From: Shimia aestuarii
GTDB taxonomy: Bacteria; Pseudomonadota; Alphaproteobacteria; Rhodobacterales; Rhodobacteraceae
DNA length: 64,000 nt
Direction: 5' to 3'
Assembly (NCBI RefSeq): GCF_900114635.1
Contig: NZ_FOTQ01000004.1
Coordinates: 62,001 to 126,000 of the forward strand
Part shown: piece by piece, positions 1-64,000 of the stretch
Layout of the letters: every line of letters starts with the position of its first letter
Numbering within the stretch: position 1 is the first letter of the stretch
Notes under the pieces: generated by a model
The model's database searches: none
Seen by the model: the letters and a program-made list of their open reading frames with translations, nothing else
What the model was told of the DNA's origin: nothing
Position numbers and translations under genes: made by a program

Positions 1-658
1 AGAGGGCGATCAGCGCCATCAAAGCCAGCTCCTTGGTCGAGGGCATGACCCACACAGGAATGACCATCAGGGTCAGGATGCCGGCCCCGATCAGGCCAGT
101 ATAGACAAGCGATGTCCAGATATCCTCATCCCGACCAACAAAGCGGGTGGTGAGGGCATAGGCCGAGTAACAACAGGCTGCGGCCAGCGGAAAGACGGCG
201 TAGATCGTGAACACTTCTCCGCCGGGGCGAATGACGATCAGCGCACCGGTCATGGCTGCGGCAATGCCCAGAATACGGCGGATACCCAACCCTTCGCCAA
301 GGAACACTGCCGCCCCAAGAGTGATCAGGACGGGGTTTATGTTCATGATGGCCGCAGCTTCGGCAAGCCCGATATTCGAGATGCCGACGAAATAGCTCGC
401 CGTTGCAAGCAACAGAAACAGCGAGCGAGCCAGTTGAAGTCTCGGATGGCGGGTCTTGAGGACACCGGGAAAACGGCGCGCCACCAATGCCAGAACAAAC
501 AGCGTCTGACCGGCATAGCGCGCCCAAAGCGTGGGCAGCACGCCGATTTCCTGCGCAAGCGCCTTTGCCGTGCTGTCCATGGCCGAAAAGAAAAAGATCG
601 CACCGATCATGAGCAGGATGGCACGTGCACGGGTATCGCGGGAGGACAATAAGAACAT
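1..658 (-). CDS. EamA/DMT-family transporter, C-terminus cut by window edge
   Basis: Inner-membrane drug/metabolite transporter of the EamA type; substrate unknown. About 219 residues are visible from the start codon at 658 and the frame stays open to base 1, so the last 60-80 residues lie outside. Hydrophobic helices repeat through the whole visible part, with the family-like segments SAMDSTAKALAQE near the N-terminus and AAAIMNINPVLITLGAA in the middle. The ATG at 658 is the first in-frame start. The family is clear; the direction of transport cannot be told. Confidence 0.85.
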   Translation of the reverse strand, partial: MFLLSSRDTRARAILLMIGAIFFFSAMDSTAKALAQEIGVLPTLWARYAGQTLFVLALVARRFPGVLKTRHPRLQLARSLFLLLATASYFVGISNIGLAEAAAIMNINPVLITLGAAVFLGEGLGIRRILGIAAAMTGALIVIRPGGEVFTIYAVFPLAAACCYSAYALTTRFVGRDEDIWTSLVYTGLIGAGILTLMVIPVWVMPSTKELALMALIAL

Positions 659-713
659 GGGAAGCCAATCATTCACATATAGTGAATGTGCTAAGCATGC
701 TTCAAGGTGCTGT

Positions 714-1793
714 CTAGCCCTCCTGATCCTCGGGCCGGATCAGTTTGATCTCTCCATTCGTTTCCAATTCCCGGATCACGGTCGTCACGCCTGAGAGGGC
801 GGCCTCGCCGTCACGCGCATTCACCGTTCCACGCTCCTCGACGGATTCGCGCAGTTGATCGGCGAGGCGCGCCGAAATGTTTTCGAGAATGAACTCGGTT
901 GTCGCACCGGCATCGCCTTCAGTGGCATAGCCCAACGCGGCCACAAGCGTGTCTTCTTCAATTTCCTTGACGATGCGGGGCATGTCGCGCGGGGAGATGC
1001 GGGCCGGAATATGAGCATAGGTGAAAATCGTCTTGCGCACTTCTCCTGCAAAGTCGGCATCCGTGTCTTCCAGCGCCTGCAGCAGGTCATCGCGAGTCGC
1101 GGCAGTCGAGGAATTCAGGATTGCCCCAACGCGCTCCACCGGAGCTTCTGCAAATGCCTTGGGAGGCTCATCGTCAAGCTGGCTCGCCAGGGTCAACCCG
1201 ATCCGGTCCACCGCTTCGGGGGTGATGGCACCCGTCATGGACACGGCATAGGTGATGCGGCGTGCGATTTCACCGGGCAGGGCGCTGAGCAACTCGGCGG
1301 CCTTGCCGACATCGAGCTTGGAAATTGTTACGGCGGCCACCTCGATACTTTCTGCTTCGATCAGGTCACGAAGCGCTTCGATCGGAAGATTGCGCAGTCG
1401 GTCCCATGGGTCGCCATATAGGCGCACCCCGGCTTCCTTGCGCAGGCGCGCGGCGGTCATCGGGCTGATCCTTCCGTCAAGGGCGGACAGCGCCCCGGAA
1501 AGCCCGCCGGGGAACGAGAGGCCAATGGACTCGAGCTCGTGGGCAAACTCCATCAAGACCGTGGCCAACGTATCGCGGTCGACATAACCCATGTCGCCCA
1601 TCAGATAGGTCAACTCGGCTTGCAGATCATCGGGCAGATCGCTCAGGGACACCTCTGCGCCTTCGTTCAGAAGGAAACGAACAATAATCGCCGCCTTGTG
1701 CCGTTTGCTCAGTGTCGGAACTTTGACGCGCGACGGCGCAGCGTCCATCGACACTGGCGGTGTGAGGCGGGCAAGCTGAGTCTGGTTGCTCAT
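714..1793 (-). CDS. FliG-like protein (flagellar motor switch family)
   Basis: 359 residues with the three-domain order of FliG: N-domain about 28-90, middle domain about 125-205, C-domain about 217-350. In flagella FliG is the rotor protein that takes torque from MotA and binds the FliF ring. The middle-domain EHPQ motif of classical FliG reads ESIE here (148-151). The C-domain keeps the charged helix pattern (ALEDTDADFAGEVRK, RIVKEIEEDTLVAAL). The start at 1793 has AAGGAG six bases upstream; an in-frame ATG at 1817 lacks such a site. No other flagellar gene is in the window, so this is an orphan: a genuine rotor protein encoded away from the flagellar cluster, or a divergent paralogue. Confidence 0.8.
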   Translation of the reverse strand: MSNQTQLARLTPPVSMDAAPSRVKVPTLSKRHKAAIIVRFLLNEGAEVSLSDLPDDLQAELTYLMGDMGYVDRDTLATVLMEFAHELESIGLSFPGGLSGALSALDGRISPMTAARLRKEAGVRLYGDPWDRLRNLPIEALRDLIEAESIEVAAVTISKLDVGKAAELLSALPGEIARRITYAVSMTGAITPEAVDRIGLTLASQLDDEPPKAFAEAPVERVGAILNSSTAATRDDLLQALEDTDADFAGEVRKTIFTYAHIPARISPRDMPRIVKEIEEDTLVAALGYATEGDAGATTEFILENISARLADQLRESVEERGTVNARDGEAALSGVTTVIRELETNGEIKLIRPEDQEG

Positions 1794-1857
1794 TTCAGGC
1801 TCCTTGGTATTGGGCACACTTAAGCACCCAACACTAAAGAAACCCTCAACGCGTTTC

Positions 1858-2400
1858 TCAGAAGTTGTAGGTCACGCCAGTCTCGATGGCCGCGGCCAAC
1901 GATTGTTCCGCCCAAGTTCCGGCTCCGCCCCGTTTGCGGATCTGCACGAGTTCGCTGCGCGCGAGAACAAGGTCGCCTGCTTCTACGTGAGCCTGCCCTT
2001 TGTAGGATCGGGCAAGGTAATTATCGGGATTTGCCGAAAGCGCTTTTTCATAGAAAGCCATGCCAAGCTCTGCATGCCCCATTTTCCGATGGGTGAAGCC
2101 CCAATAGGTCAAAACCCGGTCTTCATTCTGATTGGACATCGCCGACAGGGCCCGCTGCGCATTTTCCAGCTGACCTGCATAGGCGAATTCACGCACTGCT
2201 CCGTACAGCACATCATCTCCCAGGTGCGCGTTGTCCGGGTTCACACAGCGTTTTTTCTTTTCGCTCCAGACCTTGCCCTTCTTGCATTCCTTGGTGGTCT
2301 GCGTCGGTTGTGGGGCCGGTTCGTCACCGCCCGCCGCGAAAGCAGAGAAGGGCACAAGGCCCACGATGGCAAGTGCAGAAAGGGAGGTTCTCAAATTCAT
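1858..2400 (-). CDS. exported TPR protein with a C-x2-G-x2-W-x6-C motif
   Basis: 180 residues. A signal peptide (1-22, ending SAFA) is followed by a short Pro/Gln-rich linker, the motif Cys39-x2-Gly42-x2-Trp45-x6-Cys52, and then helical tetratricopeptide-like repeats (about 60-150; LGMAFYEKALSANPDNYLA is a clear TPR half). Probably periplasmic and protein-binding; function unknown. AAGGAAAC upstream supports the start at 2400. It is the last gene of a same-strand run of five exported proteins that all carry this motif. The motif recalls small disulphide-bonded modules such as chitin-binding domains, but I cannot assign a ligand. Confidence 0.75.
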   Translation of the reverse strand: MNLRTSLSALAIVGLVPFSAFAAGGDEPAPQPTQTTKECKKGKVWSEKKKRCVNPDNAHLGDDVLYGAVREFAYAGQLENAQRALSAMSNQNEDRVLTYWGFTHRKMGHAELGMAFYEKALSANPDNYLARSYKGQAHVEAGDLVLARSELVQIRKRGGAGTWAEQSLAAAIETGVTYNF

Positions 2401-2477
2401 CTCAATTGTTTCCTTAACGCAAATATACCAGGGGCGGTCCTTGCGCCCGCATATGAACTTCATCAGGCAGGCAGTTC

Positions 2478-2636
2478 TTAGCTAGAAACCTGCTCTACAC
2501 AGCTACGGCTGGATGCATCCCAAACCTTGCCCTCGCCACAGGACATGACTTGCTGCTCTTGGCTGGAACACCCAATTGCATAAGCGGTCACAGGCATGAC
2601 CACCATGATCATTGCCAGTGCCATTTTTCGTATCAT
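2478..2636 (-). CDS. small exported protein, C-x2-G-x2-W-x6-C family (52 aa)
   Basis: Predicted peptide of 52 residues starting at the second of two tandem ATGs (2639 and 2636); GGAGGT lies seven bases before the second. An N-terminal hydrophobic stretch ends in TAYA, a likely signal-peptidase site, and leaves a mature part of about 30 residues holding CGEGKVW, six residues, then Cys-Val. Its core GKVW is identical to that of the TPR protein encoded next. No known function. The good Shine-Dalgarno sequence, signal peptide and motif shared with four neighbours make it a credible gene despite its size. Confidence 0.7.
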   Translation of the reverse strand: MIRKMALAMIMVVMPVTAYAIGCSSQEQQVMSCGEGKVWDASSRSCVEQVSS

Positions 2637-2707
2637 CATGACGACCTCCGAATTGCGTGTGCCGCCAGACTAACATGGTTGCGGCCCCAGCCAAAATCAC
2701 GCGCGCG

Positions 2708-2860
2708 TCAACGCCCGTTGCCCCAGATGCATTTTTGATCCCGCGGGTCCCAATAGCTGCCAGGCGCGCATTTCTTGCGCTGGTCGGCGCTTGCCGCGGT
2801 CGCGAGAATTGAACCGGCCAAAAGGGCTGTCACGAGCGTCGCATTTAACAACTTGGACAT
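2708..2860 (-). CDS. small exported protein, C-x2-G-x2-W-x6-C family (50 aa)
   Basis: 50 residues: signal peptide about 1-25 (cleavage after TAASA), then a basic linker and the motif CAPGSYW-x6-C, ending WGNGR. The C-terminal GNGR is also the end of the paralogue encoded at 3121-3291, so these two are the closest pair of the set. GGAGA seven bases upstream of the ATG at 2860 supports the start. After cleavage only about 25 residues remain, essentially the two-cysteine module. Function unknown. Confidence 0.72.
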   Translation of the reverse strand: MSKLLNATLVTALLAGSILATAASADQRKKCAPGSYWDPRDQKCIWGNGR

Positions 2861-2921
2861 CGGAAGTCTCCATGGTTTCGTGGCGCAGGTCGAGTGTTTC
2901 GTGCCATTCGCCTATAGATGT

Positions 2922-3119
2922 TCAGATCCAGTTCTCGGCAACGCATTTCCCGGAATCAGCATCATAGAAAAAGCCGGCCGGGCAGGATTTTTCATTGCCT
3001 TTGCCGACGCCGGTTTTGGTGTTTGCGCCGCCCGCCAGAGCGACCGACGGCAGCGTCAGGGACAGGATCAATAGCCCAGCTGCAAACATGCTGTGGGGTT
3101 TGCCGCACCGGAATGTCAT
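2922..3119 (-). CDS. small exported protein, C-x2-G-x2-Y-x6-C family (65 aa)
   Basis: 65 residues with a signal peptide at about 1-31 (hydrophobic FAAGLLILSLTLPSVALA), a Gly/Lys-rich linker and the C-terminal motif CPAGFFY-x6-CV. The start at 3119 is one base after the stop of the preceding gene (3121-3123), which suggests translational coupling; the nearby purine tract is weak. The longer reading frame back to 3302 has no signal peptide and overlaps the preceding gene, so I reject it. Function unknown. Confidence 0.7.
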   Translation of the reverse strand: MTFRCGKPHSMFAAGLLILSLTLPSVALAGGANTKTGVGKGNEKSCPAGFFYDADSGKCVAENWI

Positions 3120-3120
3120 C

Positions 3121-3291
3121 TTACCGTCCGTTCCCCGACATGCACATATTTTCCGACGCGTTCCACCAGTACCCATCATTGCAGTTTTCCTTGATGGCAT
3201 CCGAATGGATCGTGAGTGGTGTGCTGTGCAGAGGCTCCGACAGAACAGGAGTGGCGACGAGAACAGCCGTGAAAATAAGGGGAATGCGCAT
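3121..3291 (-). CDS. small exported protein, C-x2-G-x2-W-x6-C family (56 aa)
   Basis: 56 residues; signal peptide about 1-18 (VLVATPVLS), then the motif CNDGYWW-x6-CM and the C-terminus SGNGR. GGAG lies five bases before the ATG at 3291. It is the first gene of the minus-strand group of five, and its stop is followed after one base by the next start. The Trp pair and the GNGR end match the 2708-2860 product. Function unknown; the conserved cysteines suggest one disulphide in the periplasm or outside the cell. Confidence 0.72.
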   Translation of the reverse strand: MRIPLIFTAVLVATPVLSEPLHSTPLTIHSDAIKENCNDGYWWNASENMCMSGNGR

Positions 3292-3393
3292 GATGTCTCC
3301 AAGAGTTTAAGGGTTATTGAACTCTATACGAAGAGGCTCATCTGCCGGATCACCGCAGCTGATCACCTATGCATCACGTTGGTGTCATCACAG

Positions 3394-3430
3394 GAAAAAG
3401 GGCCGCTGCACAGCATGTGCAACGGCCCCA
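3394..3430 (-). terminator. rho-independent terminator of purB
   Basis: Read on the minus strand, GGGCCGTTGCAC pairs with GTGCAGCGGCCC around a short loop, with one mismatch, and is followed by TTTTT. It begins about 20 bases after the purB stop. Confidence 0.85.
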
Positions 3431-3450
3431 AATCTCGGCTGCGGTGAGGC

Positions 3451-4755
3451 TTACTCGCCAAACACCCGCTTGAAAATCGTGTCGACATGTTTGGTGTGAT
3501 AGCCCATGTCGAACTTTTCGTTGATACCATCTTCGCCAAGCGCAGCCACAACTTCGGCGTCCGCCAGCAGCAGTTCGCGGAAATCGAGACGCTCTTCCCA
3601 GACCTTGAGCGCGTTGCGCTGGACCATGGAATAGGCGTCTTCACGGCTCACGCCGGCCTGGGTGAGGGCCAGCAGAACGCGCTGGGACATCACAAGGCCG
3701 GGGAACTTGTTCATGTTGTCGAGCATGTTCTCGGGGAAGATCAGCATTTTGTCGACCACGCCAGCCAGACGGTTCAGGGCGAAATCGAGTGTCACGGTGG
3801 CGTCGGGGCCTATGCCGCGTTCCACGGAGGAGTGCGAGATGTCGCGCTCGTGCCAGAGGGCCACGTTCTCCATCGCCGGGATCACCGTCATGCGCACGAG
3901 GCGAGCCAGGCCAGTGAGGTTCTCGGTCAGCACCGGGTTCTTCTTGTGCGGCATAGCTGACGAACCTTTCTGGCCCATCGAGAAGAATTCCGCACCTTCC
4001 AGCACCTCGGTGCGCTGCATATGGCGGATTTCAACGGCAATGTTTTCGATCGACGAGGCGATCACACCGAGCGTGGCAAAGAACATTGCGTGACGGTCGC
4101 GCGGGATAACTTGCGTGCTGATCGGCTCGGGGCGCAGCCCCAGTTTCTCGCAGACATGCTCTTCCACGGCGGGGTCAATATTGGCAAAGGTGCCAACCGC
4201 ACCGGAAATCGCGCCAGTGGCCACTTCCCAGCGGGCTTTTTCCAGACGGTTCTTGTTGCGGTCCATCTCGGCGTAGAAACGCGCGAAGGTCAGCCCCATG
4301 GTCGTGGGTTCGGCGTGGATACCGTGCGAGCGGCCCACGCGGACAGTGTCCTTGTGTTCCAGCGCGCGTTTCTTCAGCGCGGCCAGCACCTTGTCCATAC
4401 CATCAAGCAAGATGTCAGCGGCGCGCACCAGCTGCACGTTCAGGCAGGTGTCCAGCACGTCGGAAGAGGTCATGCCCTGGTGCACAAAGCGCGCCTCCTC
4501 CGAGCCGACATGTTCGGCAAGGTGGGTGAGGAAGGCGATCACGTCATGTTTGGTAACGGCCTCGATCTCGTCAATGCGCTCCACGTCGAATTCCACATCC
4601 TTGGCTTTCCAGACCGCATCCGCGTTTTCCTGCGGGATCACGCCCAACTTGGCCATGGCATCACAGGCATGCGCCTCGATTTCGTACCAGATGCGGAACT
4701 TGGTTTCAGGTGACCAGATGGCAACCATTTCGGGGCGGGCATAGCGAGGGATCAT
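3451..4755 (-). CDS. purB: adenylosuccinate lyase
   Basis: 434 residues, usual length for PurB. It cleaves SAICAR to AICAR and adenylosuccinate to AMP, both with release of fumarate, in cytosolic purine synthesis. The fumarase/aspartase-superfamily signature GSSAMPHKKNP lies at 264-274. His70 (TKHDV) and His144 (GRSHGIHAEPTT) are in the expected conserved segments. Single-gene unit: its own terminator follows and the gene upstream runs the other way. The start MIPRYARPEM matches the common N-terminus of bacterial PurB. Confidence 0.96.
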   Translation of the reverse strand: MIPRYARPEMVAIWSPETKFRIWYEIEAHACDAMAKLGVIPQENADAVWKAKDVEFDVERIDEIEAVTKHDVIAFLTHLAEHVGSEEARFVHQGMTSSDVLDTCLNVQLVRAADILLDGMDKVLAALKKRALEHKDTVRVGRSHGIHAEPTTMGLTFARFYAEMDRNKNRLEKARWEVATGAISGAVGTFANIDPAVEEHVCEKLGLRPEPISTQVIPRDRHAMFFATLGVIASSIENIAVEIRHMQRTEVLEGAEFFSMGQKGSSAMPHKKNPVLTENLTGLARLVRMTVIPAMENVALWHERDISHSSVERGIGPDATVTLDFALNRLAGVVDKMLIFPENMLDNMNKFPGLVMSQRVLLALTQAGVSREDAYSMVQRNALKVWEERLDFRELLLADAEVVAALGEDGINEKFDMGYHTKHVDTIFKRVFGE

Positions 4756-4833
4756 GTCACGGCCTTGTGTATTGGGAGCAATTGCGCGCGGTTTAGACTG
4801 TCAGCATCGTCGCGGCAAGGCAGGAGCGCACAC

Positions 4834-5172
4834 ATGAGACGGATTGCCCTTGTTTTGATGGTCTGGGCTGGGAGCGGCAAGGCGGACGACTGGGTGCCAC
4901 TTCGCCGGTAGGACCTGACGTGTTTCCTGAACGATCAGGTGGTGGAGTACGACGCGTCCTGGCAAAGGTTTTATGCCTCGGGCCGAACGCTTTACAATGC
5001 GGGTAAGGAAAGTTGGGGGTACTGGACCGAGCGCGATGGTCAGTATTGCAGCCAGTGGCCGCCAAGCGGCATTTGGGACTGCTACGGGGGCGAAGGTCGT
5101 GGCGCAGATGACATAAGATTTGTTGGCAAGGTTGGCTCCGTTTCAAAGGGGCGGAGACGAAATTCACCTTGA
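4834..5172 (+). pseudogene. exported protein gene interrupted by an in-frame TAG at codon 26
   Basis: One frame of 113 codons runs from the ATG at 4834 (AGGAG upstream) to the TGA at 5170-5172. Codons 1-18 encode a short signal peptide. Codon 26 (4909-4911) is TAG. The rest reads on in the same frame as a coherent soluble domain (DLTCFLND, SWQRFYASGRTLYNAG, YCSQWPPSGIWDCYG, IRFVGKVGS). As I remember them, small exported proteins of this type are common in Rhodobacteraceae, with an uninterrupted segment at that place. I therefore read it as recently inactivated by a nonsense change; a sequencing error or a downstream restart is possible. Confidence 0.6.
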
Positions 5173-5253
5173 TGGAGGCGACTGCAAGGCTGGACAGGTG
5201 GCAAACACCGTCTAGTATGGTCCTCGTTCGAGGAATGCAATTGGTGGGAAAGT

Positions 5254-5811
5254 ATGAGAAAAATCATGAATTTACAGGGAGTACTTGCGCTGATTGCGGG
5301 TTTCATGCCTGTGAGTGCAGCGGTGGCGGATACCCCGGTTCATTACAGGGATGGAAGCGAGACCATCTTCAGCGTGGACGTGCCCGATTTTTGGACCGTG
5401 CGTGTTGGGGGATCTCGCACATTAACCCCACCGGGCGAGGACGCGTCCCGCGATGTGGAGCGTGTTATCGGGCTTGAACCGGAAAGCGATAGCGGCGTCT
5501 GGGTTGGGTTTGTCGTGCCTGAAGGCCTGCGTACGCTGGATGAAGCGGCGGACTATGCCCGTTCGCTGGCTCCGCAAATCGCCAAGGACACCGAAGTGAC
5601 CGAGTTCGAGTCCCGCCGTATCGCGGGTTACCCCGCGCGCGTGTATCGCGGGACGGGTCGGCGCAATGGTACGACGGTGCATTTCACGGTTTCGCTCATC
5701 GACCTTCCCAACGGAAGCGTGATCTTCAGCATGACGGCGCTCCATCCGGGATACAGGGCAGATGCGCTAGAGGATGTGAACGCGATCTACAATTCCATTC
5801 GGACGCGGTGA
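5254..5811 (+). CDS. exported protein of unknown function (185 aa)
   Basis: 185 residues with a signal peptide (about 1-25, ending SAAVA). The mature part looks like a compact alpha/beta domain: GSETIFSVDVPDFWTV near the start, GVWVGFVVPEGL in the middle and a C-terminal helix (DALEDVNAIYNSIRT). No cysteines follow the signal peptide. An alternative start is the ATG at 5266. The next gene follows closely and the two are probably cotranscribed. I do not recognise a named family. Confidence 0.7.
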   Translation: MRKIMNLQGVLALIAGFMPVSAAVADTPVHYRDGSETIFSVDVPDFWTVRVGGSRTLTPPGEDASRDVERVIGLEPESDSGVWVGFVVPEGLRTLDEAADYARSLAPQIAKDTEVTEFESRRIAGYPARVYRGTGRRNGTTVHFTVSLIDLPNGSVIFSMTALHPGYRADALEDVNAIYNSIRTR

Positions 5812-5822
5812 GAGAGATGCAA

Positions 5823-6086
5823 ATGAAATCCAATCGAAAATTCCTTTTGCGCGCGATGGGTCTCACGTTAGCGGGGGGGCTGGTCCTGTCGGCCTGCGAC
5901 GATCCCTACGTGTCCGGTGGCGCCCATGTCGGAATCTATTACGACTCGATGATGTGGAACGACTATTATCGCCCGAAGCCACCACGGCCACCCGGGCGCC
6001 CGGAGCACCCGATTGCCCCGCCACCACGCCCAGTGCACCCAATTGCGCCAAGACCGCCCGTGGCCCGTCCGATGCCGCGTCGTTGA
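5823..6086 (+). CDS. small proline-rich lipoprotein
   Basis: 87 residues. A positively charged start (MKSNRKFLLR), a hydrophobic segment and the lipobox LVLSAC predict lipid attachment at Cys24. The mature part has a short Tyr/Trp-rich region (HVGIYYDSMMWNDYY) and then a Pro/Arg/His-rich tail with repeated HPIAP elements. The start at 5823 is preceded by a GAGAGAG tract. It begins 12 bases after the preceding stop. Function unknown; it may span or bind the cell wall. Confidence 0.65.
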   Translation: MKSNRKFLLRAMGLTLAGGLVLSACDDPYVSGGAHVGIYYDSMMWNDYYRPKPPRPPGRPEHPIAPPPRPVHPIAPRPPVARPMPRR

Positions 6087-7304
6087 TCAGGGAACGGCCA
6101 GTTCGGTGATCACCCGGCTGGCCCGCTCCAAAGTCTGATGTACTGGACATTTGTCTGCGATTTCAAGCAGTCGGGCACGCTGGTCTTTATCCAGCGGCCC
6201 GACAAGGTGAACGACACGGCGAAATGTATCCACCTGGGCTGACTGCCCGGCTTCTGCATCGCGCGCATGTAATTTGTCATGGCTGACATCGACCCAGACA
6301 TGTTCCAGAGGCCAGCCTTTGCGGCGGGCGTACATACGCACGGTCATGGAGGTGCAGGCGCCAAGCCCCGCCGACAGGAAGCCATAAGGGGTCATCCCGC
6401 GATTGGTCCCGCCATAGGCCAGCGGTTCGTCGGCGAGCGCATGATGGTGCGGACCGGCATTCACATCCTGCAGGAAGCCGTTCGGATCAGCTTCGGAAAC
6501 GCGCACAATCCCTTCCGGGGCGCCCGGTGGTGGGGCCGGCGGACGAAGGTCAAGATAACGCCGGCTCCATGCCGCGATGACCTTCGCAACATATTCGGCG
6601 TCTTCCGCATCGCTGATCAGGTGATCGGCTTTGTCCAGTGTCACAAAGCTCTTGGGGTGTTTTGCCGTTCGGAAAATCTCGGATGCGTTTTCGATTCCTA
6701 CAATGTCGTCCTGCGGGGCGTGCAGAACCAAAAGCGCACGGTGCAGGTTGGCGATGGCAGGGGCAAGGTTTTCTGCCGATACGTCTTCGAGAAAGGAGTT
6801 CCGGATCGTGAATGGGCGTCCGCCCAGATCGACTTCTGCGGCACCGTTCAGCCGGATCTCTTCAAGTGCCGCCCCGAAATTGTGGGTGACGTGGCCGGGA
6901 TCGAAAGGGGTGCCAATCGTCGCGACGGCCCTTACGGTTTCAAGGCTTGCTGCTGCTCGCAATACTGCAGCGCCGCCGAGGCTGTGCCCAATCAGGAGCG
7001 AGGGCGCCATGCCCTGTGCTTCGAGATGCGATGCCGCAGCCAAAAGATCCGCCACGTTGGTGGTGAATGTGGTGTTGGCAAACTCCCCCTGGCTGTGCCC
7101 CAATCCCGTGAAATCGAACCGCAGAACGGCAATCCCCATCGCCGAGAGACGGGCCGAGATACGGCGTGCGGCGGCGATGTCCTTGGAACAGGTGAAACAA
7201 TGCGCAAACAATGCACTTGCAAGGAGAGGACCTTCGGGCAGGTCCAGTCGCGCGGCAAGCGTGTCGCCATTGTGACCGGGAAACGAGAGGCGTTTAGTGG
7301 GCAT
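6087..7304 (-). CDS. alpha/beta-hydrolase fused to an OsmC domain
   Basis: 405 residues in two domains. Residues 1-255 form an alpha/beta hydrolase: oxyanion region HCFTCSKD, nucleophile Ser108 in GHSLGG, acid in APQDD (about 199-200) and His228. Residues 265-405 form an OsmC/Ohr-type domain with the peroxidatic cysteine pair Cys317 (GACTS) and Cys386 (DKCPVH), which in the family reduces organic hydroperoxides. The start at 7304 has AAGGACGG close upstream; the frame extends to 7325 without a better site. This fusion occurs across Proteobacteria. The substrate is unknown. It overlaps no neighbour but meets the 5823-6086 gene tail to tail. Confidence 0.88.
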   Translation of the reverse strand: MPTKRLSFPGHNGDTLAARLDLPEGPLLASALFAHCFTCSKDIAAARRISARLSAMGIAVLRFDFTGLGHSQGEFANTTFTTNVADLLAAASHLEAQGMAPSLLIGHSLGGAAVLRAAASLETVRAVATIGTPFDPGHVTHNFGAALEEIRLNGAAEVDLGGRPFTIRNSFLEDVSAENLAPAIANLHRALLVLHAPQDDIVGIENASEIFRTAKHPKSFVTLDKADHLISDAEDAEYVAKVIAAWSRRYLDLRPPAPPPGAPEGIVRVSEADPNGFLQDVNAGPHHHALADEPLAYGGTNRGMTPYGFLSAGLGACTSMTVRMYARRKGWPLEHVWVDVSHDKLHARDAEAGQSAQVDTFRRVVHLVGPLDKDQRARLLEIADKCPVHQTLERASRVITELAVP

Positions 7305-7412
7305 GGGCCGTCCTTTAATCTGCACCCCGCCAAACTGCTACGCGCCGTCCCTGTGTCCAAGGGCCGTGTCAGCATTCTCACGCCATGGTGACGAAATGGG
7401 AGGCGCCGTGTA

Positions 7413-8756
7413 TCATGACTCTCCCATGAGGACAGGATCAAAAGGATATGTTGTCAGGTTCTCGTAGCCATCTTCCGTGATCAACACCTGGTCTTCGAGT
7501 TTGATTGCGAAATCGCCGCCTTCCTCCCCGACCAGCGCCTCAACACAAAGTACCATCCCTGGCTCGAGCGGATAGTCGAAGGCCCCTGGCACAGCCTTGT
7601 CGGAATAGGCAACCAATGGCCATTCATCGCAAAGGCCCACACCATGCATCAGGCAGCCGTATTTGTGGTTCCAGAACTTATCGTCAAGCTTGTGCGCGTT
7701 GGCCGTCAGTTCAGGAATGGTCACCCCCGGCTTGAGCATCTCCATGTTGGTCATGATATGCTCATGTGCGTGGCGCATGGCGTAGATCATTGAGTTCGTT
7801 GGCTTCTGGTCGCCGATCCACCACGTTCGGCTGATGTCGATGCAGATTCCGTAAGACCCGATCAGATCCGTGTCAAACGCGACGATCTCATTATTTTGGA
7901 CGATGCGGGGCCCGCATTCCTGGAACCAGGGGTTGGTTCTTGGACCTGATGCGAGAAGGCGGGTTTCGATCCATTCACCTCCGCGGCGAATGTTTTCGGC
8001 ATGCAGAACAGCCCAGATGTCATCTTCGCTAGTATTGCCTAGGGGGACGTTTTCGCGAGTAAAACGCTCCATCTCGAAAACAGCGGTCTCGCAGGCATGA
8101 TGGGCGCAGCGCATGGCAAGGATTTCATCCGCCCCTTTGACCGCGCGGGCCTTTTCCGTGACCTCTTCACCTTCCATGATCTCCAGTCCCTGCGCCTCGA
8201 GCGCGCGTAGCCCGTGAAGCATGACCTTGTCCACGGCAAGCCTCTTGTTGCTCGGAGCATGCTCCTGCAAAAGCGCGCGCACTTCATTCGAGAACGCATC
8301 TGCGGCCACGTCAATCTTGTCGCCCCGGTCGAAATAGAACAGGTCGGCGCCCGAACGAACTTCGCGCACCAAGGGGTTGAAACTGCTTAGGAAAGGCGCG
8401 TTCTTGTAGTCCCAGATGACCATGTATCCGTCGGCGCAAAGCAATACGGCGCGGAACGGATTGTGCGTGTTCCAAAGCTGCATATTGGTACTGTCGGTGG
8501 CATAGCGGATGTTGAGCGGATCAAACATCAGAAGACCGGCATAGTCTCGATCAACGATATGTTGCGTGAGGCGCTGCCAACGGTGGCGGCGCATGGCTGG
8601 AAGGTCGGGAAGCTGCAAACCCGCCCCTGCCCATTCGCCGAACGCCAGTCGCGTCGGGCCGATTTCGATCCGATCGCCGTCATTTGGCGTGTTATCGCCC
8701 AGGACTGCACCACGGGTCGGGTCAATCTTGCGAATGTCGCGATAGTGGTCGTTCAT
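7413..8756 (-). CDS. dddP: DMSP lyase DddP (M24 peptidase fold)
   Basis: 447 residues. DddP cleaves dimethylsulfoniopropionate to dimethyl sulfide and acrylate. With the start at 8756 (GGGAGG upstream) the residue numbers match those reported for Roseobacter DddP structures: metal ligands Asp295, Asp297, Asp307, His371, Glu406 and Glu421 and catalytic Asp377 all fall exactly in place (FDTDLIG, ICIDISRTWW, HGVGLCDEW, CVEAL, IKLED). Ordinary Xaa-Pro peptidases lack this arrangement around Asp377. It is divergent from a DUF3445 gene across 124 bp. No other DMSP gene (dmdA, dddL, dddQ, dddW) is in the window. An Xaa-Pro peptidase is the only serious alternative. Confidence 0.93.
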   Translation of the reverse strand: MNDHYRDIRKIDPTRGAVLGDNTPNDGDRIEIGPTRLAFGEWAGAGLQLPDLPAMRRHRWQRLTQHIVDRDYAGLLMFDPLNIRYATDSTNMQLWNTHNPFRAVLLCADGYMVIWDYKNAPFLSSFNPLVREVRSGADLFYFDRGDKIDVAADAFSNEVRALLQEHAPSNKRLAVDKVMLHGLRALEAQGLEIMEGEEVTEKARAVKGADEILAMRCAHHACETAVFEMERFTRENVPLGNTSEDDIWAVLHAENIRRGGEWIETRLLASGPRTNPWFQECGPRIVQNNEIVAFDTDLIGSYGICIDISRTWWIGDQKPTNSMIYAMRHAHEHIMTNMEMLKPGVTIPELTANAHKLDDKFWNHKYGCLMHGVGLCDEWPLVAYSDKAVPGAFDYPLEPGMVLCVEALVGEEGGDFAIKLEDQVLITEDGYENLTTYPFDPVLMGES

Positions 8757-8880
8757 CATGGCCTCCCATTTTCCCACAAGGCCAGTCTGATCTGGCGAAT
8801 CATCAAGGTCGTGCCTGTTTCCGACGCGGGATGTCCGTTTTGGGATGCAGGGCGGATGGCGCGCGGCTAAGAAAGGTCTC

Positions 8881-9627
8881 ATGACGGAGATTTTGCAGAC
8901 ACATATCCCCTATGACGCCTTTGCCGAAGTGGCCTTGCCAGGCATTTCGCCGATGAAAATGACTGACTGGCTGATCATCGACGAGGCTTATGCCGGGCAA
9001 ATGGCGTTGCGAGAGGAACTGCTGGCAAGGCGATGCGGGGATGTGCTTGCACTTGATGAACACGCTTGCGCTGCGGCAGCAGAGCTGTTGGACGTGATCC
9101 TTGAGCTGCTTGAGGAGAAGGAAGGGTTCTTGGTGTCCGGCACGGTTGTGACATGTCCGGATGGACGAAAGGTCACCCTTGATGGTCAGGACCCTTTAGG
9201 CTCTGTCGCGCGGCTTGTGCAGGAGGACATTTGTATCCTGCAGCGCCAAGGAGATCAGCACGTGCTAACGGGCGCGGTGTTGTGCTTTCCGGCCAGCTGG
9301 TCTTTGTCCGAGAAATTCGGAAAACCGCTGACGGGAATTCATGTGCCGGTCGACAGTTATGACGACAACATTGCGCGTCGTGTTCAGCGCCTGTTTGATG
9401 GAGTGCGGGTAGAAAGGCCCATGTGGCGCAAGAATTTGCTTTGGTACAACAACCCCGACCTGTTTCAGCCTCGCAGCGAAAACGAAAGACGCACGCCCGT
9501 GGACAAAAGCAGCGCGCCGTACTTGAGATCCGAACGTCAGAGCATACTCCGTTTGCCCCGGAGTGAGGCCGTTGTGTTTTCCATTCACACCTTCGTCGTC
9601 GCCCGTGAAAACGTGGCGACAGAATGA
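8881..9627 (+). CDS. DUF3445 protein, possible heme-dependent oxidative N-demethylase
   Basis: 248 residues. The pattern PYDAFAEVALPGISPM at the N-terminus, CFPASWSLSEKFGKPLTGIHVPV in the middle (150-175 region) and WYNNPDLFQ followed by LRSERQSILRLPRS identifies the DUF3445 family. One characterised member is the heme/PAS-fold subunit of dimethylamine monooxygenase. The start at 8881 has AAAGG close upstream. It is divergent from dddP and may share a control region with it. Whether it demethylates an amine, a sulfonium compound or something else is not shown by the sequence. Confidence 0.75.
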   Translation: MTEILQTHIPYDAFAEVALPGISPMKMTDWLIIDEAYAGQMALREELLARRCGDVLALDEHACAAAAELLDVILELLEEKEGFLVSGTVVTCPDGRKVTLDGQDPLGSVARLVQEDICILQRQGDQHVLTGAVLCFPASWSLSEKFGKPLTGIHVPVDSYDDNIARRVQRLFDGVRVERPMWRKNLLWYNNPDLFQPRSENERRTPVDKSSAPYLRSERQSILRLPRSEAVVFSIHTFVVARENVATE

Positions 9628-9718
9628 GCGCTCCTCTGTATGCCAGTTTCTGTCCGAAACAGGCTTGGCGCCGGATCGACGCTCTGCAAATGTGGCACCT
9701 GACAGTCAGGGGAACGGA

Positions 9719-10921
9719 ATGAGCATTACCGAACAATACGACACCTACCCATACCCAGCCCGCGATCCGAAAGATGAGCGTAAAAGGCTGGTTCGTGGGT
9801 CGCCGTCGCATCCTGTCGAGATGGATCATTTCCTGTTCGGAGGCAAACGCAACTGGCGCGCGCCCATTCGCATTCTGGTCGCTGGTGGTGGCACCGGGGA
9901 TGCACTGGTGCAACTGGCGCAGACCCTGACGAGCGCCAAGCGGCCCTATGAAATCACTTATCTGGACCTGTCGACCACAGCGCGCGAGATTGCCGAGGCT
10001 CGAATTGCCGAACGCAGGCTTTCAAACGTCACCTTTCACACGGCCAGCCTTTTGGATGCGCCGGATTTTGGGACGTTCGATTACATCGACTGTTGTGGCG
10101 TACTTCATCATTTGCCCGAACCGGATGAGGGGTTCCGGGCCTTGTCCGCAGCCTTGTCGCCCGAGGGTGGCATGGGTTTGATGGTCTATGCGCCATATGG
10201 ACGGGCAGGGGTCTACCAGTTGCAATCGGCATTTGGCACCTTGTCACAGGGAATGTCGGCCAAGGATCGGCTCAAGCTTGGAAAAGCAGTTCTCAAGGCC
10301 GTGCCGGACGCGCATTCTTTCAAGCGAAATCAGGTGCTTGTGGACCACAAAAAAAGTGATGCGGGGTTCTACGATCTGCTGCTGCATTCCCAGGATCGTC
10401 CCTACACAGTAGGCGAACTGGCTGAGGCTTTGAGGCTAGCAGATCTCAAGCCTGCCGGTTTTCTTCCGACAGCCCAGTATGATTTGGACCGGCTTTTGCC
10501 GGAAGGTGTTGAGCGCCCGGACGGCATGGACATCATTGCGGCCATGGACGTGGCCGAAAAACTGCGCGGTACAATCAAGACCCATGTCGTTTATGCCGTT
10601 CCAGCCGCGCGCGACGTGCTCCACGCCAACCCGAAGGATCCTTGGGCGGTTCCGCATTTCAAGAGCCTCGCTGGGCCGCAACTTGCCGGACTGGTGGCCA
10701 AGAAAGGCAAGATCGTGCTCGATTTCCAGACGGAAACCGCCGTTCTCAAACTGCCGAAAGAAGCTGCGCAGATTGTGTCTTTGGTGGACGGGCGTACGCC
10801 GTTGGGCGCTCTGCGTGAACGCACCGGACTGGACGAGATGCTGTTTGCCTCGCTCTGGGGCCGTGTTCACGACGCGCTTGTTCCATGGAACGAACTGAAC
10901 TATTCCAAGCTACTGGTCTGA
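9719..10921 (+). CDS. SAM-dependent class I methyltransferase, two-domain
   Basis: 400 residues beginning with a Tyr/Pro-rich segment (ITEQYDTYPYPARDP), then motif I (ILVAGGGTGDAL), the acidic motif II (ITYLDLS) and CGVLHHLPEPDEGF, typical of class I methyltransferases. Residues about 285-400 form a second region of unknown role (KIVLDFQTETAVLKLP...). The start at 9719 has GGGGAACGGA directly upstream; the frame extends to 9563 but then overlaps the preceding gene. The substrate is unknown. The gene lies 91 bp after the DUF3445 gene on the same strand. Confidence 0.8.
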   Translation: MSITEQYDTYPYPARDPKDERKRLVRGSPSHPVEMDHFLFGGKRNWRAPIRILVAGGGTGDALVQLAQTLTSAKRPYEITYLDLSTTAREIAEARIAERRLSNVTFHTASLLDAPDFGTFDYIDCCGVLHHLPEPDEGFRALSAALSPEGGMGLMVYAPYGRAGVYQLQSAFGTLSQGMSAKDRLKLGKAVLKAVPDAHSFKRNQVLVDHKKSDAGFYDLLLHSQDRPYTVGELAEALRLADLKPAGFLPTAQYDLDRLLPEGVERPDGMDIIAAMDVAEKLRGTIKTHVVYAVPAARDVLHANPKDPWAVPHFKSLAGPQLAGLVAKKGKIVLDFQTETAVLKLPKEAAQIVSLVDGRTPLGALRERTGLDEMLFASLWGRVHDALVPWNELNYSKLLV

Positions 10922-10927
10922 GAGAAC

Positions 10928-11413
10928 TCAGAACACCCCAAGCGCCAGTCCCGCGGCCATTGCCGCGCCAAGCTCTCGGCAGGGGGCAAGCTCTTGTTCT
11001 TCAAGGGTCTTGGGCGCGAGTATCGCCTCCGGTGTCTGGGCGTCAGTGTTCACGATCAGGGGGGGCTGCACCTCTCTGAGCCGCCAGCCTGTAGCGATCC
11101 GTGCCAATTGCCGGGCGGCACCCTGACCGTCTGATCCGGCACAAATCATCTGGGCATACGGGCTCCCCTCGACACGACCCAGAACCGGGTAATAGCAGCG
11201 GTCGAAAAAATCTTTCATGATCCCTGAAAGCGTGGCGAGGTTTTCAGGTGCGCAGAAGATATATCCGTCCGCTCTGAGCACGTCTTCCGGCTTAGCTGCG
11301 TCGGCCGTCATAAGAGTGGTTGGGGTTTCTCCAAGGGCAGCAGAAAAGGCGGCCTCTGCCATCTGCCGACTACCCCCAGTGCGGGAATGATAAACAATGA
11401 GCAGTTCGGGCAT
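10928..11413 (-). CDS. flavodoxin-like / NADPH-dependent FMN reductase family protein
   Basis: 161 residues. The N-terminal ELLIVYHSRTGGSRQMAEAA has the phosphate-binding loop of flavodoxins, and GYIFCAPENLATLSGIMKDFFDR is the 60s loop region of FMN reductases. Probably a soluble FMN oxidoreductase of unknown partner. The start at 11413 has GGAAAG upstream; a longer frame to 11554 has no supporting site. It is tail to tail with the methyltransferase, six bases apart. Confidence 0.8.
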   Translation of the reverse strand: MPELLIVYHSRTGGSRQMAEAAFSAALGETPTTLMTADAAKPEDVLRADGYIFCAPENLATLSGIMKDFFDRCYYPVLGRVEGSPYAQMICAGSDGQGAARQLARIATGWRLREVQPPLIVNTDAQTPEAILAPKTLEEQELAPCRELGAAMAAGLALGVF

Positions 11414-11598
11414 TGAGGTTCTTTCCAGCGTTCTTCCAGCGCAGGATAGCAATCTCGGGACGAAGGGGAAGGGCGCGGATTCATAGCTTCGAAAGTAATG
11501 CGCCAGGCTGATTTTGCACTTGGCAAATTTCGGTTCTGTGCCCGGGATCGCCATTCGGTGAAGTTGTAGATGGTATTCGCTTCAACCCGTACAGGCTT

Positions 11599-11898
11599 TT
11601 ATCGTTCTTGGTTGCGGCGTGCTGATATTTCTGAATACGTCCCAGCCACGAGGAAGACGCCGCCAATTATCGTCAGTACGAAAATCATTCCAGAAATCCA
11701 CTCGAAGAACACAAGCGTTTGGATCAATTCACCGATGAGCGTTGGAAGGTTGTGACACGCTGTTCCGATCCCACACCCGACGGCCTTCAATAGAAGTGTT
11801 GGACCCGCCCCAACCAGAATCAGCAAAACTCCGATGAGAAGCAACTTGCGACCCACCTCACTTCTAAAAAGTTGTTCCAACACCAGATGCAACTCCAA
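11599..11898 (-). CDS. small membrane protein of unknown function
   Basis: Up to 99 residues with two hydrophobic helices: GRKLLLIGVLLILVGAGP at about 17-34 and FFEWISGMIFVLTIIGGVFL at about 64-83. Two cysteines and a short basic tail (ARRNQER) are present. The frame can start only at TTG (11898) or GTG (11883), neither with a convincing Shine-Dalgarno site, so the start is uncertain. It stands alone between two larger intergenic stretches. Nothing identifies its role. Confidence 0.45.
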   Translation of the reverse strand: MELHLVLEQLFRSEVGRKLLLIGVLLILVGAGPTLLLKAVGCGIGTACHNLPTLIGELIQTLVFFEWISGMIFVLTIIGGVFLVAGTYSEISARRNQER

Positions 11899-12113
11899 CT
11901 TTGGAAGTCAAAAATCGGACCTTAGGATGACCGGCATGTTTGTTGATATCAAGGTTTCGAGCGAACGAATGAACGGACGCCATCCCGCGACGGCGAGCTA
12001 CCAACGGGACAGGATCAAATCAGGCAAGCGACACTGCAGTCCGATAGCTCACATCCAATTCAACCGCCTGCACAGCCGCGCGCAGCGGACGTTTTGTGAG
12101 ACCAAGCCATATG

Positions 12114-12141
12114 AAAAGGGCGCCCCAAAAGGCGCCCTTTG
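12114..12141 (-). terminator. glnA terminator, symmetric
   Basis: AAAAGGGCGCC pairs with GGCGCCTTTT-like sequence on either strand (stem 12114-12124 with 12131-12141, short loop). Placed just after the glnA stop. The A- and T-rich flanks on both sides could make it bidirectional. Between 11899 and 12113 I see nothing else. Confidence 0.75.
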
Positions 12142-12163
12142 TTGTTGAGCAAAACAGTCTGAC

Positions 12164-13570
12164 TTAGCAGCTGTAGTACATGCCGAACTCGACGGGGTGG
12201 GGGGTGTGCTCGTAGAGCTGAACCTCTTCCATCTTGAGTTCGATGTAGCCTTCAATCTGGTCCTTGGTGAACACGTCGCCAGCCAGCAGGAAGTCGTGAT
12301 CGGCTTCAAGGGCTTCCAGTGCTTCACGCAGGCTGCCGCAGACGGTCGGAATACCGGCCAGTTCTTCGGCGGGAAGGTCGTACAGGTTCTTGTCCATGGC
12401 TTCGCCCGGATCGATCTTGTTCTGGATGCCGTCAAGACCAGCCATCAGCAGAGCGGCAAAGCAGAGGTAGGGGTTCGCCGACGGATCGGGGAAGCGGGCT
12501 TCAACGCGCTTGGCTTTGGGCGATTCAGTCCACGGAATACGGACACAACCCGAACGGTTACGAGCCGAGTAGGCGCGCAGCACAGGGGCTTCAAAGCCCG
12601 GGATCAGACGCTTATAGGAGTTGGTCGACGGGTTGGTGAAAGCATTCAGCGTTTTTGCGTGCTTCAGGATACCACCGATGAAATACAGCGCTTCCTGGCT
12701 GAGGTCGGCGTATTTGTCACCTGCAAACAGCGGCTTGCCGTCTTTCCAGATCGACATGTTCACGTGCATACCGGTGCCGTTGTCGCCATAGATCGGCTTG
12801 GGCATGAAGGTTGCCGACTTGCCGTAGGACTGGGCCACGTTGTGGATGACGTACTTGTATTTCTGCAGTTCGTCCGCCTGTTTGGTCAGCGTGTCAAAGA
12901 TCAGACCCAGCTCGTGCTGACAGGACGCCACCTCGTGGTGATGCTTGTCGGTTTTCATGCCCAGACGCTTCATCGTCGAGAGCATTTCCGAACGCAGATC
13001 CTGAGCATCGTCGGTCGGGTTCACGGGGAAGTAACCACCCTTGAGGCCCGGACGGTGACCGGTGTTGCCCATTTCGTACTCGGTGTCGGTGTTCCACGAG
13101 GCGTCGATTGCGTCGACTTCGTAGGAAACCTTGTTGATCGAGTTCGAGAAGCGCACGTCGTCAAACAAGAAGAATTCTGCTTCCGGACCCATGTAGGCCA
13201 CGTCACCAATGCCCGAGGACTTCAGGTAAGCTTCGGCTTTTTCGGCTGTGCCGCGCGGGTCACGCTCATAGGCTTCACCAGTGTCGGGCTCAACGATCGA
13301 GCAGTGAATGCAGATGGTTTTCTCAGCATAGAACGGATCCACATAGGCCGACGTGGTGTCGGGGATCAGTTTCATGTCGGAGTTTTCAATCGATTTCCAA
13401 CCAGCGATCGACGACCCGTCAAACATGAAGCCTTCTTCGAGGAAGTCTTCGTCCACGAGGTCCACGTCCACGGTCACGTGCTGCAGCTTGCCGCGCGTGT
13501 CTGTGAAGCGAATATCGACATAGGCGGCGCCTTCGTCTTTGATCATCTGGAGAACTGCGTCTGCGCTCAT
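12164..13570 (-). CDS. glnA: glutamine synthetase, type I
   Basis: 468 residues, the length of GSI. It makes glutamine from glutamate, ammonia and [13 protein letters not shown] (128-137) and NGTGMHVN (264-271) carry the metal- and ATP-site residues, and PDPSANPY (361-368) is the GSI signature. The adenylylation tyrosine is Tyr397, at the same number as in enteric GS, so GlnE control is likely. It lies 36 bp behind glnB and is probably cotranscribed; a terminator follows. Confidence 0.98.
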
Positions 13571-13606
13571 TCTCTTTGTCCTTCTGATTACTGGAAAGGG
13601 TGTGGG

Positions 13607-13981
<375 letters not shown>

Positions 13982-14057
13982 TCAGATCACTTTCATTGGC
14001 GGCCTACAATTGGCTATGGTGACGCGGACGGGGCGTATTGCAGGGATTTCATGTGTG

Positions 14058-14074
14058 TGCCTAAAAATTAGGCA
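14058..14074. promoter_or_regulatory. palindromic operator, NtrC-like
   Basis: A perfect 7-3-7 palindrome (TGCCTAA-AAA-TTAGGCA) contains GCC-N9-GGC, which agrees with the CGCC-N9-GGC type of site described for Rhodobacter capsulatus NtrC upstream of glnB. It lies 113 bp before the glnB start and 45 bp before nnr, in the only intergenic region between these divergent genes. Confidence 0.55.
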
Positions 14075-14119
14075 GTACGCTCGAAAAACGCGCTGAATTG
14101 AATCGCAAGGGATTTGGAA

Positions 14120-15760
14120 ATGAGCGAATTACTCACCGCTGCACAAATGCGCGCCATTGAAATGGCGGCCATCGAGTCGGGCGAAGTGACGGGTCTGGAA
14201 CTGATGGAGCGGGCCGGGCGCGGGGTTGTAGAGGCGATCTTTGAGGAGTGGCCGGAGCTGGCCAAGACGTCGCAACGGGCGGTGGTTTTATGTGGTCCCG
14301 GCAACAATGGCGGCGACGGGTTTGTCGTGGCGCGGTTGCTGAAAGAGTGGGGCTGGGAGGTGGAGGTGTTTCTCTATGGGGACGCCGAGAAGCTGCCGCC
14401 GGATGCGAAGGTGAATTATGTGCGGTGGCGTGAGATGGGGGAGGTTGGATCCTATCCCGATTACGACAAGCGAGAAACCTGGCAATGTGATCTACTGGTT
14501 GATGCGCTTTTTGGAACCGGTTTGACGCGCGGGCTGCCTGACCTTGGTGAGCTGTTCTGGAATCTGGATGACATGGTGGATTGCTTTGAGATTGAGTTCG
14601 GGCATGAACTTGGCCGTCCAGCCGTCGTGGCGGTAGATATTCCAAGCGGTGTTTGTGCCGACAGCGGCCGCGATTTTCCCAACTCGGACGATCACTTTCG
14701 CTTTTCGGCGCGCGCCCACATGACTGTGACGTTTCACTCCAAAAAGCCCGGTCATTTATTGAATGATGGTCCAGTGGGATGTGGAAAAACTGTTGTCGCA
14801 GACATTGGCTTGTCCAGAAGCGATGAGCCGGGCTCTTTGTCTCGGCAGACGCTGATAGAGAAGCATGGGGAACGCTGGTTGGGGCGTGTCATAAGCCGTG
14901 CTGTCGAGCCTCCACTTAGTCCATACTTATCAAAGGAAACGGACGAACATAAATACGCCCACGGCCACGCGCTGGTCCTCTCCGGCGGGGTCGGCAAATC
15001 CGGTGCGGCGCGGCTGGCGGCGCGGGGGGCGCTGCGGATTGGGGCGGGGCTGGTAACGCTCGGCGTGCCACCAAGCGCGCAAATGGAAGTTGCCAGCCAG
15101 ATCACCGCGCTCATGCTGCAGCGGGTGGAAGGTTCCGAAGGGCTGGAAAGCGTTTTGGAAGACGCGCGGCTCAACGCACTTTGCCTTGGGCCGGGGCTGG
15201 GTCTGGCGCGAGCGCGGGAGCTGGTTCCAGTGGCAGTGCGTGCCAAGCACGCACCCGACGTGGTTTTGGACGCGGATGCGCTGAGCGCTTTTGCCGATGA
15301 ACCGGCACAATTATTTGACCTATTGCACGAGCGCTGCGTGCTGACCCCGCATGGCGGCGAGTTCAAGCGGCTTTTCCCGGATATCCATGCCAAGCTGGTC
15401 GAGGTGCCGACCAAGGGGCCGGCCTATTCCAAGGTGGATGCCACGCGCGAAGCGGCAAAGCGGGTAGGGTGCACTGTTCTGTTCAAGGGACCGGATACAG
15501 TGATCGCAGACCAAATGGGACGGTGCAGCATCAATTCCGCGCATTACGAGCGCAGCGCGCCTTGGCTTGCAACGGCTGGTTCCGGGGACGTTCTGGCCGG
15601 TTTTATCACGGGGCTTTTGGCGCGGGGATTCTCGACCATGTCGGCGGCGGAAACCGGGGCTTGGCTGCATGTGGAATGTGCGCTGGAATTCGGGCCCGGC
15701 CTGATAGCGGAGGACCTGCCCGAGCAACTGCCCGCAGTGTTTCGGAAACTGGAGCTCTAG
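14120..15760 (+). CDS. nnr: bifunctional NAD(P)H-hydrate epimerase/dehydratase
   Basis: 546 residues in two enzymes. The N-terminal epimerase (about 1-215; YjeF_N) starts LLTAAQMRAIE and has GPGNNGGDGFVVARLL. The C-terminal ADP-dependent dehydratase (about 260-540; ribokinase-like) has GHALVLSGGVGKSGAARLAARGAL, the segment LTPHGGEFKRLFP and the catalytic region ATAGSGDVLAGFITGLLARG. Together they repair hydrated NAD(P)H. The start at 14120 has AAGGGA upstream. It is divergent from glnB-glnA. The stretch between the domains is normal for the fusion. Confidence 0.95.
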   Translation: MSELLTAAQMRAIEMAAIESGEVTGLELMERAGRGVVEAIFEEWPELAKTSQRAVVLCGPGNNGGDGFVVARLLKEWGWEVEVFLYGDAEKLPPDAKVNYVRWREMGEVGSYPDYDKRETWQCDLLVDALFGTGLTRGLPDLGELFWNLDDMVDCFEIEFGHELGRPAVVAVDIPSGVCADSGRDFPNSDDHFRFSARAHMTVTFHSKKPGHLLNDGPVGCGKTVVADIGLSRSDEPGSLSRQTLIEKHGERWLGRVISRAVEPPLSPYLSKETDEHKYAHGHALVLSGGVGKSGAARLAARGALRIGAGLVTLGVPPSAQMEVASQITALMLQRVEGSEGLESVLEDARLNALCLGPGLGLARARELVPVAVRAKHAPDVVLDADALSAFADEPAQLFDLLHERCVLTPHGGEFKRLFPDIHAKLVEVPTKGPAYSKVDATREAAKRVGCTVLFKGPDTVIADQMGRCSINSAHYERSAPWLATAGSGDVLAGFITGLLARGFSTMSAAETGAWLHVECALEFGPGLIAEDLPEQLPAVFRKLEL

Positions 15761-15813
15761 ACGCATTTTCTGCTCGCATCCCGCATTTGGCTTTGCTAAG
15801 ACGCGCGAACCGT

Positions 15814-15898
15814 GCGGGTGTGGCGAAATTGGTAGACGCACCAGATTTAGGTTCTGGCGCCGCGAGGCGTGGGGGTTCAAGTCCCTCCACCCGCACCA
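15814..15898 (+). tRNA. tRNA-Leu (anticodon TAG)
   Basis: 85 nt with CCA encoded. Acceptor GCGGGTG pairs with CACCCGC; the D-loop has TGGTAGACGC; the anticodon loop TTTAGGT gives TAG; a long variable arm typical of class II tRNAs follows; the T-arm holds GGTTCAAGTCC. Confidence 0.97.
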
Positions 15899-15939
15899 CG
15901 GTTTCTCGGATTTTCGAACCGTATTTATTACGGAAAACA

Positions 15940-15973
15940 CCTGTTGGTACGACGTCGGTATTGCGTCGGTGTT
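15940..15973. repeat. 11-bp direct repeat cluster (3 units)
   Basis: Three units with GGT at 15946, 15957 and 15968, exactly 11 bp apart, each preceded by GTC or similar (consensus NNCGTCGGTAT). It lies between tRNA-Leu and the 3' end of the SDR gene. Similar clusters are at 25799 and 52164. Confidence 0.7.
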
Positions 15974-15977
15974 GGCA

Positions 15978-16724
15978 TCAGCTTCCTTGGCGAAATAGCG
16001 TTTGGAACCAGGGTAGCGGCACATGCCGCCCGATGGTGAAGAGCCATGAAAAGGGCGCAGGAAACGAAGTTGAGAACCTGCGCGTTTTCATGGCCCGGAC
16101 ACAGTGGTCCGCAGCCTTTTCCGGCGACATGAGCATGGGCATTTCGAAGCTGTTTTTGTCTGTAAGGCGGGTGCGGATGAAGCCCGGGTTCAGACATTGA
16201 ACGCGAACGCCCGTGCCGCGCAGGTCGGCACGGAGGTTCTCGCCCAGATGCATCAGCGCGGCTTTCGACGCCCCATAGCCGATCGCGCCGGGCAGGCCGC
16301 GATGGCCTGCAAGGGATCCGATCAGGACAACATGACCCTCACCGCGCCGGGTCATGGCAGGCACCACGTTGCCGAGAATGCGCAGCGCACCTGTAAAGTT
16401 GACCTCGACCATCTGCTCCACGGCTTCGGTGTCCCAAGCCTGCGCCGTCATCGGATCATAGGCCCCGGCACAATAGATCACCCCGTCCGGCAGTCTTTTG
16501 CCCCGGATAACTGCCATCCATGTGTCCCGCACCGAGGACGGGTCGGTGACATCGAGCGGACACGCCTCTGCGTTCGGCAAACGCGCCGCAAGGTCCGAGA
16601 GCTTTTCGGCACTCCGGGCGGACAAGATAAGATGGGTGCCTTCGCGGGAAAGGGCAGTCGCCAGCGCGCGCCCAAGCCCTTCGGATGCGCCGACAATCCA
16701 ATAGGTTTTTCTGTGAAGTTTCAT
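15978..16724 (-). CDS. short-chain dehydrogenase/reductase
   Basis: 248 residues. The cofactor loop GASEGLG (about 13-19) and the catalytic YGASKAA are those of classical SDRs. Residues 215-248 form a hydrophobic tail (FSWLFTIGRHVPLPWF) that could attach to the membrane. It is the last gene of the five-gene minus-strand operon and overlaps the DUF3833 gene by four bases (ATGA). In Rhodobacter sphaeroides an SDR ends the corresponding RpoE-controlled operon, from memory. The substrate may be a modified lipid or its breakdown product, which is inference. Confidence 0.88.
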   Translation of the reverse strand: MKLHRKTYWIVGASEGLGRALATALSREGTHLILSARSAEKLSDLAARLPNAEACPLDVTDPSSVRDTWMAVIRGKRLPDGVIYCAGAYDPMTAQAWDTEAVEQMVEVNFTGALRILGNVVPAMTRRGEGHVVLIGSLAGHRGLPGAIGYGASKAALMHLGENLRADLRGTGVRVQCLNPGFIRTRLTDKNSFEMPMLMSPEKAADHCVRAMKTRRFSTSFPAPFSWLFTIGRHVPLPWFQTLFRQGS

Positions 16725-17302
16725 TCGGCGGCGCGCACTGATTGCTGTTCGGACGGATTGGGGCGCATGGTGGCCACGAGTTCCGCGACCTTTATGCCGA
16801 ATTTGCGCATTTGCGAGCGGTTGATGATGGTGCCGTTCTCAGTGAGATAGAGCCAGTCGGTGACTGACAGCACATGACCGCCGGCTTCTTCGGAAAGGCG
16901 AATTCGATAGGTCATGCGCACGGACGCGCCGCTCACGATGCCCTCGGCGATGCCAATCACGTCATCGGCCGTGGCTGTGAAACGCCCGTTTTCTCCAAGG
17001 ACCAGCCGCCATTGCCGGGATTGGGTGTTTCCTGTGGAGTAAGTGAAATGTTCGTCAAGCGTCCCCGAGTCACTGGACCAGTTACCCTGCATCTGCGCCA
17101 CGAACCGGCTGGCCACGCGCCCGAGCGGCCCGTAGATGACACCTTCGCAAAGGATGGCGCCGTTCAGATGGGTTGCAAGGTCGAATGCGGGGCCAGAATC
17201 GGCATAGTGCTCAGGTTTTTGCGCGGCAAAGCCGATCGTCGTGCGTCCGATCAACACCATGGCAATGATCAGTGCAACTGCGATTATCCAGAAGAAAGAC
17301 AT
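16721..17302 (-). CDS. DUF3833 family membrane-anchored protein
   Basis: 193 residues. An N-terminal hydrophobic anchor (FFWIIAVALIIAMVLIG) precedes a beta-rich domain with LNGAILCEGVIYGPLGRV, EHFTYSTGNTQSRQW and VTDWLYLTENGTIINRSQMRKFG, which fits DUF3833. Orientation across the inner membrane and role are unknown; some lipocalin-like lipid-binding role is possible. AGGA lies five bases before the ATG at 17302. The alternative ATG at 17314 overlaps the upstream stop (ATGA) but has no ribosome-binding site. Confidence 0.75.
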   Translation of the reverse strand: MSFFWIIAVALIIAMVLIGRTTIGFAAQKPEHYADSGPAFDLATHLNGAILCEGVIYGPLGRVASRFVAQMQGNWSSDSGTLDEHFTYSTGNTQSRQWRLVLGENGRFTATADDVIGIAEGIVSGASVRMTYRIRLSEEAGGHVLSVTDWLYLTENGTIINRSQMRKFGIKVAELVATMRPNPSEQQSVRAAE

Positions 17303-17310
17303 GGTCATCC

Positions 17311-18339
17311 TCATGAGCTGCGGGCCGAAGCGCGGTGAGACAGGGCAAGCTGCACCACATCATTCTGGCCGGTTCGGAAGCGCGCGGACCGCGTCGCCAG
17401 CGCGAAGCGCCACTCGCGCTGTAACTCCAGATCAAACCCCAGGTGGGACAGACGCGCAGATTGTTTCGCCAAACGATCCTGCCAGTGTGCCGCGGTACGG
17501 GCGTAGCTTTCTGCGAAGGCGAAGCTGTGGCGCACCTGCAGGCCAGCGGCATGGATCATCCCGTTCAGGTGCGCTTGGCTGGGTGAGTCATGTGAGGCTC
17601 GAGGTGCGGTCACCACCTGCAGGACAATGCGCCCACCCTTGGCAAGACGTGACCGGAGAGACGCCAAATAGCGGCCCCAAAGACGAGGCGACAGGCCATT
17701 GAGCTGTTCCAGCGAAACGATATTGTCGTAGATGGCGGTCTCACGCAGGGGGTCCTGACGGCGGATGTCGGCCCGCCCGTCAAGCCGTGCATCCGCGTAG
17801 CCCTTTTGGGCCGCAGACTGGGTCAGGCCCGTCACCTCATGCCCGACATTGGCCGCGTGTTCGGCCATTGCACCCCAGGCGCATCCGACGTCCAAAAGGC
17901 GCGTTCCCGGTGCCAGCATGCCCAGTATTCGATCATGGTTGCGTTTTTGAGCGCGCGCGAGATCCGTTTCGCCAGGCGCAAAAAGTGCGGAAGTGAAACT
18001 CATCCCGGGGTCGAGCCAAGGTTGGAAAAACTCGTTGCCAAGACCTTTTGGAATCTTTGGGCTGGCCCTGAGCTGCACTTGGAAGGCATGTGGGTTTGAC
18101 AACAGAACGTGAGTCAACGTGGGCAAATCCGGGCTATCCCAGAGCCCGGCAGCGAAGGTCTGCGCAAGGGAGCGCGTACTGAGAGCGGACCAGTCGTAGA
18201 CATGCATCTCGGCTGCATCGCTGCCCTCGCCAAACTCAAACCGTTCGCCTTCCGGTGTCGTCAGTCGCAGTGCGCCGTCAGAGATGGAAGCACAGGTGTT
18301 CAGAAAACGGGTCTTGCGGTGTTTGGTGAAGATGGACAT
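17311..18339 (-). CDS. cyclopropane-fatty-acid-synthase-like methyltransferase
   Basis: 342 residues. The central part has the SAM motif RLLDVGCAWGAMAEHAA, the ARAQKRNHDRI helix before it as in CFA synthases, and IVSLEQLNGLS in place of the usual motif II region. The family transfers methyl or methylene groups to double bonds of phospholipid acyl chains. Compared with E. coli CFA synthase it is shorter and the C-terminal part is divergent. The start at 18339 shares one base with the upstream stop (TGATG). In R. sphaeroides a related methylase works in RpoE-dependent lipid modification and furan fatty acid synthesis; assignment to that step is inference. Confidence 0.82.
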   Translation of the reverse strand: MSIFTKHRKTRFLNTCASISDGALRLTTPEGERFEFGEGSDAAEMHVYDWSALSTRSLAQTFAAGLWDSPDLPTLTHVLLSNPHAFQVQLRASPKIPKGLGNEFFQPWLDPGMSFTSALFAPGETDLARAQKRNHDRILGMLAPGTRLLDVGCAWGAMAEHAANVGHEVTGLTQSAAQKGYADARLDGRADIRRQDPLRETAIYDNIVSLEQLNGLSPRLWGRYLASLRSRLAKGGRIVLQVVTAPRASHDSPSQAHLNGMIHAAGLQVRHSFAFAESYARTAAHWQDRLAKQSARLSHLGFDLELQREWRFALATRSARFRTGQNDVVQLALSHRASARSS

Positions 18340-19091
18340 CAGGAGATTTCCTCGGACGGAGGGGTCGGGCGGGGGCGCCAGAGGGCGCCCTTGAGTTTGA
18401 GTTTCAACGCCTGCCAGTGGATCAGGGCAACGGTGCGGATGGTGCCGAATGGCCGCCGCAGCGTTGCGCCAAGGATGGCCAGGTTGGAGAGGCGGCGACG
18501 CGTACCGCAAAGCGTCGCGACGACGCCTTCGGGACCATTGCGGAACAGGATGCGGATGGCGATCCGATCCGGCTGAACAGAAAAGGAAAAGGTATAGTCT
18601 CCGGCGACGTCCTGAAACGGGGAGACGTGCATGCGTTTGGTGGCCCGGGGGGTGTCGGAAGGCGTGATCGGGGCAAAATCGGGCAGGTGGGTCAGGTAAG
18701 AGTGCCGGTCCTTGAACGGGGTAGACACTTCGGAGATAACGGCGACGATATTGTCCCCCTGCATGGCCAGCCAGAAGCTGACCGGGTTGAAGACATGTCC
18801 GAGAAAGCCCGGCTGTGTCAGGAGGCGCAACTCGTAGCTGTCCGGGGCAAGACCGCGCAGCTTGAGCGCGTCGCGTGCCCATGCCGCGCCGCGCCCGGCA
18901 CCGAGCGCGCCGCCATGGGCGCGGTCCTGAACTGAGATCAGTCCAGGGCGGTTGCGCCCGAATAGCCACGGGCCGGCGCTGCTGTCCGGATCAATCAGCA
19001 CGAAATCCACGCCGTAGCGAAAACTGTTCCTGATGGAACCACGGCGCGTGTGGGTCGTGACACCGCGAATGTGTTCGGGCCAGACAATCAT
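18339..19091 (-). CDS. DUF1365 family protein, lipid-modification operon
   Basis: 250 residues with the DUF1365 features FRYGVDFVLID near the start, FGRNRPGLISVQDRAHG, GHVFNPVSFWLA and KRMHVSPFQDVAGDYTF. The family is nearly always encoded beside an FAD-dependent oxidoreductase and a CFA-like methylase, as here. From memory, R. sphaeroides RSP_1090 is the equivalent and is needed with RSP_1091 for the singlet-oxygen response. The start overlaps the upstream stop by four bases. The biochemical activity is not shown by the sequence. Confidence 0.85.
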   Translation of the reverse strand: MIVWPEHIRGVTTHTRRGSIRNSFRYGVDFVLIDPDSSAGPWLFGRNRPGLISVQDRAHGGALGAGRGAAWARDALKLRGLAPDSYELRLLTQPGFLGHVFNPVSFWLAMQGDNIVAVISEVSTPFKDRHSYLTHLPDFAPITPSDTPRATKRMHVSPFQDVAGDYTFSFSVQPDRIAIRILFRNGPEGVVATLCGTRRRLSNLAILGATLRRPFGTIRTVALIHWQALKLKLKGALWRPRPTPPSEEIS

Positions 19092-20386
19092 GCCGGGAGC
19101 CTGTGCGTCTGATCCATTTCGTCCATCTGGCGTACGACACGGACCGCGCTTGCAAAGCCGTCTTCATGAAAGCCGTGGCGGGTATAGGCACCAGCGAACC
19201 ATGTCCTGTTCCGGCCCTGCAGCGCGTGCAACGCGCCTTGCGCCCGTATCGCGTCGGTATCGAAGACCGGGTGGCGGAACGTATTGTGGTCATAGACCAT
19301 CTCGTCCGGGATCGGCTCGGAGGGGTTGAGCGAGATGAACATGGGATCGGTTTCCGGAATGCTTTGCAGGCGATTCATCCAGTAGGTCACGCCAATGGCG
19401 GGTTCCGGTTTCGTGGTGTCCGCCTTGTAGACCCAGCTTGACCACACGCTGCGCCGCTTGGGCATCTGGCGGGAATCGCGGTGAAGGAAGATTTCGTTGT
19501 CCTGGTATCTGAGCGGGGATAGCGCGGCCCGTTCCGAAGCGTTGGCATCCGACAGCAGGGCGAGGGCCTGGTCGGAATGGCAAGCCATGATTACTTGATC
19601 AAACTGTTCGGGTTCGCCACCACGGGTCGACACGGATACGCCGTCGGGCCCACGTCTGACGGACGTCACCGGTGTTCCGGGACGAAGCGCCACGCCGCGC
19701 CCGCGCAAGTGGTGGGTCAGGCGGCTGACATATTCGATCGAGCCGCCCTTGACCGTCCACCATTGATGTTGCTCGCGCGCGGACAAGAGGGAGTGATTGC
19801 GAAAAAAGCGCACCAGAGCCTGCGCTGGAAACTGACGGATGCGATCTGTCGGAGTGGACCAGATGGCCCCGCAAAGTGGCGTGAGGTAATAGCGCTGGAA
19901 CCATTCCCCGGTACCCAGTTCATCCATGAGGTCGCCCAGCGGTGTCAGATCATCGCGGGCCAGTTCTTCGGCGCGGGCATTGAAACGGAGGATGTCGCGC
20001 ACCATCCGCAAGAAACCCGGGCGCGCAAGGTTGCGGCGCTGTGCGACCAAAGCTCCGAGAGATTGAACGGAATACTCGACGCGGCCATTGTCGACCGATG
20101 CGCCAAAGGTCATGTCCGACTTGATCACCGGAACGTCGAGATCGGAAAACATCCGCGTCAGGTGCGGATAGTTCGCGTAATTGAACACGATGAACCCTGT
20201 GTCTACAGGCTGATCCCCATTGCGCCCGGCGATCACGGTGCGTGCGTGCCCGCCAAGGCGCGGCGCCGCTTCGAAAAGCGTGACCGCGTGGTGTGGCGCC
20301 AGAAGGTATGCCGCGGCGAGACCGGATATACCGCCGCCAACGATGGCAATGCGCTGCGGCTGAAAGGAAAGGGCGTCGAAAGACAT
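19088..20386 (-). CDS. FAD-dependent amine-oxidase-like oxidoreductase (lipid operon)
   Basis: 432 residues. The dinucleotide-binding motif IAIVGGGISGLAAAYLL (about 12-28) and EAAPRLGGHART are those of the flavin amine oxidase/desaturase superfamily; the C-terminal FAD contact region reads GRNRTWFAGAYTRHGFHEDG. It is the first gene of the operon, downstream of an RpoE-type promoter. From memory the R. sphaeroides equivalent (RSP_1091) is RpoE-dependent and acts on fatty acyl chains, and a protein of this kind is the desaturase of furan fatty acid synthesis. Desaturation of a methylated acyl chain is thus the best guess. Confidence 0.85.
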   Translation of the reverse strand: MSFDALSFQPQRIAIVGGGISGLAAAYLLAPHHAVTLFEAAPRLGGHARTVIAGRNGDQPVDTGFIVFNYANYPHLTRMFSDLDVPVIKSDMTFGASVDNGRVEYSVQSLGALVAQRRNLARPGFLRMVRDILRFNARAEELARDDLTPLGDLMDELGTGEWFQRYYLTPLCGAIWSTPTDRIRQFPAQALVRFFRNHSLLSAREQHQWWTVKGGSIEYVSRLTHHLRGRGVALRPGTPVTSVRRGPDGVSVSTRGGEPEQFDQVIMACHSDQALALLSDANASERAALSPLRYQDNEIFLHRDSRQMPKRRSVWSSWVYKADTTKPEPAIGVTYWMNRLQSIPETDPMFISLNPSEPIPDEMVYDHNTFRHPVFDTDAIRAQGALHALQGRNRTWFAGAYTRHGFHEDGFASAVRVVRQMDEMDQTHRLPA

Positions 20387-20411
20387 GGAAACTCCGCTCG
20401 TTGATCAATGG

Positions 20412-20440
20412 GTTTACGCGTCTCAATGCAGGACAGATCA
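20412..20440 (-). promoter_or_regulatory. RpoE-type promoter of the lipid operon
   Basis: Minus strand: TGATCT, 18 bases, then TAAAC. This fits the R. sphaeroides RpoE promoter form TGATCC-N18-TAAGA as I recall it. The -10 element is 25 bp before the oxidoreductase start at 20386. Confidence 0.65.
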
Positions 20441-20445
20441 AAAAA

Positions 20446-20474
20446 TGATCCGGGTTTTTGTTGCGTCCGTAGAG
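20446..20474 (+). promoter_or_regulatory. RpoE-type promoter of rpoE-chrR
   Basis: TGATCC (20446-20451), 18 bases, then TAGAG (20470-20474). The same form faces the other way five bases to the left. Transcription would begin near 20480, which makes an rpoE start at the ATG at 20480 unlikely. Confidence 0.65.
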
Positions 20475-20572
20475 AGTGTATGCTGACACTGAGCCATGAC
20501 ATTAAGCCTTTGGAAAATGACGCACCTTCCGCGGCAGCGTGCCGTGCGGTTCCTCGCGGGGGACGTCGGAAC

Positions 20573-21139
20573 GTGACGCCGTCATCCGGTTCTTCCTACA
20601 CGGAGCAGACGTCGTGGATGCTGGCCGTGCGTGACCGTCAGGACAGGGCCGCATTTGGAGCGCTGTTCGATTACTATGCGCCACGTGTGAAAGGCATGCT
20701 GATGCGCAAGGGGTGCGGGCATGGTCAGGCCGACGAGATCGTGCAGGATGTCATGCTGACGGTCTGGCGCAAGGCGGCCATGTTCGATCCACAGCGCGCG
20801 CAGGTCTCGGCCTGGATTTTCCAGATCGCACGCAACCGTCATATCGACGTGATCCGTAAGGAAAGCCGTCCCATGCCCGAAGAGTTGGCGCAGGAGCCGG
20901 ATGCCGAGCCGGATGCGAGCCAGGTACTTGGCATGGAGCAGGAAGCGAAACAGTTGAAAGAGGCTTTGGCACGTCTGAAGCCCGCACAACGTGAAATGAT
21001 CGAAGCGGCCTATCTTGGGGAATTGTCGCATCGCGAGTTGAGTGAAAAGACGGGTTTGCCGTTGGGGACGATCAAGTCCCGTATCCGGCTGGGGCTGGAC
21101 AAGCTGCGTCACGAGTTAAAAGGAATGCGTGCAGAATGA
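20573..21139 (+). CDS. rpoE: ECF sigma factor RpoE (ChrR-controlled)
   Basis: 188 residues from a GTG at 20573 (GGGGGA upstream). Sigma region 2 is DRAAFGALFDYYAPRV through VQDVMLTVWRKA; region 4 is LKPAQREMIEAAYLGELSHRELSEKTGLPLGTIKSRIR. In Rhodobacter this sigma responds to singlet oxygen when released from ChrR. I chose 20573 because the family N-terminus is short (SSYTEQTSWMLAVRDRQ follows) and the predicted transcription start lies near 20480; an ATG at 20480 stays possible. It overlaps chrR by four bases. Confidence 0.9.
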   Translation: MTPSSGSSYTEQTSWMLAVRDRQDRAAFGALFDYYAPRVKGMLMRKGCGHGQADEIVQDVMLTVWRKAAMFDPQRAQVSAWIFQIARNRHIDVIRKESRPMPEELAQEPDAEPDASQVLGMEQEAKQLKEALARLKPAQREMIEAAYLGELSHRELSEKTGLPLGTIKSRIRLGLDKLRHELKGMRAE

Positions 21140-21774
21140 GCGCGATCAGTCATCATATCCCAGAGCCGTTGATGGCGGCCTATGCCGCGGGCAGCCTGCC
21201 GCGACCGTATGCGCTGGTTGTGGCCGCACATGTTTCCATGTGTGATGCCTGCCGCGCAACGGTTGCGGCGCATGAGGTGGCTGGCGGGGTGGTGCTTGAC
21301 GAGATGGTCAAGGCCCCGGTCGAAGAAGATCTCAAGGCCAGTGTGCTGGCGCTGTTGGATGCGCCGGTTGACCCCGAACCGGAACCGGTTAAGCGGTCGG
21401 GGGTCTATCCGGGACCAGTCATGGAGGCTTTGAAAGGTCGTCCGCCGCGCTGGAAATCGCTCGGGATGGGAGTGAAGCAATGCATTCTTGAAACCGGCGA
21501 CACCGGGTCCGTGCGCCTTTTGCATATCCCCGGGGGGCGGGCGGTGCCGGATCACAGCCATAACGGACTGGAGCTTACCCTCGTGCTGCAGGGCAGTTTC
21601 AGCGACGAAACAGGCCGCTTTGGTGTGGGCGATGTCGAGGTTGGGGATGAAGACCTTGAACACACGCCGGTGGCCGATGACGGGCCGCCCTGTATCTGCC
21701 TTGCGGCGACCGATGCGCCACTGCGGTTCAACAGCCTGATACCGCGCCTGCTGCAGCCCGTTTTCAAGATATAG
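21136..21774 (+). CDS. chrR: zinc-dependent anti-sigma factor ChrR
   Basis: 212 residues. The N-terminal ZAS domain has His6/His7, His32, Cys36 and Cys39 (HVSMCDAC), which bind zinc and hold RpoE. The C-terminal cupin domain keeps four zinc ligands: His140, His142, Glu146 (PDHSHNGLE) and His176 (DLEH), each one number below those given for R. sphaeroides ChrR. That domain is required for the singlet-oxygen response. ATGA overlap with rpoE implies coupled synthesis. A hairpin terminator follows. Confidence 0.95.
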   Translation: MSAISHHIPEPLMAAYAAGSLPRPYALVVAAHVSMCDACRATVAAHEVAGGVVLDEMVKAPVEEDLKASVLALLDAPVDPEPEPVKRSGVYPGPVMEALKGRPPRWKSLGMGVKQCILETGDTGSVRLLHIPGGRAVPDHSHNGLELTLVLQGSFSDETGRFGVGDVEVGDEDLEHTPVADDGPPCICLAATDAPLRFNSLIPRLLQPVFKI

Positions 21775-21782
21775 AAACGTCA

Positions 21783-21804
21783 AACCCCGCCATTTGGCGG
21801 GGTT
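21783..21804 (+). terminator. terminator after chrR
   Basis: AACCCCGCC pairs perfectly with GGCGGGGTT around a 4-base loop (ATTT), nine bases after the chrR stop. The T-run is weak (ATCCCTTG). Confidence 0.65.
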
Positions 21805-21913
21805 ATCCCTTGTTGGGAGTGCATCATGCGGTGTCGCCGCAGGTCGCGGAGTTCTACGGGATTGCTTTACGCGGCGGACTTGGCAAGGCTGGGGTTCTGG
21901 AGGAGCCCGTACC

Positions 21914-23848
21914 ATGCCCAACAAGATCATTTCAGCCGAGGCCGCCGCACGGCTGGTGTCGGATGGGGACACCATCACCACGTCAGGTTTTGTCGGTATT
22001 GGCGTGCCCGAGGCGCTTCTCAAAGCACTGGAGACGCGGTTTCTAGACAGTGGCACGCCGCGCGACCTGACGTTGATTTTTGCGGCTGGACAGGGCGATG
22101 GCAAAGAGCGTGGGTTGAACCGTCTTGGGCACAAAGGGCTGCTCAGGCGGGTGATTGGCGGGCATTGGGGGTTGATCCCCAAGGTGGCCGCGCTGGCTGT
22201 TGCGGGTGACATCGAAGGTTGGAACCTGCCGCAGGGTGTGATCAGCCACCTGTTTCGCGACATTGCCGCAGGCAAGCCCGGCACGCTGACCCATGTCGGG
22301 CTTGAGACTTTTGTCGATCCGCGATTGCAGGGTGGAAGGGTCAATGACATCAGCACCGAAGAGGTGGTGCGGCTGATGGATGTGGGCGGTGAAAAGGTTC
22401 TGTTTTATCCGACGCGACCCATCCAGGTGGCCTTGTTGCGCGGGTCGACCGCCGATCCGGCAGGCAATGTCACGATGGAGCGGGAGGCCCTGACCATCGA
22501 CAACCTGGCCCAGGCGATGGCCGTCAAGAACTCGGGCGGGGTGGTCATCGTGCAGGTCGAGCGGATTGCGGCGCGTGGGGCGCTGAGTCCAAGGGACGTG
22601 GAAATTCCCGGTGCGCTTGTCGATGCGGTGGTCGTGGCATCGCCTGAAGACCACATGCAGACCTATGCCACACCTTACAATCATGCATTTGCCGGGGAGT
22701 TCCGTGTCGAGGGCGATGGCGCGGGCGATATGCCGCTGACCGCGCGCAAGATCATTGCGCGGCGTGCCGCCTTTGAATTGCCGGTTGGGGGGATCGTGAA
22801 CCTTGGGATCGGCATGCCCGAAGGGGTGGCCGCCGTTGCCAGCGAAGAAAAACTACTCGATCACCTGACGTTGACAGCAGAACCGGGTGTGATCGGCGGT
22901 CAGCCTGCTTCGGGATTGGACTTCGGGGCGGCCATCAATACCGACGCCATCGTCGCACAGAATCAGCAGTTTGATCTTTATGATGGTGGCGGGCTCGACC
23001 TGGCCATTCTGGGCATGGCAGAGGTTGGCGCGGACGGGGCGGTGAACGTGTCGCGCTTTGGCCCGCGACTGGCCGGCGCCGGCGGTTTCATCAACATTAG
23101 CCAAAATGCCCAAGCTGTTGTGTTTGCGGGAACTTTCACCTCCGTTGGCTTGGACGTCGGGGTTGAGGACGGGGTGCTGGACATCCGGAGCGAAGGCAAA
23201 GTTGCAAAGTTTCTTCAACAGGTCGAGCAGGTTACGTTTTCAGGGGCGCGGGCGGCTCGGCTGGGCAAGCCCGTGCTCTATGTGACCGAGCGCTGCGTCT
23301 TTTCTCTGACGCCAAACGGGGTGGAGCTGATCGAGGTTGCGCCGGGCATGGATATCGAACGCGACATCCTTGGCCACATGGGTTTTCGCCCCATCCTGCG
23401 TGATCCGGTTGAGATGGATGCGCGGATCTTCAGACCCGAGCCGATGGAACTGCGGGTGGACCTGTTGCATCTCGATCTGGCGGACCGGATCGCGCTTGAT
23501 GGGGCAGCGCGGGTCCTGTTCATCAATTTCGGCAAGTTGAGCCTGAGGTCACTCAGGGAGGTCGAGATGATCCGCCGCCGTGTGGAAGAGGTATGTGGAC
23601 CGCTTGGGCATCGTGTGGACGTGATTGCCAACTATGACGGGGCGCGGATCGACCCGGAGGTTGAAGACGCCTATGGCGCCATGGTGAACGCATTGGAAGA
23701 CAGGTTTTATGGGCGGGTCACGCGGTATTCCGGCTCTGCTTTCATGCGAATGAAGCTGGGCGATGTGTTCGAGCGCGGACGGGGCGCGCATATCTTCGAG
23801 AGCGCTGAAGAGGCGCGCAGCTTTCTCGGGAACAGGACGCAGGGCTAG
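21914..23848 (+). CDS. acetate/3-oxoacid CoA-transferase family protein, alpha and beta fused
   Basis: 644 residues. Both halves of a class I CoA-transferase are in one chain: an alpha-like part (about 1-280; DTITTSGFVGIGVPEALL) and a beta-like part (about 290-520; GGIVNLGIGMPEGVAAVA, and LTAEPGVIGG with the probable catalytic glutamate). About 120 further residues follow, beginning LRDPVEMDARIFRPEPM, of the type seen in the bacterial acyl-CoA:acetate transferase family. GGAGGAG upstream sets the start at 21914, and a frame back to 21794 crosses the chrR terminator. It would exchange CoA between short-chain acids; the substrate is unknown. Confidence 0.87.
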   Translation: MPNKIISAEAAARLVSDGDTITTSGFVGIGVPEALLKALETRFLDSGTPRDLTLIFAAGQGDGKERGLNRLGHKGLLRRVIGGHWGLIPKVAALAVAGDIEGWNLPQGVISHLFRDIAAGKPGTLTHVGLETFVDPRLQGGRVNDISTEEVVRLMDVGGEKVLFYPTRPIQVALLRGSTADPAGNVTMEREALTIDNLAQAMAVKNSGGVVIVQVERIAARGALSPRDVEIPGALVDAVVVASPEDHMQTYATPYNHAFAGEFRVEGDGAGDMPLTARKIIARRAAFELPVGGIVNLGIGMPEGVAAVASEEKLLDHLTLTAEPGVIGGQPASGLDFGAAINTDAIVAQNQQFDLYDGGGLDLAILGMAEVGADGAVNVSRFGPRLAGAGGFINISQNAQAVVFAGTFTSVGLDVGVEDGVLDIRSEGKVAKFLQQVEQVTFSGARAARLGKPVLYVTERCVFSLTPNGVELIEVAPGMDIERDILGHMGFRPILRDPVEMDARIFRPEPMELRVDLLHLDLADRIALDGAARVLFINFGKLSLRSLREVEMIRRRVEEVCGPLGHRVDVIANYDGARIDPEVEDAYGAMVNALEDRFYGRVTRYSGSAFMRMKLGDVFERGRGAHIFESAEEARSFLGNRTQG

Positions 23849-24537
23849 GGCGTGGAGAGGCCCCATTTCCGTTCGAGTTCCTCGATCGCGGCAATGCGTT
23901 CGGGAGTTTTCGGGTGGCTCAGCAACCACGCGGGCATTGGGGCGGTGCCGGATTGGGTCAGGTCTTCCAGCTTGCGAAACAAGGACTTCTGCGGCCCGGT
24001 GCCGATACCCGACTTGGTCAGAAGAGCGGCGGCATAGCTGTCGGCTTCGTATTCGTCACCACGTGAGAGACGCGCCATCAGGAGTGACATGACCGAGTTC
24101 GCGATAAGCGGACCAATGCCGGGCAGGAAGCGCGAGAGCACCATGGCGAGCGCGGTGCGCAGGGCGTTCTGGCCGGAAAAGTCGATCATGCGGCGCCGTG
24201 AATGGCCAAGCGCGACATGGCCGAGTTCATGTGCGATCACGCTGGCAAGTTCGGGGGCGCTGACCTCACCGGCGCGATACCGGTTGTAAAACCCGCGCGT
24301 GATGAAGATGCGCCCATCCGGTGCGGCAAGGCCGTTCACCGGTTCGATTTCGTAGATATGAACGCGTATGCGGGGCAGGTCGAGCGCCTCGGCCATTTGC
24401 TTGATAAGAGGAACCAGTTGCGGATCGGCCAGTTCGGTGGAGCGCGCATCGAGTTCGCGTGCGGTGCGCCACGCGGAGAAGCGGAACAGGAGCAGGCCAT
24501 AGACGATGGCAATCAGGATCGGGGCAAAGCGCAGCAT
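23845..24537 (-). CDS. M48-family membrane metalloprotease
   Basis: 230 residues: one N-terminal hydrophobic helix (FAPILIAIVYGLLLF) and a peptidase domain with HELGH at 103-107 and the downstream zinc ligand in SRGDEYEADSYAA. The C-terminal SHPKTPERIAAIEEL is the usual M48 end. It resembles HtpX/BepA-type quality-control proteases of the envelope, but has only one clear membrane helix. It meets the CoA-transferase tail to tail with four bases of overlap. Confidence 0.88.
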   Translation of the reverse strand: MLRFAPILIAIVYGLLLFRFSAWRTARELDARSTELADPQLVPLIKQMAEALDLPRIRVHIYEIEPVNGLAAPDGRIFITRGFYNRYRAGEVSAPELASVIAHELGHVALGHSRRRMIDFSGQNALRTALAMVLSRFLPGIGPLIANSVMSLLMARLSRGDEYEADSYAAALLTKSGIGTGPQKSLFRKLEDLTQSGTAPMPAWLLSHPKTPERIAAIEELERKWGLSTP

Positions 24538-24576
24538 ATATCGGATATGGGGTATGAAACGACGGGGAGCAAGATA

Positions 24577-25725
24577 CTAGCAAGTGAAGAGGTTGGGGGC
24601 GTGGCGGCTGAGGCGTTCACAGCCATCGGCGCGCACCAGAACCGAATGGCCAAGGCACATGGCATTGCCGGAGTCCGCGTCCATTAGGATCATGTGCAGG
24701 AAAAACACCTGATTTTTCAACATAATGGTGGGATTTCCTTCGTAAAACATCGGGAAGTCGACCCAGATCGGGGCATAAACCGCCCCCATGCCATAGCCGC
24801 AGGCATTGAGGCGGGCATGGTGCAACCCGTGGGCATCGAACACATTTGCGTGGGCCTCAAAGACATCGCCCATGGGGGCGCCGGGGCGGATGGCGGCTTC
24901 GCAAGCTTGCAGCGCTTCTTCGGCTGCTGCGTGCATCTTGCGATGCTGGTCGGTGGGCGTTCCGATGATCAGGGTTTGCATCATCGCTGCATGGTAGCGG
25001 GCGCAAGCGCCTGACCATTCGATTGTCATTTGGTCAATTTTATCAAGATGTTGGCGCCCAGACTTGGAGCGACAGAGAAGGGCGGCAGGACCGGATCCGA
25101 GGATGAACTCGTTGCCCGCATAATCGCCACCGCCAGCAAGAACGGCGCCTTGCATCGCAGCAAGGATGTCGCCCTCGAACGCGCCGGGTTTGGTCAGGGA
25201 AATCGCGGCATCGAGCGCATCATCAGACAGGGCGGCGGCGCGGCGATGCATGGCGACTTCGGCATCGGATTTATGACGGCGCAATTCCGGGAAAATGTCG
25301 GATGCATCCTGCAATCCGGGCAGGGCCGCGCGCAGGCGTTGGCCCCAATAATCAGTCAGGCCAGCAGTGCGGGATTCAACGCCAAGGTTGCCCGCCCTGA
25401 CGCCGAGATCGTCGAGAAGCCGAGATAAATTTTCAATAGGATCAACGCCTTCCCGATCAATCCAAACGTGGATTTCATCCGGGGAAAGGGTTGATGTTTG
25501 CAGGGCCTGCAGACGATCCGGTGCGCGGGTCAGGAGGTGAATTTCACCCTTCGATGTCATGACCATGCATTGAAACATGGCAAAGCCAAACGTGTCGTAG
25601 CCCGTGAGCCAATAGTGGCTTTCGGGGGCAAACAGCAGGATGGCGTCCAAGCCGTTGTCGCGCAGTGCAGCGCGGGCGCGGGACTGGCGGGTGGTGTATT
25701 CTGCGTCGCTGAAGTGATGCGGCAT
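24577..25725 (-). CDS. M24-fold (creatinase/DoeA-like) protein without metal ligands
   Basis: 382 residues with the two-domain creatinase/aminopeptidase P fold. All five usual metal ligands are altered: Asp to Glu and Asp to Ala in MTIEWSG...RYHAAMMQT, His to Tyr in CGYGMGAV, Glu to His in FFLHMILMD, and the last Glu is absent in CLGHSVLV. This excludes an ordinary peptidase and fits metal-free hydrolases such as creatinase and ectoine hydrolase (DoeA/EutD). Stretches such as YWLTGYDTFGFAMFQC and GGGDYAGNEFILGSGPAALLC agree with my memory of DoeA. No other ectoine gene is nearby. AGGAG supports the start at 25725. Confidence 0.7.
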   Translation of the reverse strand: MPHHFSDAEYTTRQSRARAALRDNGLDAILLFAPESHYWLTGYDTFGFAMFQCMVMTSKGEIHLLTRAPDRLQALQTSTLSPDEIHVWIDREGVDPIENLSRLLDDLGVRAGNLGVESRTAGLTDYWGQRLRAALPGLQDASDIFPELRRHKSDAEVAMHRRAAALSDDALDAAISLTKPGAFEGDILAAMQGAVLAGGGDYAGNEFILGSGPAALLCRSKSGRQHLDKIDQMTIEWSGACARYHAAMMQTLIIGTPTDQHRKMHAAAEEALQACEAAIRPGAPMGDVFEAHANVFDAHGLHHARLNACGYGMGAVYAPIWVDFPMFYEGNPTIMLKNQVFFLHMILMDADSGNAMCLGHSVLVRADGCERLSRHAPNLFTC

Positions 25726-25798
25726 CGCGGGGACTCCTGTGGTTAGACCCACTGAAACTGCAGCGCGCGTCTGGGGCAAGGAAAACCGCAAAAAACCG

Positions 25799-25843
25799 CG
25801 ATCGGTAACACGTCGGTATCGTGTCGGTATTACGTCGGTATTG
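25799..25843. repeat. 11-bp direct repeat cluster (4 units)
   Basis: Units begin GGT at 25804, 25815, 25826 and 25837, exactly 11 bp apart; three of four read GTCGGTAT. The cluster lies 75-120 bp upstream of the M24-fold gene start, in the gap after the VWA gene. Confidence 0.7.
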
Positions 25844-25859
25844 TTATCGGATCAAAGGG

Positions 25860-27044
25860 TTAGCGCGTCAGGTCGCGCATGCCCTGTTCCAGCCCCTGCA
25901 AGGTCATCGGGACCATGCGGTCTTCGAAGATCTCGCGGATCATCTGGATTGAGCGGGTATAGCCCCAGTGCTTTTCCGGGATCGGGTTGATCCAGAGGTT
26001 CGAGTTCCACTGATCCCGCGCACGTTCCAGCCAGACCTGACCGGGTTCGGCGTTCCAGTGTTCATTGGCACCGCCGGGATAGGCGATCTCGTAGGGGGAC
26101 ATGGAGGCGTCCCCAACGAAGATGCATTTGTAATCCGGCCCGTAGGTGCGCAGAATCTCGTGGGTCGGGGTCTGAGCGTTCCAGCGGCGGCGATTGTCGC
26201 GCCACACGCCTTCGTAAAGGCAGTTGTGGAAGTAGAAATATTCGAGGTGCTTGAATTCCGCACGGGCGGCGGAGAACAGCTCTTCTACCACCTTGATATA
26301 GGGATCCATCGAGCCGCCCACGTCGAGGAACAGCAGCACCTTTACCGCGTTGTGCCGCTCGGGGCGGGTTTTCACGTCAAGATAGCCGTGTTCAGCGGTC
26401 GCGCGGATGGTGCCGTTGAGATCAAGCTCTTCGTTGGCGCCTTCGCGCGCCCAGCGGCGCAGGCGCTTCAGGGCGACCTTGATGTTGCGGGTGCCCAGTT
26501 CGACGGTGTCGTCGAAATTGCGGAATTCGCGCTTGTCCCAGACCTTGACCGCGCGCTGGTGGCGGCTTTCTTTCTGGCCGATGCGCACGCCTTCGGGGTT
26601 GTAGCCGTAGGCGCCAAAGGGCGAAGTGCCCGCGGTGCCGATCCACTTGTTGCCGCCCTGGTGGCGGCCTTCCTGTTCCTTGAGCCGCTCTTTGAGGGTT
26701 TCCATGAGCTTTTCAAAGCCACCCAGCGATTCAATTTCGGCCATTTCCTCGGGGGAGAGGTGTTTCTCGGCCATCTTGCGCAGCCATTCCTCGGGAATGT
26801 CGACAGCTTCGAGAACCTGCTCCATGGTGATCTCGCCAAGGCCCTCGAACGTTGCGGCAAAGGCGCGGTCGAACTTGTCGATATTGCGCTCATCCTTCAC
26901 CATGATGGTGCGGGCGAGGTAATAGAACGCCTCGACATCATAGGTGGCCAACCCGGCGCGCAAGCCTTCGAGGAACCCCAGAAACTCGCGCAGCGAGACA
27001 GGCACGCCACCAGACCGCAGGTTTTCGAAGAAACGCAAGAACAT
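25860..27044 (-). CDS. VWA-domain (CoxE-like) protein, MoxR partner
   Basis: 394 residues. The first part is charged and helical, and the second is a von Willebrand A domain with the metal-site motif Asp241-x-Gly-x-Ser245 (DVGGSMD) and FVGDASMSPYEI further on. Such proteins act with MoxR AAA+ ATPases to insert metals or remodel complexes. A MoxR gene lies 3 kb upstream on the same strand with three small genes between. The start at 27044 is five bases after the preceding stop. The target complex is unknown. Confidence 0.85.
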   Translation of the reverse strand: MFLRFFENLRSGGVPVSLREFLGFLEGLRAGLATYDVEAFYYLARTIMVKDERNIDKFDRAFAATFEGLGEITMEQVLEAVDIPEEWLRKMAEKHLSPEEMAEIESLGGFEKLMETLKERLKEQEGRHQGGNKWIGTAGTSPFGAYGYNPEGVRIGQKESRHQRAVKVWDKREFRNFDDTVELGTRNIKVALKRLRRWAREGANEELDLNGTIRATAEHGYLDVKTRPERHNAVKVLLFLDVGGSMDPYIKVVEELFSAARAEFKHLEYFYFHNCLYEGVWRDNRRRWNAQTPTHEILRTYGPDYKCIFVGDASMSPYEIAYPGGANEHWNAEPGQVWLERARDQWNSNLWINPIPEKHWGYTRSIQMIREIFEDRMVPMTLQGLEQGMRDLTR

Positions 27045-27049
27045 CGGGA

Positions 27050-27217
27050 TTACACACTCATCCGGTGAATGAAGATCGTCAGAAACAGGCCAAGGATCGC
27101 AAAGGCGATGGCATAGATGGCAGCGTATTGAATGATATCAAGCCGTTTGCCGCCGCGTTTCTTGGCAAGGCCACCGCCGATGATGGCTCCGAGAATGGCT
27201 CCGAAAAGTACGAACAT
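27050..27217 (-). CDS. small membrane protein (55 aa)
   Basis: 55 residues: a glycine-rich hydrophobic stretch (FGAILGAIIGGGLA), a basic loop (KKRGGKR) and a second helix (AAIYAIAFAILGLFLTIFI). GAGG precedes the ATG by three bases, with AGGAG further up. It fits exactly between the DUF2927 lipoprotein (six bases upstream) and the VWA gene (five bases downstream), which argues that it is real and belongs to the operon. Function unknown. Confidence 0.7.
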   Translation of the reverse strand: MFVLFGAILGAIIGGGLAKKRGGKRLDIIQYAAIYAIAFAILGLFLTIFIHRMSV

Positions 27218-27222
27218 GCGCC

Positions 27223-28587
27223 TCAGAATCTCCTGTTCAGCGGACTGAGCGCGGAAATTTCACGCAGCTTTGAGCGCACCGCCCAATCCGGACCAAAGCC
27301 GTAACGTGCCCAGCCCAGACTGTCCAGCCGCACAGCGCCGGCCTCATCCAGCTTGCCCTGCACATCAAGCGCCTCGGCACGCAGAAGCATGAGTGTCGAA
27401 AGCAGGGCCGCGTTTTCGTATTGCGCGGCGGGCGGGAGCTGCGGGGCGATCAGGTTGAGCGCTTCCTGAGTGCGGCCCGAGGAGAGCGCGTGGGCGGCCA
27501 GTTGCGTGGCGACGAAAGCGCGGTGCGGTCCGAATTGGGTCACGCGGGCATAGGCGCGGTCTGCGTTGAGAAAATGGGCGTGGGCCGCGTTGCCGTCCTG
27601 GGACTGCATGAGGCGACCAAGCGCGTAGTGTGAGAAGCCGAGGCGGTGATCCTGCCAGCCCTGTTGCTGGGCGATCTGCAGGGCACGGCGCGCGGCAGCG
27701 CGGCGGTTGGCGGGCGGCGTGCCGGGGCCAAGCGCGGTTTGCACGGCATCAATCCACGCGCGGGGCGTGGCGGGCAGGTAACGCGACGACAGGCGTTCAC
27801 CGCGCGGGTTGATGCGCGCAAGGATCGCGGGCAGGCGGGCGGCGACCTGATCGCGGGTCATGCCGTTTTTCAGGGACGGATCGTAATAGGCGCGCAGGAC
27901 CGTCATGTCGAAGCCGGTCAGAACGGCGTGGATATTGTCATCGTTGAAGACGCTGTCGGGCAGGCGGTAGAGATCGTTGAGGGGGCCAAGCGCCTGCGCC
28001 AGTTCCTCGTGCAGGCAATCGCGGGTTTCCTGCGGGCTGGCGTCGTTGGGCACGAAGAGGGCGATTTTTTCTCGGCTTTCCAGCAAAGCCCAATTGGTCG
28101 AGGCGTTGCGCCGGGCCGAGCGGTATTGTGACAGGCTGGAGATATTGGGGACCACGAAACAGGCCGCTTGGGGCAGGGCCTTGCGGATTTCGCGGCGCGA
28201 CACGGCCTGAATGGTGATATTGGCAGACGCATCGCGCACGAGGCGGATGTCAATGCGGGCCTCGTTGCGCAGGCGTGCAATCAAACGATTGAGGTCTGGC
28301 ATCATGGCGGGCGGGGCCTTGCCGGTGACGCGCAGGGTGATCGGACCTTCAAAGCGGGTGAGGGTGTCAAGGCTGCGCCCGCTTTCCAGTTCGAAGCTGA
28401 GGTCAAGGAAGTCGCGGGCAATGTCGCGATTGGAGCGCGCGGGCTGCGCCGGTTGGGGCGTCGCGAAGCTCTTCATCGGGGGCAGGGTCGTGTCCGAGAT
28501 GGCGGCACGGGTGGGCGTGTCGACATTGCCCGTGGACATGCAGGCACCAAGGGTCAGAAGGACCGGGAAGAGAAAGCGCAGCTTCAC
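27223..28587 (-). CDS. DUF2927 lipoprotein
   Basis: 454 residues. Signal peptide with the lipobox LTLGAC predicts lipidation at Cys16. The region 60-260 fits DUF2927 (DIARDFLDLSFELESG, ACFVVPN, CLHEELAQALGPLNDLYRLPDSVFNDDN). The part after 300 is alanine-rich and helical, perhaps TPR-like. The HEELAQ motif is reminiscent of a zinc-metallopeptidase helix (HExxxH lacks its second His here), so activity is uncertain. Its start overlaps the acetyltransferase stop by four bases. Confidence 0.75.
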   Translation of the reverse strand: MKLRFLFPVLLTLGACMSTGNVDTPTRAAISDTTLPPMKSFATPQPAQPARSNRDIARDFLDLSFELESGRSLDTLTRFEGPITLRVTGKAPPAMMPDLNRLIARLRNEARIDIRLVRDASANITIQAVSRREIRKALPQAACFVVPNISSLSQYRSARRNASTNWALLESREKIALFVPNDASPQETRDCLHEELAQALGPLNDLYRLPDSVFNDDNIHAVLTGFDMTVLRAYYDPSLKNGMTRDQVAARLPAILARINPRGERLSSRYLPATPRAWIDAVQTALGPGTPPANRRAAARRALQIAQQQGWQDHRLGFSHYALGRLMQSQDGNAAHAHFLNADRAYARVTQFGPHRAFVATQLAAHALSSGRTQEALNLIAPQLPPAAQYENAALLSTLMLLRAEALDVQGKLDEAGAVRLDSLGWARYGFGPDWAVRSKLREISALSPLNRRF

Positions 28588-29036
28588 GGGCGGTTGTACC
28601 GGATGAAGGGGGTCAGCTTGCCGACGCGGTCATAGAGCTGGCGGGCGGTGGTATTGAAATCCTGCGTCAGCCAATAGACCGAAGGCGCGCCCTCGGCGTC
28701 GGCGGCGGCATAGACAGCCTCGATCAGTTTGCGGCCGACACCCGTGCCGCGCACTTCAGGATCGGCATATAAGTCTTGGAGATAGCACGTATTTTCTATC
28801 TTCCATGCATGGCGATGGAACAGGTAGTGGGTGAGCCCGACAAGCGTGCCATCCTGTTCCGCGACGAGGCAGTTGAAATCCTGCGGGTCGTCGCCCAGAA
28901 GGCGGGCGAAGGTGGACGCGTAGACCTCTTCCGGCACGGAGGTTTCGTAATAGGCGAGATAGCCGGTCCACAGGCGGCGCCAGTCGGATTCGTCAGCATG
29001 GGTCAGCGGGCGAATCTTGGTCTGGGGGTCGGCCAT
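28584..29036 (-). CDS. GNAT-family N-acetyltransferase
   Basis: 150 residues. The acetyl-CoA site reads LYADPEVRGTGVGRKLIEAVYAAADAEG (motif A with R-G-x-G-x-G) and the C-terminus NTTARQLYDRVGKLTPFIRY has motif B. The acceptor is unknown; the overall look is of the family that includes diamine acetyltransferase-like proteins. It overlaps the lipoprotein gene by four bases and belongs to the MoxR-VWA group of genes. Confidence 0.9.
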   Translation of the reverse strand: MADPQTKIRPLTHADESDWRRLWTGYLAYYETSVPEEVYASTFARLLGDDPQDFNCLVAEQDGTLVGLTHYLFHRHAWKIENTCYLQDLYADPEVRGTGVGRKLIEAVYAAADAEGAPSVYWLTQDFNTTARQLYDRVGKLTPFIRYNRP

Positions 29037-29138
29037 GTCGCATTCCTTGTGCTCGGGTAAGTCAGCCTAGCATATGGGCTCTTTGGGGCAAGATTTGGGA
29101 GCAGGTTCGGCAGTGGCGCGGTCAAGGCGGTGAAGCCT

Positions 29139-29157
29139 CGGGGCGGATTGCGCCCCG
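29139..29157 (-). terminator. hairpin between moxR-like and GNAT genes
   Basis: CGGGGCG pairs with CGCCCCG around a 5-base loop, 25 bp after the MoxR stop. There is no T-run on either strand, so it may only weaken read-through into the GNAT gene. Confidence 0.4.
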
Positions 29158-29181
29158 AAGATGCGATCCTGCTACGTGGAG

Positions 29182-30021
29182 TTAACGCCCCGACCGCGCC
29201 ATGAAGGCGAGGCGTTCGAAAAGATGCACGTCCTGCTCGTTCTTGAGCAGGGCTCCGTGCAGCTTGGGAAGGGCATTCACGCCGTCACGCTTGAGATCCG
29301 CAGGATCCATATCCTCGGCGAGCAGCAATTTCAGCCAGTCCAGAACCTCGGAGGTCGAGGGCTTTTTTTTGAGCCCCGCCATGTCGCGGATTTCGTAGAA
29401 TTGGGTGAGCGCGGTGGTCAGCAGCTGTTCCTTGATGCCCGGATGATGCACCTCGACGATTTTTTTCATCGTGTCGGCATCGGGGAATCGGATGTAGTGG
29501 AAGAAACAGCGGCGTAGGAAGGCGTCGGGAAGTTCTTTTTCGTTGTTCGAGGTAATGATCATGATCGGGCGTTGCTTGGCCCGAATGGTCTGACCGGTTT
29601 CGTAGACGTGGAACTCCATCTTGTCGAGTTCCTGCAAGAGGTCGTTGGGAAACTCGATATCGGCCTTGTCGATCTCGTCGATCAACAGAACAACCTTTTC
29701 GTCCGACTCAAAGGCCTCCCAAAGCTTACCGCGCTTGATGTAGTTGGAAATGTCATGCACCCGCTCGTCGCCAAGCTGGCTGTCGCGCAGGCGAGAAACG
29801 GCATCATACTCGTAGAGCCCCTGCTGTGCCTTGGTCGTGGATTTGATGTTCCACTCGATCATGCGCAGCCCGAGCGCGTCTGCCACCTGGCGGGCCAGTT
29901 CGGTCTTGCCGGTGCCCGGTTCGCCCTTGACCAGAAGGGGGCGTTCCAGCGCCACGGCTGCGTTGACGGCCACCGTGAGGTCCTCGGTTGCCACGTATTC
30001 CTTGGTGCCTTCGAATTTCAT
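29182..30021 (-). CDS. MoxR-family AAA+ ATPase
   Basis: 279 residues: Walker A GEPGTGKT (33-40), Walker B VVLLIDEIDKAD, sensor 1 IITSNNEKELPDAFLRRC with the arginine finger region. MoxR proteins act as ATP-driven chaperones with VWA-domain partners; the partner here is most likely the 25860-27044 product. GGGGAAA four bases before the ATG fixes the start at 30021. It is divergent from dksA. Confidence 0.93.
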   Translation of the reverse strand: MKFEGTKEYVATEDLTVAVNAAVALERPLLVKGEPGTGKTELARQVADALGLRMIEWNIKSTTKAQQGLYEYDAVSRLRDSQLGDERVHDISNYIKRGKLWEAFESDEKVVLLIDEIDKADIEFPNDLLQELDKMEFHVYETGQTIRAKQRPIMIITSNNEKELPDAFLRRCFFHYIRFPDADTMKKIVEVHHPGIKEQLLTTALTQFYEIRDMAGLKKKPSTSEVLDWLKLLLAEDMDPADLKRDGVNALPKLHGALLKNEQDVHLFERLAFMARSGR

Positions 30022-30204
30022 GAAGTTTCCCCGCGCGTTCGCTAATTCGAGCGGCACCCTACATTAGACATATTTTGTCCGCAATGCGGGGTTAAGAGGT
30101 AGTGACAATCCCACGGCGAACGAGTATTGGCAGGCGCAGAGAAGGGGGGTCCGATGTCTGAGAATTCTACCGCAATGGACGTTGACCACGATGAGGGAGC
30201 AGAA

Positions 30205-30627
30205 ATGAAAGCAGAATCTTTCCTGCCCGACGATTATCGTCCCGCAGAAGACGAACCATTCATGAACGAACGCCAGGTGGAATATTTCCGCCGCAAATTG
30301 CTGGCCTGGCGTGAAGAGCTGCTGGCAGGCAGCCGGGATACGATCGAAGGATTGCAGGACAGCACCCGCAATATCCCCGACGTGGCCGACCGCGCCAGCG
30401 AAGAGACCGACCGTGCGCTGGAGCTGCGCACCCGGGACCGTCAGCGCAAACTGGTGCTCAAGATCGACTCGGCCCTGCGCCGGATCGACGAGGGTGAGTA
30501 TGGCTATTGTGAAGTGACCGGCGAGCCGATCAGCCTCAAGCGGCTGGACGCACGTCCGATCGCAACCATGAGCCTTGAGGCGCAGGAACGTCATGAACGG
30601 CGCGAAAAAGTGCACCGCGACGATTAA
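30205..30627 (+). CDS. dksA: RNA polymerase-binding transcription factor DksA, cysteine-poor
   Basis: 140 residues with the DksA coiled coil (about 20-105; FMNERQVEYFRRKLLAW, DVADRASEETDRALELRTRDRQRKL) and a C-terminal globular part. Where enteric DksA has four zinc cysteines this protein keeps only one (YGYCEVTGEPISLKRLDARP), as known for several alphaproteobacterial DksA proteins that work without the zinc finger. I chose 30205 (GGGAG upstream, family-like start MKAESFLPDDY). An ATG at 30154 with AAGGGGGG would add 17 residues. A strong terminator follows. Confidence 0.92.
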   Translation: MKAESFLPDDYRPAEDEPFMNERQVEYFRRKLLAWREELLAGSRDTIEGLQDSTRNIPDVADRASEETDRALELRTRDRQRKLVLKIDSALRRIDEGEYGYCEVTGEPISLKRLDARPIATMSLEAQERHERREKVHRDD

Positions 30628-30655
30628 ACCGCAGGGCATGAAGAAAAAAACACCG

Positions 30656-30682
30656 CGCCGGGGCTTTTGTCCCGGCGTTTTT
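30656..30682 (+). terminator. rho-independent terminator of dksA
   Basis: CGCCGGG pairs with CCCGGCG across an 8-base loop and is followed by TTTTT. Confidence 0.9.
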
Positions 30683-30699
30683 CGTTTCATAGGTCGCGC

Positions 30700-31884
30700 A
30701 TGGAACTGAACGACTTGAAAACCAAGGTGATTGGCGCCGGGATCGGCGGGCTGACCGCAGCGTTGACCCTGCACCGGCAGGGCGCGCGGGTCAGCGTGCT
30801 GGAGCAGGCCGACGCGATCACCGAAGTCGGGGCCGGATTGCAGGTCAGCCCGAACGGCGTGGCCGTTCTGCGCAAGCTGGGGCTGGAAGAGCGACTGGCG
30901 GAAAAAGCGGTGCGCGCGCAGGCGGTCGAGTTGCGCGACTATGCCGGGGGACGGCTTGTGACGCGTTTGGACTTGGGGCGCCTTGGGGAGGCGGCAGGGT
31001 ATTATTTTGTGCACCGCGCCGACCTGATCGACCTGTTGGCGGACGCGGTGCGCGATGCCGGAATCAAGGTTTTCCTGTTGCAGAAAGTGCAGGACATTCT
31101 GCCCGGAGACGCGCCGGTGGCGCATCTGGCAAATGGCTCCGAAGTGAAGGCGTCGTTGCTGGTGGGGGCCGACGGGCTGCACAGCAGGGCGCGCGCAGCC
31201 CTGAATGGCACCGTGGCACCGTTCTTCACGCGACAGGTCGCGTGGCGGGCGACAGTGCCCAACACGATGGGGCACGGCCCCGTAGCGCAAGTGCATATGG
31301 GACCGCACCGTCACGTGGTCAGCTATCCTCTGCGCGGCGGCGAACTGGTGAATATCGTGGCGGTTCAGGAACGGGCCGCCTGGGCCGAGGAAGGCTGGCA
31401 TATCGCGGACGACCCGGACAATCTGCGCGCGGTATTTGCCGATTTCGGTGGGGATGTACCGGCGCTTCTCGGTGCGGTGGAGCATGTGCGGCGCTGGGGA
31501 TTGTTCCGGCATCCGGTGGCCCCTGTCTGGCAGCGTGGCAATGTTGCCCTGCTCGGTGACGCGGCGCATCCGACCCTGCCTTTCATGGCGCAGGGCGCAG
31601 TGATGGCGATGGAGGATGCCTGGGTTCTGGCCGAGGAACTTGCTGCAGCGCAAGACGTGCCGTCAGGCCTCGTCGCCTATCAGCGCCGTCGCGAAGGGCG
31701 GGTGCGTAAGGTGGTCGACACGGCCTCGAAAAATGCATGGAAATACCATCTGAGCACGCCGCCATTGCGGGTGGCCGCGCATCTGGGGTTGCGCCTGGGA
31801 TCTGCAATCGCACCGGGGCGGATGATGGCGCAATACGACTGGATCTATCGCCACGACGTCACCACGGAGCGCGCCGGGGCCTGA
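30700..31884 (+). CDS. FAD-dependent monooxygenase (salicylate hydroxylase/UbiH-like)
   Basis: 394 residues. GAGIGGLTAALTL (about 8-20) binds the ADP part of FAD; GADGLHSRARAAL is the DG motif; GDAAHPTLPFMAQGAVMAMEDA is the GD motif, with the hydrophobic substrate side. It is a group A flavin hydroxylase that probably uses NAD(P)H on an aromatic or similar ring; the substrate is unknown. The start at 30700 has AGGT upstream. No pathway partner is next to it. Confidence 0.87.
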   Translation: MELNDLKTKVIGAGIGGLTAALTLHRQGARVSVLEQADAITEVGAGLQVSPNGVAVLRKLGLEERLAEKAVRAQAVELRDYAGGRLVTRLDLGRLGEAAGYYFVHRADLIDLLADAVRDAGIKVFLLQKVQDILPGDAPVAHLANGSEVKASLLVGADGLHSRARAALNGTVAPFFTRQVAWRATVPNTMGHGPVAQVHMGPHRHVVSYPLRGGELVNIVAVQERAAWAEEGWHIADDPDNLRAVFADFGGDVPALLGAVEHVRRWGLFRHPVAPVWQRGNVALLGDAAHPTLPFMAQGAVMAMEDAWVLAEELAAAQDVPSGLVAYQRRREGRVRKVVDTASKNAWKYHLSTPPLRVAAHLGLRLGSAIAPGRMMAQYDWIYRHDVTTERAGA

Positions 31885-31954
31885 TCCGGTTGCGTGCCTG
31901 CGGCACACAGGTTTGCTCCGTGCGTGGCCTCTTGGCCCCGCAAGGCAATTGGTG

Positions 31955-32734
31955 TCAGGCGGCGAGGTCGACCCAGACCGGGACGTGATCAGAGGGTTTC
32001 GACCGTCCGCGTTCGCTTGCGTCGATCTGGCAGTCCCGCAACAGGTCGGCGCATTGCGGGCTCAGGAGGAAATGGTCGATTCGAATGCCGTCGTTCCTGT
32101 CCCATGCTCCGGCCTGATAATCCCAGAAAGAATAATGGCCCGGCCCTTGGGTGCGGGCGCGAAACGCCTCGGTCAGGCCCAGATTGAGCAGGCGGCGGAA
32201 GGCGGCGCGACTTTCGGGCAGGGCGAGCGCATCCTCGGTCCACGCGTCGGGGCGCTTGGCGTCTTCATCCTGGGGTATGACGTTGTAATCACCTGCCATG
32301 AGAAACGGCTCTTCTGATGTGAGCAGTTCGCGCGCACGGTCGATCAGCCGTTCCATCCAGGCCAGCTTGTAGTCGTATTTCGGCCCCGGAGTCGGGTTGC
32401 CATTGGGCAGGTAGAGACCGCAGAGGCGGATGGCCCTGTCACCAACGACAGTGGCCTCGATATAACGGGCCTGTTCGTCGTCGTTATCTCCGGGCAGTCC
32501 GCGCGAGACATCCTCGAGCGGGTATTTAGACAGGATTGCGACCCCGTTGAAGCTTTTCTGTCCGTGGGTTTCGACGTTGTAGCCACGCTCTTCGAAAACC
32601 TCGCGCGGGAAGTTTTGGTCCACGGATTTGATCTCTTGCAGCAGCGCGACATCGGGTTGTGCTTCGTCCAGCCAGCGCGGCAGGGTGTCGATGCGGGCTT
32701 TGATGCCGTTGATGTTGAAGGTGGCGATCTTCAT
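31955..32734 (-). CDS. xthA: exodeoxyribonuclease III
   Basis: 259 residues of the exonuclease III/AP endonuclease family. Conserved catalytic segments: NINGIKAR (7-14), Glu34 in LLQEIK, GLYLPNGNPTPG, GDYNVIPQDED and the final SDHVPV. It cuts DNA at abasic sites and trims 3' ends in base excision repair. AAGGGGA supports the start at 32734. Confidence 0.95.
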   Translation of the reverse strand: MKIATFNINGIKARIDTLPRWLDEAQPDVALLQEIKSVDQNFPREVFEERGYNVETHGQKSFNGVAILSKYPLEDVSRGLPGDNDDEQARYIEATVVGDRAIRLCGLYLPNGNPTPGPKYDYKLAWMERLIDRARELLTSEEPFLMAGDYNVIPQDEDAKRPDAWTEDALALPESRAAFRRLLNLGLTEAFRARTQGPGHYSFWDYQAGAWDRNDGIRIDHFLLSPQCADLLRDCQIDASERGRSKPSDHVPVWVDLAA

Positions 32735-33125
32735 GACGTGTCCCCTTTGCGCGCCGTTTGGGGCGACTATCCCCCGGATCAGACGGATCGGCAAGGGGGG
32801 AAGCGGGAGGGAATCGGGCGCTGAAACCCCGACCGGAATCACCTGTGCGCTAGATCGGATCGTTGCGGATTCGGGGGGTGATTCTTAGCGAGACCCGTGC
32901 AGGACCGGATGGACTCTACGGGAAATGCGGCGAGAATGTGGCGCAAATCGGGCGAAAAATAGACCCAGTAAGTTTTGTGTTTTAATTAAATAAATACAGA
33001 ATTTTGCGATCAAAAGTTAATGTAAATATTGCACTGCTTAACACGATTAGCGAGAAAAAATAGTTTGAAAAACACGGAATGGGTGCAAGCGTGAAGGGGT
33101 CGAAACCTCAACTGGGAATTCAAAA
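32735..33125. other. 391-bp leader containing an A+T-rich tract
   Basis: No credible gene on either strand. The first 210 bp have normal base content. About 32950-33065 is sharply A+T-rich (for example TTTTAATTAAATAAATACAG), unlike anything else in the window. It leads into the repeat-protein gene and probably holds its promoter. I see no riboswitch fold that I recognise. Confidence 0.6.
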
Positions 33126-33836
33126 ATGCTCGCTCAAAAATCCACTCAAATCGTTAACGAAACCTTTGCACAGCGTTCGCCCCGCAACACCGAAGCCAGC
33201 CCCCTTGATGGCGTGGCGACCGAGATGTTCACGTCGGGTCTTTCGCCAGAAATGGCCGGCGATGTGATGGACGGCGGCGCGACCGCGCTTTTCACCAGCG
33301 GTCTGGTGCAGATGTTCACCAGCGGTCTTGCCCCGAACCCCTCGGCAGATGCCAGCCGCGGCGAAGGCCTTGAAATGTTCACGAGCGGCCTGTCGGCCAG
33401 CGGCACCTCGGCAGAAGATGGCGACGCGGTGGAAATGTTCACCAGCGGTCTGGTGCAGATGTTCACCAGCGGCCTTGCCCCCAATGCGTCGGTCGAAGCG
33501 GCCAAAGGCGAAGGTGTCGAGATGTTCACGAGCGGCCTGTCGGCCAGCGGCACCTCGGCGGAAAGAGGCGACGCGGTGGAAATGTTCACCAGTGGCCTGG
33601 TGCAGATGTTTACCAGCGGTCTTGCCCCGAACGCCTCGGCAGACGTGACCAAGGGAGAGGGTGTCGAAATGTTCACCAGCGGTCTGTCGGCCAGCGGCAC
33701 TTCGGCCGAAGATGGCGATGCGGTGGAAATGTTTACCAGTGGTCTGGTGCAGATGTTCACCAGTGGTCTTGCCCCGAATGCCGGTGCCAAGGCCGAAGCC
33801 GGCGAAGGTGCCGAGCTTTTCACCTCGGGTCTGTGA
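33126..33836 (+). CDS. repeat protein with 13 copies of [ML]FTSGL
   Basis: 236 residues. After a 30-residue leader, the hexapeptide MFTSGL (twice LFTSGL) occurs 13 times, with the last copy forming the C-terminus. From residue 61 the copies lie in a 49-residue unit (VQMFTSGL, APN-rich spacer ending GEG, EMFTSGL, SASGTSAE-GDAV, EMFTSGL) present three times plus a partial fourth. There is no Cys, Trp or Tyr, no signal peptide and no membrane helix; spacers are acidic and small-residue-rich. The next gene starts 57 bp downstream, then an exporter overlaps that. The layout is like a multi-core peptide precursor or a scaffold with repeated docking motifs. I recall uncharacterised Pfam DUFs of this kind in Rhodobacteraceae (perhaps DUF6749), unverified. 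Confidence 0.85.
   Translation: MLAQKSTQIVNETFAQRSPRNTEASPLDGVATEMFTSGLSPEMAGDVMDGGATALFTSGLVQMFTSGLAPNPSADASRGEGLEMFTSGLSASGTSAEDGDAVEMFTSGLVQMFTSGLAPNASVEAAKGEGVEMFTSGLSASGTSAERGDAVEMFTSGLVQMFTSGLAPNASADVTKGEGVEMFTSGLSASGTSAEDGDAVEMFTSGLVQMFTSGLAPNAGAKAEAGEGAELFTSGL
33306..33833 (+). repeat. 147-bp in-frame tandem repeat, 3.6 copies
   Basis: Units at 33306-33452, 33453-33599, 33600-33746 and the partial 33747-33833. Each encodes 49 residues with three FTSGL motifs. Copies are highly similar in DNA, differing mostly in the spacer after APN and in third bases (for example AGCGGTCTG versus AGTGGCCTG). Confidence 0.92.
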
Positions 33837-33893
33837 TCCGGCGCATGGGAACGGGGCGCGCGGTGCGCCCTTGGTCAAGAAAGGAACAATCCG

Positions 33894-34973
33894 ATGTCCA
33901 ATGTCGTGCAACTGATCGTCCCGTCCCAGCGGCAAACCCCTGCTGAGCGCCATGGCGCGCTCATGCAGAGCTTTGCCCGCCATCGCCGCTTTGGCGACGA
34001 TGTGTTCTGGCTCAAGGAAAATGCCGAATTGCTCAATATTCTGGAATGCACCGGGGCGGCCGTGGATGCGCCCGCACTGGACGCGTACCAGGGCTTTTAC
34101 GAAAACGTGGAAAAACGGCTTCAGTTTTTCCCGCAATACTACCGGTTCCTGTTGTCGATCTGTCTTGATCTCGAAGATCTCGGCATGCCGGGTGACAAGG
34201 GCGCGCAGCTTTGTGAATGGGTTTCAGACCAAGGGTTTGCCCAGGCGGAGCTGTCTGATCTTCAACGTATGGAAGCGCGTCGGCTGATGTTGCGCCGGGG
34301 TACCGATCCGCTTCCCGAGGACGCGACGTTGGAAGCGCGGATGCGGGGCTTCATGGCGCGGTCCGCAACATTCTCAATGCCCAACAAGAAAGCGGCATAC
34401 GAGTTGACCCATGCGGTGTTCTACCTCTCCGAATACGGGCGCAAGGATCCGCAATTGAACGCGGATGTGGCGAAATCACTGGAGTTCACCGGGGTTCTGG
34501 CTCTGCTGGAACAGAATGCCGATCTGTTGGCAGAGGTCTGTGTGGCGATGCGCTTTGGCGGAATCGCGGTTCCGGAACTATGGCAGAACTGGCTGGTGCG
34601 CCATACTGCGCTGTTTGCCGTGGAAACCGGCGATCATGTGGTACAACAAGATGATTATCACGAGTTCCTCGTGTGCAACTGGATGCTGGCAGCGACGGAA
34701 AAAGCGCCGTTCCAGCGGGAATTCCTCGCGGAACGCACCGGCTTTTTCCGCCCGGACAATGCCGGTGGAGCGCTGCGCGAATTGTCGGAATGCATGTACC
34801 GGCTGGACGAGGACCGTTCTAGCGACTGGGATGCGATGCGCCCCGTCGTGCTGGAGAGCCTCAGCCCGGATGCACAGGTGGTCGTGGCCTGTGCGGAAAG
34901 CTCAAGCGACGTATTTGATGAGTTTTTCCAAGGGTTTGCCCGCGCCAACACGATGGTGGAGTACGCAGGATGA
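33894..34973 (+). CDS. helical protein of unknown function beside the FTSGL repeat protein
   Basis: 359 residues, predicted soluble and nearly all alpha-helical. Notable segments: LKENAELLNILECTG (40-54), FFPQYYRFLLSICLDLEDLGMPG (78-100), YELTHAVFYLSEYGRKDP (169-186) and DDYHEFLVCNWML (253-265). His173 and His256 with nearby acidic and Tyr residues would be the first candidates for a catalytic or metal site. AAAGGA supports the start at 33894. It overlaps the transporter gene by four bases. I recall an uncharacterised Rhodobacteraceae family of this type (perhaps DUF6902), unverified. A modifying enzyme or a binding partner for the repeat protein are both possible. Confidence 0.8.
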   Translation: MSNVVQLIVPSQRQTPAERHGALMQSFARHRRFGDDVFWLKENAELLNILECTGAAVDAPALDAYQGFYENVEKRLQFFPQYYRFLLSICLDLEDLGMPGDKGAQLCEWVSDQGFAQAELSDLQRMEARRLMLRRGTDPLPEDATLEARMRGFMARSATFSMPNKKAAYELTHAVFYLSEYGRKDPQLNADVAKSLEFTGVLALLEQNADLLAEVCVAMRFGGIAVPELWQNWLVRHTALFAVETGDHVVQQDDYHEFLVCNWMLAATEKAPFQREFLAERTGFFRPDNAGGALRELSECMYRLDEDRSSDWDAMRPVVLESLSPDAQVVVACAESSSDVFDEFFQGFARANTMVEYAG

Positions 34974-35911
34974 CCGCGCGTCGACCGGTTGTGATCGGCA
35001 CCATTCTTGTGGTGCTTTACACGCTGATGATTTCCTCGGCGGACGCGATTACCAAGCTGATCGCCTCCGGCTACTCGGCACCGCAGCTTTTTGCGGTGTC
35101 GGGCTTTCTGGTGGTCGCACTGAGTCTTGCCTCGGCGCGACTGTCCGGCGGGGGGCAGGGACTGGGGACGATCTGCCCCAGGGCCATGGCACTTCGGTCC
35201 GGGTTGACTGTGATCGGGTCGGTTGCGTTCTTTTATGCGTTCCGGCTGCTGCCCCTCGCAGAAGTATTTGTTTTCATTGGAATGATGCCGATATTCGCCG
35301 GGTTGTTCTCGGCGCCGATCCTGGGTGAGCATGTGCGTCCTATGGCGTGGTTGGCGCTGGCCGCCGGATTTGTTGGCATGTTGTGCCTGTTCCCGGGCGG
35401 GCTTTCTGCTGTCACGCTGGGGCATTGGGTGGCGCTGTTCGCCTGTGTGTGCGGCACGCTCTCGCTGGTTCTGGCCCGATACATCGGGCGGCATGAACAG
35501 AATGCGCTTGCGCAGGTATTCTATCCCAACCTTGCTTTGGCCGCGTCGATGGCTCTGGCTTTGCCGTTTGTTTACAAGCCAATGCCGTTGGCGGACCTCG
35601 GGTGGGTGCTGACCTATGGGCTGTTCCTGTTCGGCGCGCGCTGGGTGTCGGTGGTCGCGCTCCGGCTTTTGGCGGCTTACACGGTGACACCGCTCATGAA
35701 CCTGCAGTTTGTCTGGATGGTGGTTCTTGGCGCGGTATTCTTTGGCGAAACGCCCGAGCTGAACATCTATCTCGGTGTTGCAATCGTGATCGGGTCGGGG
35801 GTGTTTCTTGTCTACGATCAGATGCAACCGGAAGGACAGCCTTACCCTTGGGCAGTGCGGATCATGGCGCTGTGGCCGCCGCTTCGTCAGAAGATAAAGT
35901 TTGCCAAATAA
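34970..35911 (+). CDS. EamA/DMT-family transporter in the FTSGL operon
   Basis: 313 residues with ten predicted membrane helices in two EamA repeats (about 5-140 and 150-295). The segment AFFYAFRLLPLAEVFVFIGMMPIFAGLFS is typical of the family. Substrates of the family are small molecules. The start lies inside the stop of the preceding gene (ATGA), so the two are translationally coupled. Whether it exports a product connected with the repeat protein is inference; it may be an unrelated passenger. Confidence 0.87.
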   Translation: MTARRPVVIGTILVVLYTLMISSADAITKLIASGYSAPQLFAVSGFLVVALSLASARLSGGGQGLGTICPRAMALRSGLTVIGSVAFFYAFRLLPLAEVFVFIGMMPIFAGLFSAPILGEHVRPMAWLALAAGFVGMLCLFPGGLSAVTLGHWVALFACVCGTLSLVLARYIGRHEQNALAQVFYPNLALAASMALALPFVYKPMPLADLGWVLTYGLFLFGARWVSVVALRLLAAYTVTPLMNLQFVWMVVLGAVFFGETPELNIYLGVAIVIGSGVFLVYDQMQPEGQPYPWAVRIMALWPPLRQKIKFAK

Positions 35912-35921
35912 ATATTTGGAA

Positions 35922-36245
35922 TTACATGGAAAAGCTTGTTCCGCAGCCGCAGGAACTGGTGGCGTTCGGGTTGTTGATCACGAACCGGGCGCCGATCAGT
36001 TCTTCGGTGAAATCAATCGTCGCATTGGCAAGGAATGGCAGGGAAACGGAATCCACCAAAACCTTTTCGCCGTCCCGTTCAAGCACCAGATCGTCTTCGC
36101 GCGGTTCATCAAGCTTGATCTCGTACTGGAACCCCGAACAACCGCCACCTTCGACGGCCACGCGTAGCGCCTGCCCCTGAGAGGCGGCACCGATTTCAGC
36201 CAGACGGGCAAAGGCCCGTTCGGTCACTTTGGGAGGCAGTTGCAT
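35922..36245 (-). CDS. erpA: iron-sulfur cluster insertion protein ErpA
   Basis: 107 residues of the A-type carrier (IscA/ErpA) family. The three cluster-binding cysteines are in GGGCSGFQYE and SSCGCGTSF. A-type carriers pass Fe-S clusters to apoproteins. AGGGTG before the ATG at 36245 supports the start. The gene is divergent from dgt, as is common in Rhodobacterales. IscA or SufA naming is possible; no suf or isc operon is adjacent. Confidence 0.92.
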   Translation of the reverse strand: MQLPPKVTERAFARLAEIGAASQGQALRVAVEGGGCSGFQYEIKLDEPREDDLVLERDGEKVLVDSVSLPFLANATIDFTEELIGARFVINNPNATSSCGCGTSFSM

Positions 36246-36343
36246 TTTATCACCCTGAGGCCGTTTCGCGCGTTTCCCCGGTTCAAACCGGGGCCACCCT
36301 GCAATATAGAAGGGCCAAGGACAGGCTACAAGGACCAGCAGAC

Positions 36344-37489
36344 ATGCAGGAACCCTATGCCTCTGATCCGGTGCGCGCCAGGGGACGGCGTTTTCCGGAG
36401 GAGGAAAGCAGTTTCCGATCGTGTTTTCAGCGCGACCGGGACAGGATCATTCACGCCAGCGCGTTCCGGCGGCTGAAGCACAAGACGCAGGTGTTCGTTG
36501 AACATGAGGGCGATTATTTCCGCACGCGTCTGACCCATTCCATCGAGGTGGCGCAGGTGGCACGGACCATGGCCGGGGCGCTGGGGCTGAACCAGGAACT
36601 GACCGAGGCCGTAGCCCTGGCGCATGATCTGGGCCATACGCCGTTCGGGCACACCGGAGAGGACGCGCTGGACGCGCTGATGGCGCCTTATGGCGGGTTT
36701 GATCATAACGCACAGGCGGTGCGAATCGTGACCTCGCTTGAGCGGCACTATGCCGAGTTTGATGGGTTGAACCTCACCTGGGAAACCCTTGAAGGCATTG
36801 CAAAACATAACGGTCCGGTAGTAGGTGAGTTGCCCTATGCGCTTGCCGATTACAACGCCGAGCACGACCTTGAGTTGCACACCCATGCCAGTGCCGAGGC
36901 ACAGGTTGCGGCGCTGTCTGATGATGTGGCCTATAACAACCATGACCTGCATGACGGGTTGCGCGCCGGTTTGTTCACTGAAGAGGAAATCGTGGACCTG
37001 CCGATCGTCGGAGATGCCTATGCCGAGGTGGACCGGCTTTATCCGGGGCTGGAGCATATCCGGCGGCGACACGAGGCCCTGCGGCGGGTTTTTGGGGTGA
37101 TGGTTTCGGATGTGATCGACACATCGCGGCGGTTGCTGTCACAGAGCGGGGCGCAATCGGTTGAAGAGATCCGTCACCATGGCGCGCCGGTGGTGCAGTT
37201 TTCTCCCGCGCTTTGGTCCGACCTGAAGCAGATACGCAGCTTTCTGTTTACCCGGATGTATCGGGCGCCATCGGTTGTCGAGATGCGGCGGGAGGTGACA
37301 GAGGTCGTGAACGCGCTTTTTCCCTTGTATATGGCGGACCCGATGCTGCTGCCGGAACGCTGGCACCCCGATTTGCGGGCCTGCAATGACGAAGTGGCGG
37401 TGGCACGCAAGGTTTCCGACTATATCGCGGGCATGACGGACCGTTTTGCGTTGCAGGAACACGACCGCCTGTTGGGCAAGCCTCATTGA
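36344..37489 (+). CDS. dgt: deoxyguanosinetriphosphate triphosphohydrolase-like protein
   Basis: 381 residues of the HD superfamily. [13 protein letters not shown] (His65), [11 protein letters not shown] (His94-Asp95) and the later [10 protein letters not shown] give the metal-binding histidines and aspartates. The family hydrolyses dNTPs to the nucleoside and triphosphate. It starts a plus-strand row of seven genes (dgt, argS, SPOR, nagZ, scpA, scpB, 42891) with short gaps or overlaps. Confidence 0.93.
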
Positions 37490-37541
37490 CCTGACCGTCC
37501 ATGGTGATAAACCCGGTCCAAATCGAAAAGGACGGGGCCAA

Positions 37542-39287
37542 ATGAACCTCTTTACCGAGATGCGCGCGCTTGTGATCGGCGCGCTGGAACGCATGCAGGC
37601 CGAGGGCACGCTGCCCGCAGAGCTGGATTTCGCCAACGTGGCGGTCGAACCACCGCGCGATGCCGCACATGGCGACATGGCGACCAATGCCGCGATGGTT
37701 CTTGCCAAGCCGGCGAAGACAAAGCCGCGCGATATTGCGCAGAACCTGGCAAGCATCCTGGCCGGGGATGCGCGCATTACCTCGGCGGAAGTGGCCGGGC
37801 CGGGCTTTATCAACCTGCGTCTTGCCCCCGAGTTGTGGCAGGGGCTGGTCAAGGCGGCGCTGGAAGAGGGGAGTGATTTCGGGCGCTCGACCATGGGGCA
37901 GGGCAAGCGGGTGAACGTGGAATATGTGTCCGCCAACCCGACCGGGCCGCTGCATGTGGGCCACACCCGTGGTGCGGTATTTGGCGATGCGCTGGCCAGT
38001 TTGCTCGATTTCGTGGGCTTCGACGTGACCCGCGAATATTACATCAACGACGGTGGCGCGCAGGTCGATGTGCTCGCGCGCTCGGTGTACCTGCGCTATC
38101 TGGAAGCGCATGGGCAGGAGGTCGCGTTCGAGGACGGCACCTATCCGGGCGACTACCTGATCCCGGTGGGTGATGCGCTCAAGGCGAAAGTCGGCGACGC
38201 TTATGTCGGCAAGGGCGAGGATGTCTGGCTCGAGGAGATCCGCGAATTTGCCACAGAGGCGATGATGGATCTGATCCGTGCGGACCTTAAGGCGCTTGGC
38301 GTTGAGATGGACAATTTCTACTCGGAAAAGTCGCTTTACGGCACGGGCCGGATCGAGGCGGCTCTCAAGGCGCTGGAAGACAAGGGCCTGATCTATGAGG
38401 GCGTGCTTGAGCCGCCCAAGGGCAAGAAGCCCGAGGATTGGGAACCGCGCGAACAGACCCTGTTCAAATCGACGGAACACGGTGATGACGTGGACCGTCC
38501 GGTCAAGAAATCGGACGGGGCATGGACCTATTTTGCACCGGATATTGCTTATCACTATGATAAGGTTTCCAGAGGGTTCGACGCTCTTATTGATGTATTT
38601 GGCGCCGACCATGGTGGCTATGTCAAGCGCATGAAAGCGGCCGTGTCGGCGCTCAGCGATGGCAAGGTGCCGCTGGATATCAAGCTGACGCAGCTGGTGA
38701 AGCTGTGGAAGAATGGCGAGCCTTTCAAGATGTCCAAACGCGCAGGAAATTTCGTGACGCTGCGCGACGTGGTCGATCAGGTGGGGCCGGACGTGACGCG
38801 TTTCGTGATGCTGACCCGCAAGAACGACGCGCCGCTGGATTTCGATTTCGACAAGGTTCTGGAGCAGTCCAAGGACAATCCGGTGTTCTATGTGCAATAC
38901 GCCCATGCCCGCGTGTGTTCGGTGTTGCGCAAGGCACAAGAGGCCGGGATTGCGGCTGATGATGCTACGCTGGTCGGGGCGGACCTGTCGAAACTGGATC
39001 ACGAGGCCGAGATTTCCGTGGCCAGGAAGCTGGCTGAATGGCCGCGTCTTGTCGAAATCGCGGGGCGCACGAACGAGCCGCATCGCGTGGCGTTCTACCT
39101 TTATGAACTGGCCAGCGAGCTGCATGCGCTTTGGAACCGGGGCAACGACGATCCCGCCTTGCGCTTTGTCCAGGAGGGTGATGCCGCCACAAGTCAGGCG
39201 AAAATCGCCCTCGCGCGGGCTGTAGCCGTTGTTATTTCTGCTGGTCTTGGTATTCTTGGCGTAACTCCTGCGCAGGAGATGCGGTAA
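37542..39287 (+). CDS. argS: arginyl-tRNA synthetase
   Basis: 581 residues, class Ia synthetase. The HIGH-type motif is HVGH in [12 protein letters not shown] (130-141); the KMSKS region reads [10 protein letters not shown]; the C-terminal anticodon-binding domain covers about 455-581. AAGGAC upstream fixes the start at 37542; a frame to 37446 overlaps dgt. Confidence 0.97.
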
Positions 39288-39368
39288 ACAAGCTGCACGT
39301 CGCGCGGGGTTGAGGCAAAGGCAAGACAACCCCGGCGACAACGTATCGCCGGTGGCAGTGAGGCGATA

Positions 39369-40361
39369 ATGGCAGAGATTCCCTTGGGGACGCATGGCGT
39401 CAACCCGGATGAGACTCATAACGCTGGCAAGGTTGCGAACTGGGCCGGGGCGATCCTGTCCATGGCGCTGGTCGCGGGCACCTGTGTCTGGGGTTACAAG
39501 CTCTTGATGCGGGACGTGAGCGGTGTGCCCGTTGTGCGCGCGCTCGAAGGACCGATGCGGGAAAAACCCGATACGCCAGGGGGGCTCCCCGCCGAACATC
39601 AGGGATTGGCCGTGAACAAGGTGGCTGCGGACGGATCGGCAGAAAAGCCTGCGGACCGGCTGGTGCTTGCGCCGCCGCCGATTGCGCTGTCTGAAAATGA
39701 CGCCGTGGTCACGCCGTCGAACCTGCCATCGGTGGATAGTGAAGAGTTGAAAGCTGCCAAGCCTGCGCCGCGCGCGTCAGCGATTGTCGCGCCACCCCCC
39801 CTTGAGAACAAGGAAAGCCTGTCGGTCGCAGAGCTGGCCGAGCAGTTGGCGGCAGGGGCCAAGCCGCTGAGCCAAACCGAAGAAGTAGAGACGCCCCCGG
39901 TCAAGACCGCGCTGGCGGATGTGGCGGCGTCGGAACCCGAGGTGGAAACACGCAAGCCGGTGATCGAGGGCGGTATCAAGCGGTCCTTGCGCCCGGTGCC
40001 GCGTCCGGCCGATCTGGCCGTGACCAAAACGAAGCCGGTCGAGCTGGCTTCGGCTGATACAGGTGCGATTGATGCCGTCCCGCGTGCGGTTGAAGCCTCG
40101 GAAATCCCCGCTGGCACGCGCATGGTGCAGCTTGGCGCCTTTGCCAGCCCCGAGATTGCCGCCGCGGAGTGGGATAAGCTGAATGCACGTTTTGAAGATT
40201 ACCTGACCGACAAAACACGCGTGATCCAGAAGGCAACGAGCGGTGGGCGAGTGTTCTACCGTCTGCGTGCCATGGGCTTTGCCGATGTGAGCGATGCGCG
40301 CCGCCTGTGTTCAGCGCTCAAGGCGGAGAACGCCGATTGTATTCCGGTGACAACCCGGTGA
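39369..40361 (+). CDS. SPOR-domain membrane protein
   Basis: 330 residues: cytoplasmic N-terminus, one membrane helix (about 25-45, WAGAILSMALVAGTCVWGYKL), a long Pro/Ala/Glu-rich periplasmic linker (50-245) and a C-terminal SPOR domain (about 250-330; RMVQLGAFASPEIAAAEW, YRLRAMGFADVSDARRLCSALKAENADC). SPOR domains bind denuded glycan at the division septum. GAGG supports the start. It overlaps nagZ by four bases (GTGA), so it is coupled to a wall-recycling enzyme. Confidence 0.9.
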   Translation: MAEIPLGTHGVNPDETHNAGKVANWAGAILSMALVAGTCVWGYKLLMRDVSGVPVVRALEGPMREKPDTPGGLPAEHQGLAVNKVAADGSAEKPADRLVLAPPPIALSENDAVVTPSNLPSVDSEELKAAKPAPRASAIVAPPPLENKESLSVAELAEQLAAGAKPLSQTEEVETPPVKTALADVAASEPEVETRKPVIEGGIKRSLRPVPRPADLAVTKTKPVELASADTGAIDAVPRAVEASEIPAGTRMVQLGAFASPEIAAAEWDKLNARFEDYLTDKTRVIQKATSGGRVFYRLRAMGFADVSDARRLCSALKAENADCIPVTTR

Positions 40362-41344
40362 GCGGATTTGGCGCGTGCATCTTCGGATGCGAAGAACCGC
40401 AGCTGCGCCCGGATGAACGGGATTTCTTTCGAGAGGTGCGCCCCTTTGGGTTTATCCTGTTCGCGCGCAATATCGTGGACAGTGAACAGGTTATTCGCCT
40501 CTGTGCAGAGCTGCGTGAGAGCGTCGGGCATGATGCGCCGATCCTGATAGATCAGGAAGGCGGGCGCGTTCAACGCGTGCGCGCGCCGCTCGCGACTGAC
40601 TGGCCTGCGCCGTTGGAGCACGTGCAGGCCGCGGGGGACAAGGCTGCGCGGATCATGTATTTGCGCTATCGTCTGATCGCGCATGAGCTGCTGGCGTTGG
40701 GTATTGATGCCAATTGTACCCCCATGGTGGATGTCGCACGTGCAGAGACCCATGAATTCCTCAAAACCCGTTGTTACGGCGATGATCCGGCGCAAGTCGC
40801 GCACATTGGGCGCGCGGTGGCGGACGGGCTGATGCATGGCGGGGTTCTGCCCGTGCTCAAACATATACCGGGGCATGGGCGTTCGGTGCTTGATACGCAT
40901 TTCGATCTTCCCTTTGTGACCGCGTCCGAGGCCGAGTTGGAGGCGGATTTCGCGCCGTTTTGTGCCTTGAATGACCTGCCAATGGGCATGACGGCACATC
41001 TGGTGTTCGAAGCTTTCGACAAAGAGGCCCCCGCGACACTGTCGCCGGTCATGATGCAACTGATCCGCGACAGGATCGGCTTTGGCGGGTTGATCATGAC
41101 CGACGATATTTCGATGGAGGCCCTTTCGGGCACCGTTCCAGAGCGATCCGCGCGCGCGATTGCAGCCGGCTGCGACGTGGTTTTGCATTGCAATGGCCTC
41201 TTGCCGGAAAAGATCAAGGTGGCAGAGGCCAGCGGGCGGATGGGCGAAGCGGCCCAAGCGCGGGCCGAAGCCGTGCTTACCGCTCGGAAAACGCCCGACG
41301 AGGTTGACATTGAGGCCCTCACTGCGGAACTTAAAGCGTTCTGA
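40358..41344 (+). CDS. nagZ: beta-N-acetylhexosaminidase
   Basis: 329 residues of glycoside hydrolase family 3, starting at GTG inside the stop of the SPOR gene. It removes N-acetylglucosamine from anhydromuropeptides in peptidoglycan recycling. KHIPGHGRSVLDTH (168-181) is the NagZ loop with the catalytic His, and LIMTDDISM holds the nucleophile Asp. anmK at 55940 is a later step of the same recycling route. Confidence 0.94.
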   Translation: MSGFGACIFGCEEPQLRPDERDFFREVRPFGFILFARNIVDSEQVIRLCAELRESVGHDAPILIDQEGGRVQRVRAPLATDWPAPLEHVQAAGDKAARIMYLRYRLIAHELLALGIDANCTPMVDVARAETHEFLKTRCYGDDPAQVAHIGRAVADGLMHGGVLPVLKHIPGHGRSVLDTHFDLPFVTASEAELEADFAPFCALNDLPMGMTAHLVFEAFDKEAPATLSPVMMQLIRDRIGFGGLIMTDDISMEALSGTVPERSARAIAAGCDVVLHCNGLLPEKIKVAEASGRMGEAAQARAEAVLTARKTPDEVDIEALTAELKAF

Positions 41345-41356
41345 ACGGGCTGGGGT

Positions 41357-42154
41357 ATGAGCGAGGCGGATATCGAGGAAACACAGCAGATTTCTGTTGC
41401 CGAGCGATTGGCAGCGGAAGCCCTGATCGTGGATGTGGATGGGTTCGAGGGGCCGCTCGACCTGTTGTTGACGCTGTCGCGCACACAGAAGGTGGACCTT
41501 CGCAAGATCTCAATCCTGCAACTTGCGCGGCAATATCTTGCTTTCGTTGAAAAAGCCAAGCAGCTGCGGCTTGAGCTGGCGGCGGATTATCTGGTCATGG
41601 CAGCGTGGCTGGCGTTTCTGAAGTCGCGTCTTTTGCTACCTCCCGATCCAACCGAAGAGGGGCCGTCGGGCGAGGAGCTGGCGGCGCATTTGGCCTTTCA
41701 GCTGGAACGCCTTCAGGCGATGCGGGACGTGGCGGCCAAGTTGATGGCGCGGGATCGCATGGGGCGCGATTTCTTCGTGCGGGGCATCCCGGAAGACGTG
41801 ACGCGGGTGCGCAAGGTGACCTATTCGGCCTCGCTGTTGGACCTGATGCAGGGCTATGCGCGTATTCGTACGCGGGACGAGTTTCGCCCCTTTGTCATGG
41901 ATCGGGATTCGGTTTTCACCATGGAAGAGGCGCTTGAGCGGATGCGGGGCATGATCGGGTTTGCCGGGACATGGACGGATATCCTGAGCTATCTGCCCGT
42001 TGGGTGGGAGAGCGATCCCAAAAAACGGCGCTCGGCCACGGCGGCGACCTTCGCTGCATCTCTGGAACTGGCCAAAGAAGGCAAGGTCGAGATCCGACAG
42101 GCCGAGACATTCGCACCGATTCAAGTGCGCAGGAAAGATGAAGGTTATGTCTGA
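41357..42154 (+). CDS. scpA: segregation and condensation protein A
   Basis: 265 residues. ScpA is the kleisin that joins SMC heads. GFEGPLDLLLTLSRTQKVDLRKISI is the family's N-terminal signature and LELAADYLVMAAWLAFLKSRLLLP follows as usual. The C-terminal winged helix ends at RKDEGYV. It follows nagZ by 12 bp and overlaps scpB by eight. Confidence 0.95.
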   Translation: MSEADIEETQQISVAERLAAEALIVDVDGFEGPLDLLLTLSRTQKVDLRKISILQLARQYLAFVEKAKQLRLELAADYLVMAAWLAFLKSRLLLPPDPTEEGPSGEELAAHLAFQLERLQAMRDVAAKLMARDRMGRDFFVRGIPEDVTRVRKVTYSASLLDLMQGYARIRTRDEFRPFVMDRDSVFTMEEALERMRGMIGFAGTWTDILSYLPVGWESDPKKRRSATAATFAASLELAKEGKVEIRQAETFAPIQVRRKDEGYV

Positions 42155-42803
42155 AGGCATTGAAACCCAAGAAGAAAGCCTATTTGAAGCGCCGCCGATG
42201 GCGGAACAGGAACGCATGTGTGAAGCGATTCTGTTTGCCAGTGCCGAACCGGTGACGATTAAGGAAATGAACGCCCGCATGCCGCATGGTTGTGATGCCG
42301 CAGAGGCCATGGTGCATCTGCGCAAGCGCTATGAAGGGCGCGGGGTACGGGTGGTCAAGGTGGGGGATGCCTGGGCGATGCGCACGGCGCCGGACCTTGG
42401 GTTCCTGATGCAGAAAGAGATGGTCGAGACCCGCAAGCTGTCGCGGGCGGCGATCGAGACACTGGCAATCATAGCCTATCACCAACCAGTCACACGCGCT
42501 GAAATCGAAGAGATTCGGGGTGTATCGGTAAGCCGGGGGACAGTGGATCAGCTTCTTGAGATGGAGTGGATTCGCTTTGGACGGCGGCGTATGACGCCGG
42601 GCCGACCCGTGACCTTTGTGGTGACGTCCGAGTTCCTTGACCATTTCGGCCTTGAAAGCGCGCGCGATCTGCCGGGGCTAAAGGAACTGCGCTCGGCTGG
42701 TCTGCTTGAGAACCGCCCGCCGCCCGGTGCCATGCCATTGACACCGTCAGATGAGGACGACGAAGAGGCGGCTGAAGGGCAAAGTGAATTGTTCGAGGAT
42801 TGA
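42147..42803 (+). CDS. scpB: segregation and condensation protein B
   Basis: 218 residues with the two winged-helix domains of ScpB (CEAILFASAEPVTIKEM; LSRAAIETLAIIAYHQPVTRAEIEEIRGVSVSRG). The acidic tail (DEDDEEAAEGQSELFED) is usual. ATG at 42147 has GAAGG nearby; an ATG at 42138 is possible. It acts with ScpA and SMC in chromosome segregation. Confidence 0.94.
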   Translation: MSEGIETQEESLFEAPPMAEQERMCEAILFASAEPVTIKEMNARMPHGCDAAEAMVHLRKRYEGRGVRVVKVGDAWAMRTAPDLGFLMQKEMVETRKLSRAAIETLAIIAYHQPVTRAEIEEIRGVSVSRGTVDQLLEMEWIRFGRRRMTPGRPVTFVVTSEFLDHFGLESARDLPGLKELRSAGLLENRPPPGAMPLTPSDEDDEEAAEGQSELFED

Positions 42804-42890
42804 GGACAATCCGTTGATTGGTGGGGCTGTGGTCTTATTCTGGGCACAATTGATCCCTATCTTGAATGACGAGCAGAAATGGAGGGCGTC

Positions 42891-43106
42891 ATGAACGTCA
42901 ATCAACTCGTCAACATGATCACCCGCATGTTCGTGCGTAAGGCCGTGAATGGCGGCATTCGCGCTGGCATGAACGCCATGTCGACTCCGGACAGCGCCGG
43001 GCGTGGCCAGCCACGCAAGAAACAGGGCGGCGGGCAGGGTCCAAAGATGGACACCAAGCGCGCACGTCAGGCGATGCGCATGGCGCGTCGCGCCAGCAAG
43101 TTCTGA
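42891..43106 (+). CDS. small basic protein of unknown function
   Basis: 71 residues, strongly basic (pI clearly high): a hydrophobic-amphipathic first half (NQLVNMITRMFVRKAVNGGIRAGMNAM), a Gly/Lys/Gln linker and an Arg-rich end (RARQAMRMARRASKF). GGAGG supports the start at 42891; an ATG at 42879 is less likely. A hairpin terminator follows. It may bind nucleic acid or the membrane surface; nothing identifies it. Confidence 0.7.
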   Translation: MNVNQLVNMITRMFVRKAVNGGIRAGMNAMSTPDSAGRGQPRKKQGGGQGPKMDTKRARQAMRMARRASKF

Positions 43107-43132
43107 ACTCTTGCTTTTTGAGGGATTGCCAA

Positions 43133-43151
43133 GCCGCCGTCAGGCGGTTTT
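43133..43151 (+). terminator. terminator of the scpB-42891 transcript
   Basis: CCGCC pairs with GGCGG around GTCA, followed by TTTT. It reaches into the last codons of the convergent dcd gene. Confidence 0.6.
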
Positions 43152-44225
43152 CGGCGTTTTGAAGTGCTTGGACAGTTTGAGGCCCTGGCCCTGATAGTTC
43201 GAAGCAATACCCGCGCCGTAAAGCTGATCCGGGACATCCGCCATGCGTTCATAGACCAGACGCCCGACGACCTGCCCATGTTCGAGCACGAAGGGCGCTT
43301 CGTGACAGCGCACTTCCAGAACGCCACGTGACCCGGTGCCACCAGCGGCGTCATGGCCGAACCCGGGGTCGAAAAAGCCTGCGTAATGCACGCGGAATTC
43401 ACCAACCATCGCCAGAAATGGTGCCATTTCAGCGGCATAGGCCGGAGGGATATGCACGGCCTCGCGGCTGACAAGAATGTAGAACGCGCCGGGATCAAGG
43501 ATGATCTGGCCGTCCGAGCTGTGCAGTTCTTCCCAGTATTCGGCCGGGTCGTAATGGCCGATATTGTCGAGATCAATCACCCCGGTATGGGGCTTGGCGC
43601 GATAGCCGACCAGCGTGCCGGAGGCGGGTTTCAGATCGACTGAAAAGCCCAGGCCATCGCCGATCACGGCCTCGCCATCAACCAAGGGAGTGCGCTCGTG
43701 GACGCCGCGCAGGTCGTCATCCGTCAGGATGCTCTGTCCGGCGCGGAAACGTATCTGGTTGAGCCGCATGCCGGGGCGCACCAGAACCGAGAAAGAGCGG
43801 GGGCAGATTTCGGCGTAAAGCGGGCCAGTGTACCCTTGGGGGATGCGGTCAAACTCGGTCCCGCCGTCGGTGATGGTGCGGGTCAGGAGGTCGAGCCGAC
43901 CGGTTGAGCTTTTGGCGTTCGCGACAGCCTGCACCGTGTCAGGGAGCGCCAAACCTTCCATGAGCGGCACGACATAGACGCAGCCCTTTTCCAGCACGGC
44001 CCCATCGGTGAGGTCGATGCGGTGCATCTCGAATTCTGTAAGCCGGTCGGCCACCGTGCGATCGTTCCCGGCAAGGAAAGAGGCGCGCACGCGATAGGCG
44101 ACCTGCCCAAGGCGCAGATCAAGAGAGGCGGGTTGCACCTGTCCCTCGACAACCGGGTGGGTTGTGGTGATCTCGCCAGAGACCAGCATGTTTTCAATGG
44201 TTTGGCTGGGCAATACGCCTGTCAT
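43140..44225 (-). CDS. dcd: 2'-deoxycytidine 5'-triphosphate deaminase, two-domain form
   Basis: 361 residues, about twice the usual Dcd length, as in other alphaproteobacteria: two dUTPase-like beta domains in one chain. The first has VQPASLDLRLG and ANAKSSTGRLDLLTRTITDGG; the second has FYILVSREAVHIPPAYAAEMAPF and HYAGFFDPGFG. It makes dUTP for dTMP synthesis. GGGGGAAG supports the start at 44225. Confidence 0.9.
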   Translation of the reverse strand: MTGVLPSQTIENMLVSGEITTTHPVVEGQVQPASLDLRLGQVAYRVRASFLAGNDRTVADRLTEFEMHRIDLTDGAVLEKGCVYVVPLMEGLALPDTVQAVANAKSSTGRLDLLTRTITDGGTEFDRIPQGYTGPLYAEICPRSFSVLVRPGMRLNQIRFRAGQSILTDDDLRGVHERTPLVDGEAVIGDGLGFSVDLKPASGTLVGYRAKPHTGVIDLDNIGHYDPAEYWEELHSSDGQIILDPGAFYILVSREAVHIPPAYAAEMAPFLAMVGEFRVHYAGFFDPGFGHDAAGGTGSRGVLEVRCHEAPFVLEHGQVVGRLVYERMADVPDQLYGAGIASNYQGQGLKLSKHFKTPKTA

Positions 44226-44283
44226 CGTCTTCCCCCCGGATACAAAAAACGCCCGTGCCTTGCGGCAAGCGGGCGGTTTTGAT

Positions 44284-44360
44284 TGGTCGGGCTAGCAGGA
44301 CTCGAACCTGCGACCTTCCGTCCCCCAGACGGACGCGCTACCAGGCTGCGCCATAGCCCG
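44284..44360 (-). tRNA. tRNA-Pro (anticodon GGG)
   Basis: 77 nt on the minus strand with CCA encoded. Acceptor CGGGCTA pairs with TAGCCCG; D-arm GGCGCAGCCTGGTAGCGC; anticodon stem TCCGT/ACGGA with loop CTGGGGG; T-arm GCAGGTTCGAGTCCTGC. Confidence 0.97.
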
Positions 44361-44418
44361 ACGATGGGCTGTTCATAGCGAATTTGAGGGCAGGGGCAAG
44401 TCAAAAACGCAACTTTCC

Positions 44419-45432
44419 TCACGCGGTTTCGGATTCACCGGCGCGGGTGCGAAGGGCTTCGAGCTGTGCCACGAGTTCCGCAGCGCGGGGGCGGTCCTTG
44501 GCGGCGATTCTGTCGGCCTTGGAGAGTTCGATCAGGAAGGCATCGCGGGAAAACTCGTTCTGCGCCGAGGCCGGGCGTTTCGCGTCGTCGTCGGCCTCGT
44601 CCAGTTCCTCATCTTCCGCGTGATCTGAAGTGGAGGGCGGTGTGTCGTCGGCCGCGTTCACGAGTGCGGAAAGCGTCTCGGAGGGGCTGTCATCTGCCGG
44701 GTCCTCGGGTCCGTCGTCAGCGACGGTCTGATCGGTCACACGATTGATGAAGGCAGGGATCGTATCCTCCGCCGGGGCCATGTCATCGTCATCCGAGCCA
44801 TCCGCTGCGCCGCTTTCAAGCGTGTCCTGCGCGTGGGTGAAAAGATCGCTGATACCCCCGGCTGGCGGGGTGTCGCGGGTGGCAAATGGCGCGGTCACAC
44901 CGTCTTCTTCCTGAGAGTCTTCGTCGGCGTCGTCCCCGGTATCGGCGAGGGCCGTCGCGTCGGCTTGCACCAATTCTGGCAGGTCGTCCTCTTCGCTGGA
45001 GGCGCTTTCGGCCTCAGGCAAATACTCTTCCTCTTCGGGCAGCCCGTCATCTTCCGGCAGGTAGTCTTCGGCTTCTGACGTCACATTCACCGGCGCGGGA
45101 ACAGGTTGCGCGGGCTGGACAGCGGCCTCGACGGTTTTGGAAGTTTCTTCTTCTCCCTCAAGAGGTTGGGAGAGGCCAGAGACGTATTTGACGCCCTTTT
45201 CCCGGAGCAGCTTCTGGGCACCCTTGATGGTCAGGCCGTCATCATGCAGCAGTTTCTTGATCCCGCCGAGCAACAACATGTCCTGTGGGCGGTAATAGCG
45301 GCGGCCCCCGGCGCGTTTGACGGGCTTCACCTGGGGAAACTTGCTTTCCCAGAACCTGAGGACATGAGCTTGGGTATCCAGCCATTCAGCGACTTCGCTG
45401 ATGGTTCGAAACGCGTCGCGGGATTTGCCCAT
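44419..45432 (-). CDS. MerR-family regulator with long acidic tail
   Basis: 337 residues. The first 85 form a MerR-type winged helix ([44 protein letters not shown]). The rest, about 250 residues, is low-complexity and very acidic (runs of Glu/Asp), with a more regular helical end ([31 protein letters not shown]). It sits next to ihfA as it does in many alphaproteobacteria. AGGA supports the start. Its targets are unknown. Confidence 0.87.
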
Positions 45433-45447
45433 GGCGGCCGTCCTGTC

Positions 45448-45750
45448 TTACTTCTTGTTTCCAGCCGCGACGCGGTCCTTCATCAGATGCGAGGGGCGGA
45501 AAGTCAGTACGCGGCGCGGGTTGATCGGAACCTCTTCGCCGGTCTTGGGATTGCGGCCAACACGGGCGGCCTTGTCACGCACGCTGAACGTGCCGAAGGA
45601 GGAAATTTTTACCTGTTCGCCGTCAACCAGCGCATCGGACATATGGGCCAGAACGCTTTCGACAAGCTGTGCAGAGTCGTTCCGGGAAAGTCCAACCTCA
45701 CGAAAAACCGCTTCGCTGAGATCCATGCGTGTCAATGTCTTGCCGGTCAT
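45448..45750 (-). CDS. ihfA: integration host factor subunit alpha
   Basis: 100 residues of the HU/IHF family. The signature [30 protein letters not shown] and the beta-arm Pro ([11 protein letters not shown]) are intact. IHF bends DNA at specific sites. Alpha rather than beta or HU is chosen from the sequence [19 protein letters not shown] and from linkage to MerR and fabH. GGGGGG upstream supports the start. Confidence 0.95.
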
Positions 45751-45876
45751 TCCGGTCCCCCCTGTTCCTCGTTTCTAGAAACATAGGGGGAATGGAATTT
45801 CCGAGTCAATAAAAACGGCTTGTGATCAGCCGATTATCTTTGATGCAGACCAATGGGTTAGAGGCGATTTTTGAGC

Positions 45877-46851
45877 CTACCAGCGCAGAACGACCGCGCC
45901 CCAGGCCAAACCGCCACCGATTGCCTCGGCCACAAGAAGATCGCCCTTCTTGATTTTCCCACTGCTCACACCGACCGACATGGCCAGCGGGATGGAAGCC
46001 GCGGAGGTGTTTCCGTGGTCCTGAACCGTGACGATGACGCGGTCCATCGGGACGCCCATCTTGCGAGCGGTCCCCTGGATGATGCGGATGTTGGCCTGAT
46101 GCGGAACGATCCAGTCCACGGCGTCGTCATCGAGCCCGATCTTGGTCAGGGCCGCGTGGGCGGTGGAGGTCAGTTTTTCGACGGCCTGACGGAACAAGGC
46201 ATTGCCCTGCATACGCAATTTTCCGGAATCTCCCGTGGTGGACACGCCGCCGTCGACATAAAGCATATCGCGATAGCGTCCGTCCGAATTGAGATCGGAA
46301 GACAGCACACCACGGTCCGAAATCTCTCCGCTGCCGTCCTGCGCTTCGAGAACGAGCGCGCCCGCGCCGTCGCCAAACAGCACACAGGTGGCCCGGTCGG
46401 TCCAGTCCATGATACGTGAAAATGTTTCGGCGCCGACGACAAGCACGCGTTTGGCCTGTCCCGAAACGATCAAGGCATTGGCATTGGTCAGGGCAAAGAT
46501 GAACCCGGCACAGACGGCCTGAACGTCGAAACCGAAGCCACGGGTCATGCCGAGCTTGCTCTGAAGCATGGTGGCGACCGAGGGAAAGGTCAGGTCAGGC
46601 GTCGAGGTGGCGACGACGATTGCGTCGATGTCATCCGGCGTCAGCCCGGCGTCTTCCAATGCGGCACGTGCGGCAAAGGTGGCCAGATCCGAGGTGGTTT
46701 CGTCTTCGGCGGCGAAATGCCGGCGCTCGATTCCCGAGCGCGAGCGAATCCATTCATCCGACGTATCCAGCGATTTTTCGAACTCGGAGTTAGGAACGAC
46801 CCGTTCCGGCAAGTAGTGGCCTACGCCAATCACCACGGCGCGTGTCGTCAT
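45877..46851 (-). CDS. fabH: beta-ketoacyl-ACP synthase III
   Basis: 324 residues. It condenses acetyl-CoA with malonyl-ACP to begin fatty acid synthesis. Active-site Cys114 (VQAVCAGF), His in VPHQANIRI and Asn in DHGNTSAAS make the triad. It lies 12 bp behind plsX. AAGG upstream supports the start. Confidence 0.97.
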   Translation of the reverse strand: MTTRAVVIGVGHYLPERVVPNSEFEKSLDTSDEWIRSRSGIERRHFAAEDETTSDLATFAARAALEDAGLTPDDIDAIVVATSTPDLTFPSVATMLQSKLGMTRGFGFDVQAVCAGFIFALTNANALIVSGQAKRVLVVGAETFSRIMDWTDRATCVLFGDGAGALVLEAQDGSGEISDRGVLSSDLNSDGRYRDMLYVDGGVSTTGDSGKLRMQGNALFRQAVEKLTSTAHAALTKIGLDDDAVDWIVPHQANIRIIQGTARKMGVPMDRVIVTVQDHGNTSAASIPLAMSVGVSSGKIKKGDLLVAEAIGGGLAWGAVVLRW

Positions 46852-46863
46852 ATCAATGCCTTG

Positions 46864-47961
46864 CTAGTTATTTGTTTCGCTGCTTTGCAGCGTATCTTGG
46901 GGCAGTGAGACAGCGGATGCAACCCGCGCTGCAAGCTTTTGCGAAAAGCCTGACTGACCAAGTTTGAAAGCGAGCTTGACGGCTGCGGAAACGCCGGTGG
47001 CGTCAGAGCTGCCGTGTGATTTGACCACGGTGCCGTTCAGGCCAAGAAACACGCCGCCATTGACCCGGCGCGGATCGATACGTTTGTTCAGGCGATTGAG
47101 CGAGGTATAGGCGAGCAGGGCAGCGAGACGCGACAGGGGCGAATATTTGAACGCCTCGCGCAGGAGGCGCCCGATCAGGCTGGCGGTGCCCTCACCGGTC
47201 TTGAGCGCTACGTTGCCGGTGAACCCGTCGGTGACAATCACGTCGGCCACATCGCCGGGCAGGTCACGGCCTTCGACGAATCCCACGAACTCGAAATTGG
47301 CGCTCTCCGCGTTTTGGGCGATCAGCTCGTGAGCTTCCCTGAGTTCCGGGCGGCCCTTGTGCTCTTCGGTGCCCACGTTCAGCAGACCCACGCGGGGGCG
47401 TTGAAGCTCCATACCGTTGCGGGCATAGGACGCCCCCATGAGCGCGTATTGCAGCAGGTCGTGTTCGTCAGCGCGGATATCTGCGCCCGCATCAAGCATG
47501 ATGTTGAACCCCTGGGGATTCGCCGATGGCCAGAGCACGGCGATGGCGGGGCGGTTCACTCCGGGCAGTTTGCGCAGGCGGACCACGGAGAGCATCATCA
47601 GGGCGCCGGTATTACCGCAGGACACGCAAACATCGGCTTCGCCATTGCGCACGCAGTCCACCGCCGACCACATCGAGGTGTTCTTTCCGTGGCGCATCAC
47701 TTGGCTAGGCTTGTCTTCCATAGACACGACGTCTTCGGCGTGGCGAATCTCGACACGGCCAGCAAGAGGCTTCTTGCGGGCGACCAGTTTTTCCAGCTGG
47801 GGTTTGTCACCATGCAGAATAAACCCGATATCGGGGTTCTTCTTGGCAGACAGCGAAATGCCGGCAACAACTGCTGCCGGCCCGCGATCGCCACCCATGG
47901 CGTCAACTGAGACGATGGTGCGCCCGTCTTCCGCGTTTGCTGTCTGAGTCAAACCGGCCAT
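46864..47961 (-). CDS. plsX: phosphate acyltransferase PlsX
   Basis: 365 residues. PlsX makes acyl-phosphate from acyl-ACP at the start of phospholipid synthesis. VSVDAMGGDRGP is the family N-terminus, and VDCVRNGEADVCVSCGNTGALM and ADVIVTDGFTGNVALKTGEG are conserved. The start at 47961 (GGGATC upstream) leaves 22 bp after rpmF; the longer frame to 48333 crosses rpmF. Together with rpmF and fabH it forms the standard alphaproteobacterial lipid operon. Confidence 0.95.
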   Translation of the reverse strand: MAGLTQTANAEDGRTIVSVDAMGGDRGPAAVVAGISLSAKKNPDIGFILHGDKPQLEKLVARKKPLAGRVEIRHAEDVVSMEDKPSQVMRHGKNTSMWSAVDCVRNGEADVCVSCGNTGALMMLSVVRLRKLPGVNRPAIAVLWPSANPQGFNIMLDAGADIRADEHDLLQYALMGASYARNGMELQRPRVGLLNVGTEEHKGRPELREAHELIAQNAESANFEFVGFVEGRDLPGDVADVIVTDGFTGNVALKTGEGTASLIGRLLREAFKYSPLSRLAALLAYTSLNRLNKRIDPRRVNGGVFLGLNGTVVKSHGSSDATGVSAAVKLAFKLGQSGFSQKLAARVASAVSLPQDTLQSSETNN

Positions 47962-47983
47962 GAGGGCGCAGATCCCGAAAAGG

Positions 47984-48190
47984 TTATGCCGCGTCTTCGT
48001 CCAGATCGACGTCATCGACCATTGCAACGACTTCACGGTCGTCATAGTGGCCGCAGGACGCGCACACGTGGTGCGGACGCTTGAGTTCGCCGCAGTTGGG
48101 GCATTCGTTGGGGTTCGCTGCAACCAGGGCGTCGTGTGCACGGCGGTTGTTGCGGCGCGATTTCGATACTTTGTTCTGCTGGACAGCCAT
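47984..48190 (-). CDS. rpmF: 50S ribosomal protein L32
   Basis: 68 residues: [21 protein letters not shown] at the start and a zinc-ribbon [25 protein letters not shown] supports the start at 48190. Confidence 0.97.
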
Positions 48191-48342
48191 TGTCGCAACC
48201 TTCGATTTACTGGGGTGAATGACAGCGCATTGCACCCGATTTCCTGAGCGTCCCGAGCCTCTACGCGACCTGCGCGCCCGAGTCCAACTCTAAATTCCAA
48301 TGAGCGCGCGAAAATACTGTGAAATTCGCGCAACGCAAGCCC

Positions 48343-48900
48343 CTATTTGCCACCCTCGTCGGACAGTTTGTCCCGTAGCGCGGCAAGCCCGGCAAATGGG
48401 CGTGCATCTTCGTCGGTCATGGCCTGTTTGCCGGGTTCTGTAAAGACTGTTTCGTCAAGAGCGGCCCCTTCGCTGCGCGGATAAAGCGGTAGGTTGAGGG
48501 CAAGCGACTCGGTCATGATCGCCGAAACGTCGATCATTGTGCCAAGCGGCTCGGCATTTTCGTCTTCGGGCATTTCTACCTCTTCCTCGTCACCAAGGTC
48601 GGGCATGTCGGCAAGAAAGTGCCGTTCAACATCGACTTCGAGTCGGGTCGTGACCGGATCAAGGGTCAGCACGCAGGGTTGGATCACCGTCGCCCCAAGA
48701 TGTGCCTGCAGGACCCAGTCGGCAGAACCGCTGGCGGACAAGGTGCCCTTGAACAGCAGCTTGCGCAGGCCAAGCAGCCCGAGATCCACGGCAATCTTCT
48801 CTAGCGCCGCGGCGGCGGGGCGCAATTCAAACGAGGTGGCACGGTTCTGAGGCAGATCGGCAACGCGAAAAACGGCTGAGATGTCTGATTTCCCGGGCAT
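48343..48900 (-). CDS. DUF177 (YceD) family protein
   Basis: 185 residues with the DUF177 features: LGLLGLRKLLFKGTLSASG, VIQPCVLTLDPVTT and the acidic VEMPEDENAEPLGTMIDVSAIMTESLALNLPLYPRSEGA. The family is usually encoded next to rpmF and has been tied to 23S rRNA accumulation in bacteria and plastids. GGAAG supports 48900; ATG at 48933 has AAGGA directly against it, too close. It is divergent from bamE. Confidence 0.88.
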   Translation of the reverse strand: MPGKSDISAVFRVADLPQNRATSFELRPAAAALEKIAVDLGLLGLRKLLFKGTLSASGSADWVLQAHLGATVIQPCVLTLDPVTTRLEVDVERHFLADMPDLGDEEEVEMPEDENAEPLGTMIDVSAIMTESLALNLPLYPRSEGAALDETVFTEPGKQAMTDEDARPFAGLAALRDKLSDEGGK

Positions 48901-48985
48901 GTGAGGCAGCTTCCATTCTTGAACCGAGGGCATTCCTTCTGTAAGCGGGATAGAAGGCAGAAAAGGCCAACGCAAGAGGGCAGGC

Positions 48986-49441
48986 ATGGCACGTCGCGGC
49001 AAAGCGCTGAAATCAATCGTCTTCGGGGCGGCCCTGTTGGTGGCGGTGTCCTGTACCACGCAGTACCGGAACCATGGCTATGTCCCGTCTTCGGAAGACC
49101 TCGCTGCGGTCACGCTGGGCGTGGATACGCGCGACACGGTTGCCGAGTCCCTTGGCACCCCGTCGGCCGGAGGTGTGCTGGACGATAGTGGCTATTACTA
49201 TGTCCGCTCGAAGGTAAGGCATTTTGGTGCCATGAAACCCGAGGTCATCGAACGCCAGGTTGTTGCCATCAACTTTGACAGTCGGGGAATTGCCCGCAAC
49301 GTGCAGCATTATTCGTTGCAGGATGGAAAAGTTGTTCCACTGGTGCGGCGGATCACGGATAACGGGTTGACCGAAACCAGTGTTATCAAGGCGTTGCTCG
49401 GCAATATCGGCAACTTCAGCCCGACCACCTTCGGCGGCTGA
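48986..49441 (+). CDS. bamE: outer membrane assembly factor BamE
   Basis: 151 residues. Signal peptide with lipobox LVAVSC predicts a lipoprotein. SEDLAAVTLGVDTRDTVAESLGTPSAGGVLDDSGYYYV is the SmpA/BamE fold. In alphaproteobacteria it forms part of the BAM complex that folds outer-membrane barrels. The C-terminal 35 residues (TETSVIKALLGNIGNFSP) are as in Rhodobacteraceae homologues. GAGG supports the start. Confidence 0.92.
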   Translation: MARRGKALKSIVFGAALLVAVSCTTQYRNHGYVPSSEDLAAVTLGVDTRDTVAESLGTPSAGGVLDDSGYYYVRSKVRHFGAMKPEVIERQVVAINFDSRGIARNVQHYSLQDGKVVPLVRRITDNGLTETSVIKALLGNIGNFSPTTFGG

Positions 49442-49510
49442 TCGCCGGTGTCATTCCTCTGTCACGCGTCTGGCACTATATTGAGGTCAGAGACAGATGC
49501 GAGGCCGGGT

Positions 49511-50248
49511 ATGGTTGCATTGAGCAGGGGGCGGTATCGCGCCAGAGTGGCAAGCGATACATCTGATATCGAAGCGGCGCAGCAACTGCGGCACCTCGCT
49601 TTTTTTGGGGGGGGCGTGGATGGATTGGACGTGGACCCGTTTGACGACATCTGCACACATATCCTTGTCGAAGATGGTGCCTCGGGGCAGTTGGTCTGTT
49701 GTTTCCGTTTCCTTACCTTGAATGGGGGGGACGAGATCGAACGCAGTTATTCGGCGCAGTTCTATGAGTTGAGCGCGCTCAGGGCCTTTGACGGCCCCAT
49801 GGTCGAAATGGGACGGTTCTGTATTCACCCGGCGTTCAAGGATGCGGACATCCTGCGTGTGGCCTGGGGCGCGATGACGGCCTATGTTGATGAAAAAAAT
49901 GTGGAAATGTTGTTCGGGTGCTCGTCATTTGCGGGCACGGATACTGGCGAATACCTGGATGCGTTTGCCATGCTGCGCGATCGCCATATCGCGCCGCGCC
50001 GCTGGCTGCCCAAGGTGAAGGCGCCCAACGTGTTCCGTTTCGCGGCGCGGCTCCGGCGCAAACCTGATCCGAAACGAGCGCATTTGAGGATGCCGCCCTT
50101 GCTGAGGACCTATCTGATGATGGGCGGCTGGGTCAGCGACCATGCGGTGGTCGATCCGCAAATGAACACGCTGCATGTGTTTACCGGGCTGGAAATCCGG
50201 GCGATTCCCCCGGAGCGCAAGCGGTTGCTACGGGCGATTGCCGGTTGA
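49511..50248 (+). CDS. olsB: L-ornithine N(alpha)-acyltransferase
   Basis: 245 residues. OlsB transfers a 3-hydroxyacyl chain from ACP to ornithine, the first step of ornithine-lipid synthesis. The DUF/acetyltransferase-like core has GRYRARVASDTSDIEAAQQLRHLAFF at the start, DDICTHILVED, and EMGRFCIHPAFKDADILRVAWGAM. GAGG supports 49511; the frame to 49448 has no site. olsA, the second step, is not in the window. Confidence 0.9.
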   Translation: MVALSRGRYRARVASDTSDIEAAQQLRHLAFFGGGVDGLDVDPFDDICTHILVEDGASGQLVCCFRFLTLNGGDEIERSYSAQFYELSALRAFDGPMVEMGRFCIHPAFKDADILRVAWGAMTAYVDEKNVEMLFGCSSFAGTDTGEYLDAFAMLRDRHIAPRRWLPKVKAPNVFRFAARLRRKPDPKRAHLRMPPLLRTYLMMGGWVSDHAVVDPQMNTLHVFTGLEIRAIPPERKRLLRAIAG

Positions 50249-50307
50249 GCAATCCGGGCCGATGAAAGGCAGTTGACCGGACCGACGCGGCGGTTTAGCC
50301 GGGGGCC

Positions 50308-52116
50308 ATGGCACGTATACCCCTTTTGCAGATGAGCGACATATCCCTGACCTTTGGCGGGGATCCGGTGTTTGATGACCTGAACCTTGTGGTGCAACCC
50401 GGTGACCGGGTGGCGCTTGTAGGACGGAACGGGTCCGGCAAGTCGACCCTGATGAAAGTCATGGCCGGACTGGTGGAGCCGGACCGGGGCGACATCGTGG
50501 TTCCGCCGGGCATCAGCGTCGGATACATGGAGCAAGACCCTGACATGGCAGGGTTTTCCACATTGGGCGAGTTCGCGTCAGCTGGGCTTGATCCGGGCGA
50601 GATGTACAAGGTGGAACGCGCGGGCGAAGGGCTGAAATTCGATCCTGATCGCGCGGTGTCGACGGCGTCGGGGGGTGAACGCCGCCGCGCGGCGCTGGCG
50701 CGGTTGATGGCCGAGGCACCGGACCTGATGCTCTTGGACGAACCGACCAACCATCTGGATATCGAGGCAATCGGCTGGCTGGAAGAAGAGCTGAAGGCGA
50801 CGCGGGCGGCCTTTGTCCTGATCAGCCACGACCGGGCATTCCTGCGTGAACTTACGCACGCAACTCTTTGGATTGACAGGGGAATGGTGCGCCGGCAGGA
50901 AAAGGGGTTCGCGGGGTTCGAAGCCTGGAGGGACAAGATCTGGGAAGACGAGGACGTGGCCCGCCACAAGCTTAATCGAAAGATCAAGGCCGAGGCGCGG
51001 TGGGCCGTGGAAGGCATCAGTGCGCGGCGCAAGCGCAACATGGGTCGGGTGCGGGCGCTGCAGGATCTGCGGGCAGAACGCGCGGCGCAGATCAAGCGGC
51101 AGGGTGCTGCGGCGCTGGAGTTGAGCGCGGGGCCGAAATCCGGGAAAAAAGTGATTGATGCCAAGTTTTTGTCAAAGGCTTATGATGGCAAGGACATCGT
51201 GCGCAATTTCTCGATCACGGTGCAGCGCGGCGATCGGGTGGCCTTTGTCGGGCCGAATGGGGTGGGCAAAACGACCCTGATCAAGATGCTGATGGGAGAA
51301 GTGGAACCGGATGCGGGGACCGTGACCTTGGGCACCAACCTGTTGCCCGCGGTGTTCGATCAGGCGCGCAGCAAGCTCGACCCGGAGATGAGCCTTTGGG
51401 ATAGTCTGACGGGCGATCCCGAGATGCGGGTTTCGGGCAAGGCGGACCAGGTGATGGTGCGCGGGAATCCCAAGCATGTTGTTGGTTACCTTAAAGAATT
51501 TCTGTTCGACGAACGTCAGGCAAGGGCGCCTGTCCGCTCGCTGTCTGGCGGTGAAAAGGCGCGTCTGTTGCTGGCCAAGCTGATGGCCAAGGAAAGCAAC
51601 CTGTTGGTGATGGATGAACCGACAAACGATCTCGATGTGGAGACGCTCGACCTGTTGCAGGAGTTGCTGGACGACTATGACGGCACGGTTCTGCTGGTGA
51701 GTCACGACCGGGACTTTCTTGACCGGGTGGCGACAACCACGGTGGCGATGGAAGGCGACGGACGGGCCGTGGTCTATGCCGGGGGCTGGACGGATTACCG
51801 CCGCCAGCGCACAGATGACGCGCCGGCGAAAACCGTTGCGAAAACAAAGCCCAAGGCGGAAAAGGTCAAGCCGGAGAAGGCACCGAAAGAGGGGCTGAGC
51901 TTTACCGAGAAACACCGACTGGAAGAGCTGCCCGGGGTGATTGACCGGCTGGGGGCGGAAATCGCAAAGCTGGAAGAGTTCATGGCCGACCCGGAATTGT
52001 TCACCAAAGAGCCGGTGAAGTTTCAGAAGGCGACCGAGGCGCTGGTCGAGCGCCAGAAGGCCCTGGCGGCTGCCGAGGAAGAATGGCTGATGCTCGAAGA
52101 AAAGGCCGAAGGGTAG
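50308..52116 (+). CDS. ABC-F family ATPase (Uup-like)
   Basis: 602 residues with two ATPase domains and no membrane part. Walker A: GRNGSGKST (39-47) and GPNGVGKTT; signatures SGGERRRAAL and SGGEKARLLL; Walker B LLDEPTNHLD and VMDEPTNDLD. The inter-domain linker is charged; a C-terminal coiled coil (about 535-602) resembles Uup. ABC-F proteins act on the ribosome or in DNA metabolism. Confidence 0.93.
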   Translation: MARIPLLQMSDISLTFGGDPVFDDLNLVVQPGDRVALVGRNGSGKSTLMKVMAGLVEPDRGDIVVPPGISVGYMEQDPDMAGFSTLGEFASAGLDPGEMYKVERAGEGLKFDPDRAVSTASGGERRRAALARLMAEAPDLMLLDEPTNHLDIEAIGWLEEELKATRAAFVLISHDRAFLRELTHATLWIDRGMVRRQEKGFAGFEAWRDKIWEDEDVARHKLNRKIKAEARWAVEGISARRKRNMGRVRALQDLRAERAAQIKRQGAAALELSAGPKSGKKVIDAKFLSKAYDGKDIVRNFSITVQRGDRVAFVGPNGVGKTTLIKMLMGEVEPDAGTVTLGTNLLPAVFDQARSKLDPEMSLWDSLTGDPEMRVSGKADQVMVRGNPKHVVGYLKEFLFDERQARAPVRSLSGGEKARLLLAKLMAKESNLLVMDEPTNDLDVETLDLLQELLDDYDGTVLLVSHDRDFLDRVATTTVAMEGDGRAVVYAGGWTDYRRQRTDDAPAKTVAKTKPKAEKVKPEKAPKEGLSFTEKHRLEELPGVIDRLGAEIAKLEEFMADPELFTKEPVKFQKATEALVERQKALAAAEEEWLMLEEKAEG

Positions 52117-52163
52117 GCCGGATAGGCGACTCAAAGGTTAACGCCCTTGTTTTGCTGGATTTG

Positions 52164-52208
52164 CGCGTCGGTTTGACGTCGGTATCACGTCGGTATTGCA
52201 TCGGTACG
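52164..52208. repeat. 11-bp direct repeat cluster (4 units)
   Basis: GGT at 52170, 52181, 52192 and 52203, exactly 11 bp apart, with CGTC or CATC before each. It lies between two convergent genes. No other feature in this gap. Confidence 0.7.
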
Positions 52209-52277
52209 CGGGTGTTCGTCGGCTTTTGCGGGCAAGTGTTACCGTATCGTGCGCAAGGTTTTGGTAACGAAGGGCTG

Positions 52278-52871
52278 TTAGGGTGAACCTGCCACATCCG
52301 GTATGTACCCGGCGCGCAGAGCGGCGAGCGTCGGTTCGGGCGTGAGAACCGTGACCTGTCCGTTGGGGCGGCATTGCGGTGCGCCGTAGCCACTTGGGTG
52401 GAAAGGCAAAAGCGCATCCTGCCAGAGCAGTGCAGGGCCGGTGTCGTGCAGGATGAAGGTGCCGTCGGGCAGGGTAGCGGCCTCTGTCATATGGCGGCGT
52501 TGGGTGTAGCGGCGCGGGATGGCGCGCGCCGCGTGCAGTTTGGCGTCAAAAGCCGCGATGGGGCCAGTATGCCCGGCCGCGGCAAGGAAAGAGGTGTAAT
52601 CAGAGCGGCGGCATTCGCCGCAGGGACGGTGGCCCGCAGCGAGCGCAACCGCTTCGTCATGGAAGAAGAGTTCGGTGTAGCGACCGGGGGACATGAGCGT
52701 GCGCCTGCGGCCCTTGAAGTTGAGAACACAACAGACCCACGCCTTGTGGCGCCAGCGCCGATGGGTGAGTTCCTTTGTGTCATGCAGGATGCCGCGATTG
52801 CCCATGAAGCGCCCGCGTGCAGGGTGTGCGAGGATCTCTCCGGTGGGTTGGACGCGGTTTTGCAGGGTCAT
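52278..52871 (-). CDS. protein of unknown function with a HRPCGECRR motif
   Basis: 197 residues, basic and probably cytosolic. Notable are CCVLNFKGRRRTLMSPGRYTELFFHDEAVALAAGHRPCGECRR (about 47-90) and IPRRYTQRRHMTEAATLPDGTF. The C-x2-C motif is like half of a metal site or of the Ada-type Cys cluster (the family name is unknown to me). AGG upstream of the ATG gives a weak start. It is convergent with the ABC-F gene. Confidence 0.65.
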   Translation of the reverse strand: MTLQNRVQPTGEILAHPARGRFMGNRGILHDTKELTHRRWRHKAWVCCVLNFKGRRRTLMSPGRYTELFFHDEAVALAAGHRPCGECRRSDYTSFLAAAGHTGPIAAFDAKLHAARAIPRRYTQRRHMTEAATLPDGTFILHDTGPALLWQDALLPFHPSGYGAPQCRPNGQVTVLTPEPTLAALRAGYIPDVAGSP

Positions 52872-53126
52872 GGGAGGAGCCTGCGGGAAGTTGGGCTGGC
52901 AGGCAAGGAAAACGGATAAGCGCCCAACGGACGAGGGTGTTATCTGTGGGAACAGTTCTCATGCAGGTTGGCCCGGGAGACGCAGGGCAAGCCGCAGGAC
53001 CGCACCCTCTATTAACCCGCTCCAACATAGCAGCGATCGAATATGAAGTTTCTTTGACAGATCGCGGTCCAATGTGGACACTTGCCAGGCGAGACGATCT
53101 CATCGCGTAACAGGAGGGGAAGAAAC

Positions 53127-53597
53127 ATGAAACTTTTATTGCTTGCTGCTGCTGCGGTTGCGGCGGCGTTGACGCTTTCGACATCACAGGCGCGCGCCAC
53201 GAATTGCGGGGCCGATTTTCAGCATGCCTATGAAAAGGGTGTGCGGGATGGTCGGGCTGATGGGGCGCATCTGCGTGAATACAACCCGTTGAGCCACGGC
53301 CGCAAGGTGAGTTTGAAATGGAACCACCGCGGGGATTGTTATCGCGAGGGGTACGATATCGGGTACCAGAATGCCGCAGCGGACGCCAAGAAAAGGCCCG
53401 CGCCGCCGAGCCATGACAATGCCCCGACACCCGGGTCAAACGAGCGGGCCTATTACGACGATGGGTGTCATGAAGGAACCGGCGACGCCCAAGCGAGCAT
53501 GAGCATGGCCTATGAGCGCCATGCCGGTATGTATGACCGTCGGTTCGAGCCATACTTCAAGCAGGGCTACGAACACTGCTGGAAGATGTTCCGGTAA
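53127..53597 (+). CDS. exported protein with four conserved-looking cysteines
   Basis: 156 residues: a signal peptide (1-26, ending QARA) and then a region rich in Gly/Tyr/Asp with Cys in TNCGADF, GDCYREGYDIGYQN, DGCHEG and EHCWKMF. Two similar helices (HAYEKGVRDGRADG; CYREGYDIGYQNAAADAK) suggest an internal duplication of a YxxGYxxG pattern. AGGAGG supports the start at 53127. Periplasmic; function unknown. The 255 bp upstream has no clear gene. Confidence 0.75.
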   Translation: MKLLLLAAAAVAAALTLSTSQARATNCGADFQHAYEKGVRDGRADGAHLREYNPLSHGRKVSLKWNHRGDCYREGYDIGYQNAAADAKKRPAPPSHDNAPTPGSNERAYYDDGCHEGTGDAQASMSMAYERHAGMYDRRFEPYFKQGYEHCWKMFR

Positions 53598-53669
53598 CGG
53601 ACTTTTTGACAGATGGACCGGGATGCGCAGGCAGTTGTCCTGCGCATCCCGGTTCATCCTTGTTCTTGA

Positions 53670-54425
53670 TCACTGCATGCGCAGGGCGCCGTCGATGCGG
53701 ATGACTTCGCCGTTGAGATAGCCGTTTTCGACGATGAAGCCGGCAAGGCGGGCGTATTCGGAAGGATCGCCAAGGCGGGCCGGGCAGGTGACATCAGATG
53801 CCAGTTGATCCTGGACCTCTTGCGGGAGGCCCTGCAGCATCGGGGTCAGGAAAATACCCGGCGCGATGGCCATGACACGGATGCCCGAGCGGGCAAGGTC
53901 ACGCGCCATGGGCAGCGACAGGCCGACGATGCCGCCCTTGGAGGCCGCATAGGCGGCCTGACCGCGCTGACCGTCCATAGCGGCGATCGAGGCGGTGTTG
54001 ATGATCACGCCGCGCGCGCCGTCGGCCTCGGGGTCGTTCTGGGCCATGACCTCGGCGGCAAGACGGGCGACGTTGAAGGAGCCGACGAGGTTGATGTCGA
54101 TGGTTTGCTGGAAGGTGTGCAGCGGGTGGGGGCCGTTCTTGCCGATGGTAGTGGCGGCGGGCGCAATGCCGGCACAATTCACGGTCGCATTGATGCTGCC
54201 CATGGCGTCTTTGGCGGCGGCAATGGCGCTTGCGACGCTGTCTTCGCTGGTGACGTCGACCTTGTGGAAGGTGCCGCCAAGTTCGGCAGCCAGGGCGGTG
54301 CCGGCCTCTTCGTTGAGGTCAAACAGGGCGACCCTGGCGCCGTTTTCAGCGAAATGACGCGCAGTGGCCGCGCCCAGACCGGAGGCGCCGCCGGTGATCA
54401 CGGCGCAGGTGGTGGCAAGTTTCAT
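53670..54425 (-). CDS. SDR-family 3-hydroxyacyl-CoA dehydrogenase-like protein
   Basis: 251 residues. Cofactor loop GGASGLGAAT, NCAGIAPAATTIGKNGPHPLHTFQQTIDINLVGSFNV and the catalytic YAASKGG are those of the type-2 3-hydroxyacyl-CoA dehydrogenase (HSD17B10-like) group, used in beta-oxidation and branched-chain degradation. GAGGAGA supports 54425. It stands alone; the substrate is not fixed by context. Confidence 0.87.
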   Translation of the reverse strand: MKLATTCAVITGGASGLGAATARHFAENGARVALFDLNEEAGTALAAELGGTFHKVDVTSEDSVASAIAAAKDAMGSINATVNCAGIAPAATTIGKNGPHPLHTFQQTIDINLVGSFNVARLAAEVMAQNDPEADGARGVIINTASIAAMDGQRGQAAYAASKGGIVGLSLPMARDLARSGIRVMAIAPGIFLTPMLQGLPQEVQDQLASDVTCPARLGDPSEYARLAGFIVENGYLNGEVIRIDGALRMQ

Positions 54426-54526
54426 GGGGCTCTCCTCGGACATCATGAAATGAACATGTGTTCAAATAGCCGGGGAGGCGTGTTCTGTCCAGTGTTTCGC
54501 GGCGTCGCAGTCGGGGGACGGGTATG

Positions 54527-54575
54527 GGGGCGCTGCCCCTGTGGCGAGCAAGCTCGCGACTCCCCCGGAGTATTT
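54527..54575. repeat. double-hairpin intergenic element, copy 1
   Basis: GGGGC-GCT-GCCCC, then GCGAGC-AA-GCTCGC, then a C-run and CCGGAGTATTTCCGG. Lies between the SDR gene start and the tyrS end. The same order is found at 62079. The rest of 54426-54631 holds no gene. Confidence 0.7.
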
Positions 54576-54631
54576 CCGGTAAAATGAAAGGGGGGGTGGG
54601 CCGCCTTGCCGGTGAGGGGCGGCCCTGACGA

Positions 54632-55876
54632 TCAACCGAGCTGCACCAGCGCGTGGCGTTTCTTGCCTGCGCTGAGCTTGATCGGGCTGCCGAGTGCGGC
54701 GGCGTCGATCATCAGCCCGGCATCGGTGAGCGGGGCGTCGTCGATCCTGGCGCCGTTTTCGGCAATCAGGCGCTTGGCTTCCTTGCCCGACTTGGCGAGG
54801 CCGGATTTCACGATCAGCTGCACGATCGAGGCGGGCAGGTCGTCGGCGGTGAGCGTCAGGGTGGGCAGGTCGTCGCCCACGCCGCCTTTCTCGAACACTT
54901 CGCGTGCGGTGGCTTCGGCGGCGGCGGCGGCGTCGGCCCCGTGGCAGAGCGTGGTCACCTCGTTGGCGAGGATGATCTTGGCGGCGTTGATTTCCGAGCC
55001 TGCGAGCGCACCGAGGCGTTCACATTCGTCGAGCGGCATCTCGGTGTAGAGCTTGAGGAAGCGGCCGACATCGGCGTCGGTGGTGTTGCGCCAGAACTGC
55101 CAGAATTCGTAGGGCGCGCGCATGTCGGCGTTGAGCCAGACGGCGCCGTCCGCAGATTTGCCCATCTTCTTGCCGTCCGAGGTGGTCAGCAGGGGCGATG
55201 TCAGGCCAAAGACCTGATTGTCATCGACGCGGCGGGTGAGGTCGATGCCGTTGACGATATTGCCCCATTGATCCGAGCCGCCGAACTGCACCATGCAGCC
55301 ATAGCGGCGGTTCAGTTCGAGGAAGTCATAGGCCTGCAGGATCATGTAGTTGAATTCGAGGAACGAGAGTGACTGTTCGCGGTCGAGGCGCGATTTCACC
55401 GATTCGAAGCTGAGCATGCGGTTGACCGAAAAGTGACGGCCAATGTCGCGCAGGAAGGTGAGGTAGTTGAGATCGTCGAGCCATTCCGCGTTGTTGAGCA
55501 TCAGCGCGTCTGTGTCGCCGTCCCCATAGGTGAGGTATTTGGCAAAGACCTGCTTGATGCCGGCGATGTTCGCGTCGATCTGTTCGTCAGTCAGAAGCGG
55601 GCGTTCGTCGGCGCGGAAAGAGGGGTCGCCCACCTTGGTGGTGCCGCCGCCCATGAGGGTCAGAGGTTTGTGGCCGGTTTTTTGCAGCCAGCGCAGCATC
55701 ATGATCTGGATCAGCGAGCCGACATGCAGCGATTTGGCGGTCGCGTCAAAGCCGATATAGCCCGGTACCACGCCCTTGGTCAGGGCGGTGTCAAATGCCT
55801 CGTAATCCGTGCAATCCGCGACAAAGCCGCGCTCGAGCATCACGGTGAGGAAATCCGATTTGGGCTGGTAGGTCAT
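54632..55876 (-). CDS. tyrS: tyrosyl-tRNA synthetase
   Basis: 414 residues, class Ic. HIGH-type HVGS (51-54), GGSDQWGNI for tyrosine/adenylate and KMGKS for the KMSKS loop. A C-terminal S4 RNA-binding domain covers about 350-414. The start at 55876 ([10 protein letters not shown]) is the family-like one; the frame to 56068 overlaps anmK on the other strand. Confidence 0.97.
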
Positions 55877-55939
55877 GGTGTCGGTCCCGTATGATTTGCG
55901 GGCCTGTGTATAGGGGCGGAAGAGCAGAAGGAAAAGGCC

Positions 55940-57052
55940 ATGTTGAAGGCCAAGAGAACAGAGGCGGTTGTGCGTGCTTTGGGGGCCATGTCGGGCACCT
56001 CTTTGGACGGGGTGGACGCGGCGGTCGTAGAGACCGACGGCGCGGCAATTCACGCGTTCGGGGCGCATGGGTACAGGGCCTATTCAAAGGAAGAGCAGGC
56101 GGTGTTGATGGCCGCGCTGGGGAAATGGGCCGGGCCGGAGGTTGAGGCGGCCACTGCCGTGGTGGACAGGGCCCATACCGAAGCGCTGGCCGGGTTTGAG
56201 GATATCGAGCTGGTCGGGTTTCACGGACAGACGCTGGCGCATGAACCGCGCGGACGGGGCACGTTGCAGGTGGGTGACGGGCAGGCGCTGGCCGAGGCGC
56301 TGGGGGTGCCGGTGGTCTGGGATTTCCGGTCGGCGGACGTGGAAATGGGCGGAGAGGGCGCGCCGCTTGCACCGTTCTTTCATTTTGCCTGTGCCAAGTG
56401 GATCGGGGCAGTCAAGCCGGTGGCGTTTCTGAACCTTGGGGGCGTAGGGAATATCACCTGGGTAGACCCGGGCAAGGCCAAGCCGGAGGACGAGGGCGCG
56501 TTGCTGGCCTTTGACACCGGGCCGGCAAATGCGCCACTCAACGATCTGTTGCGGCAGCGGCGGGGGCTTGCCTTTGACGAGGGCGGAAAGATCGCCGCGC
56601 GTGGAAAGGTGGCGACCGGCGCTTTGGAGCTGTTTCTGGCCGAGGGGTATTTCGCGAGAATGCCGCCCAAGTCACTGGACAGGAACGACTTTTCGGAAAT
56701 GATCGAACTGGTCAGTGAGTTGTCGGATGAAGATGCGGCGGCGACCATGACGGCGATGTGTGCCGCCGCCGTGGCGCAGGGCATGGAGCATTGTCCGGTG
56801 CCGCCTGAGCAGGTCCTGGTGACGGGGGGCGGACGGCACAACCCGGTGCTCATGGAAATGCTGGCAGTGTCGTTGGATTGCCCGGTGGCCCCGGTCGAAG
56901 AGGTCGGGTTGGACGGGGATATGCTCGAGGCGCAGGCCTTTGCCTATCTGGCGGTGCGCGTGGCGCGGGGGCTGGCGACAAGTTGTCCGTCGACCACGGG
57001 CGTGCGGGCGCTGGTTGGCGGCGGGACCGTGAGCCGGCCGGAGACCGCCTAG
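55940..57052 (+). CDS. anmK: anhydro-N-acetylmuramic acid kinase
   Basis: 370 residues. AnmK phosphorylates and opens 1,6-anhydro-MurNAc in peptidoglycan recycling. [17 protein letters not shown] is the ATP-binding N-terminus; [22 protein letters not shown] and [12 protein letters not shown] are conserved. AAGGA supports the start. It is divergent from tyrS and overlaps the following gene tail to tail by four bases. Confidence 0.95.
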
Positions 57053-57492
57053 CGCGGGATATCAAACCCCGGTGCGGCCAGTTCGAATCCTTCGAAGCGG
57101 AAACCGGGGGAAACGGTGCATCCGACAAGTGTCCAGGCGCCTGTGCTGCGTGCAGCTTGCCAGTGGTGGGGCGGCACGATCAGCTGCGGGGACTGGCCTG
57201 CGGCGAGGTCGGGCCCGAGGAGATGGTCTTGGGCCGGACCAGTTTCGGTCTCGGCCATGGAAAGCACCAGAGGCGCCCCGGCATGGAAATGCCAGATCTC
57301 GGTCGCGTCGACCCTGTGCCAATGGGAAACCTCGCCTTCGGCCAGAAGAAAGTAGATCGCTGTGCCCGATGGGCGAACGTCGCGGGGGGCGGCGGCGATC
57401 CACGTCTGGCGGTAATGGCCGCCTTCGGGGTGCGGTGAAAGGTTAAGGTGATCGATAACCTCGCGGGCGGTCATGGTCTTGGCAGGGGTCAT
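57049..57492 (-). CDS. cupin protein, DUF985 family
   Basis: 147 residues. [42 protein letters not shown] and [16 protein letters not shown] define DUF985, a small cupin. The three His in [16 protein letters not shown] could bind a metal. Enzymatic role unknown. Confidence 0.88.
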
Positions 57493-57613
57493 TGTGTGTA
57501 TCCGTTTGATTTTTCAGTATTTTAACGTCCTGGCCCGGTGTTGCGCAACCAATTGCTGAAAAATGCCGCGCGTTCGTGTAGGATGGCGCCCGTATTTGGT
57601 GAAAGGCATTGCG

Positions 57614-57862
57614 ATGAGCTATGTGTTTATGGTGGCGCGCCCACGACATGAGGGGAGTGCTGCATTTGACAGGTTTGTTGAGAGTTCCCGGCCGGTTGTT
57701 GCGGCCTTTGATGGACATTTCCAGGATACGGACGGCGCGGCAAGTGCGTGCCGGGCGCCCGGATCGGGGGGCATGGTTGTCCGTTTCACGTCGATGTCCC
57801 GGGCGCGGGCATTTTACGACTCCGAGGACTATGCCCGGTTGCGCGGAGCGACGGAACAATAA
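57614..57862 (+). CDS. small DUF1330-like protein
   Basis: 82 residues with a ferredoxin-like alpha/beta layout: YVFMVARPRHEGSAAFDRFVESS and VVRFTSMSRARAFYDSEDYARLRG, the latter close to the DUF1330 signature. AAAGG supports 57614. Function unknown. Confidence 0.75.
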   Translation: MSYVFMVARPRHEGSAAFDRFVESSRPVVAAFDGHFQDTDGAASACRAPGSGGMVVRFTSMSRARAFYDSEDYARLRGATEQ

Positions 57863-57914
57863 GGCCGGAACAGATCAGATCCCTGTGACGTGGATGCGTC
57901 AGAGGTGTGGGGTG

Positions 57915-57941
57915 AAAAAACCCCGCGCGAAGGGCGCGGGG
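57915..57941 (-). terminator. rho-independent terminator of eno
   Basis: Minus strand: CCCCGCGC pairs with GCGCGGGG and is followed by TTTTTT, about 30 bp after the eno stop. Confidence 0.88.
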
Positions 57942-57968
57942 GTTGAATGTGTCGCGCTGGCGCCGAGA

Positions 57969-59471
<1,503 letters not shown>

Positions 59472-59549
59472 TTAGCATTGAGGGACAGGGCCGGGGGTTG
59501 CAACTGTGCGGTGGGTGATCCGATCCGATCGCACGGGAAAGGAATTGGG

Positions 59550-61094
59550 ATGGCTGACGGCAGGAACGATGACCGGAACCCCGCCTCCACAACCTGTGCG
59601 TCGGCAAACCCGCGCAGAGGTGGCGACGACGGATTTGGCGACTTCATGGAACGGTCGACAATCTGCAAGATTCTGGCCTCGTCCGGCGTCGGGCTGTTCA
59701 GTGTCGACCTGGAAACCGGGAAATCGCAGGTGTCGCCAACTTGGAAAACCATGCTCGGGATAGAACCGGATGCGGATATTGAACCGCAGCGAGAATGGCA
59801 TGCGCGCATGCATCCGGACGACCTTGAACGTTTGTTTGAACGCGATGCCGCGTTCCTTGCCGGGCAGGATTCGGAAAACCGGAACACCTATCGCATCCGC
59901 CATGCGGACGGGCATTGGGTCTGGATCGAGTCGAACGCCCATATCATCAAGCGCGATGACAATGGTCATCCGCTCGTGCTTGCCGGGACACATACCGATG
60001 TGACGGCAGAACAAACGATCCGGCGGATTGCGAAGGAAACCGACCAGCGCAACCGGCTGATGCTGAATCATTCGCCGGTCGGGATTGCGGTGTTCTGTCC
60101 CAAGGCGCGATTGCAGGACTGCAACGCGCTTTTTGCCGAGATGCTGGGCTATGCGCCCAACGAGGTTCTGGGGATGAGCCTGATGAAGCTTGTGTGGTTC
60201 GACATGGACCCGGACGAGGTGCGCAGGAAACAGGATTTCTACAACGGCAAGTCCAAGGAAATCACCTTTGAAACAGAGCTGCTGTGCAAGAATGGCGATC
60301 GCAAACATGCCATGGTCCGCGGTGTCAGGTTCGTGAACAAGGAGGACGAAGTGCGGTTCCTGTTCCAGTGCTCGGACATTACCGAGCGCGTTCAGGCGGA
60401 ACTGCAGAAGGACGAGTTCCTTGCCACGGTGAGCCACGAGTTGCGCACGCCGCTGACCTCGATCGCCGGGGTGATCCGGCTTGCCAATTCGGGGGCGATT
60501 GGCGAGATGAGCCCGAAAATGAAAGAGCTGATGGCGGTTGCCGAGCGGGGGTGTGATACGCTGCTGCGGCTTGTGAACGAGCTGCTGGACTTCAAGTCGT
60601 TGGAGGCAGGAGAGCTGAGCTATTACAATGAGCAGTTCAGGGTTGCCGAGGCGGTGAGGGAGGCGATCGGGAACATGGCCGGTTACCTGAAGCCCGGACA
60701 GAAGGTGGAGACCGACGTGAGTCCTCGTGCGGAGGGTGTCGAGATTGTCGCGGACAGGGGACGGTTTCTGCAGATCCTGACGAACCTGCAGTCGAACGCG
60801 TCGAAAATCTCACCACCCGAAGCCTGTATCACGATACGGGTCTCATTGGCGCCCGGATGGGTGCGCGTGTCGGTGCAGGACCGGGGGCCCGGCGTGCCCA
60901 AGGAATTGGAAGGCAGGATTTTCCAAAGGTTTGCCCAGGCGAATTCGTCGGACAAGCGATCGGTGCAGGGGACCGGGCTTGGGTTGGCGATTTCGAGGCG
61001 CATGACGCAGGATATGAAGGGCCAGATCGGCTATTTCAACAACGATGACGGCGGCGCGACGTTCTGGGTGGCCTTTCCAGCCGAGCTGGACTGA
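59550..61094 (+). CDS. PAS-domain sensor histidine kinase
   Basis: 514 residues, no membrane helix. Two PAS domains (about 40-155 and 170-282), then the HisKA helix with His296 (VSHELRTPL) and an HATPase domain: N-box TNLQSNASKISPP, G1 DRGPGVPKE, F-box FQRFAQ, G2 GTGLGLAIS. The usual leucine of the N-box is Gln-Ser here. AAAGGA supports 59550. There is no response regulator next to it, so it is an orphan kinase; signal unknown. Confidence 0.9.
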   Translation: MADGRNDDRNPASTTCASANPRRGGDDGFGDFMERSTICKILASSGVGLFSVDLETGKSQVSPTWKTMLGIEPDADIEPQREWHARMHPDDLERLFERDAAFLAGQDSENRNTYRIRHADGHWVWIESNAHIIKRDDNGHPLVLAGTHTDVTAEQTIRRIAKETDQRNRLMLNHSPVGIAVFCPKARLQDCNALFAEMLGYAPNEVLGMSLMKLVWFDMDPDEVRRKQDFYNGKSKEITFETELLCKNGDRKHAMVRGVRFVNKEDEVRFLFQCSDITERVQAELQKDEFLATVSHELRTPLTSIAGVIRLANSGAIGEMSPKMKELMAVAERGCDTLLRLVNELLDFKSLEAGELSYYNEQFRVAEAVREAIGNMAGYLKPGQKVETDVSPRAEGVEIVADRGRFLQILTNLQSNASKISPPEACITIRVSLAPGWVRVSVQDRGPGVPKELEGRIFQRFAQANSSDKRSVQGTGLGLAISRRMTQDMKGQIGYFNNDDGGATFWVAFPAELD

Positions 61095-61975
61095 GTCCTG
61101 GCAGGGGTGCGGGACTGTTTGTGGTGTCGTTCACGCAGGAAGGTATAGAGGCCGGACCCGATGATCAGCGCGGCCCCGGTCATGGTCAGCGGGTTGGGGC
61201 GTTCGCCAAACACCAGGATGCCGCCCATGACCGAGAAGACGAGGCGGGTGTAGCGGAATGGGGCCACGACCGAGGCTTCGCCGATGCGCATCGCGATCAC
61301 GATGCCCCAGTAGCCCAAGGTATTGAAGATGACGGCTCCGGCAAGAAAACCAAGTTCGGGGATGTCCATCGGCGCGAGGCTACGCGGCGACAGGACCAGA
61401 AGGATCACCCCGGCAATGCTGAGCGCGCCCATGCCCTGAACAGCGAGGACGTAGGACGACACCGCGACATCCGCGCGGCGGGTGATCAGGTCACGGGTGG
61501 CGATCAGGGCGACGGCGCCAAGAACCAGGAGTGTGTCAGGATCGAACCCTTCGAAACCGGGGCGGATGATCAGAAGGACACCGCAGAAGCCGACTATCAC
61601 GGCGCTCCAGCGGCGCCAGCCGACGGTTTCTTTCAAGAACAGGGCGGCACCGAGTGTGATGACCAGTGGCAGGGTCTGAAACACGGCGGCGACGGTGGAG
61701 AGGTCGACCCGTGCCAGGGCAGAGGTAAAAAACATCGCCGCGCCGCCGTCGGCAACGGCACGCAGCACCAGGAGCGGCTGCCACGCCGCGCGTTGCAGGA
61801 GGCGCGCGCCCCGGACGCGGGCAATGGCGGCAAAGATCAGGGCGGAAATTCCGCCCATGGCAAACAGGATCTGGCCCGTTGCATGGGTGGACGAAAGCTG
61901 TTTCACAAAAACATCCCCCAGCGTGAAGCCGAGCATCGCGCCGATCACGAGAAAGATGCCTTGGAGATTGTGCAT
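61031..61975 (-). CDS. EamA/DMT-family transporter
   Basis: 314 residues with ten predicted helices in two EamA repeats, for example GIFLVIGAMLGFTLGDVFVKQLS and VFSVMGGILVFGERPNPLTMTGAALIIGSGLYTFLRERH. GGAG supports 61975. Its last 64 bp run antisense to the end of the sensor kinase gene. Substrate unknown. Confidence 0.87.
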   Translation of the reverse strand: MHNLQGIFLVIGAMLGFTLGDVFVKQLSSTHATGQILFAMGGISALIFAAIARVRGARLLQRAAWQPLLVLRAVADGGAAMFFTSALARVDLSTVAAVFQTLPLVITLGAALFLKETVGWRRWSAVIVGFCGVLLIIRPGFEGFDPDTLLVLGAVALIATRDLITRRADVAVSSYVLAVQGMGALSIAGVILLVLSPRSLAPMDIPELGFLAGAVIFNTLGYWGIVIAMRIGEASVVAPFRYTRLVFSVMGGILVFGERPNPLTMTGAALIIGSGLYTFLRERHHKQSRTPARTQSSSAGKATQNVAPPSSLLK

Positions 61976-62078
61976 GGGCCCGCTCCGATGGGTACGGTTT
62001 CGTGTGTGGAACCGAATGCCTGTTGGAGCAAGGTGTAATATTGCACATGTTATCAAATTTTGTTGGGCCGCCCATCAG

Positions 62079-62117
62079 GGGGCGTTGCCCCGTCACAGCA
62101 CGCTGTGCCCCCCCCCC
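62079..62117. repeat. double-hairpin intergenic element, copy 2
   Basis: GGGGC-GTT-GCCCC, then CACAGC-AC-GCTGTG, then a run of nine C, in the same order as the 54527 copy. The second stem has a different sequence but the same 6-2-6 pairing. Confidence 0.7.
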
Positions 62118-62177
62118 AGGGTATTTGAGGACCATTGAGAAGGACAGACGTGCTGTTTCTCAATGGTCATAAATACC
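62118..62177. repeat. long imperfect inverted repeat (20 paired bases)
   Basis: GGGTATTT...GACCATTGAGAA pairs with TTCTCAATGGTC...AAATACCC, interrupted by a 3/2-base internal loop. The 15-base loop can form a further ACAG/CTGT stem. It lies 25 bp after the stop of the CNNM gene and could terminate it, though no T-run follows. Confidence 0.7.
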
Positions 62178-62201
62178 CAAATCCCGCGCTTGCGGTATCG
62201 C

Positions 62202-63509
62202 TCAGAGGGGTCGGATCTTGAGATGGGTGATCCGGTTGTCCTTGCGCCCGGTGACTTCGAAGCGGAAGCCGTGGAAGGAGAAGACCTGCCCCACGGTGGG
62301 GATCATCTGGGCTTCGTGGATGACCAGACCGGCAATGGTGTTGGCCTCGTCATCAGGCAGGTTCCAGTCGGTGGCGCGGTTGAGATCGCGGATGGTCATG
62401 GCGCCCTCGATCAGGAACTGGCCGTCCTCGGATTTGCCGATTGGGTGTTCTGCGTCGGGGTCAAATTCGTCGGTGATCTCGCCCACGATCTCTTCGAGAA
62501 TGTCTTCCAGCGTGATCAGCCCCTGCAGTGAACCGTATTCATCCACCACGAGCGCAAAATGCGAGCGGCGGCGCAGGAACTGGCGCATCTGGTCGTCGAG
62601 CGAGGTGGTTTCGGGCACGAAATAGGGTTTCTTGGCGACCTTGGTGATGTCGAAATTGGTCAGGTCGGCAAGGCTGCCTTCGGCGTCGGCAATCTGGCGG
62701 TGCATGCCGCGCAGGAGATCCTTGGCGTGGACCACGCCAATGATGTTTTCGGGCTCGTCCTTGAAGACCGGCAAGCGGGTGTAGTTGCTTTCGAGACACT
62801 GTGCGAGCACGTCGGCGGGGTCGCTGTCGGCGTCGATCATCTCGATGCCGGAGCGGTGCAACATGATCTCTTCGACGGCGCGTTCGGAGAGGTCCAGCGC
62901 GCCAAGGATACGGTCGCGGTCTTCCTTTTCGACGATGCCTTCGGAATGGCCAAGCTGGATCGCGCCAGCGATCTCCTCGCGCACAGCAAGGATATGGCTG
63001 TCGGGATCAGTCTGCACGCCGAACACGCGCAGCACGCCGCGCACCAAGAGGCGCACGGCCGAGACCACGGGGGCGAAGACGCGCACCACGATGCCGATCG
63101 TTCCGGCGACGCGCGAGGCGGCGGTTTCGGGGGCGGTGATGGCATAGGTTTTGGGCAGCACCTCGGCAAAGATCAGCACGAGCAGTGTCATCACCAGCGT
63201 GGCCAGCGCGACGCCGCTTTCGCCGAAGGCGCGGGTAAAGAGCGCGGTGGCCAGCGAGGCAGCAAGGATATTGACGAGGTTGTTGCCCAGAAGAACGGAG
63301 CCGATCAGGCGTTCATTGTCCTCGGTGATATCAAGCGCCTTTTGCGCACCGCGGTTGCCCCGGTCGGCCTGTGTGCGCAGCTTGCCGCGCGAGGCGGCGG
63401 TGAGTGCGGTTTCGCTGCCTGAAAAGAAGGCCGAGAGGATCAGAAGCCCGGCGATGGCGCCGGCGCTGATCCAGAATGAGCTGTCGAGAGTGGCGGTGGT
63501 TGCGTCCAT
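62202..63509 (-). CDS. CNNM/HlyC-CorC family transporter-associated protein
   Basis: 435 residues: an N-terminal DUF21 membrane domain (about 10-160; AFFSGSETALTAASRGKLR), paired CBS domains (about 205-325; MLHRSGIEMIDADSDPADVLAQCLESNYTRLPVFKD, LEDILEEIVGEITDEFD) and a CorC_HlyC domain (about 345-435). Proteins of this family are linked to Mg2+/Co2+ homeostasis; the name hemolysin is historical. It stands behind xerD. Confidence 0.92.
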   Translation of the reverse strand: MDATTATLDSSFWISAGAIAGLLILSAFFSGSETALTAASRGKLRTQADRGNRGAQKALDITEDNERLIGSVLLGNNLVNILAASLATALFTRAFGESGVALATLVMTLLVLIFAEVLPKTYAITAPETAASRVAGTIGIVVRVFAPVVSAVRLLVRGVLRVFGVQTDPDSHILAVREEIAGAIQLGHSEGIVEKEDRDRILGALDLSERAVEEIMLHRSGIEMIDADSDPADVLAQCLESNYTRLPVFKDEPENIIGVVHAKDLLRGMHRQIADAEGSLADLTNFDITKVAKKPYFVPETTSLDDQMRQFLRRRSHFALVVDEYGSLQGLITLEDILEEIVGEITDEFDPDAEHPIGKSEDGQFLIEGAMTIRDLNRATDWNLPDDEANTIAGLVIHEAQMIPTVGQVFSFHGFRFEVTGRKDNRITHLKIRPL

Positions 63510-63576
63510 GGTCCTGACCCGTTGGTTCCATTTGGGTTATGGGGGCAGGCGGGGGCGCAATCAAGGGGCTGGGGGG

Positions 63577-64000
63577 TCAGTTGTCGTCGCTGTCACGTGC
63601 CAGCGGGTGATTTTCCAGCACCAGATCGCGCAAGCGTTCATCAAGGACGTGGGTGTAAATCTCGGTCGTGGCCACGTCGGCATGGCCCAGAAGCGTCTGG
63701 ATGGCGCGCAGATCGGCGCCGTTGGCCAGAAGGTGTGTCGCAAAAGCGTGGCGCAGGGTGTGGGGCGTGACCTTGTCCGGGGAAACACCACCCGCGACCG
63801 CCAGCTCCTTGATCAGCATGTAGAAACGATGTCGGGTCAGGTGGCCGGATTTGCCGCGCGAGGGGAAGAGGAAGCGCGACGGTGCGTGCCCATCGGCCCG
63901 GCGCGCGTCTTCGGCGGCATCGCGGGTTTTGAGCCATGCCGCGAGCGCCGTCCGCGCGGGGGGCGAGAGCGGCACCATGCGCTCTTTGGAGCCTTTGCCC
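63577..64000 (-). CDS. xerD: tyrosine recombinase XerD, N-terminus cut by window edge
   Basis: 141 C-terminal residues are visible and the frame is open at base 64000. Catalytic residues: HTLRHAFATHLL (His-x-x-Arg), GHADVATTEIYTHV (His and nucleophile Tyr) and the basic GKGSKERMVPL at the edge. XerC/XerD resolve chromosome dimers at dif. XerD rather than XerC, or a mobile integrase, is chosen from VTPHTLRHAFATHLLANGADLRAIQTLLGH; no integration signs are seen. Confidence 0.88.
   Translation of the reverse strand, partial: GKGSKERMVPLSPPARTALAAWLKTRDAAEDARRADGHAPSRFLFPSRGKSGHLTRHRFYMLIKELAVAGGVSPDKVTPHTLRHAFATHLLANGADLRAIQTLLGHADVATTEIYTHVLDERLRDLVLENHPLARDSDDN

Follow-up and report, generated by a model that had tools for sequence, protein, structure and literature searches.

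A repeat protein of Shimia aestuarii as a putative multi-core peptide precursor for a DUF6902 enzyme

Results

A repeat ORF lies directly upstream of a DUF6902 gene

The window, a 64,000-nt stretch of Shimia aestuarii DNA (contig NZ_FOTQ01000004.1), carries on its plus strand an ORF of 236 codons plus stop (33126..33836) that we propose to be a multi-core precursor gene. Exact counting confirmed what the initial annotation had read from the letters: the 236 residues hold 13 copies of [ML]FTSGL, the last of which forms the C-terminus, and Cys, Trp and Tyr each occur zero times. The copies start at residues 34, 55, 63, 84, 104, 112, 133, 153, 161, 182, 202, 210 and 231, and are therefore spaced 21/8/21/20/8/21/20/8/21/20/8/21. 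Such repetition is far from chance: when residues 31–236 were shuffled 10,000 times, the count of any one 5-mer never rose above three. The array of 13 [ML]FTSGL copies and their acidic Ala/Ser/Gly spacers (33225..33833, plus strand) is preceded by a leader region of residues 1–33 (33126..33224, plus strand), which starts with MLAQKS and was recognised by alignment of 11 close relatives. Over the whole protein, 30 Asp and Glu residues stand against 8 Lys and Arg.

Ten nucleotide versions of FTSGL occur within the array, and when the core codons were compared pair by pair, 174 differences were synonymous and 0 non-synonymous. We conclude that the peptide rather than the DNA is conserved, and that the copies do not stem from one recent DNA duplication. 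The predicted structure of the precursor (mean pLDDT 43.6, with strand-like stretches at low confidence) indicates a protein without a stable fold, and inspection by eye showed no signal peptide. Its matches in Pfam, NCBIfam and PHROGs were rejected as artefacts of composition, being below the curated cut-offs where these exist, or weak; the NCBIfam caspase-EACC1 match, for instance, scored 25.3 bits where the cut-off is 140. A phage collection contained no relatives of the precursor. Two long antisense frames run over the array on the minus strand, at 33120-34136 (338 aa) and 33146-33823 (225 aa); we take them as by-products of the repeat and of codon bias.

A 57-nt gap separates the precursor gene from the DUF6902 gene (33894..34973, plus strand; 359 aa), for which we propose a core-modifying role. 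The gap contains a GC-rich stem-loop (33853..33871, plus strand) that is no better than shuffled sequence (z 0.05). Over 143 loci the intergenic stem-loop had a mean z of -0.69, with z below -2 in 27; similar hairpins can be seen by eye at several loci and are overall no better than shuffles. A scan for sigma-70 promoters found no site, and a terminator scan found 7 against 3.9 expected. The start of the third gene (34970..35911, plus strand) overlaps the DUF6902 stop; it encodes an EamA-family transporter (PF00892, E 5.5e-15) and would be the exporter. We noticed no protease in the cassette. Nor did we find a dedicated RiPP recognition element nearby, as the genome has a single PqqD-type match and this lies on another contig. 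The genome also lacks an M55 D-aminopeptidase. None of the three cassette proteins matched an anti-phage defence family in PADLOC-DB at E ≤ 0.01.

The precursor and DUF6902 genes appear to form a cassette at a fixed site

A sample of 394 genomes from the bacterial family of the window contained DUF6902 in 108, and we analysed 101 of these 108 loci, leaving out G027, G329 and G272 together with the contig-split G181, G321, G370 and G139. More broadly, 368 stretches among 84,980 species genomes encode a DUF6902 relative, and the best 80 of these 368 are all alphaproteobacterial, mostly from Rhodobacteraceae. A plasmid collection contained no relatives of the DUF6902 protein of the window. The initial annotation had proposed counting how often the partner gene and an EamA gene accompany the repeat protein. 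The first association proved nearly complete: a homologous acidic ORF with at least two core copies lies upstream of the DUF6902 gene at 99 of 101 loci, counting one (L066) that is partly masked. The second is frequent and not obligate: among 100 loci (all but that of the window itself), 77 have a same-strand EamA gene, which in 71 is the direct downstream neighbour. Conversely, a query with a repeat precursor matched all 10 enzyme-positive genomes searched, and only 1 of 30 that lack the enzyme (E 2.3e-7); this lone match proved to be an unrelated repeat protein that by eye is WD40-like and has no G-x5-F-x-S unit.

The two loci without a precursor, L110 and L127, encode the only enzymes of the 101 that lack H173 (Arg and Gln, respectively) and D210 (Ser and Leu). 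Y169 is also lost in both (Arg and Val), and is replaced once, by Phe, among the other 99. The two may share one ancestor, and would then represent one event instead of two. Their divergent, precursor-less DUF6902 proteins may have been repurposed.

The neighbourhood of the three genes is itself conserved. An exodeoxyribonuclease III-like gene, which we take to be xthA (31955..32842, minus strand), bounds the cassette upstream and is divergent in 95 of 100 loci; the gene that bounds it downstream (35922..36245, minus strand), presumably IscA/HesB-like, is present in 90 of 100, and a dgt-like gene likewise in 90 of 100. For comparison we used the xthA flank, about 1.5 kb long, at 27 sites from the 30 enzyme-negative genomes, excluding L259 and L260 (both partial) and L261 (a paralogue). 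An IscA-like gene lies near xthA in 19 of these 27 cassette-free sites, and EamA in 0 of 27. EamA was not found in 23 of the 100 DUF6902 loci, some of these stretches being cut by contig ends. Since the flanks are conserved with and without the intervening genes, the precursor, DUF6902 and EamA genes resemble a cassette that occupies one fixed site and from which EamA is sometimes missing.

The repeat unit is conserved across the family

We collected precursors from 181 loci, some organisms being shared between the 100 fetched and the 80 named loci. Comparison of the last 60 residues left 156 distinct precursors. Twelve of these (L066, L073, L110, L111, L114, L119, L121, L123, L125, L126, L127 and L207) were set aside by hand as masked, truncated, without precursor, or with cores that escaped the anchoring rule, so that 144 remained. 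The excluded set includes cores of the MMCCS, MMSCS, MPTSN, YIAGL, SPSC and QSFSAP types, so the consensus leans to F-type cores. With that bias, the 144 precursors gave the consensus G(96%)-[DE]-[AG]-[VT]-[EGQ]-[MLA]-F(94%)-[TS]-S(90%)-[GWSA]-[SLA]-[AG]-P(73%), or in short form G[DE][AG][VT]E[ML]-F[TS]S[GW][SL]-AP. They contain 40 different pentapeptides: FSSGS in 33 precursors, FTSGS in 22, FTSGL in 14, FTSWS in 12, and the rest in six or fewer. The consensus F-[TS]-S-[GWSA]-[SLA] fits the suggestion that Thr/Ser and Phe are the modifiable residues, the modification itself being putative.

Precursors carry 2 to 20 core copies (median 7), and in 103 of 144 the protein terminates precisely with the fifth residue of its final core. 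Spacing varies along with copy number between homologues, which goes part of the way towards the unrelated spacing that the initial annotation had named as evidence against its proposal. The absence of Cys holds for the protein of the window and not for the family, in which FTCGL, FTSCA and FTTSC cores exist; Cys is simply not required.

The leader, which the initial annotation had described as 30 residues long and unrelated, is not unrelated, as its type of start recurs in many homologues. Of the 144 precursors, 93 have the pattern M-x-A-[QLVAIE]-x-K at the start chosen for them, against 2 of the 893 remaining Met residues; the first count is biased upward since start codons were chosen with a similar pattern. 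This strict form replaces an earlier permissive one (120 of 144), and the MLAQKS of the window departs from it by one residue.

Cores change in every copy at once

Comparing copies within one protein (143 precursors), we found pN/pS values of 0.21 for the core, 0.49 for the preceding segment and 0.87 for positions +8 to +12. The difference lies in pN (0.12, 0.30 and 0.52, respectively, the core value being inflated by some spurious sites that the anchoring rule admits), and pS is equally high in all three regions (0.57–0.61). Cores are thus more constrained than spacers. The probability of the same pentapeptide is 0.79 for two copies in one protein and 0.10 for the consensus of two proteins, and at least 64 pentapeptide changes map to a tree of DUF6902 (FastTree, 144 proteins). 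Six core types sit on short branches within a 14-row clade that holds the Marivita loci. L149 and L147 have enzymes that agree at 335 of 356 alignment columns; the former carries seven copies of FTSGS and the latter six of FSSGS. The L147 Ser codons at the Thr-to-Ser position end in four different bases, and four of the seven L149 cores are identical in DNA, indicating that part of the L149 array is recent. How an entire array arrives at one new core, even though its copies remain diverged at synonymous sites, is a puzzle. We conclude that such array-wide change suits a peptide product whose copies must all be alike, and is hard to reconcile with a motif that docks onto a conserved partner.

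DUF6902 belongs to the DUF6895 superfamily

The partner enzyme matches PF21843 (DUF6902; E 4.1e-165) with 549.3 bits against a curated cut-off of 27, and also PF21836 (DUF6895; E 3.9e-27) with 95.8 bits against a cut-off of 23.8. Its identity to three DUF6895 proteins is only about 15–20%. Polar residues are nevertheless shared: in an alignment of 14 superfamily members from four phyla, chosen by hand, H173, D210 and E214 are conserved in 14 of 14, and Y169, Y255 and H256 in 13 of 14. The stretch that encodes these six residues (34398..34661, plus strand) may therefore represent the active site, to judge from the alignments.

The AlphaFold2 model of the enzyme has a mean pLDDT of 91.8. The best structural matches listed by VIA-align (Z 8.8–12.2) are alpha/alpha toroids, with Z up to 12.2 for class II terpene cyclases, 11.7 for prenyltransferase beta subunits and 10.9 for the complement thioester domain, and with a GH105 hydrolase also among the resemblances; the comparison covers residues 12–273, and such Z values can be reached by a common helical arrangement. 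The matches are thus no more than suggestive of an alpha/alpha-toroid-like fold. Kinship with terpene cyclases, prenyltransferases or thioester domains was considered and rejected, the helical toroid arrangement being all that is held in common. Foldseek with the model returned no PDB match at E ≤ 1e-3, the best PDB hit by sequence had E 0.9, and profile searches of the enzyme matched no cofactor-binding family. In a literature search outside which most subscription journals fell, we found no publication on DUF6902, no relevant literature on FTSGL and no multicore RiPP from Rhodobacteraceae.

Some DUF6895 genes elsewhere adjoin short ORFs with few cores

DUF6895 is rare in the samples searched: it occurs in 13 of 398 genomes of a phylum sample, eight of them from the family of the window, in 10 of 369 genomes of a class sample, and in seven plasmid records over two queries. 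Two of the five phylum-sample matches from outside the family (L230 and L231) are below the cut-off, and these loci have no recognisable DUF6895-type gene or precursor. We looked at 18 DUF6895 loci from outside the family, 17 of which have readable upstream DNA; L279, truncated by a contig end, is not counted, nor are L228 and the G923 match. Membership of L274, L276 and L277 was assigned by tblastn and alignment rather than by Pfam scan.

A short ORF lies directly upstream in nine of the 17 readable loci (L225, L226, L227, L271–L274, L277 and L278), and behind one intervening gene in two more (L275 and L276, both Streptomyces plasmids); the remaining six, which are weaker matches (L280–L285), have no recognisable precursor. 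The upstream ORF contains LVGPWFVLAG in L225, ELAGPWYIYKE and ELVGPWFVLKE in L226, DWTFVSPNYVYKG and DWTFISHNYVYKG in L227, and IGPWYAYH in L271, a Streptomyces plasmid. AW[DE][KR]YVLVV is found both in L274 (Streptomyces plasmid) and in L273 (Kitasatospora plasmid). A Pseudalkalibacillus plasmid (L272) also has a short ORF upstream of DUF6895, that of a Gemmatirosa plasmid (L277) has no recognised core, and the gammaproteobacterial L278, which is DUF6902-like, has three GCYT cores. L228, itself a family match, has a 228-residue open frame that is perhaps a fragment, and its short upstream ORF holds GWWAVVSDHCVVAG. By eye, the leaders of several of these ORFs have in common a segment like SGIIN-x-x-TTL-x-QL. 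The ORFs of L225, L226, L227, L271–L274 and L228:6592-6885 have one or two W/Y-rich cores (GPW[FY] or AW[DE][KR]YVLVV) and, judged by their sequences, look like undescribed RiPP precursors beside DUF6895.

A different and richer DUF6895 cluster is present on a Streptomyces fungicidicus plasmid (L275:3833-7688), where a 62-aa ORF, a 231-aa ORF of no assigned family and a pair of DUF6895 genes are joined by a serine hydrolase of PF00144; L276 has a similar run. At L284:4684-6372, an M55 D-aminopeptidase (8.9e-41) is fused ahead of a partial DUF6895 domain (1.1e-8) in one protein, which covers only 90 of 289 profile positions, lacks Y255 and H256, and is preceded by an ORF without a family match; L285 resembles it by eye. 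This fusion is a possible link between the DUF6895 superfamily and D-amino-acid peptides.

Discussion

RiPPs are ribosomally made, post-translationally modified peptides. Of the two options in the initial annotation, a multi-core RiPP precursor or a docking scaffold, the first is much the better supported by our comparison, which adds a partner enzyme, a recurrent leader start, uniform cores and few-core ORFs elsewhere; the scaffold explains less. A leader and repeated cores lie beside a gene whose presumed product is a maturase. The steps that we infer, namely modification, epimerisation, cleavage and export of the cores, would run as follows. The short leader would be followed by 13 pentapeptide cores, F-T-S-G-L, and ahead of most cores stands a G-[DE]-x-x-E-M segment that resembles a recognition element. 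The DUF6902 protein would bind the precursor and modify each core, most likely by inverting one core residue from L to D. A protease would cut the cores out, and the small peptides would leave through the EamA transporter. We are rather confident that the ORF encodes a precursor for a maturase that acts on its cores, and regard epimerisation in particular as evenly balanced. The whole reading, a RiPP-type multi-core precursor whose cores are modified and probably epimerised by DUF6902, is the one towards which we lean.

Several known systems bear on this reading. In cyanobactins, fungal dikaritins and yeast alpha-factor, a leader is followed by repeated near-identical cores with spacers. Their maturases differ from DUF6902, however, and the present family has pentapeptide cores that change in concert from one close species to another. 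Radical-SAM epimerases put D-residues into the ribosomal peptides of epipeptides and proteusins, but neither neighbour of the precursor matches the radical SAM family. The genome of the window has no match to PF13471, which we take to be the lasso leader peptidase family, and no Asn-synthase-like cyclase beside the precursor; a strong PF00733 match lies on another contig, and a weak partial one (6.7e-4) is some 63 kb distant on the contig of the precursor. Because PF13471 is missing and the cores are five residues long, we rejected a lasso peptide system.

The case for epimerisation comes from membership of the DUF6895 superfamily, the shared conserved residues and the D-aminopeptidase fusion. 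A DUF6895 lasso-peptide epimerase is named in the title of Shi et al. (ACS Catal. 2026), as cited in PMC13352647. By that title, an enzyme of the same Pfam superfamily acts on a ribosomal peptide, and this kinship, together with the Tyr/His...Asp/Glu...His set, makes L-to-D inversion the most likely reaction. There are also differences: the substrate in the window would be a multi-core pentapeptide array, and the enzyme belongs to the distinct DUF6902 subfamily. MslH, the C-terminal epimerase of the lasso peptide MS-271, is described as working by acid/base chemistry with one Ca(II) and two His/Asp dyads (PMC10406935). As far as that description goes, the dyads offer a model for how the two conserved His and the acids of DUF6902 might act, although the fold of MslH is calcineurin-like and that of the DUF6902 model all-helical and toroid-like.

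The same architecture could instead serve another reaction, with DUF6902 dehydrating, cyclising, hydroxylating or cleaving the cores. Alpha/alpha toroids serve many reactions, as the terpene cyclases, prenyltransferases and GH105 hydrolase among the matches illustrate, the consensus F-x-S-x-[SLA] offers Ser/Thr, and sequence identity to the three DUF6895 proteins is low. Yet the sole superfamily function that we met, by title, is epimerisation, the conserved residues are common to four phyla, and no cofactor-binding family was matched. We therefore consider another reaction a serious but unlikely alternative.

A docking scaffold, in which an unmodified FTSGL motif binds DUF6902 repeatedly for clustering or sequestration, would account for the many identical motifs, the acidic spacers without a predicted fold and the near-obligate partner. 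A conserved partner should fix such a motif, however, and the pentapeptide has changed repeatedly, even between near-identical enzymes. Moreover, loss of the conserved His and Asp coincides with loss of the precursor, and related enzymes adjoin single-core ORFs, which a scaffold would not need. We consider this reading improbable. A structural repeat protein (beta-solenoid, adhesin or fibre) with no peptide product, which the regular 20/21/8 spacing and the strand-like stretches of the model might suggest, is very improbable given the low pLDDT, the range of copy numbers between homologues, the lack of a signal peptide by eye and positions +8 to +12 that, unlike those of a solenoid, evolve almost freely.

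More speculatively, and with a good deal of doubt, the multi-core precursors of Rhodobacteraceae and the forms with one or few cores in other phyla might constitute a RiPP class of their own, in which a helical epimerase with no known cofactor makes short D-residue peptides, many from each precursor, and the hypervariable, jointly switching cores serve as species-specific signals or competition peptides. For DUF6902, a family whose function has so far been unassigned, the analysis provides a probable substrate, a reaction that can be tested and candidate residues for mutagenesis. If the preferred reading of a multi-core precursor with DUF6902-modified cores is right, a widespread and nearly uncharacterised line of peptides exists in common marine bacteria.
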